A DNA stretch of 35,480 bases from Cycloclasticus sp. (GTDB lineage: Bacteria > Pseudomonadota > Gammaproteobacteria > Methylococcales > Cycloclasticaceae): assembly GCA_012959695.1 (NCBI GenBank), contig DUCS01000041.1, positions 21,133-56,612 of the forward strand. The letters are read 5' to 3'. The translations under genes were made by a program, and so were the position numbers. The notes under the pieces are model-generated. The model was not told the origin of the DNA. It saw only the letters and a program-made list of their open reading frames with translations, and made no database searches. Below, in pieces: positions 1 through 35,480 of this stretch; within the stretch, counting starts at the first letter, position 1, and every line of letters starts with the position of its first letter.

Positions 1-99
1 TCGTTTGAGGTTATGTGCCACACACATTAGTTCAAAACGGGTTCGGTTACGATCAAGGCCTAGGTAACGGGCTTTCGCCATGGCATTGTAATCCCCCCA
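1..99 (-). pseudogene. C-terminal remnant of an IS transposase (runs off left edge)
   Basis: Read on the minus strand from 99 to 1, the frame stays open and gives a peptide ending RNRTRFELMCVAHNLKR, preceded by GDYNAMAKARYLGLD. This resembles the conserved C-terminal end of DDE transposases of the IS4/IS5/IS1182 type (pattern K-A-R-Y-x-G-L, then N-R-T-R-F-E-L, then H-N-L-K-R). A stop codon (100-102 on the + strand) lies immediately upstream in the same frame, so the fragment has lost the rest of the protein inside the window. Only the tail is visible and the left edge cuts it, so the family assignment is by pattern only. Confidence 0.5.
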
Positions 100-202
100 T
101 TAACAACCGGAGTTAAAAGCAGAGATTAAGCCGCATTCAGTAAAAGTATTTCATCAGCTCTAATTGCTTATTTCTACTTAATTTACAATGCTTTACGTAC
201 AT

Positions 203-237
203 CTGACAACCCTAACATTTGGTATGTTAGGTGTCAG
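203..237. repeat. Imperfect inverted repeat (hairpin) upstream of tRNA-Arg
   Basis: The arm CTGACAACCCTAACAT (203-218) and the arm ATGTTAGGTGTCAG (224-237) are complementary except for two extra bases in the left arm, leaving a loop of about 5 bases. It lies in a 270-base non-coding stretch between the transposase remnant and tRNA-Arg. It has no T-run, so it is not a convincing terminator. It could be a leftover insertion-element end or an operator. A weaker 6-bp hairpin (264-281) follows it. Confidence 0.4.
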
Positions 238-320
238 CCCCAAAAGTAATTAGCCACCTCATTAACCCTACAAAAAGGGTTGATTTATCCTTTCTATTTA
301 GTCCATTAGTGTTATCATTT

Positions 321-349
321 TTGTCTATTAAAACAATGTTTTCTAGAAC
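321..349 (+). promoter_or_regulatory. Candidate sigma-70 promoter for tRNA-Arg
   Basis: A -35-like TTGTCT (321-326) and a -10-like TAGAAC (344-349) are separated by exactly 17 bases. This places the start of transcription about 17 bases before the tRNA 5' end. Each hexamer matches consensus at four of six positions, so the call is tentative. Confidence 0.3.
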
Positions 350-372
350 CATTTGAATTTTAAAATATTCAT

Positions 373-449
373 GCCTCGGTAGCTCAGCTGGATAGAGCGC
401 ACCCCTCCTAAGGGTGAAGTCGCAGGTTCGAATCCTGCTCGGGGCACCA
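373..449 (+). tRNA. tRNA-Arg (anticodon CCU)
   Basis: The full cloverleaf can be folded by eye. The acceptor stem is 373-379 with 439-445 (two G-U pairs), the D stem 382-385 with 395-398, and the anticodon stem 400-404 with 412-416. The loop is CTCCTAA, with anticodon CCT at 407-409. The T stem is 422-426 with 434-438 around TTCGAAT. Discriminator A446 and an encoded CCA (447-449) complete it. CCU reads the rare arginine codon AGG. The gene stands alone 110 bases before sucA. Confidence 0.97.
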
Positions 450-495
450 ACATTATTATCCTTTTATTAAAATAGAAATTAAATGATACTAAATG

Positions 496-523
496 TTAAC
501 TTTTTTAAAATCTCAACTACACT
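496..523 (+). promoter_or_regulatory. Possible promoter of the sucA-sucB-lpd operon
   Basis: A -35-like TTAACT (496-501) and a -10-like TACACT (518-523) stand 16 bases apart, each matching consensus at four of six positions. They lie between tRNA-Arg and the sucA start at 560. No clearer promoter is visible in this gap, and read-through from the tRNA is possible. Confidence 0.25.
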
Positions 524-559
524 ATGGTGTAAGCAACGTCAGCCTGATGAGATATTTTA

Positions 560-3379
560 ATGAGCAACTTACTGCAGTTATTTAAAAGCACGTCTGCACT
601 TAACGGTGCCAACGCAAATTTTGTTGAAGATATGTACGAACAATATCTCAATGACCCCGATTCTGTCGATGAACAATGGCGAACTCAGTTTAATACCATT
701 CGTAACGGTGCTGAGACCATTGACATCCCCCACTCTTCCATCAAAAAACATTTTGCTGATTTAGCTAAAGCCCCAACGGGCGTTCGAGTTATTCAGGGCG
801 GCGAGTCAGCTGAGCAACTTGCTAAACAAGCGGCTGTTTCAAGGTTAATGAATGCGTATCGCATCAATGGTCATAAACAGGCGAACACTAATCCGCTCGA
901 CAACTCTAAGAAAAAACTTAACGCTGAACTTGATATCGCTTTTCACGGTTTAAGCGAGCTTGATCTTAATTCGCTATTTGACACAGGCACATTACACAAC
1001 ACGTCAGAACAGTTAGCGCTTAAAGATATTCTGCCTATTTTGAAAAAAACCTATTGCAGCAGCATTGGCGTGGAGTACATGCACATCAGCGACACTGAAA
1101 TGCGCTCATGGGTTAGACGCCGGATGGAAGGTCCCCGCGGACATTTAAATTTGGATGCTGATCAAAAAACGTGGTTGTTAAAGCTACTAACTGCCGCTGA
1201 AGGCATAGAAAATCACTTGCATAGAACCTATGTAGGACAAAAACGTTTCTCTTTGGAGGGCGGTGAAAGCTTAATCCCAATGCTAGACGAAATGATTCAA
1301 CGCTGTGGCGAACATGGCGTTAAAGAAACCGTTATAGGCATGGCGCACCGTGGGCGTTTAAACGTGTTGGTTAATATTTTTGGCAAAAACCCTTCTGTTC
1401 TTTTTGAAGAATTTGAAGGCAAACGCTCTGCTTCTCCTGCTAAAGATGGCTCGGGTGACGTTAAATATCACATGGGCTTTTCCTCTGACGTAGAAACACC
1501 CGGCGGCGAAATGCACCTTGCCTTAGCTTTCAACCCATCCCATCTCGAAATTATCAACCCTGTAATTGAAGGTTCCGTACGCGCTAGGCAAGACAGGCGT
1601 GGGGAAACAGGTGAAGAAGAAGTGGTAGCCATCCAGATACATGGTGATTCAGCCTTTTCTGGCCAGGGCGTTGTGATGGAAACCTTGCAAATGTCACGTA
1701 CGCGCGCATACGGTACGGGTGGCACTATTCATATTGTTATCAATAACCAAGTGGGTTTTACGACAAGTAATCCAGCCGATACACGCTCAACGTTGTACTG
1801 CACAGACGTTGCAAAAATGCTTGAAACACCTATTCTGCATTTTAATGCCGATGACCCTGAAGCCGTTCTTTTCGCCTCTCAACTGGCAGTAGATTTCCGT
1901 AAAGAATTTAAACAGGACATTGTTCTTGATCTAGTGTGTTACCGTCGCCGAGGTCACAACGAGGCTGATGAGCCGGCTGTTACTCAGCCACAGATGTACA
2001 AAACAATTCGCGCGTTACCGACAACACGTAAAATTTATGCCGACCGTCTGGTTAAAGAAGGCACGTTAGACAGCAAAGAACCTGCCAAATTGGCAGCAAT
2101 CTACCGTGCAGCTTTAGAAAAAGGCGACATCGTTTCACGACCTATTCTAGAACATAAAGTTAACCCCTTTGTTGCCAAATGGGATGCGCTTTTAGGCAGT
2201 AAATGGGACGACCTGTGCGACACGACCGTAACGGCAAAAAAATTCCAAGACGTCTCTAAAGCAATGTTGGAATTACCTCCCGAGTTTTCATTGCAAGCAC
2301 GTGTAGAAAAAGTAATGGAAAGCAGAAAGAAGATGTCAGTTGGCGCTCAACCTATTGATTGGGGCTATGCCGAAAACATGGCCTACGGAACATTACTCGC
2401 CGCCGGAAAAAACATTAGAATTACCGGCCAAGACGTCGGTCGCGGCACCTTTTTTCATCGTCACGCGGTTCTTCACAACACACTTAATGGTGAAACGTAC
2501 ACCCCTCTCCGTCACCTGATGCTTGAACAAGGTACGTTTTCTTTATACGACTCATTTTTATCAGAAGAAGCTGTTTTAGGATTCGAATACGGCTACGCCA
2601 CAACCGAACCCGATGACCTCGTTATCTGGGAGGCTCAATTTGGTGATTTTGCCAATGGCGCACAAGTTCTTATGGATCAATTTATTAGTTCTGGTGAAAC
2701 AAAATGGGGCCGTCTGTGCGGACTTACACTACTATTACCACACGGTTATGAAGGTCAAGGCCCGGAACATTCCTCTGCTCGATTAGAGCGATACCTACAA
2801 TTATGCGCCGAACACAATATGCAAGTATGCGTACCATCGACACCGTCTCAAATCTTCCATTTGATTCGTCGACAATCACTCAGTTACTTCCGTAAACCTC
2901 TCATCGTCATGAGTCCAAAAAGTTTACTGCGTCACAAGTTAGCCACTTCAACATTAGAAGACCTAACGAAAGGACATTTCCAGCTCCTTATTCAAGAAAT
3001 TGACGACATTGATCCGAAAAAAGTAACGCGAATGGTTGTCTGTTCAGGAAAAGTCTATTACGAGCTTCTCGAACAACGCCGTGCTGATAAGCTTAAAAAC
3101 GTGGTCATTTTGCGAGCAGAACAGCTCTATCCATTCCCAATTGATGAATTACATGATTCATTCAAACAGTACCCTAAATTAAAACAACTTGTTTGGTGTC
3201 AAGAAGAACCAATGAACCAAGGTGCCTGGTACCAAATTAGGCATCGTTTCTTTGACCTACTCAGCAAAAAACTTGAATTAAAATATGCTGGTCGAAACAT
3301 GTCTGCATCACCAGCCGTTGGACAATTTAGCCTACACGTCGAACAGCAACAAAAATTAATCCACGAAGCACTCTATTAA
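560..3379 (+). CDS. sucA: 2-oxoglutarate dehydrogenase E1 component
   Basis: This is the thiamine-diphosphate-dependent E1 subunit of the 2-oxoglutarate dehydrogenase complex, which decarboxylates 2-oxoglutarate and succinylates the lipoyl group of SucB in the TCA cycle. At 939 residues it has the family's usual length. An N-terminal E2-binding segment is recognisable around residues 21-40 (VEDMYEQYLNDPDSV). Conserved blocks are MAHRGRLNVL (261-270), HGDSAFSGQG (361-370), INNQVGFTT (394-402), NADDP (429-433) and GHNEADEP (465-472). The second half carries GQDVGRGTFFHRH and LPHGYEGQGPEHSSAR. The start has only a weak purine stretch (TGATGAGA) upstream, but the N-terminal sequence matches the family. 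It is the first gene of sucA-sucB-lpd, and sucB follows after 28 bases. Confidence 0.98.
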   Translation: MSNLLQLFKSTSALNGANANFVEDMYEQYLNDPDSVDEQWRTQFNTIRNGAETIDIPHSSIKKHFADLAKAPTGVRVIQGGESAEQLAKQAAVSRLMNAYRINGHKQANTNPLDNSKKKLNAELDIAFHGLSELDLNSLFDTGTLHNTSEQLALKDILPILKKTYCSSIGVEYMHISDTEMRSWVRRRMEGPRGHLNLDADQKTWLLKLLTAAEGIENHLHRTYVGQKRFSLEGGESLIPMLDEMIQRCGEHGVKETVIGMAHRGRLNVLVNIFGKNPSVLFEEFEGKRSASPAKDGSGDVKYHMGFSSDVETPGGEMHLALAFNPSHLEIINPVIEGSVRARQDRRGETGEEEVVAIQIHGDSAFSGQGVVMETLQMSRTRAYGTGGTIHIVINNQVGFTTSNPADTRSTLYCTDVAKMLETPILHFNADDPEAVLFASQLAVDFRKEFKQDIVLDLVCYRRRGHNEADEPAVTQPQMYKTIRALPTTRKIYADRLVKEGTLDSKEPAKLAAIYRAALEKGDIVSRPILEHKVNPFVAKWDALLGSKWDDLCDTTVTAKKFQDVSKAMLELPPEFSLQARVEKVMESRKKMSVGAQPIDWGYAENMAYGTLLAAGKNIRITGQDVGRGTFFHRHAVLHNTLNGETYTPLRHLMLEQGTFSLYDSFLSEEAVLGFEYGYATTEPDDLVIWEAQFGDFANGAQVLMDQFISSGETKWGRLCGLTLLLPHGYEGQGPEHSSARLERYLQLCAEHNMQVCVPSTPSQIFHLIRRQSLSYFRKPLIVMSPKSLLRHKLATSTLEDLTKGHFQLLIQEIDDIDPKKVTRMVVCSGKVYYELLEQRRADKLKNVVILRAEQLYPFPIDELHDSFKQYPKLKQLVWCQEEPMNQGAWYQIRHRFFDLLSKKLELKYAGRNMSASPAVGQFSLHVEQQQKLIHEALY

Positions 3380-3407
3380 CGCATTGACTTTAAAAAAGGA
3401 ATAAACC

Positions 3408-4649
3408 ATGAGCATTGAAGTCGTAGTACCCACCCTTCCAGAATCTGTAGCCGACGCCACGTTAGTAACATGGCATAAAAAAGCCGGTGACATCGTATTA
3501 AAGGATGAAAACCTGGTCGATTTAGAAACCGACAAAGTAGTGCTTGAAGTCCCAGCACTAGTTGATGGTATTTTAGCCGATGTAATCGAAGCCGAAGGGG
3601 CTATCGTATTAAGTGGCCAATTAATTGGCCGAATAGAACCCGGCGATGTTGCTGCGGCAAGCCCAGAGACTGAAGAGTCTAAACCAGAAGCACCAACACT
3701 GCCCGTTGAAAAGAACTCAGGCTCAAGTGCTGCGCTCAGTCCCGCCGTAAGAAAACTGGTGGCCGAGCATGGCTTGGACACAAGTACCATTAGCGCAACA
3801 GGCAAAGGTGGTCGAATCACCAAAACAGATATTCTCAGTCACATTAAAAATCAGTCGTCTGCTGTTGCGGCACCAGCACGTGCTGCACCTGCATCCACGC
3901 CTGCAAAAGCTGCAGCCGCTGCCCAAATGCCAGTTTTGCCATCAAGTGATAGAGCGGAACAACGTGTCCCTATGACACGTCTGCGCGCCAAAGTTGCCGA
4001 GCGACTTATTCAGGCTCAACAGAACACCGCCATGTTGACGACCTTTAACGAAGTCAATATGCAGCCGATTATGGATATTCGCGCTAAATATAAAGATTTA
4101 TTTATTAAAACTCACGACACCAAGCTAGGCTTCATGTCGTTTTTCGTTAAGGCATCCGTTGAGTCATTAAAACTTTTCCCGTCTGTTAATGCCTCGGTTG
4201 ACGAGCAAGATATTATTTACCATGGCTATTACGATATTGGTATAGCCGTCTCGTCACCACGCGGTTTAGTGGTTCCAGTATTGCGTGACGCCGACTTAAA
4301 AAACTTCGCTGCGATTGAAAGTGGCATCACTGAATATGGCATGAAAGCGCGAGATGGTAATTTAGGGTTAGATGACTTAATGGGCGGCACGTTTACTATC
4401 ACTAACGGTGGTATTTTCGGCTCCATGATGTCGACACCTATTTTGAACCCACCACAAAGCGCCATTTTAGGCATGCACGCTATCAATCAACGCGTGATGG
4501 TGGAAAACGGTGAAATGGTTATTCGCCCCATGATGTATCTTGCACTGTCTTATGATCACCGAATTATTGATGGTAAAGAAGCTGTCTCGTTCCTAGTGAC
4601 TATCAAGGACTTCCTTGAAGACCCAGCAAGATTGCTATTAAACGTATAG
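3408..4649 (+). CDS. sucB: Dihydrolipoyllysine succinyltransferase (E2 of 2-oxoglutarate dehydrogenase)
   Basis: This is the E2 core of the 2-oxoglutarate dehydrogenase complex and transfers the succinyl group from lipoamide to CoA. There is one lipoyl domain (residues 1-77) with the lipoylated lysine K43 in [12 protein letters not shown] peripheral E1/E3-binding domain follows at about 109-145 ([14 protein letters not shown], then [12 protein letters not shown]). An Ala/Pro-rich linker leads to the acyltransferase domain (about 185-411), which ends in [13 protein letters not shown] with active-site H384 and D388. The 413-residue length is normal. A good ribosome site (AAAAAAGGAAT) precedes the ATG. 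The preceding gene is SucA and the next is its own E3, which separates it from a pyruvate dehydrogenase E2. Confidence 0.97.
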
Positions 4650-6101
<1,452 letters not shown>

Positions 6102-6120
6102 CATTAACTCTCAGTACATT

Positions 6121-6149
6121 AAAAGAGCCGGCATAAACCGGCTCTTTTT
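6121..6149 (+). terminator. Rho-independent terminator after lpd
   Basis: A perfect 11-bp stem, AAAAGAGCCGG (6121-6131) with CCGGCTCTTTT (6138-6148), encloses a CATAAA loop and ends in a T-run. It closes the sucA-sucB-lpd transcript and separates it from the fumarase gene. Confidence 0.9.
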
Positions 6150-6225
6150 ACAAACAACACCAGTTTGTTTAAATGCTTTTTAAACATTTGGTACTATTAC
6201 TTATCGCCAATCATAGAGTTTACAC

Positions 6226-7749
6226 ATGACTATTATTAAACAAGACGACTTCATCGAAAGTGTTGCTGCGGCTTTCCAATTTATCTCTTATTATCACCCA
6301 AAAGATTACATTCAAGCGCTAGGTAAAGCCTACGAGCTTGAAGAATCGCCGGCTGCTAAAGATGCGATGGCGCAAATTTTGTTAAATTCACGCATGTGCG
6401 CGATGGATCACCGCCCTATTTGCCAAGACACGGGCATCGCTAACTTATTCTTAGACATCGGCATGGACATTCAATGGGATGCCACCATGAGCGTACAAGA
6501 AATGTGTGACGAAGGCGTTCGACAAGCCTATAAGCACCCTGACAACGTTTTAAGAGCCTCTATTGTTGCTGATCCTCTGGGCGCACGTAAAAACACCGGC
6601 GACAACACCCCAGCCGTTGTACACATGAAGTTAATACCGGGTAATACCGTCAGTGTTCATGTTGCGGCTAAAGGCGGCGGCTCCGAAAATAAGTCCAAGT
6701 TCGTGATGCTTAACCCAAGCGATAGTCTGGTTGATTGGGTACTTAAAACCGTCCCAACGATGGGTGCTGGCTGGTGCCCGCCGGGCATTTTAGGTATTGG
6801 TGTTGGTGGTACGGCTGAAATGGCGATGAAACTCGCTAAAGAGTCTCTAATGCAGCACATTGATATCCAAAAACTTAAAGACCGTGGCCCGAATGATCGC
6901 GCTGAAGAAATGCGCTTAGAACTCTATGAAAAGGTCAATGCATTGGGCATCGGCGCGCAAGGTTTAGGTGGCTTAACAACCGTCTTAGACGTAAAAATCA
7001 ATCACATGCCAACCCATGCAGCCTCACTTCCCATTGCAATGATTCCCAACTGCGCAGCGACACGCCACGCACACTTTGTATTAGATGGTTCTGGCCCTTC
7101 ATTTATCGAACCGCCAAAACTTGAAGATTGGCCCGATGTTTCATGGGCGCCCGACGCGCAAACAAAACACGTTAACCTTGATACTGTAACCCAAGAAGAA
7201 GCACAAGCTTGGCAGCCAGGTGATCGATTGTTACTTAGCGGCCATATGCTAACAGGGCGTGATGCTGCTCATAAACGCATCGCGGATATGTTTGCCAAAG
7301 GCGAATCATTACCCGACGGTGTTGATTTTAAAAACCGCTTTATCTACTACGTTGGCCCTGTCGATCCAGTTAAAGGTGAAGTGGTTGGCCCTGCTGGACC
7401 TACAACCGCCACACGGATGGATAAATTTACAGAAATGATGCTGGCTAAAACAGGCTTACTCGGCATGATTGGTAAAGCCGAACGTGGGCCTACTGGTATT
7501 GCGGCAATTAAGAAACATAAAGCCACGTATTTAATGGCCGTTGGTGGGGCTGCTTATTTGGTATCGAAAGCGATTAAAGGGTCAAAAATCATTGCCTTTG
7601 AAGACTTAGGTATGGAGGCCATCCGAGAGTTCTATGTTGAAGATATGCCCGTTACCGTAGCCGTTGACTCAAACGGTGAATCTGTTCATAAAACGGGGCC
7701 TGCTCACTGGCAGTCTAAAATTGCTGGCATCCCCATTGTTGCGGGATAA
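6226..7749 (+). CDS. fumA: Class I (iron-sulfur) fumarate hydratase
   Basis: It interconverts fumarate and malate using an oxygen-sensitive [4Fe-4S] cluster. The three likely cluster cysteines are C66 (RPICQDTG), C184 (GWCPPG) and C276 (IPNCAATRHAHF); their spacing (118 and 92) closely matches that remembered for E. coli FumA. The alpha half (about 1-280) and the beta half (from about 305, with GDRLLLSGHMLTGRDAAHKR and later GPTTATRMDKF) are fused in one 507-residue chain, as in FumA/FumB. It is transcribed alone between two terminators. The symbol follows E. coli usage, and FumA versus FumB cannot be told apart here. L(+)-tartrate dehydratase is a related family but is usually shorter or split. 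Confidence 0.93.
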   Translation: MTIIKQDDFIESVAAAFQFISYYHPKDYIQALGKAYELEESPAAKDAMAQILLNSRMCAMDHRPICQDTGIANLFLDIGMDIQWDATMSVQEMCDEGVRQAYKHPDNVLRASIVADPLGARKNTGDNTPAVVHMKLIPGNTVSVHVAAKGGGSENKSKFVMLNPSDSLVDWVLKTVPTMGAGWCPPGILGIGVGGTAEMAMKLAKESLMQHIDIQKLKDRGPNDRAEEMRLELYEKVNALGIGAQGLGGLTTVLDVKINHMPTHAASLPIAMIPNCAATRHAHFVLDGSGPSFIEPPKLEDWPDVSWAPDAQTKHVNLDTVTQEEAQAWQPGDRLLLSGHMLTGRDAAHKRIADMFAKGESLPDGVDFKNRFIYYVGPVDPVKGEVVGPAGPTTATRMDKFTEMMLAKTGLLGMIGKAERGPTGIAAIKKHKATYLMAVGGAAYLVSKAIKGSKIIAFEDLGMEAIREFYVEDMPVTVAVDSNGESVHKTGPAHWQSKIAGIPIVAG

Positions 7750-7768
7750 CATCCCGTCATTTTGATAC

Positions 7769-7798
7769 AAAAAAGCCAAGCGTTTGCTTGGCTTTTTT
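7769..7798. terminator. Bidirectional terminator between fumarase and parC
   Basis: A perfect 12-bp stem, AAAAAAGCCAAG (7769-7780) with CTTGGCTTTTTT (7787-7798), has a 6-base loop. The A and T runs on both sides let it serve the fumarase gene (+) and the convergent parC (-), whose stop is at 7818. Confidence 0.92.
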
Positions 7799-7817
7799 AT
7801 TACAACTGCTTTTTAAG

Positions 7818-10061
7818 CTATTCTTTAGTCACTAACTCAATGCCATCTGGGTTTTGAAAGCCCCTCGGTAATTTCGCACCACGTTGCGCCCTCTTTCCTC
7901 TATACACATCTAAATCAGAGAGTTTTAAGTTGATATGACGTTTGCCTGCGCGAATACGGATAGCTTGCTGATCACTCACCACACAAAATCCAACCACTTT
8001 ATCGTCGCCAGACTTTAAATCCTTACTCGGTATTTGAATCAATTTATTGCCTTTGCCGCGTGCCAGTTCCGGTACGTCACTCACTGGGAATATCAACAAG
8101 CGACCTTGTTGACTAATAATCGCGACCAAGCCGTCTTCAGCGTCATATAACGCAGGTGAAAGCACCGTTGAACCTTGCGGTAATGATAACAATGCCTTGC
8201 CGGCTTTATTCTTCGTATACAATTCAGCTAATTTAGTCACGAAGCCATAGCCAGCGCTTGAAGACAGCATGACTTTTTCGTCTTTACCCGCCATCACATC
8301 GGTAAACATGGCCCCTGCCGGCGGCTTTAAACTACCCGTTAGTGGCTCACCTTGCCCCCTTGCAGAAGGCAATCCATGCACAGCTTGATTGTATATTCGT
8401 CCCGTGGAGTCTAAGAAATAAACCAGACTATTACTGCGACCTTTAGCCGATGCCAAGTATTCGTCGCCGGATCTAAACGTTAGACTCTTCGGATCAATAT
8501 CATGTCCTTTGGCGGCACGTACCCAACCTTTTTGTGAAATAACAATCGTCATCGATTCATTAGGAATTAACGCACGCTCATCCAAGGCTTTCGCAGCGTC
8601 TTTTACAACGATGGGCGAACGTCGCGCATCACCGTGTAAGGCAGCATCGGCTTGAATTTCCTTTTTAACCAAGGTACGCAAGCGCTGTTTAGAACCCAGT
8701 ATTTTTTCTAATCCATCGCGCTCTTTTGCCAACTCATCTTGCTCGGCGCGAATTTTAAACTCTTCTAATTTCGCTAATTGACGAAGTTTAATTTCTAAAA
8801 TAGCGTGCGCTTGAACATCAGTAATCGAGAAACGTTGCATCAATGCTTCTTTCGGTTTGTCTTCTTCGCGAATAATTTGAATCACTTCATCAATGTTCAA
8901 ATACGCAATCAACAAGCCGCCTAAAATATGCAGACGGTCATTCACTTTATCCAAACGATAATCCAGCCTTTTTCTGACCGTTTCAATTCGATAGCTTAGC
9001 CACTCCGTTAACACCGCTTTCAAATTTTTCACTTGTGGTTTGCCAGATAAGCCAATCACATTAAAGTTAACCCGATAAGTGCGCTCTAAATCTGTGGTGG
9101 CGAAAAGGTGCGACATTAACTGCTCAATATCCACACGATTGGAACGCGGCGAAATAACCAAGCGCGTTGGGTTCTCATGGTCTGACTCATCTCGCAAATC
9201 TTCAACAATCGGTAATTTCTTCGCTTGCATTTGTGCCGCAATTTGCTCTAGCACTTTAGCACCAGACACTTGATACGGTAGCGCGGTTACAATAATGTGC
9301 CCTTGTTCCATTTCATAACAAGCACGCGCACGTAAGCTACCACCGCCCTTCTCGTACATTGCTTTAATGTCTTCACGCGAGGTGATAATTTCAGCCTCTG
9401 TCGGAAAATCAGGGCCCTTGATATGTTCCATTAAGTCCGTCAAATCGGCTTTCGGCTCGTCCAATAAGCGAATACATGCGGTAGCGACTTCATTAAGATT
9501 GTGCGGAGGAATATCCGTCGACATACCGACAGCAATCCCCGTTACACCGTTTAATAACAAGTTAGGCAAACGCGCTGGCAACAAGACCGGCTCTTTTAAC
9601 GTCCCATCGAAATTATCTGTCCATTCGACTGTGCCTTGTGCTAATTCGCCCAATAAGGTATCCGAATAAGGCGCTAGGCGCGATTCGGTATAACGCATGG
9701 CAGCAAACGATTTAGGGTCATCTGGCGACCCCCAGTTACCCTGCCCGTCGACTAAAGGATAACGATACGCAAAAGGCTGCGCCATATGCACCATCGCTTC
9801 GTAACACGCCGTATCACCGTGCGGATGGAACTTACCTAATACATCACCAACCGTACGCGCAGATTTTTTAAACTTTGCGTTATTGGATAACCCTAGTTCA
9901 GACATGGCATAGACAATGCGCCGTTGCACCGGCTTTAAGCCGTCGGCAATATGTGGCAACGCACGGTCCAAAATCACGTACATGGAATAATCTAAATACG
10001 CTTTTTCCGTGAAATCTTTCAGTGGCAGCGTTTCGATATTTTCAAATTGAGTGGTGCTCAT
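7818..10061 (-). CDS. parC: DNA topoisomerase IV subunit A
   Basis: This is the breakage-reunion subunit of topoisomerase IV, which decatenates daughter chromosomes together with ParE. The catalytic tyrosine is Y124 in [10 protein letters not shown]. The quinolone-determining region [13 protein letters not shown] spans 79-91 and has T84 and E88 where E. coli ParC has S80 and E84. Further family blocks include [19 protein letters not shown] and [20 protein letters not shown]. The C-terminal third has the diverged blade repeats of ParC rather than GyrA. At 747 residues it is close to the usual length. The ATG is preceded by AAGAG. It lies 9 bases after parE, in one transcript. Confidence 0.96.
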
Positions 10062-10070
10062 AATAGTCTC

Positions 10071-11957
10071 TTATAACTCCGCCAAATTGCCGCTTTCTTC
10101 CAACCATGCTTTGCGGTCAGAGGCGCGTTTTTTAGCCAGCAACATATCCATCATTGCGTGCGTTTCATCACCGGGGCTCATGCTTAATCTCACTAAGCGG
10201 CGGGTATCTGGGTCAAGTGTTGTCACTCGCAATTGAGCAGGGTTCATTTCACCTAGGCCTTTAAAACGTTGAACGTTAATTTTACCTTTTAGTTTTTCAG
10301 CGGCGATTCGGTCTAACACGCCTTCTTTTTCCGCATCATCTAGCGCGTAAAAAACCTGCTTACCTACGTCCACTCGGTACAACGGCGGCATGGCAACATA
10401 TATATTCCCGGCTTCTACTAACGGTGCAAAGTGTCTAACGAACAAAGCGCATAATAAAGTCGCAATGTGCAAACCATCTGAGTCGGCATCCGCTAAGATG
10501 CAAATTTTACTGTAGCGTAAGGACTTTAAATCTGTTGAACCGGGCTCAACACCAATCGCCACCGAAATATTGTGTACTTCCTCAGATGCCAACACATCAA
10601 TAGGGTCCACTTCCCATGTGTTTAGAATCTTTCCACGTAGTGGCATAATCGCTTGGAATTCTCTATCACGGGCTTGTTTGGCAGAGCCGCCAGCTGAATC
10701 CCCTTCAACCAAAAATAATTCTGAACGGTCTGAATCTTGTGACGAGCAATCTGCCAATTTACCGGGCAATGCAGGGCCTGACGTGACCTTTTTACGAATC
10801 ACCTTCTTACCCGCACGCTGCCTATTTTGTGCACGTTGAATGGCTATTTGTGCAATTTCCTCGCCTATTGCTGGGTGTTGATTCAACCATAAGCTAAAGC
10901 TATCTTTCGACACACCCGAGACAAATGCGGCGCATTCACGTGACGTTAAACGCTCTTTTGTTTGGCCTGAAAACTGCGGGTCTTCAATTTTAAGCGACAA
11001 CACATAGTGACAACGCTCCCACACATCATCGGGGGTGATTTTTACGCCGCGTGGTAATAAAGATTGAAACTCACAAAATTCGCGCACGGCTTCCGTCAGC
11101 CCCGTACGCAAGCCGTTAACGTGCGTGCCACCTTGTGAAGTGGGCACTAAATTAACGTAACTCTCGGTAATGCCCTCGCCCACATCTGTTGACCAGGCTA
11201 ACGCCCACTCAACCGATTCACGCTCACTGTTTGCGCTGGAGACAAAACCTTCAGGTGGTAATAAATTTAAATGTTCTAACTGCCCAAGCAAGTAATCCGT
11301 TAAGCCGTTTTCGTAAAACCATTCTGATTTTTCTGCGCTACTCTCATCGTTCAAACTAATACGTAGACCAGGACACAATACCGCTTTAGCACGTAACACG
11401 TGTTTTAGTTTACTGATGGAAATATTCGCCGAATCAAAATAGCTCGGGTGCGGTTTAAAGCGCACTAAAGTGCCGGTATTACGCTGTCCTACCGTGCCAG
11501 TTTCCTCTAAACTCGATACCGGATCTCCGTGTTCAAACGCCATATGGTAACGTTTACCCTCGCGTTTCACTTCCACATCAACGCGGCTAGACAAAGCATT
11601 AACCACCGAAATACCCACCCCGTGCAAGCCACCTGAAAACTGATAATTTTTATTTGAGAACTTACCGCCAGCGTGCAAACGCGTCAGTATTAATTCGATA
11701 CCCGACACACCGTGTTCTGGGTGAATATCCACAGGCATCCCGCGGCCATCGTCAATAATTTCAACCGAGCCATCTTTAAAAACCGTGACATCAATTTGCG
11801 AAGCAAACCCCGCAATCGCCTCATCAACACTATTATCTAATACCTCTTGAACTAAATGATTGGGTCGAACGGTATCGGTATACATACCGGGGCGTTTTTT
11901 TACCGGATCAAGACCGCTTAATACCTCTATATCTGAGGCACTGTAATCACTACTCAT
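10071..11957 (-). CDS. parE: DNA topoisomerase IV subunit B
   Basis: This is the ATPase subunit of topoisomerase IV. The GHKL ATP site is seen as EVLDNSVDEAIAG (38-50, with catalytic E38 and N42), DDGRGMP (69-75) and GLHGVGISVVNALS. The TOPRIM domain begins at LVEGDSAGGSAK (E418) and continues with PLRGKILN and DADSDGLHI. The C-terminus carries RFKGLGEMNP. The 628-residue length and the absence of the long GyrB insertion support ParE rather than GyrB, as does the adjoining parC. The ribosome site is weak (AATTTCTTT before the ATG). Confidence 0.96.
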   Translation of the reverse strand: MSSDYSASDIEVLSGLDPVKKRPGMYTDTVRPNHLVQEVLDNSVDEAIAGFASQIDVTVFKDGSVEIIDDGRGMPVDIHPEHGVSGIELILTRLHAGGKFSNKNYQFSGGLHGVGISVVNALSSRVDVEVKREGKRYHMAFEHGDPVSSLEETGTVGQRNTGTLVRFKPHPSYFDSANISISKLKHVLRAKAVLCPGLRISLNDESSAEKSEWFYENGLTDYLLGQLEHLNLLPPEGFVSSANSERESVEWALAWSTDVGEGITESYVNLVPTSQGGTHVNGLRTGLTEAVREFCEFQSLLPRGVKITPDDVWERCHYVLSLKIEDPQFSGQTKERLTSRECAAFVSGVSKDSFSLWLNQHPAIGEEIAQIAIQRAQNRQRAGKKVIRKKVTSGPALPGKLADCSSQDSDRSELFLVEGDSAGGSAKQARDREFQAIMPLRGKILNTWEVDPIDVLASEEVHNISVAIGVEPGSTDLKSLRYSKICILADADSDGLHIATLLCALFVRHFAPLVEAGNIYVAMPPLYRVDVGKQVFYALDDAEKEGVLDRIAAEKLKGKINVQRFKGLGEMNPAQLRVTTLDPDTRRLVRLSMSPGDETHAMMDMLLAKKRASDRKAWLEESGNLAEL

Positions 11958-12085
11958 AAAGAAATTCGCTTCATTAATTTAATGGGATTTAAGACCTGAC
12001 AAAGCATAATCATTTACACACGCAGTCACAATGGCTGAAGTACATTAATTATGTTTTATATAAATGATATTTTAATTATTTCAAC

Positions 12086-12091
12086 TATACT
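12086..12091 (+). promoter_or_regulatory. -10-like element before the decayed GAF/EAL gene
   Basis: TATACT (12086-12091) matches the -10 consensus at five of six positions and lies about 30 bases before the ATG of the broken gene, in a very AT-rich 164-base gap. No clear -35 is present. The promoter may outlive the gene it served. Confidence 0.35.
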
Positions 12092-12121
12092 CAATTTATG
12101 GAAAAGCATACTTAGATCATT

Positions 12122-12805
12122 ATGGAAAAAGATTTAACAAAAGAAAGCGACCTTTTGGCTAAGGTAGATGAAGCACTTGCGCTACCGCTTTCTGACTTTC
12201 ACAAATTAAAAATCATTCTACGGCATACCCTCGACGCATTGAATGCCGACCGTTGTTGATTGTTGTATCCCTGCGTCCCTGGGGCTGAAAACTACCTTGT
12301 ACCCATTGAAGAAACAACGCCAGACTACCCTGGGGCGAATCAACTAAAAATGTATGCGCCTGCCAACCCTGTGTTTAATCATGTCGCTGAAGAAATATGT
12401 TTTGAAATCACCGAAACAGCGGCTATTTCTAATCCAAAAATCGGCATTGAATTTTTGAAAAAACTACAAGCACTCGGCTGTAAAATTGCATTGGATGATT
12501 TTGGTACCGGACTATCATCGTACGAATACCTTAAAACGCTACCCATCGATATTTTGAAAATTGATGGGCAATTTATAAAAAACATGGTTGACGATGAACT
12601 AGATCTCGCAATGGTTAAGTCCATAAACGAAATTGGTCATTTGATGGGCAAAGAAACCATCGGTGAATTTGTAGAAAATGCCGAAATTTTAGCCAAACTT
12701 AACGAGCTAGGTGTCGATTACGGCCAAGGCTACCACCTGCATGTACCGTGTAGCTTGCAAAGTCTAGTTGATGAACTCCAACCTGCTAAGGTCAATACTA
12801 AGTAA
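12122..12805 (+). pseudogene. Decayed GAF-EAL (c-di-GMP signalling) gene with nonsense codon and internal deletion
   Basis: From the ATG at 12122 the frame gives about 45 residues ending DALNADRC, then TGA (12257-12259). It continues in the same frame with LLYPCVPGAENYLVPIEE. Together these read as the start of a GAF-type sensor domain in which the stop replaces a Trp (TGG to TGA). After about 30 more residues the sequence jumps into the second half of an EAL domain: FEITET, DDFGTGLSSYEYLK, ILKIDGQF, then the usual T-I-A-E-x-V-E block as TIGEFVE, and GVDYGQGYHL. The rest of GAF, any GGDEF domain and the E-A-L signature itself are missing, so phosphodiesterase activity is not expected. Its 3' end overlaps the DUF3501 gene by 8 bases, convergently. 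Confidence 0.85.
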
Positions 12806-13385
12806 GGTCATTAACTAACGAGGCCCTTAAGTTTTCAGCTATGGGCAAACAAGCGTGGCTATACGCTGCGTGGTCAACACCCATATTGATGGCAGCGCCC
12901 TGCTTTGCAGCGGCTGCCATATCGGCAGATAATTCAAACCGCAAGAAGTGTACAGATGATGTTTTTTCTTCTGTTTCACGTTCTAAGTCTTCATTCGCAA
13001 TGGGCGACACTTTATCAAAACCGTCCACTTGTACCCATGTTGCGCGTTCTATACCAATCATCTCAGCCAACGCTTTGACACGGTCTTCAACTTTATTAAA
13101 TTGAATCATCATCGTTGCTTTCCAGTTTTGCCCATCAGGAATCAACGGATTATACGTCTCAATCTCCTCCATAATACCGGCAGACTCAAATATTTTTTCC
13201 GCACGTAGCATTTCTTGAACTTGATACAGCATCGTTTCATAATCCTCGAAGTGCAAGCTAATATTTTCGCCAATTCTTACAATTCTATTGTCTTTATGCG
13301 CACGAATTTTTTGTCGGAATTCAGCACGCATGTTTGAATATTCTTCCAAACTGTATAATTCTTTTTTTACTAATTTTCTCATCAT
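12798..13385 (-). CDS. DUF3501 family protein
   Basis: I recognise this 195-residue protein as the DUF3501 family, whose function is not known to me. It is soluble with no signal peptide or membrane segment. It starts with RKLVKKELYSLEEYSNMRAE and is rich in charged helices. It contains an NWKATMMIQF stretch and a C-terminal GVDHAAYSHACLPI with one His pair and one Cys. Two adjacent ATGs (13385, 13382) could start it, with weak AGAGA upstream. It lies 17 bases after the Fe-S protein gene, third in a unit with rubrerythrin. That order suggests a role in peroxide or redox handling, by context only. Confidence 0.85.
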   Translation of the reverse strand: MMRKLVKKELYSLEEYSNMRAEFRQKIRAHKDNRIVRIGENISLHFEDYETMLYQVQEMLRAEKIFESAGIMEEIETYNPLIPDGQNWKATMMIQFNKVEDRVKALAEMIGIERATWVQVDGFDKVSPIANEDLERETEEKTSSVHFLRFELSADMAAAAKQGAAINMGVDHAAYSHACLPIAENLRASLVNDLT

Positions 13386-13402
13386 TATGTCTCTAAATTC
13401 TT

Positions 13403-14728
13403 TTATAAACCATAGGCTTGCTTTAACAAGCTAATGGGGTTTTTAACGTTCGCCCCATCTTTTAAGCCACTGGCAATATGGTCTGCTGCCATGGGGCAAT
13501 CACTGGAAAACACGTCAGCTTCTGCTTTTTTAACTCGGTTAATAACCGGCTTGGCAATCTTCATCGAAATGTCATGAAACTCGCTTTTTATTGCATACGT
13601 ACCGTCGTGCCCAGAACAACGTTCTATCGCTTTGACTGAGGTATTCGGAATCAACTCTAATAATTCTTTGGTCTTTAAACCGATGTTTTGTACCCGTAAA
13701 TGACACGCCACTTGGTACGACACTGTCCCTAACTCATCTTTAAACTCTGTTTTTAATAACGACGCTTTATGACGTAGCATCAGATATTCAAACGGATCAA
13801 ACATTGCATCACGCACTTTAGCCACGTCGGCATCATCAGGGAACATCAGTGGTAACTCTTGTTTAAACATCAGCACACATGACGGCACTGGCGCGATAAT
13901 ATCCCAACCTTCATTTATTAATTTAATCAATTGCGGGATATTGTTATCCTTTAACCGTTCAACTTCTTCTAAGTCACCCAGTTCAAGTTTTGGCATGCCG
14001 CAGCAGCTTTCTTGGCTTGCCATGGTCACGGCTATCTCATTGTGTTCTAGCACATCAACCAAATCATTGACTAAATCTGGGCGGTTATAGTTGCCATAAC
14101 AGGTGGTAAAAATAGCGACTTTACCGGTGGTCTCGCCACACGCTTCAGTTGCTAAACCGCCATGGTTTTGTTTTGCAAATTGCTTTCTTGCTGTTTCTGT
14201 ATGGTACGCAGGGATAATTGCATCAGGGTGAATGCCCAAGGTACTGTCGAGCAATTTTCTAACCGTGTTGTTTTTATTCGCCGCATTAACGACATTAACG
14301 ACGATTGGAATCGACGCCAATTTACCGATTTTATCGGTTGACGTAATCAACTTATCACGTTGTTTTACATCATCTTTTTTAAACTTAACGGCTTTCGCAC
14401 GAAGCATTAAGTGGGGGAAATCTAAGTCCCATTCGTGTGGAGGCACATACGGGCATTTGCTCATAAAGCACATATCGCACAGGTAGCAATTATCCACGAC
14501 ATCCCAATACACTTTTTTATCAACGCTATCCAGTTCCATCGTGTCTGACTCATCAATCACGTCGAACAATAGTGGAAATGCATTGCATAAATTAAAGCAA
14601 CGACGACAACCATGACAAATATCAAACGTACGTTCTAATTCATCAAATAATTTAGTTTCGTTGAAAAAATCTGGGTTTTTCCAATCCAACGGATGCCGTG
14701 TTGGGGCTTCTAAGCTACCTTCTCTCAT
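13403..14728 (-). CDS. Two-[4Fe-4S] protein with CCG domains (HdrB/HdrC- or GlpC-like)
   Basis: This is a 441-residue cytoplasmic Fe-S protein. Near the N-terminus are two cluster motifs: C38-x2-C41-x2-C44-x3-C48 (ICHGCRRCFNLC) and C81-x2-C84-x2-C87-x4-C92-P (CYLCDMCFMSKCP). The second has an unusual x4 gap. Further on are CCG-like segments, TTCYGNYNRPDLV with SQESCCGMPKLE, and ACHLRVQN with ERCSGHDGTY. This is the layout of GlpC and heterodisulfide-reductase-type subunits, which pass electrons to or from a partner. The start is the ATG at 14728, with GGAG 6 bases upstream; an in-frame TTG at 14740 overlaps that site. The substrate is unknown. It lies between rubrerythrin and DUF3501. Confidence 0.88.
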   Translation of the reverse strand: MREGSLEAPTRHPLDWKNPDFFNETKLFDELERTFDICHGCRRCFNLCNAFPLLFDVIDESDTMELDSVDKKVYWDVVDNCYLCDMCFMSKCPYVPPHEWDLDFPHLMLRAKAVKFKKDDVKQRDKLITSTDKIGKLASIPIVVNVVNAANKNNTVRKLLDSTLGIHPDAIIPAYHTETARKQFAKQNHGGLATEACGETTGKVAIFTTCYGNYNRPDLVNDLVDVLEHNEIAVTMASQESCCGMPKLELGDLEEVERLKDNNIPQLIKLINEGWDIIAPVPSCVLMFKQELPLMFPDDADVAKVRDAMFDPFEYLMLRHKASLLKTEFKDELGTVSYQVACHLRVQNIGLKTKELLELIPNTSVKAIERCSGHDGTYAIKSEFHDISMKIAKPVINRVKKAEADVFSSDCPMAADHIASGLKDGANVKNPISLLKQAYGL

Positions 14729-14738
14729 CTTTTTCTCC

Positions 14739-14770
14739 AAAAAAAAGAGGGTACGCGCGTACCCTCTTTT
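14739..14770 (-). terminator. Intercistronic terminator/attenuator between rubrerythrin and Fe-S protein
   Basis: A perfect 12-bp stem, AAAAGAGGGTAC (14743-14754) with GTACCCTCTTTT (14759-14770), has loop GCGC. On the minus strand it is followed at once by eight Ts (14746-14739), the form of a strong rho-independent terminator. The ribosome site of the Fe-S gene starts right after the T-run. It should limit read-through from rubrerythrin into the next two genes, or protect the rubrerythrin mRNA end. Confidence 0.88.
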
Positions 14771-14787
14771 CCTTTATTACACCAAAA

Positions 14788-15207
14788 TTACGCGTTTAAA
14801 GTATCTAACGCTTTTTGGAAACGGTTAGCGTGTGAACGCTCCGCTTTGGCTAATGTTTCAAACCAATCAGCAATCTCGTCATGACCTTCGTCACGCGCTG
14901 TTTTTGCCATACCTGGGTACATATCAGTGTACTCATGTGTTTCGCCAGCAATTGATGCTTTAAGGTTATCTTCTGTACCACCGATTGGTAAGCCAGTTGC
15001 TGGATCGCCTGTTTCTTCCAAATACTCTAAGTGACCGTGCGCATGGCCGGTTTCACCTTCAGCAGTTGAACGAAAAACAGCTGATACATCGTTATACCCT
15101 TCGATGTCTGCTTTGTTTGCGAAGTAAAGGTAACGACGGTTTGCTTGTGATTCACCCGCAAATGCGTCCTTTAAGTTTTGCTCTGTTTCAGAACCTTTAA
15201 GTGACAT
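14788..15207 (-). CDS. Rubrerythrin, short form without rubredoxin domain
   Basis: This is a ferritin-like diiron protein that in its family reduces hydrogen peroxide. All expected diiron ligands are visible: E19 (AGESQANRRY), E52 and H55 (AEGETGHAHGH), E89 and E92 (AGETHEYT), E123 and H126 (AERSHANRF). At 139 residues it stops after the four-helix domain and lacks the C-terminal rubredoxin domain of classical rubrerythrin, so an outside electron donor is needed. The neighbouring Fe-S protein is an obvious candidate, by inference. A good ribosome site (AGAGGAA) lies 5-6 bases before the ATG. It is the first gene of the unit with an operator-rich promoter. Confidence 0.94.
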   Translation of the reverse strand: MSLKGSETEQNLKDAFAGESQANRRYLYFANKADIEGYNDVSAVFRSTAEGETGHAHGHLEYLEETGDPATGLPIGGTEDNLKASIAGETHEYTDMYPGMAKTARDEGHDEIADWFETLAKAERSHANRFQKALDTLNA

Positions 15208-15224
15208 AATATTTCCTCTGTTAG

Positions 15225-15238
15225 TTGATTGATATCAA
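15225..15238. promoter_or_regulatory. Perfect FNR/Anr-type site TTGATTGATATCAA
   Basis: The 14 bases match the FNR consensus TTGAT-N4-ATCAA exactly. The centre is about 24 bases upstream of the rubrerythrin ATG. If the TAGAAT at 15243-15238 is the -10, the site covers the transcription start, which predicts repression rather than activation when FNR is active under oxygen limitation. A class II activating position would need a start inside the coding region. Confidence 0.6.
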
Positions 15239-15243
15239 TTCTA
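15238..15243 (-). promoter_or_regulatory. Candidate -10 of the rubrerythrin operon
   Basis: TAGAAT on the minus strand (five of six to consensus) lies between the two palindromes and about 31 bases before the ATG. No good -35 is visible at 16-18 bases upstream. The spacer region is occupied by the 17-base palindrome. Confidence 0.4.
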
Positions 15244-15245
15244 CC

Positions 15246-15262
15246 TTTAGACTAAGTCTAAA
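15246..15262. promoter_or_regulatory. 17-base perfect palindrome, probable operator
   Basis: TTTAGACTAAGTCTAAA is an 8-bp inverted repeat about one central base. It lies just upstream of the candidate -10 of the rubrerythrin operon, where a bound dimer would block RNA polymerase. The GACT and AGTC halves recall Rrf2/IscR-type sites, but the spacing here is one base rather than five, so the regulator is not identified. Confidence 0.55.
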
Positions 15263-15322
15263 CAGTGAGTTTAAGATACGCCAGCAATTACGACATGTCA
15301 ACATCATTTAAGAGGAAGCACG

Positions 15323-15328
15323 TATAAT
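15323..15328 (+). promoter_or_regulatory. Consensus -10 (TATAAT) upstream of xseB
   Basis: A perfect TATAAT lies 66 bases before the xseB ATG. The best upstream hexamer, TCAACA (15298-15303), is 19 bases away, longer than ideal. This is the likely promoter of the xseB-ispA-dxs transcript, back to back with the rubrerythrin promoter. Confidence 0.5.
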
Positions 15329-15394
15329 ATATCTGTCGCGTCTTACGTGTATAAGATACTGTATTTTTTCAAACGAACCAACGTAAAATTAACC

Positions 15395-15619
15395 ATGGCT
15401 AAAGCAAAAAAGCTCGATTTAGAATCATCACTTCAATCACTTGAAGAGCTGGTCGACCGCATGGAAAATGGCGGCTTAAGTTTAGAAGAATCACTCAAGG
15501 AATTTGAACAAGGCATCAAGCTTATTCAAGCTTGTCAAAAATCGCTGACCGACGCCGAACAAAAAGTTGAAATTTTACTGAGTAAATCGGCACTAGCAAA
15601 ACCGGTGGATTTTGAATAA
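15395..15619 (+). CDS. xseB: Exodeoxyribonuclease VII small subunit
   Basis: This is the small subunit of the single-strand exonuclease VII, which acts with XseA (not in this window). The 74-residue protein has the family pattern SLQSLEELVDRMENGGLSLE followed by ESLKEFEQGIKLIQACQKSL, a short helical hairpin, then a charged tail. I chose the ATG at 15395 (MAKAKKLDL) because it matches the family N-terminus. The frame is open further upstream to a GTG at 15347, without a ribosome site. It is first in the common cluster xseB-ispA-dxs. Confidence 0.93.
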   Translation: MAKAKKLDLESSLQSLEELVDRMENGGLSLEESLKEFEQGIKLIQACQKSLTDAEQKVEILLSKSALAKPVDFE

Positions 15620-15640
15620 GCAACGCTTTGCTACGTAACC

Positions 15641-16525
15641 ATGAGTTCATTCAAGCAATTCCAACAAGAAAAAGTACGCCAGATTGAACTGGCATTAAAC
15701 AACCATCTCCCCGGCAGCCACATTGAGCCAAAGCGTTTGCACGACGCGATGCGTTATTCAACCCTTAATGGTGGCAAGCGCATTAGGGCTATGCTGGTTT
15801 ACGCTACTGGTCACGTGCTGGAGCTACCCTCTTCTATTCTTGATAGTGTTGCATGTTCTATTGAACTGATTCACGCCTACTCGCTGATTCACGATGACTT
15901 GCCCTCAATGGACGACGATAACTTACGTCGAGGAAAACCCAGTTGTCATAAAGCGTTTGATGAAGCAACCGCGATTTTAGCCGGTGACGCACTCTTGACA
16001 CTTGCATTTAACGCACTGGCTAAGGCTGATTGTTCAGCGGCGCAAAAAGTAAATTGCATTCAATTGCTATCGCAGGCATCTGGCTCCCGAGGCATGGTTG
16101 GCGGGCAAGCGATTGACTTAGCAAACGAAGGCCAGGCCGTTTCTATCGCCGACATCGAAAACATGCATTTACATAAAACAGGTGCACTAATTTGCGCCTG
16201 TATCACATTGGTTGTTGGGCTAAAGTTTCAACCAACTGATGCGCAATATATACGTTTAAAACACTATGCTGAATGTGTTGGTTTGGCTTTCCAAGTGCAA
16301 GACGATATTCTGGATGAAACATCCTCAACAGAAGCGTTGGGTAAGACACAAGGTAAAGACAAGCAAGCAGAGAAATCGACTTACCCAGCATTATTGGGTT
16401 TAAAAGCGTCAAAGCAGTTAACTGAAGACTTATACATAGACGCCATTGAACAGCTGTCGTCATTCGACGAGCACGCCGATTACTTACGAGATATCGCGCA
16501 ATTTAGCATCTCCCGTTTGGCATAA
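15641..16525 (+). CDS. ispA: Farnesyl diphosphate synthase (geranyltranstransferase)
   Basis: It condenses isopentenyl diphosphate with dimethylallyl and geranyl diphosphate to give farnesyl diphosphate for quinones, undecaprenol and hopanoids. The first aspartate-rich motif is HDDLPSMDDD (84-93), followed by the usual NLRRGKPSCHKAFDEATAI. The lipid-substrate motif GGQAIDL and the second aspartate-rich motif QVQDDILDET (D221, D222, D225) follow. At 294 residues it has the normal length. It starts 21 bases after xseB with no clear ribosome site. The neighbour dxs supplies its precursors through the methylerythritol phosphate pathway. Confidence 0.95.
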   Translation: MSSFKQFQQEKVRQIELALNNHLPGSHIEPKRLHDAMRYSTLNGGKRIRAMLVYATGHVLELPSSILDSVACSIELIHAYSLIHDDLPSMDDDNLRRGKPSCHKAFDEATAILAGDALLTLAFNALAKADCSAAQKVNCIQLLSQASGSRGMVGGQAIDLANEGQAVSIADIENMHLHKTGALICACITLVVGLKFQPTDAQYIRLKHYAECVGLAFQVQDDILDETSSTEALGKTQGKDKQAEKSTYPALLGLKASKQLTEDLYIDAIEQLSSFDEHADYLRDIAQFSISRLA

Positions 16526-16616
16526 TTTCAGCCATTCTATTAACATGTTTACTTGCATACTCATTGCCAGCAAACGATAATACGCTACCTAATTTAACCG
16601 TATTTATTGCTACTAC

Positions 16617-18485
16617 GTGACTGAGTCAAACGCCCACCCATTACTCGATAAAATCGACCTGCCCAGCGACTTACGTCAACTGCCGGCTGATGATCTTGTT
16701 GAGTTATCGAATGAGTTGCGTGATTTTTTAATTTCCTCTGTCAGCAAGTCGGGCGGCCATCTTGCTGCAGGGCTTGGCACCATTGAATTAACGGTTGCTT
16801 TACATTATGTTTTTGACACCCCAAATGACAAACTAATTTGGGATGTGGGTCATCAAGCTTATCCGCATAAAATATTAACTGGCCGCAAAAACAGCATTTC
16901 AACCATTCGACAAAAAGACGGTATCACGCCTTTTGTTACTCGCGCTGAAAGTGAATACGATGCCTTTGGCGTCGGCCATTCAAGTACGTCAATCAGTGCG
17001 GCCTTAGGTATGGCGATTGCCGCAAAGTTAAACGATGAACAAAAACGCACCGTTGCGATTATTGGTGATGGCGGTATTACCGGTGGCATGGCATTTGAAG
17101 CGCTTAATCATGCGGGGGCTTTAGACGCTAATTTGTTAGTGATATTGAACGACAACGATATGTCAATTTCACCCAACGTTGGCGCAATGAAAAACTATTT
17201 GGCGAAAATTTTATCGGGTAAATTCTACACAACCGTTAAAGAGGGCAGCAAAAAAGTCATGTCCAATATGCCTAGCGTTTGGGAATTGGCTAGAAGAACC
17301 GAAGAACACGTTAAGGGCATGATTGTACCAGGCACCTTGTTTGAGGAACTTGGGTTTAACTACATCGGCCCGATAAACGGGCACGACCTACCGACCTTAG
17401 TTAAAACACTGTCCAACTTGAAGGACTTGCAAGGCCCGCAATTTTTGCACGTTGTGACACAAAAAGGTAAGGGCTTCTCACCCGCTGAAGCTGATCCTAT
17501 TGGCTACCACGGGGTGTCTACATTTGACCCGAGCCACGACAACCTACCGGAAAAAGTTGCCTGCGCACCAACTTACACTGAAGTATTTGGACAATGGTTA
17601 TGCGATGCAGCAGACGCTGACGATAAAGTCGTCGGCATTACGCCCGCTATGCGCGAAGGCTCTGGTCTCGTTGAGTTTGAACAGCGATTCCCTAAGCGTT
17701 ACTTTGACGTTGGCATCGCCGAACAGCACGCAGTGACATTGGCAGCCGGCATGGCATGCGAAGGTTTGAAGCCCGTGGTGGCGATATACTCCACCTTTTT
17801 ACAACGCGGTTATGATCAATTAGTGCATGACGTTGCATTGCAAAACTTGTCGGTGTTATTTGCCATTGACCGCGCGGGTGTTGTTGGCCCTGATGGCCCT
17901 ACCCATTCTGGTTCTTACGATTTAACCTACCTACGTTGCCTACCTAACATGGTCATTATGACCCCGGCGGATGAGAATGAATGCCGTCAGATGCTGAATG
18001 CGGGACTTCATTACGAAGGCCCTGTTGCTGTCCGCTATCCAAGAGGTAAAGGCCCAGGCGTTACGGTTAAGAGTACAACTGAACACATTGAGATTGGACG
18101 CGCTATTCAGGTTAGAGAAGGCAAGGATATTGCTTTGCTCGCCTTTGGGTCGACGCTAGAGCCCACTTTGAAAGTGGCCGATGAGTTGAATGCCACTGTC
18201 GTCAACATGCGTTTCGTCAAACCACTGGACGAGACGATGATTCAACAAATAGCATCAACACACCACACTATCTTTACGCTGGAAGAAAACGTCGTTAAAG
18301 GTGGTGCAGGCAGTGCAATCAACGAGTTCGTCAACCAACAAAATCTAGACGTGCGTGTTATAAATATTGGCTTGCCCGACCTAAACCTCGAACATGGATC
18401 CAGAGAAGAGTTGTTAAAAGAAGCGGGACTGGATGCTGACGGCATTCAACAATCTATTCAACACCAGCTCAATTCATCACACTAA
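16617..18485 (+). CDS. dxs: 1-deoxy-D-xylulose-5-phosphate synthase
   Basis: This thiamine-diphosphate enzyme joins pyruvate and glyceraldehyde 3-phosphate in the first step of the methylerythritol phosphate isoprenoid route. The cofactor motif is GDGGITGG (150-157) through NDNDMSIS (178-185), with metal ligands D151 and N180. The general-acid glutamate is E369 in VGIAEQHAV. Numbers run one below E. coli throughout. The start is a GTG at 16617; this leaves about 46 residues before SGLG-type block [13 protein letters not shown], as in the family, and no ATG fits better. There are 91 bases between ispA and this gene. Confidence 0.96.
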
Positions 18486-18499
18486 GCGAATTAACGCAT

Positions 18500-18505
18500 T
18501 ATAAT
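18500..18505 (+). promoter_or_regulatory. Perfect TATAAT just before folE2
   Basis: TATAAT ends 10 bases before the folE2 ATG, so a transcript from it would start about 4 bases before the start codon and be almost leaderless. No good -35 lies 16-18 bases upstream. This may be a private folE2 promoter or chance AT content between dxs and folE2. Confidence 0.3.
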
Positions 18506-18515
18506 CAACGACAAC

Positions 18516-19298
18516 ATGAGCATCGAAGACGTACAAAATAGACCTGATTCTAGAAATATGCCAATCAACAAAGTTGGTATTAAAGATATTCGTCACCCCT
18601 TTGTGTTTGTTGACAAAGAAGGCCATCAACAAGCGACTGTTGGTACATTTAATATGTCTGTTAATTTGCCGCATCATCAAAAAGGCACGCACATGTCGCG
18701 TTTTGTTGCTCTTTTAAACGAGGAGTGTCAGCAGCTTTCATTGCATAATTTCAGCGATTTACTGGCAATGATGACGCATAAACTCGAAGCCGATACCGGC
18801 TACATGACCGCTGAGTTTTTATATTTTATCAACAAATCCGCACCGGTTACTGGCGTTAAAAGCTTGCTTGATTATCAGGTTAAACTTGACGGCCAATGGT
18901 CTAAAAGTAAGACGCGTATAAACATCACCGTTGTGATCCCCGTCACCAGTTTATGCCCTTGTTCTAAGAAAATATCCGACTATGGCGCGCACAATCAGCG
19001 CTCACATATTACGGTTAACGCAACGACCCATGGCGATGTGTTCGTTGAAGACATCATTCAATTAGTTGAACAACAAGCATCCAGCGAACTGTACAGCTTA
19101 CTAAAAAGGCCTGACGAAAAATACGTGACTGAGCGCGCATACGACAACCCTAAGTTTGTTGAAGACGTGGTCAGAGATGTAGCCAACGCGCTGAATCAAG
19201 ACGAGCGCATTCTAGCGTACACATTAGAAGCCGAAAATTTCGAATCCATACACAATCACTCCGCTTACGCGGTGATTGAAAACAACAAATCAACCTAA
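18516..19298 (+). CDS. folE2: GTP cyclohydrolase FolE2 (type IB)
   Basis: It converts GTP to 7,8-dihydroneopterin triphosphate, the first step of tetrahydrofolate synthesis, and belongs to the metal-flexible, zinc-sparing family unrelated in sequence to FolE. The family signature [20 protein letters not shown] carries C147 and H159, and H246 is near the C-terminus (SIHNHSAY). These are the same numbers I recall for the Neisseria enzyme. At 260 residues it is typical. There is no evident ribosome site before the ATG. It lies 30 bases after dxs and 20 before pckA. In some bacteria folE2 is induced by zinc limitation; no clear Zur site is seen here. Confidence 0.95.
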
Positions 19299-19318
19299 AC
19301 AATACCGGAGTTCCAACA

Positions 19319-20920
19319 ATGTCTAGCACTTTAGACCTAAGCCAATACGGCATCACCAATGCATCAGAGATTATTCATAACCCATCTTTCGATGTTTTAT
19401 ATGAGGAAGAAACCCGTGATGACCTAGTTGGCTATGAAAAAGGTACCGTGACCAATCTTGGCGCCGTGGCCGTCGATACGGGCATCTTTACAGGCCGCTC
19501 ACCTAAAGATAAATACATCGTGATGGATGACGTGTCGCGTGACACTGTGTGGTGGTCTACTCAAGGCAAAAACGATAACAAGCCGCTTTCAAAAGAAAAC
19601 TGGAACAATCTGAAATCATTGGTCACTGAACAGTTATCTGGACAGCGATTATTTGTTGTGGACACCTACTGTGGCGCAAACAAAGACACCCGTTTAGCCG
19701 TTCGATTTATTGTTGAAGTGGCATGGCAGGCCCATTTTGTTAAAAACATGTTCATTCGCCCAAGCGAAGAAGAGTTCGCTACGTATGAGCCTGACTTCGT
19801 TGTGTTAAATGGCGCCAAAACCAACAACCCCAACTGGAAAGAGCAGGGCTTAAATTCTGAAAACTTCGTTGCCTTTAACTTAACTGAAAAAATGCAACTG
19901 ATTGGCGGCACTTGGTACGGCGGCGAAATGAAAAAAGGCATGTTCAGTATGATGAACTACCTGCTCCCTCTTCGCGGCATGGCCTCTATGCATTGCTCTG
20001 CTAACATTGGCAAAGATGGTGACGTTGCTATTTTCTTTGGCTTATCAGGCACCGGTAAAACCACCCTATCAACCGATGCTAATCGTCAACTGATTGGCGA
20101 CGATGAACACGGCTGGGACGACGACGGTGTATTCAATTTTGAAGGCGGCTGCTATGCTAAAGTCATCAACTTAAGCGCTGAAGATGAACCAGAAATTTAT
20201 GGCGCGATTCGTCGTGACGCTTTATTAGAAAACGTGACCTTATCAGACGATAACGTTATTCAGTTCGCGGATAATTCAAAAACTGAAAACACACGTGTCT
20301 CTTACCCAATTGATCACATTGAAAACATCGTTAGGCCTGTCTCTAAAGGCGGCCACGCAAAAAAAGTCATCTTCCTAACCGCCGATGCTTTTGGCGTAAC
20401 ACCGCCTGTCTCTAAGCTAACTGCAGAACAAACTAAATACTATTTCTTGTCTGGTTTCACCGCCAAGTTAGCAGGCACAGAGCGTGGCATTACAGAACCA
20501 ACACCGACCTTCTCTGCTGCCTTTGGCGCTGCTTTCTTATCATTACACCCAACTAAGTATGCTCAAGAATTAGTGAAGCGGATGGAAGCCGTTGATGCGC
20601 AAGCTTACTTAGTAAACACTGGCTGGAATGGCACGGGCAAACGCATATCCATTAAGGATACTCGCGGCATCATTAATGCTATTTTAGACGGCTCGATTGA
20701 AAATACCGACACAAAGCACATCCCGTATTTCAATCTTGAAGTTCCAACGTCATTAGAAGGAGTGCATAGCAACATCCTAGACCCACGCGATACATACGAA
20801 GATGCTGCTGAGTGGGACAAACGTGCTAAAAATCTAGCCGGACTCTTTGTTAAAAACTTTGCAAAATACACCGACACCGACGAAGGCAAATCACTTGTAG
20901 AGGCTGGCCCGACGCTTTAG
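19319..20920 (+). CDS. pckA: Phosphoenolpyruvate carboxykinase (ATP)
   Basis: It converts oxaloacetate and ATP to phosphoenolpyruvate and CO2, the entry to gluconeogenesis. Family blocks are [10 protein letters not shown], the P-loop [13 protein letters not shown] with K247, the metal-binding [20 protein letters not shown], and [15 protein letters not shown]. The 533 residues match the ATP-dependent, not the GTP-dependent, family. A good ribosome site, CGGAG, lies 8 bases before the ATG. It is transcribed after folE2 and ends at a strong terminator. It faces mdh, which makes its substrate. Confidence 0.97.
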
Positions 20921-20945
20921 TAGGTTTAAAAACTCCAGTTCGTTG

Positions 20946-20977
20946 AAAGGTCATGTAAACTGCATGACCTTTTTTTT
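20946..20977 (+). terminator. Rho-independent terminator after pckA
   Basis: The 10-bp stem AAAGGTCATG (20946-20955) with CATGACCTTT (20963-20972) has a 7-base loop and is followed by a run of Ts to 20977. Confidence 0.9.
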
Positions 20978-21007
20978 ATAGCCCAAAATAGCTCTAGAGT
21001 TTTATGC

Positions 21008-21039
21008 AAAAAAAAAGCCATGCATTCGCATGGCTTTTT
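21008..21039 (-). terminator. Terminator after mdh (bidirectional form)
   Basis: The 12-bp stem AAAAAGCCATGC (21012-21023) with GCATGGCTTTTT (21028-21039) has an ATTC loop. Its A-run (21008-21016) gives nine Us on the minus strand, right after the mdh stop at 21059. It can also back up the pckA terminator. Confidence 0.9.
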
Positions 21040-21058
21040 AATGTTTTAGAAAGAAGAA

Positions 21059-22036
21059 TTAAAACAGGTGCTTCACACCATCGCGCTCTTCTTTTAATTC
21101 ATTTTCAGTTGCCGTCATTCTTTCGCGGCTGAAATCATTGATTTCAAGACCTTGGACGATTGAATATTCACCGTCTTTAACCGTGACAGGGAACGAATAA
21201 ATCAAACCTTCTTCAATTCCGTAACTTCCGTCAGTCGGTATAGCCATGCTAACCCAATCACCGTCCGCAGTACCTTGAACCCAAGTACGCATATGATCAA
21301 GTGCAGAACTCGCCGCAGACGCTGCGCTAGATAGACCGCGGGCTTTAATAATTGCCGCTCCACGTTGTTGAACAGCCGGGATGTAATCATCTGAATACCA
21401 GCTTGCATCAATTTTAGACAACGCATCTTCACCGTTGATTAACGTATTGTGTAAATCGGGGTATTGCGTTGCTGAGTGGTTGCCCCAAATAGTCATTTTA
21501 GTAATGTCTGTGTTATGAGAACCTGTCTTTTCAGCCAATAAGCTCATTGCACGGTTGTGATCCAAACGTGTCATCGCTGTGAAGTTACGCGGGTTTAAAT
21601 CGGGCGCATTGTTCATCGCAATTAATGCATTCGTATTCGCTGGATTACCAACAACTAACACTTTAACATCGCGTTTAGCTACTTTATTTAATGCTTTACC
21701 TTGTACAGAGAAAATCGCTGCATTGGCTTCAAGCAGATCTTTACGTTCCATGCCTGGGCCACGTGGACGTGCGCCGACTAAGAATGCGAAATCGATGTCT
21801 TTGAATGCTACTTCAGGATCGTCAGAAATTAAGACGCTTTGTAATAAAGGAAACGCGCAATCATTCAATTCCATCACGGCACCTTCAAGTGCACCTAGAG
21901 CTGGTGTGATTTCTAACAGGTGTAAACAAATCGGTTGGTCAGGGCCTAAAAAGTCGCCTGACGCAATACGAAATAATAGTGAATACGAAATTTGACCAGC
22001 GGCGCCAGTAACAGCTACATGAACAGGTGCTTTCAT
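21059..22036 (-). CDS. mdh: NAD-dependent malate dehydrogenase (type 2)
   Basis: It oxidises malate to oxaloacetate with NAD+ in the TCA cycle. The dinucleotide motif TGAAGQI is at 10-16. Substrate arginines are R92 and R98 ([11 protein letters not shown]) and R162, and the catalytic pair is D159 (TRLDHNRA) and H187 ([11 protein letters not shown]). The protein is of the 325-residue kind found in many non-enteric proteobacteria rather than the shorter E. coli type. I chose the ATG at 22036 because AAGGAG (22052-22047) stands 10 bases before it. A TTG at 22045 would be only one base from that site. The last fumarate/malate step pairs with the fumarase at 6226. Confidence 0.96.
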
Positions 22037-22090
22037 TTCTAACAATCTCCTTAATAAAAAATAGAATTATAGCTTAAAATTGATATGCAT

Positions 22091-22402
22091 TTAACGTTGC
22101 TTGAGAATGTTTTTTAAGTCGTAATGATATATAAAACCCGGCAACGCAAAAACGACAAAGAGGCAAAGGGTAACGACATAAAACTCCCAATCTTGCTCGC
22201 TCAAAACACCCATGGTTTTATATTCTAAAATCAAACCCGAAGCAAACGAAGCCGTATACCAGACGAGCCATTCAAACCAACGAAGCCAGCCAGGTTTATA
22301 CGCGACCGCTTTAATACAAAACAACTTATTACTTAGCCACGCTAAATTAGCAGCGACAATAGAAAAAATTAGAAATATATAAATGGAATATTGATTAATC
22401 AT
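22091..22402 (-). CDS. DUF2818 family membrane protein
   Basis: This 103-residue inner-membrane protein of the DUF2818 type has three predicted membrane segments (about 6-24, 42-60, 75-92). It carries the family pattern AANLAWLSNKL, KPGWLRWFEWLVWY and WEFYVVTLC-x-FVVFALPGFIY. Its function is unknown to me. As I recall, the family usually sits at the end of the NADH dehydrogenase (nuoA-N) operon. Here it lies 26 bases after tRNA-Leu and before mdh, with no nuo gene nearby. The start ATG has only a weak site (GACTGG). Confidence 0.8.
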   Translation of the reverse strand: MINQYSIYIFLIFSIVAANLAWLSNKLFCIKAVAYKPGWLRWFEWLVWYTASFASGLILEYKTMGVLSEQDWEFYVVTLCLFVVFALPGFIYHYDLKNILKQR

Positions 22403-22428
22403 CCAGTCACTAACAGCCTTTTTATATT

Positions 22429-22515
22429 TGGTGCCGAGAGCGGGACTTGAACCCGCACGTCCATAAGGACACTACCCCCTCAAGATAGCGTGTCTACCAA
22501 TTCCACCACCTCGGC
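22429..22515 (-). tRNA. tRNA-Leu (anticodon GAG)
   Basis: This is a class II tRNA of 87 bases with a long variable arm. The minus strand starts GCCGAGGTGGTGGAATTGGT, has the anticodon loop CTTGAGG, a variable arm GTCCTTATGGAC, and the T loop TTCAAGT, and ends with an encoded CCA (22431-22429). GAG reads CUC and CUU codons. It is 9 bases downstream of secG, the usual gammaproteobacterial place. Confidence 0.97.
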
Positions 22516-22524
22516 GACAATTAA

Positions 22525-22926
22525 CTATTCAGGAATAGTCACTTCTACGTCAGCAGGTCTCATTCCTTCAACATCTGCCCCAGCTTTTGAGCCCATAGAC
22601 GTATCATTAATTAAGTCGGCAGGCGTTGTTTCTGTTATTAATCCCGCAGGCGTGTCAGACAGTCTATCGATAATATTATCAGGTCCTGTTCTATTACCAC
22701 CTAAATAGGCTAGTGTTAGACTGGTGGTGAAAAACAACGCTGCCAAGATGGCTGTAGAACGCGTCAAGAAGGATGAAGAACCTTTTGAACCAAATACGGT
22801 ACCCGATGCACCACTACCAAAAGCCGCACCAGCATCCGCACCTTTACCGTGCTGAATTAAAATCAAACCAATCATCAGTGCCGCAATAATGACGTGTACT
22901 GATAAAACAATCGCAAACAAACTCAT
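22525..22926 (-). CDS. secG: SecYEG translocon subunit SecG
   Basis: This is the small inner-membrane subunit of the Sec translocon. There are two membrane segments (about 3-24 and 56-76) joined by the conserved loop IQHGKGADAGAAFGSGASGT, followed by FGSKGSSSFLTR. The acidic C-terminal tail (77-133) is of low complexity and variable in the family. AAGGAT precedes the ATG. It lies between tpiA and tRNA-Leu, a standard order. Confidence 0.95.
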   Translation of the reverse strand: MSLFAIVLSVHVIIAALMIGLILIQHGKGADAGAAFGSGASGTVFGSKGSSSFLTRSTAILAALFFTTSLTLAYLGGNRTGPDNIIDRLSDTPAGLITETTPADLINDTSMGSKAGADVEGMRPADVEVTIPE

Positions 22927-22990
22927 AACTTATCCTTTTATATCCAATGGATATATTTTATTAACACAGGCTCTGCCTGCTTGATTAACT

Positions 22991-23731
22991 TTATGCCTTC
23001 TGACAGATTGAAATAAAGGCTTTCGCATCCAAAGATGCACCTCCAATCAAACCACCGTCTATATCTTCTTGCCCAAACAATAATGATGCGTTGTCTGGTT
23101 TAACGCTTCCACCGTATAAAATCCTAAGCTCGATGGCTGAGTCTTTACTTCTATTATCAACTAGACCGCGTATAAACGCATGCACAGCCTGAGCTTCTTC
23201 AGGCGTGGCAGTTAAGCCTGTGCCGATGGCCCAAACGGGCTCATAAGCTAAAACCAATCGCTTTAAATCGACTTTTTTATTGTCCAATAACGCACCAATC
23301 TGGTCCGCTATAACATCAAACGTATTACCCGATTTATAATCTATTTCCGTTTCACCAACGCAATACACAGGCACTAAGCCTGCCTTTTGAGCCGCCAACA
23401 CTTTTAAAACTAATGCTGCGTTTTTTTCATGAAACAACACGCGTCTTTCCGAATGCCCTACCAGCACCCATCGACAACCGATTTCCGCCAACATATCAGC
23501 TGAAACCTCACCGGTGTATGCGCCTGACGCATGCTCAGAAACAGTCTGAGCACCTACCGTTATTTTTGACGCGGCCACTCGTGCAGCATCTATATAAACG
23601 GTGGGGACGCAAACGCCAACTTCGCATTGCATTTTATCATCAATAGCCGCTTCAATTGCATGCAATAGATCACTTGTTAACCCAAGTGAGCCATTCATCT
23701 TCCAATTTCCAATAACCAGTGGTTGACGCAT
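22991..23731 (-). CDS. tpiA: Triosephosphate isomerase
   Basis: It interconverts dihydroxyacetone phosphate and glyceraldehyde 3-phosphate. Catalytic residues are K11 (GNWKMN), H93 (VLVGHSERR) and E164 (LAYEPVWAIGTG). The phosphate loop ILYGGSVKPDN and the C-terminal GGLIGGASL are present. The start is one of two adjacent ATGs. I prefer 23731, which gives MRQPLVIGNWK as in the family and 246 residues, with GAGAAG 4 bases upstream. The frame also extends to a GTG at 23743. It is preceded by a terminator-like hairpin after glmM, so it may have its own transcript. Confidence 0.97.
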   Translation of the reverse strand: MRQPLVIGNWKMNGSLGLTSDLLHAIEAAIDDKMQCEVGVCVPTVYIDAARVAASKITVGAQTVSEHASGAYTGEVSADMLAEIGCRWVLVGHSERRVLFHEKNAALVLKVLAAQKAGLVPVYCVGETEIDYKSGNTFDVIADQIGALLDNKKVDLKRLVLAYEPVWAIGTGLTATPEEAQAVHAFIRGLVDNRSKDSAIELRILYGGSVKPDNASLLFGQEDIDGGLIGGASLDAKAFISICQKA

Positions 23732-23746
23732 CATGCTTCTCACACT

Positions 23747-23770
23747 AAAAAACCCGCAAGGTTAGCGAGT
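23747..23770 (-). terminator. Terminator-like hairpin between glmM and tpiA
   Basis: On the minus strand ACTCGC (23770-23765) pairs with GCGGGT (23757-23752), with one G-T pair, across a 7-base loop, followed by a run of Ts to 23747. It is weaker than the other terminators here and may allow read-through into tpiA. Confidence 0.5.
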
Positions 23771-23799
23771 ATTCGCCAATAAATCAACAAGTAGATGCA

Positions 23800-25140
23800 C
23801 TAAACATCAAGCAACCGTTCAACTGTTTCACTCAGCTCCAGCGCTAATGACTCAACTAATGCTAAGTTTTCACCTTCAACCATCACTCGAACCAATGGCT
23901 CAGTGCCTGACGGCCTGAGTAACACCCTGCCACTACCATTCAGTGTGCTTTCAACTTCCTTTACCGCAACGGCTATCTCATCCGTCATGACAAACTTAAC
24001 GCCCCCCTTCAGCTTCACATTAATCATGCGCTGTGGGTACTTTTGAATATCACTCTTTAATTCGTGTAAGGATTTTGACTCACCCGCCATCGTTTCAAGC
24101 ACCTGTAAGGCGGATATGATGCCATCACCCGTTGTCGTTCTATCTGCGCAAATAATATGGCCAGAACCTTCACCGCCTAAAATTGAATTTGACTCTTTCA
24201 TCAACTGAATCACGTGTCTATCACCGACGGCTGACCTCAACAAATCAACGCCTAATCTATTTAATGCGTGCTCCACACCCAAATTAGTCATTAGTGTTCC
24301 AACCACTGTAGAGCCTAGGCAGCCTTTGTCTAATCGAGTTTTTGCCAAAATATACAGTATTTCGTCGCCATCAAGCACTTCACCTAAATGGTCAACCATT
24401 ATTAGTCTATCGCCATCGCCATCTAAGGCTACGCCAAAGTCTGCAGCATGAGACAGGACCGCTTCGGTAAGAGCTTTAGGACTTGTCGCGCCACAGCCAT
24501 CATTAATATTCACGCCATTCGGTTCAACACCAATTTTCACCACCTCTGCACCCAACTCGCTAAAGACAAAGGGTGCAATGTGATAGGTGGAACCGTGCGC
24601 ACAATCGACGACCATTTTTAATCCTGATAAGTCCATCATCGGAGGAATGGTGCTTTTGCAAAACTCGATATAACGGCCCGCCGCATCTTCAACGCGGCTC
24701 GCTTTACCTAAACTAGGGGACTCGACCACCACAAGCGGCTCATCCATTTTTTGTTCTATCGCGTACTCAATATCGTCCGCTAATTTTTTACCTTCACTAG
24801 AAAAGAACTTAATGCCGTTATCGTAATGTGGATTATGCGAGGCACTAATAACAATACCCGCATTGGCACGTAGTGTCCGAGTTAGATAAGCAATGCCGGG
24901 GGTCGGCATGGGGCCAAGCAAATGAACGTCTGCGCCCGCAGCTACTAGACCCGCCTCAAGCGCTGATTCAAACATATAGCCGGATATACGCGTGTCTTTG
25001 CCAATAACAATCTTACAATGGCCTTGCTCTTCAAATACTTTACCGGTTGCCCAACCCAACTTTAAAATAAATTCAGGTGTAATTGAACCTTTCCCCACTG
25101 CGCCTCGAATGCCGTCTGTACCAAAATATTTTTTTGTCAT
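23800..25140 (-). CDS. glmM: Phosphoglucosamine mutase
   Basis: It converts glucosamine 6-phosphate to glucosamine 1-phosphate for UDP-GlcNAc, peptidoglycan and lipopolysaccharide. The opening [11 protein letters not shown], the phosphoserine loop VISASHNPH with S101, the metal loop DGDGDR (240-245) and the C-terminal [17 protein letters not shown] are all seen. The 446-residue product from the ATG at 25140 matches the family. The frame runs on upstream to 25170 but would then overlap folP. It lies 7 bases after folP, in the conserved ftsH-folP-glmM run. Confidence 0.97.
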
Positions 25141-25147
25141 GCCATTC

Positions 25148-26023
25148 TCAGTTCGCAGATTGAACTGCATTATATATTTTTAATGCGTCGGATGTTTGTG
25201 CTACATCATGAACCCTAACAATTGATGCGCCATTCATCACCGCCATAAGTGCAGCTAATACGCTGCCGATGACTCTCTGATCAACCGATTTATTTAATAT
25301 TTCACCCAACATAGATTTTCTTGATAAACCGGCTAATATTGGGCAGCCGTGGCTGTTAAATGAATCGAGATGAGCCAGCAAACTTAAATTATGTTGTAAG
25401 GTTTTACCGAAACCAAAACCTGGGTCTAAAATAATATTTTCTTTCGCTATTCCAACCGCTTCGCATGCTTTTATTCGCTGAATGAAAAAATCATTAACTT
25501 CTTCAACCACATTTGCATAACACGGTTTATCTTGCATCGTTTCAGGCTTATCTTGCATATGCATTAAACAGACAGGAACACCCAAACTCGCGGCCATCTC
25601 TAACGAACCTGGTTGCCTCAAGGCATACACGTCGTTGATGATGTTTGCTCCCGCTGAAATCGCAAACTTCATCACTTCTGGCTTACTGGTATCAATTGAA
25701 ATCTGAACATCAGAGGCTGAGCGAATACCCTCAATAACAGGTATCACTCTCGATAACTCTTCTTCGATAGACACTGCTGTCGCATTGGGACGTGTTGATT
25801 CGCCGCCCACATCAATAATGCTAGCGCCCGCACCAATCATTAATTCTGCTTGCTCAACGGCAGCATTGACTACTGCAAACTCTCCACCGTCCGAAAAAGA
25901 GTCCGGCGTAACATTAAGAACCCCCATAATATGGGGGTTCTTTTGTTTCAAAAATGTACCGGGGAAACCCAGCCTTGCTTTACGGTTGCTCAGCAGGCCC
26001 ACCAACAGTTGGTTTGGTTTCAT
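25148..26023 (-). CDS. folP: Dihydropteroate synthase
   Basis: It condenses p-aminobenzoate with dihydropterin pyrophosphate in folate synthesis and is the sulfonamide target. Conserved blocks are [60 protein letters not shown] and the C-terminal VRVHDV. The start is uncertain. The ATG at 26023 lies 44 bases inside the end of ftsH and leaves 32 residues before MGVLN, longer than the roughly 16 in E. coli. GTG or TTG codons further in are alternatives. A perfect 12-bp inverted repeat covers the codons for MGVL. Confidence 0.95.
25916..25942. repeat. Perfect 12-bp hairpin inside the start of folP
   Basis: AAGAACCCCCAT (25916-25927) and ATGGGGGTTCTT (25931-25942) are exact complements around a 3-base centre. 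In the folP mRNA this GC-rich stem covers the codons from KNPHI to MGVL. It has no proper T-run in the sense direction, so it is more likely an mRNA structure than a terminator. It lies about 40 bases after the ftsH stop. Confidence 0.6.
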
Positions 26024-27920
26024 TGTCGTCTATGTCTGCGTCTTTCTCTTTTCCTGCTGTAGAGACACTACCTGAGCCCGACTCGTCATTATCTTCCCAA
26101 TCTTTGGGCGGACTAACAGTCGTACGCGCCATCAATTCGTCAAGTTGGTCGCTATCAAGCGTTTCATATTTCATTAACGCATCTGTCATGGAGTGCAGGA
26201 TGTCTATGTTATCTTTTAATAAGGTTTCAGCACGCTCATAATTACGATCAATAAATACACGTACTTCTTTATTGATTAGCTCAGCAGTTTCTTCTGAAAT
26301 CATTTTCGGCCTGCCACCTGAGTGACCCATCGCATTTTCATCTTCACCGTAATTCAGCGCACCGAGCTTTTCAGAAAAGCCCCACAACGTCACCATGTTT
26401 CTAGCAATGGCAGAAGCGCGCTCAATATCATTAGAAGCACCTGTCGTTACAGCCTCTTCGCCAAAGATAATCTCTTCAGCTAAACGCCCACCGTATAAAC
26501 TAGACAATTGACTTTCCAACTTACGCTTACTGATGCTGATCGCATCTTTTTCTGGCAAAAACATCGTCACGCCAAGAGCGCGACCACGAGGAATAATAGT
26601 TATTTTATAAACTGGGTCATGCTCAGGAACTAACCGGCCAACAATTGCGTGTCCAGACTCATGGTAAGCCGTGCACCTTTTCTCTTCATCAGTCATCACC
26701 ATTGAACGACGCTCAGCACCCATAAGTACTTTGTCTTTAGCGTTTTCCATGTCGTTCATATCGACAACTTTTTTGTTTGCTCTTGCTGCAAATAAAGCCG
26801 CTTCGTTTACTAGGTTGGCTAAATCAGCACCAGACATGCCCGGTGTACCACGCGCAATCACATTTGGACTAACGCTATCACCTACGGGTACTTTTTTAAG
26901 ATGTACTTTTAGAATTTGTTCACGACCACGAATATCAGGCAATGGCACTTCAACTTGACGATCAAAACGGCCGGGGCGAAGTAACGCAGGATCCAGCACG
27001 TCTGGCCTGTTAGTTGCCGCAATAACAATAACGCCTTCATTGCCTGAAAAGCCATCCATCTCAACCAATAACTGGTTCAATGTTTGCTCACGCTCATCAT
27101 TACCACCGCCCATACCAATACCACGGGCACGGCCTACCGCGTCGATTTCATCAATAAAGATAATACACGGTGCGCTTTTTTTCGCTTGTTCGAACATATC
27201 ACGAACACGTGATGCGCCCACACCAACAAACATTTCAACAAAATCAGAACCCGAAATACTAAAGAAAGGGACTTTCGCCTCACCAGCAATCGCTTTTGCA
27301 AGTAATGTTTTACCTGTACCTGGCGCACCCGACATCAAAATACCACGAGGTATTGCACCACCCAATTTTTGAAATTTTCCGGGTTCTCTCAAAAATTCGA
27401 CAATTTCCGCCACTTCTTCTTTTGCTTCTTGAACACCGGCAACATCCGCGAAGGTTACTTTAATCTCATCTTCATTAAGAAGCTTCGCTTTGCTTTTACC
27501 AAACGACATTGCACCACGCCCGCCAGCGCCACCGCCGCCTTGCATTTGACGCATGAAGAATATCCACACGCCTATTAGTAACAACATGGGGAACCAAGAG
27601 ATAAGAACCGACATAATTGCTGACGTTTCTTCTGGTGGTTTCGCTACGATTTCAACACCACTTTTTAGTAAGTCGTCAATCAAATGTGCATCGCCTGGAT
27701 TACGCGTTGTAAAACGCTCACCAGACGCTGTTTGACCAATGATATTTGGCCCGTCTATGGAGACTTTGCTCACTTGCCCTGCATTCACTGAATTAATAAA
27801 CTGTGAATAACTTAGGGCGTTACTGCTTGCTTGTTTAGTGCCACCAAAGTTATTAAACACGGACATTAATACGAAGGCGATAACCACCCACATAATTATA
27901 TTTTTAACCATTTCGTTCAA
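25980..27920 (-). CDS. ftsH: ATP-dependent zinc metalloprotease FtsH
   Basis: This membrane-bound AAA+ protease degrades misfolded membrane proteins and regulators such as LpxC in enteric bacteria. Two membrane segments (about 7-25 and 104-124) flank a periplasmic domain. The AAA module has Walker A GAPGTGKT with K204, Walker [13 protein letters not shown] and the second region of homology [20 protein letters not shown]. The zinc site is HESGH (H420, E421, H424). The start may be the TTG at 27920 (MNEMVKN), since GGAG stands 7 bases before it; the ATG at 27911 is 16 bases from that site. It follows rlmE, as in E. coli. Confidence 0.97.
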
Positions 27921-28008
27921 TTCAGCTCTCCATCTTTCTTGTCATTTAATAGCATCCATTAGTCGGACTACTATTTTCATCATTCGTTCAATATATGGGG
28001 TTAGATTA

Positions 28009-28629
28009 CTATAATTTCAAGCCTTTTGCCAAAAGATAAACTTCCCTGCTGCGTGCTCTTGAAGCTTTGGGTTTGCGTATAGCAACACTGCTGAAAGTTT
28101 TTTTTGCCTCCTTCACATACTGATCAAAGCCTTCGCCTTGAAATAGCTTAATCAGAAAAACACCTTTTTTTCCCAAACTGTTCTTGGCAAAATCTAACGC
28201 CAGTTCAGCGAGATACATTGACCGCGGTTGATCTATAGCCTTAGATCCACTCATGTTGGGCGCAATGTCGGACAGCACAAGATCAACGGGTTGCTCATTA
28301 ATCAGTGACTGCAACGTTTCAAATACCGCATCGTCACTAAAGTCACCCTTGATAAAATCTACACCCTCAATCGGCTCAATATCAAGTAAGTCCAAGGCAA
28401 TGATTTTGCTGTTCCCCGTTGCCCGCTTAACCACGTATTCAGACCAACCACCCGGCGCCGCACCTAAATCAACAATGATTTGATTAGGCCTGATTAACTG
28501 ATTTTTTTTATCAATTTCTTCTAATTTGAAAACAGCACGCGACCGCAGACCCATCTGCTGCGCTTTCTTTACATATTCATCACTAAAGTGCTCATCCAGC
28601 CACTTTTGTTTGTTCTTATGTTTCGTCAT
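28009..28629 (-). CDS. rlmE: 23S rRNA (uridine-2'-O)-methyltransferase RlmE
   Basis: It methylates U2552 of 23S rRNA late in 50S assembly, using S-adenosylmethionine. The SAM site is VDLGAAPGGWSEYV (53-66). The catalytic tetrad K35, D121 (LSDIAPNMSG), K161 (FLIKLFQGEG) and E196 (RSREVYLLAKG) is complete and keeps the E. coli spacing, offset by three. The 206-residue length is normal. The basic N-terminus (KHKNKQK) fits RNA binding. It is divergent from yhbY and upstream of ftsH, the conserved order. Confidence 0.96.
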   Translation of the reverse strand: MTKHKNKQKWLDEHFSDEYVKKAQQMGLRSRAVFKLEEIDKKNQLIRPNQIIVDLGAAPGGWSEYVVKRATGNSKIIALDLLDIEPIEGVDFIKGDFSDDAVFETLQSLINEQPVDLVLSDIAPNMSGSKAIDQPRSMYLAELALDFAKNSLGKKGVFLIKLFQGEGFDQYVKEAKKTFSSVAIRKPKASRARSREVYLLAKGLKL

Positions 28630-28759
28630 TTATCTATAATTTATAGCGTGATTATTTGAGCCAAATTTTGTATGTTGAAAATGCTTATCAAAAACAAATC
28701 CATAAGGGCGTGCTTTGCGCTAAAATGCGCGCACCCAATTGACCGTAAACCCTATCCTT

Positions 28760-29047
28760 ATGTCATTATCAAACCAACAAAAGAAAAAACTTAAATCTCA
28801 TGCTCACGACCTAAAGCCAGTGGTACGTGTTGGCCAATCTGGTCTAACGGATACAGTCCTGGATGAAATTGAATTAGCGATTGAGCATCATGAGCTGATT
28901 AAAGTAAAAGTTTCAGCCGCTAACCGTGACGACAAAAAAACTATGATTCAAAAAATTGCTGACCAATCACGTTCTGAAATCGTACAAACCATTGGTTTTA
29001 CAGCTGTTTTCTACCGCGAAAACACCGATAAAAAAGTTTACTCGTAA
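28760..29047 (+). CDS. yhbY: CRM-domain ribosome-associated protein YhbY
   Basis: This small RNA-binding protein of the CRM (YhbY) family associates with pre-50S particles. The 95-residue product from the ATG at 28760 starts [18 protein letters not shown], with the family's [13 protein letters not shown] and the [11 protein letters not shown] block. The frame is open back to a TTG at 28739, but the N-terminus from 28760 matches the family. No clear ribosome site is seen. It is divergent from rlmE, and its last 10 bases overlap the end of greA on the other strand. Confidence 0.94.
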
Positions 29048-29514
29048 CGCACTTCGGTAATTTCGTACTCGGTAACACCCGCCGGCGCTTTTACTACGGC
29101 AATATCACCTTCTTCTTTACCGATTAATGCTTTTGCAAAAGGTGACGCGTAGGAGATTAAGTTCCTTTTAATATCCGCTTCATCCTGACCAACGATGGTG
29201 TACGTTATAAGCTCTTCCGTCTCTATATTTTCAAGCTCAACGGTACAGCCGAAAACAACTTTACCGTTTGCATTTAAAGTAGATACATCAATCACTTGAG
29301 CATTGCCTAGTTTACTTTCAATGTCCCTAACCCTTGCTTCAACCAAACCCTGTTCTTCGCGCGCCGCATGATATTCGGCATTTTCTTTCAAATCACCGTG
29401 CGCACGAGCGTCTGCAATAGCTTCTGTGATTCTTGGGCGTTTAACATTCTTAAGAAGGTCTAATTCGTCCTTTAAGCTTTGTGCGCCTTTCTTTGTTAAC
29501 GGTGTTTTACTCAT
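29038..29514 (-). CDS. greA: Transcription elongation factor GreA
   Basis: It rescues backtracked RNA polymerase by stimulating transcript cleavage. The 158-residue protein has the N-terminal coiled coil with the acidic tip D41 and E44 ([20 protein letters not shown]) and a C-terminal FKBP-like domain ending in [14 protein letters not shown] and YEITEV. AGGACAG lies before the ATG. It is the last gene of carA-carB-greA, 21 bases after carB. Confidence 0.97.
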
Positions 29515-29535
29515 AATACTGTCCTAATAATAACT

Positions 29536-32500
29536 TTAACGGCGTGCCTGTAATTCGTGAAGCTCTCGAACTTCTTTGACACTGATATCAGCAAGCGCAT
29601 CAATGGTGGCTTTTGCACCTGCAATGGTTGTGCAATACGTTGCTTTATTTTGTAACGATTCACGACGAATTGAAAATGAGTCGGTAATCGCTTGCTTACC
29701 TTCAGTGGTATTCACCACCAGCTGAATGCTTTCATTTTTGATAATATCAACAATGTGTGGGCGACCCTCACTTACTTTATTCACCACTTCACAGTCGATG
29801 CCCGCTGCTGTTAATGCGTCGGCCGTTCCACGTGTAGCGAAAATATGTTTTCCTCGTGATACCAGTGTTCTTGCCAAATCAAGCATTTTTACCTTATCCG
29901 CTTCGCGCACACTGAAGATGACATTCTCTTCATCAGATAAATCAATGCCTGCCGCGCGTTGTGCCTTTCCAAACGCTTCGCCAAATGTATCACCAACGCC
30001 CATCACTTCACCGGTTGATTTCATTTCTGGGCCAAGTAAAGGATCCACATTAGGGAATTTTACAAAGGGGAATACCGACTCTTTAACAGAGAAGTAATCA
30101 GGAATAATTTCTTCCGTTGTACCCTGCTCTTTAAGTGATTGGCCCGCCATACAACGTGCTGCAATTTTTGCTAATGGGTAGCCCGTTACTTTTGAAACAA
30201 ACGGTACAGAACGTGAGGCACGTGGGTTAACTTCCAAGATATAAATATCGTCGCCTTTAATCGCGAACTGGATATTCATTAAGCCAACAACGCCTAATTC
30301 TCTGGCCAAATCTTTGGCTTGTACGCGCATTCTATCTTGCACATCTTGGCTTAAATCAAACGGTGGCAATGAACATGCCGAATCACCTGAGTGAACACCC
30401 GCTTGCTCAATATGCTCCATGATGGCGCCAATTAATATGTCTTCGCCATCAAAAATAGCATCCACATCCACTTCTACCGCATCATCTAAGAATCGGTCTA
30501 ATAATACGGGCGAGTCATTCGACACACTAACAGCTTCACGCATATACGTGCGTAGTTCAGATTCGTTATATACGATCTCCATCGCGCGGCCACCGAGTAC
30601 ATAAGATGGCCTAACCACCAACGGATAGCCAATTTCTTCAGCCAATAGAACCGCTTGCTCAGGTTCACGCGCTGTTCTGTTGGGTGGTTGCAATAAACTT
30701 AATTTTTCAACCAATTGCTGGAAACGCTCACGGTCTTCAGCTAAATCAATGGCTTCTGGCGAGGTGCCAATAATAGGCACGTCTGCCGCTTCTAACGCTT
30801 CAGCTAATTTAAGCGGTGTTTGACCGCCGTATTGAACAATAACACCCTTGGGCTTTTCTATATTGACCACTTCCAACACATCTTCCAAGGTCAATGGTTC
30901 AAAATATAAGCGATCAGAGGTATCAAAATCCGTTGATACGGTTTCTGGATTACAGTTAATCATGATGGTTTCATAACCGTCTTCACGCATCGCCAAGGCA
31001 GCGTGAACACAGCAGTAATCAAACTCAATACCTTGGCCAATTCTGTTCGGTCCTCCTCCCAACACCATGATTTTTTCACGGTTACTCGGTCGTGATTCGC
31101 ACTCTTCTTCGTAGGTGGAATACATATAGGCCGTCGGTGATGAAAACTCGCCTGCACACGAATCGATGCGCTTATAAACGGGTCGAATATCCAATGCATG
31201 TCGAGCGCTTCTAAACGCGCTTTCTTCTACGTTTAACAAGGTGGCAAGACGCGCATCTGAGAAGCCCTTACGTTTTAGGCGGAACATCGTGTTAGCATCC
31301 AATGACTCTAACGCAATGCCGGCTAACGCAGCCTCTTCGTTCAATAAATCTTCAATTTGCACCAAAAACCAGCGGTCAATTTTTGTTTGATCAAAGATGC
31401 TTTCTAAGCCAAAACCTTTTCTAAACGCATCCGCTACATACCAAATACGATCAGCGCCGGGTTGCTGAATCTCACGGCGTATAACCGTTTCAACACCTTC
31501 TTCATCTAAATCAACAACAGGGTCTAAACCCGTCATGCCTGTTTCAAGCCCACGTATGGCTTTTTGCAATGACTCTTGGAATGTACGACCAACAGCCATC
31601 ACCTCGCCCACAGATTTCATCTGCGTGGTTAAACGATCGTCTGCCGTTGGGAATTTTTCGAATGTAAAGCGAGGGATTTTAGTCACAACATAATCAATGG
31701 ATGGCTCGAATGAAGCCGGTGTTGCACCGCCGGTAATCTCATTACTCAGTTCATCTAGCGTGTATCCAATAGCCAGCTTGGCTGCCACTTTAGCAATAGG
31801 GAAACCGGTCGCTTTAGACGCCAACGCAGACGAACGCGATACACGCGGGTTCATTTCAATAACAATCATCGCACCATTCTCAGGATTGATGGCAAATTGC
31901 ACATTAGAACCGCCGGTATCTACACCAATTTCGCGCAACACATCAATCGATGCATTTCGCATAATTTGGTATTCTTTATCCGTTAATGTTTGTGCTGGTG
32001 CCACGGTAATCGAGTCACCGGTATGCACGCCCATCGGATCGAAGTTTTCAATGGAACAGATAATAATGCAGTTATCTTTACGATCACGCACTACTTCCAT
32101 TTCGTATTCTTTCCAACCCAAAACCGATTCTTCAATCAACAATTCATTGGTTGGTGAAAGGTCTAAGCCACGCTCACAAATTTCGATAAATTCTTCGCGA
32201 TTATACGAGATGCCACCACCGCTACCGCCCATGGTAAATGACGGACGAATAATCGTTGGAAAGCCGATTGACTCCAATGCTTCGTAAGCTTCATCCATGT
32301 TATGCGCTAAAAAAGAACGCGGTGTCGACAAACCAATTTTGGTCATCGCTTCTTTAAATAAAGCACGATCTTCGGCTTTATCTATGGCCTCTTTGGAAGC
32401 GCCTATCATTTCTACATTGTGTTTAGCTAATACGCCATGCCGGTCTAAATCCAATGCACAATTAAGCGCCGTTTGGCCGCCCATCGTTGGTAATAGCACA

Positions 32501-32751
32501 TCTGGCTTTTCTTTCTCAATGATTTTTTCAACCGTTTGCCAATCAACTGGCTCGATGTAAATCGCATCGGCTGTTTCAGGGTCCGTCATAATGGTTGCCG
32601 GATTAGAGTTAACCAAGATAACGCGGTAACCTTCTTCTCTTAGAGCTTTACAAGCCTGAGTTCCAGAATAATCAAACTCACACGCTTGACCAATAACAAT
32701 AGGGCCTGCACCTAGGAGTAAAACTGATTTTATGTCGGTTCTTTTTGGCAT
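29536..32751 (-). CDS. carB: Carbamoyl phosphate synthase large subunit
   Basis: It makes carbamoyl phosphate from bicarbonate, ammonia and two ATP for arginine and pyrimidine synthesis. There are two homologous ATP-grasp halves. The first starts [20 protein letters not shown] and has the glycine loop [14 protein letters not shown]. The second starts [19 protein letters not shown] and has [14 protein letters not shown]. An oligomerisation region lies between them, and a methylglyoxal-synthase-like allosteric domain (about 935-1071, [10 protein letters not shown]) ends the protein. At 1071 residues it is complete. It follows carA by 9 bases. Confidence 0.98.
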
Positions 32752-32760
32752 AATTCTCTT

Positions 32761-33897
32761 TTATGAGTTCTTTTGCGACTGCATCAATGCAGTGAATTTT
32801 TCAAATAAATACACGATATCTTGCGGACCTGGGCTTGCTTCTGGATGCCCTTGAAAACCAAACGCTGGGCAATCCGTCCGTTCAATACCTTGTAAACTCT
32901 TATCAAATAACGATACGTGTGTTGCTTGCAAGTTACTTGGCAATGACTCGCCATCTACTGCAAAGCCGTGGTTTTGGCTTGTGATCATCACGCGTTCTGT
33001 TTTTAAGTCTTGCACGGGGTGGTTTGCACCGTGATGCCCAAACTTCATTTTAACTGTGGATGCGCCACTGGCTAAGGCCAACAATTGATGACCTAAACAT
33101 ATACCGAACGTCGGTATTTTCTTTTCAAGAATGGTTTTAATTGCTTCGATTGCGTAATCACATGGCTCAGGATCACCCGGACCGTTGGATAAAAACACAC
33201 CATCTGGTGACATGGCTAATACGTCAGCAGCGGGTGTTTTTGCAGGCACAACATGCACCTCGCAACCTGACTCAACTAGCAAACGCAAAATATTACGTTT
33301 AACGCCAAAGTCATACGCCACAACTTTAAATTTAATTTCTGGTTTGTTTTTTTGTTCCGCGGGATCTAATTGCCAGACAGCTTCAGTCCAATCGTAAGCA
33401 GAATCGGACGTGACCACTTGAGCTAGGTCCAGGCCTTTGAGAGACGCTGCTTCTTTTGCCGACTCTAACGCCAATGCCTCATTAACATCTGGCCCCGCAA
33501 TAATACAACCGCGTTGAGCACCTTTTTCACGCAAAATTCTTGTTAACTTTCGAGTATCAATATCCGCAATCGCAACGATGCTGTGTCGTTTTAAATAATC
33601 CGACAACGACTCTTCAGAACGCCAGTTACTGTTCGTTAACGGTAAATCTCTAATCACTAACCCACGCGCGTGAATTGCTGTTGATTCTTCATCTTCGGCA
33701 TTAACGCCGGTATTACCAATGTGCGGATAAGTAAGGGTGACAATTTGGTGAGCATACGAAGGATCCGTAAGAATTTCTTGGTATCCCGTCATCGACGTAT
33801 TAAAGACAACTTCTCCCGTTGTAAGGCCTTGAACACCTATTGATTGGCCGTGAAAAATACTACCGTCTTCAAGGACCAGTATCGCTATGTCAGACAA
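32761..33897 (-). CDS. carA: Carbamoyl phosphate synthase small subunit
   Basis: This glutaminase subunit delivers ammonia to CarB. The N-terminal domain has the signature [20 protein letters not shown]. The class I amidotransferase domain has the nucleophile C267 in FGICLGHQ and a C-terminal [11 protein letters not shown] carrying the catalytic His and Glu. At 378 residues it is normal. The start codon is TTG at 33897 ([13 protein letters not shown]); a good ribosome site, AAAGGTGGT, precedes it by about 6-7 bases, and no ATG is available nearby. Upstream lies a terminator-like hairpin. Confidence 0.97.
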
Positions 33898-33918
33898 ATT
33901 ACACCACCTTTAGATATG

Positions 33919-33955
33919 CAAAACGGGAAGAGCCTGACTGGCACTACCCGTTTTG
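33919..33955 (-). terminator. Terminator or attenuator hairpin before carA
   Basis: CAAAACGGG (33919-33927) and CCCGTTTTG (33947-33955) form a 9-bp stem. The 19-base loop can itself pair GCC with GGC. On the minus strand the stem ends in TTTTG, a short T-run. It could end the upstream oxidoreductase transcript or act as a leader attenuator for carAB. It lies 22 bases before the carA start. Confidence 0.5.
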
Positions 33956-34034
33956 ATTGTTAATATGTATGAACACGAATTTTACTGGGTTTTAACCCTC
34001 ATTGCCATCTCAACTCGAGCCTATTTTACGAATG

Positions 34035-35426
34035 CTATCTCGCTGCATCCAAAGACTGCGCTAAATAAGCATTCATTAATAATGTTGGATCTTCCATTAA
34101 CTTTTCTTTCCAATCGCCTAATGGAACTTCAGACTGAATCAAGCCTCTCATGACGCCAATATAGTCCGTACGTCCAACGGTGATGGCACCCACTAATAAA
34201 TCACCTTTAAAGTTAAGTCGTACGTATTTATAATTATCCATATCAACCAAGGTTGCAGTATCACCACCCTCAACACCACCCCAACTACCGAATGATGTAG
34301 ATATCAGGCCAGCCGTATCGAGTACGTTCATGCTCAAGCTGCCCTTATAAGTCGAGTTGCCGCCCATCATGTTTACCGCCGCAATTCGACCATGATCAAC
34401 CGCTGTTGGTTGAATAGCGTGTACCGCTTTAGCACCTGTTGAAAAATCCACACCTTGCGCAACATCACCCGCTGCATATATGTGTCTAACATTCGTGCGT
34501 AATGCTGCATTAACCAAAATACCAGCATCTGTTTTTATGCCAGTGCCTTCCAAAAATTCTATATTTGAATAAACACCAGTAGCGACAATAATAAGGTCAA
34601 ATTCGGTCAGACTATCGTCATCACGCTTCAGCGCTGGGCCTGCTTCAATAGACTTAATGCTTGATGGCAAAATGGTTGTAACACCTTTAGACTCACACCA
34701 TGTCTTAATCATACCACCCGCTGTTTCATCCATCATACGGCTAACCATCTGGCCGGTACGACCCATCATCACCGTTAAATCAGCACCTCTTTTAAGCAGC
34801 GGTTCAATAATAATTGATGCAACAAAACCAGCGCCTAACAAAGCAACTTTTGAACCTGGCTTGATTGTGTCAATGATTTCTCTGCCATCTTCCAATGTCC
34901 AGCAATTCACCACGCCTTTATTATCCGCACCTGGGAAAGGAGAGTTCGCAGGACGCGAACCAGTAGCAATCATCAACTTATCGTAGTCGTATACGTCACC
35001 ACTATCAGTTGTTACGTTTTGTTTCTTCGCATCAATATTTTCAACCTTTGCAAATACGTGGTTAATTTTTAGGTTTTCGAAGTGCCCTTCTGTTTTTCTT
35101 AAGTGCGTACCCGTGTCTTCAATCATGCCGCTTAAATAATAAGGCAAGGCCATACGTGAGTATGGAGATTCTTTTTCCAAGCCAATCATGGTAATTGAAC
35201 ATGAAGAGTCTGCTTTGCGAAGCGTTTCAGCTGCACGCACTGACGCTGGACCAGCACCAATCAATACATATTTCTTTTCGTTAGTTTTCACGGTTTTTAT
35301 AGCTTCCATAGGTTGAGGCTTAGTTACAGTTTCTTGAGTTTTTACTGACTCTGTTGCAGTTTCCGTCTTTTTTTTATCGCACGAACCAAACCCTAACATT
35401 GCCGCTATTTTACAAAATATTCCCAT
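34035..35426 (-). CDS. NAD(P)/FAD-dependent oxidoreductase with N-terminal hydrophobic extension
   Basis: This 463-residue flavoprotein has a two-dinucleotide-fold layout like rubredoxin, ferredoxin and nitrite (NirB-type) reductases. The FAD motif is VLIGAGPASVRAAETLR (54-70). ATGSRP (155-160) follows, then the NAD(P) motif VALLGAGFVAS (194-204), and the second FAD block IYAAGDVAQG (316-325). No redox disulfide is seen. Residues 1-16 (MGIFCKIAAMLGFGSC) are hydrophobic with two cysteines, and 17-40 are a K/T/E-rich linker. This extension is probably translated, because GGGGAG lies 7 bases before the ATG at 35426. The partner is unknown. A rubredoxin-type or membrane electron acceptor is possible. 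Confidence 0.8.
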   Translation of the reverse strand: MGIFCKIAAMLGFGSCDKKKTETATESVKTQETVTKPQPMEAIKTVKTNEKKYVLIGAGPASVRAAETLRKADSSCSITMIGLEKESPYSRMALPYYLSGMIEDTGTHLRKTEGHFENLKINHVFAKVENIDAKKQNVTTDSGDVYDYDKLMIATGSRPANSPFPGADNKGVVNCWTLEDGREIIDTIKPGSKVALLGAGFVASIIIEPLLKRGADLTVMMGRTGQMVSRMMDETAGGMIKTWCESKGVTTILPSSIKSIEAGPALKRDDDSLTEFDLIIVATGVYSNIEFLEGTGIKTDAGILVNAALRTNVRHIYAAGDVAQGVDFSTGAKAVHAIQPTAVDHGRIAAVNMMGGNSTYKGSLSMNVLDTAGLISTSFGSWGGVEGGDTATLVDMDNYKYVRLNFKGDLLVGAITVGRTDYIGVMRGLIQSEVPLGDWKEKLMEDPTLLMNAYLAQSLDAAR

Positions 35427-35480
35427 CTCTAATCTCCCCAGTCTTTTGTTGTTTTAAACTTACTACATGCTTATATTAGT

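Follow-up and report, generated by a model that had tools for sequence, protein, structure and literature searches.

An intact DUF2818 gene beside tRNA-Leu in Cycloclasticus and the probable loss of a neighbouring complex I operon

Complex I genes are the usual neighbours of the DUF2818 family. In a stretch of Cycloclasticus sp. DNA of 35,480 nucleotides (contig DUCS01000041.1), referred to as the window, a DUF2818 gene follows a tRNA-Leu gene directly, which raises the question whether a nuo operon once stood between the two and why the small gene was kept. The features of the locus are as follows.

21012..21039, scored on both strands, terminator-like hairpin beyond mdh (consensus scan only)
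21059..22045, minus strand, mdh (malate dehydrogenase), the downstream neighbour in Cycloclasticus and the sister family f7
22091..22402, minus strand, DUF2818 gene of 103 aa with ATG start (ORF and PF10993 match, E=1.1e-29), a predicted three-helix membrane protein
22403..22428, minus strand, 26-base spacer between tRNA-Leu and DUF2818, the position of nuoA-N in outgroups
22429..22515, minus strand, tRNA-Leu with anticodon GAG, bordering the ancestral nuo locus on the left
22525..22926, minus strand, secG (PF03840, E=1.8e-21)
22991..23743, minus strand, tpiA (PF00121, E=8.4e-89)
23800..25170, minus strand, glmM, named by eye from the translation

On the minus strand the order reads glmM-tpiA-secG-tRNALeu(GAG)-DUF2818-mdh, with zero nuo genes between tRNA-Leu and DUF2818. 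The original prediction, that DUF2818 lies 26 bases past tRNA-Leu without an intervening nuo gene, was confirmed by the coordinates of the ORF, the tRNA and the gap. The mdh gene starts 45 bases past DUF2818. The order from tpiA to mdh is common to the Cycloclasticus loci with a long enough contig, except that of G011, and to the sister family f7, and because of this recurrence the arrangement is not due to chance. No terminator-like site was found in the 26-base spacer by the consensus scan, so that a single tpiA-secG-tRNALeu-DUF2818-mdh transcript is plausible from the sequence; the hairpin at 21012-21039 is likely the end of the transcription unit.

For the ancestral arrangement, 20 loci of the class carrying both nuo and DUF2818 were opened. 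The gene order secG-tRNALeu(GAG)-nuoA..N-DUF2818, which had been named in the original prediction, is real: it is present in 17 of the 20 loci, and among 80 named DUF2818 loci, 49 have nuoN at most 500 bases upstream of the gene. A glmM match was found upstream of tpiA in most of the opened outgroup loci. In 12 of the 20 a tRNA-Met follows DUF2818, a feature that is not universal there. Compared as a possible remnant, the window shares tpiA-secG-tRNALeu(GAG) and the strand with the ancestral locus on the left flank, and on the right flank tRNA-Met is missing after DUF2818, with mdh in its place. As the right flank is also altered, the locus underwent more than one rearrangement. From these class-level outgroups we infer the former presence of nuo at the site, which speaks against the objection that relatives never had nuo here, with the reservation that nuo between tRNA-Leu(GAG) and DUF2818 was seen in no examined member of the window's order.

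Genome-wide searches with NuoH (PF00146) as the only complex I marker covered 18 Cycloclasticus genomes, of which 10 are good and two (G001 and G007) consist of a single contig. NuoH was detected in 1 of the 18 (G011), in none of the 10 good genomes, including G001 and G007, and not in the window's own genome, a draft of 80% completeness. NqrA is present in 16 of the 18, and the window's genome carries a complete nqrA-F in a row, with six subunits over the NCBIfam cut-offs; next comes an ApbE-like protein with a score under its cut-off. Of the two fates proposed for the operon, excision and relocation, loss is supported by the missing NuoH match in 17 of the 18 genomes, among them the two single-contig ones, and relocation is not. 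NuoE/F/G-like matches near mdh in three Cycloclasticus loci were considered as a nuo remnant and rejected, the large subunit in L102 being formate dehydrogenase alpha; some Cycloclasticus loci carry this subunit and a NuoF-like subunit beside mdh (L102:11465-15875).

The nuo operon of G011, the sole genus member with nuo, is of the E. coli type with a fused NuoCD and lies beside tRNA-Leu(UAA) (L216/L217, G011:C24:21000-60000). It has no DUF2818 beside it, so that nuo elsewhere with its own DUF2818 copy was not encountered in the genus. On the tRNA side, its flanking sequence shares about 75% identity with other genus members, which makes contamination of G011 unlikely and a later gain of nuo possible. 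NqrA was not found in the G011 genome (83% complete). Between tRNA-Leu(GAG) and DUF2818, G011 has an inserted ORF of 286 aa (L010:460-1320) without a Pfam match and, judged by eye, with a secreted-like start. In G001 (C1, L258:11974-12077 and 19293-19457), 104 bases that overlap the tRNA-Leu(UAA) end recur at a distance of about 7.3 kb with 94% identity; the pair resembles the repeats that border an integrated island.

Relatives that retain nuo gave a divided picture: class outgroups show the ancestral order, whereas nuo-bearing members of the order mostly carry an E. coli-type copy elsewhere. Except for G019, NuoH of the order relatives groups with that of E. coli (SH-aLRT 100) and not with DUF2818-linked NuoH. 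A fused NuoCD occurs in the nuo loci of order relatives that hold the gene, and NuoD is separate from NuoC at most ancestral-type loci. Where nuo loci of the order were opened, neither tpiA, secG nor DUF2818 was found beside nuo. The complex I of the order is thus, in most members that have one, a distinct enzyme of the E. coli type encoded at other loci, and not the lost copy.

The same gap was found in two other families of the class. In f59 (G251, G493) and f68 (G394) the order is tpiA-secG-tRNALeu(GAG)-DUF2818-tRNAMet, a nuo-shaped gap with both flanks kept; in G493, rimP-, nusA- and infB-like ORFs, named by eye, are next in line past tRNA-Met. NuoH was not found in these three genomes, and the gap is therefore recurrent, which counts families showing it and not independent losses. 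NqrA is present in f59 and had no match in G394 (58% complete). Three further loci (L143, L146 and L155) were rejected as nuo losses, as NuoH occurs elsewhere in their genomes, which indicates separation of nuo and DUF2818 instead of loss. In Methylomonas-type genomes, which are without ancestral nuo, DUF2818 follows prfB-lysS; the 498-aa protein ahead of it, considered as a quinone enzyme, is lysyl-tRNA synthetase. In one Methylococcales MAG (L133:1041-10288), genes for Rrf2, suf, a class V aminotransferase, a NifU-like protein, a Rieske protein, prfB and lysS lie between tRNA-Leu(GAG) and DUF2818.

In a draw of 369 genomes from the class, 66 carry DUF2818 proper, not counting symporter-like matches. 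Of these 66, 58 have NuoH, as do 264 of the 303 genomes without DUF2818 (Fisher p=1), figures that are descriptive because related genomes are not independent; in turn, DUF2818 is missing from 264 of 322 nuo-bearing genomes. DUF2818 is tied to nuo by position, not by presence. Many genomes have a second, weak DUF2818 match in an ORF of about 600 aa, mostly under the cut-off; these matches were set aside. One such weak match in the window's genome lies inside a 577-aa protein that by eye resembles a sodium:solute symporter (L002:697-2430).

The gene itself is intact, as originally claimed, with a full-length ORF in the window and no internal stops in 16 Cycloclasticus genomes. The median dN/dS of DUF2818 in the genus is about 0.17, an estimate resting on 17-18 pairs, since synonymous sites are almost saturated (median pS 0.74) and few pairs are usable. 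For comparison, dN/dS in Cycloclasticus is 0.15 for SecG, 0.17 for TpiA and 0.035 for Mdh; that of nuo-linked DUF2818 is 0.14 (Thioalkalivibrio) and 0.11 (Competibacter and Contendobacter), and that of lysS-linked DUF2818 0.12. The proposed check for purifying selection where nuo is missing thus yielded a value like those of SecG and TpiA, which supports a retained function; the persistence shows that a function exists but does not identify it. Frames broken by internal stops or splits were found in genus g8 of family f8 (G164:C1:3532162-3532359, G166:C60:120293-120490, G124:C1:2436132-2436329 and G024:C1:1107333-1107601), and these copies are apparently decaying. In G014, DUF2818 is absent from the 388 bases between tRNA-Leu(GAG) and the contig end; the contig of G009 ends too early to show the gene. 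Together, the broken g8 frames and the G014 gap indicate that DUF2818 is dispensable in places.

The window protein matches PF10993 with 103.3 bits over model positions 1-93 of 93 (curated cut-off 25 bits). In an alignment of 77 sequences it keeps the invariant E44, E60, W72 and F74 and the nearly invariant E73, A86, P88 and G89; P21 is replaced by A. The AlphaFold2 model (pLDDT 88.6) has helices at 2-23, 38-64, 72-85 and 87-102 and predicts a three-helix bundle with helices long enough for three membrane passes. Foldseek with this model gave no match at E<=0.001, only generic helix-bundle matches, and the best VIA structural match (Z 5.2) is in the range of unrelated helical bundles. The sequence profile found nothing significant among solved structures (best E 0.14), and among the papers searched none was found that names DUF2818 or treats this locus.

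The original interpretation largely holds up in these tests. The reading that we favour, with a probability of roughly three in four, is that Nqr took the place of a lost nuo operon and that DUF2818 was kept for a membrane role independent of complex I. The DUF2818 tree is in its favour, as the copies of Cycloclasticus and family f7 form one clade in it (95/83). The ancestor would have carried glmM-tpiA-secG-tRNALeu(GAG)-nuoA..N-DUF2818. Na+-NQR would have taken over NADH:quinone oxidation in the window's lineage, after which the entire nuo operon would have disappeared, leaving its two functional flanks, tRNA-Leu and DUF2818, side by side. DUF2818 would have been retained as a small inner-membrane protein with an activity that does not need complex I, and would now probably be read with mdh from the tpiA-secG-tRNALeu transcript. 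Both the order of events, nqr first and nuo loss second, and the complex I-independent role are what we infer. Since the same gap occurs in other bacteria, DUF2818 probably has an independent function; our best guess, offered tentatively, is an accessory or stability factor of a general kind in the respiratory membrane.

More doubtful is a role as a general accessory of the NADH-oxidising respiratory membrane, serving either complex I or Nqr depending on the bacterium, by which DUF2818 would survive repeated nuo loss beside it. Similarly doubtful is a rival in which DUF2818 can act together with any NADH:quinone oxidoreductase and today serves Nqr. NqrA is present in all checked DUF2818-bearing genomes without ordinary NuoH, save the incomplete bins G258 and G394, but none of the loci read showed an nqr gene next to DUF2818. 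Any lineage that loses complex I is expected to have Nqr, so that this co-occurrence is not independent evidence. It is unlikely that DUF2818 serves complex I alone and is slowly decaying as a relic in Cycloclasticus. Its position next to nuoN in most outgroups and the broken copies in the order's genus g8, whose member G024 is without NuoH, would fit a relic; the 16 intact Cycloclasticus genomes, with a dN/dS no looser than that of SecG or TpiA and close to that of nuo-linked copies, do not, nor do the intact genes of family f7, the intact lysS-linked genes of Methylomonas-type genomes or the many nuo-bearing genomes that do without DUF2818.

It is improbable that nuo was never at the site and that DUF2818 arrived at tRNA-Leu by transfer or rearrangement. 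The different right flank and the lack of any order genome with nuo at the site would agree with such an arrival, but strand, left flank and order match the outgroups minus nuo, and in f59 and f68 the gap recurs between two preserved flanks. Also against it, a single clade with the order's other DUF2818 copies was not rejected (p-AU 0.515). Least probable is that nuo is present in the window's strain and was missed in the incomplete draft. The nuo of G011 lends this some substance, but that copy is E. coli-type beside tRNA-Leu(UAA) and not ancestral, and NuoH is absent from the two single-contig and all ten good genus genomes.

Under the favoured reading, the locus separates the DUF2818 family from complex I, would mark the former place of the ancestral nuo operon and shows that most complex I of the order is a different, E. 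coli-type copy. Nuo-less bacteria with DUF2818 are natural complex I deletions, in which the role of DUF2818 can be tested free of complex I. Compared with the gammaproteobacterial outgroup nuo locus, the window has the same left flank, strand, order and DUF2818, but is without any nuo gene and has mdh in place of tRNA-Met after DUF2818. Its protein matches the whole PF10993 model over the curated cut-off, but the gene stands in a genome without complex I. That an Nqr-bearing lineage loses nuo is ordinary; of interest is that DUF2818 has stayed in place in several families. Na+-NQR takes the place of complex I in respiratory chains such as that of Vibrio (PMC4014592), and likewise nqrA-F is present and NuoH absent in the window's genome. 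In contrast to such chains, a former operon neighbour, DUF2818, appears to persist at the old site in the window's lineage, marking the position of nuo.
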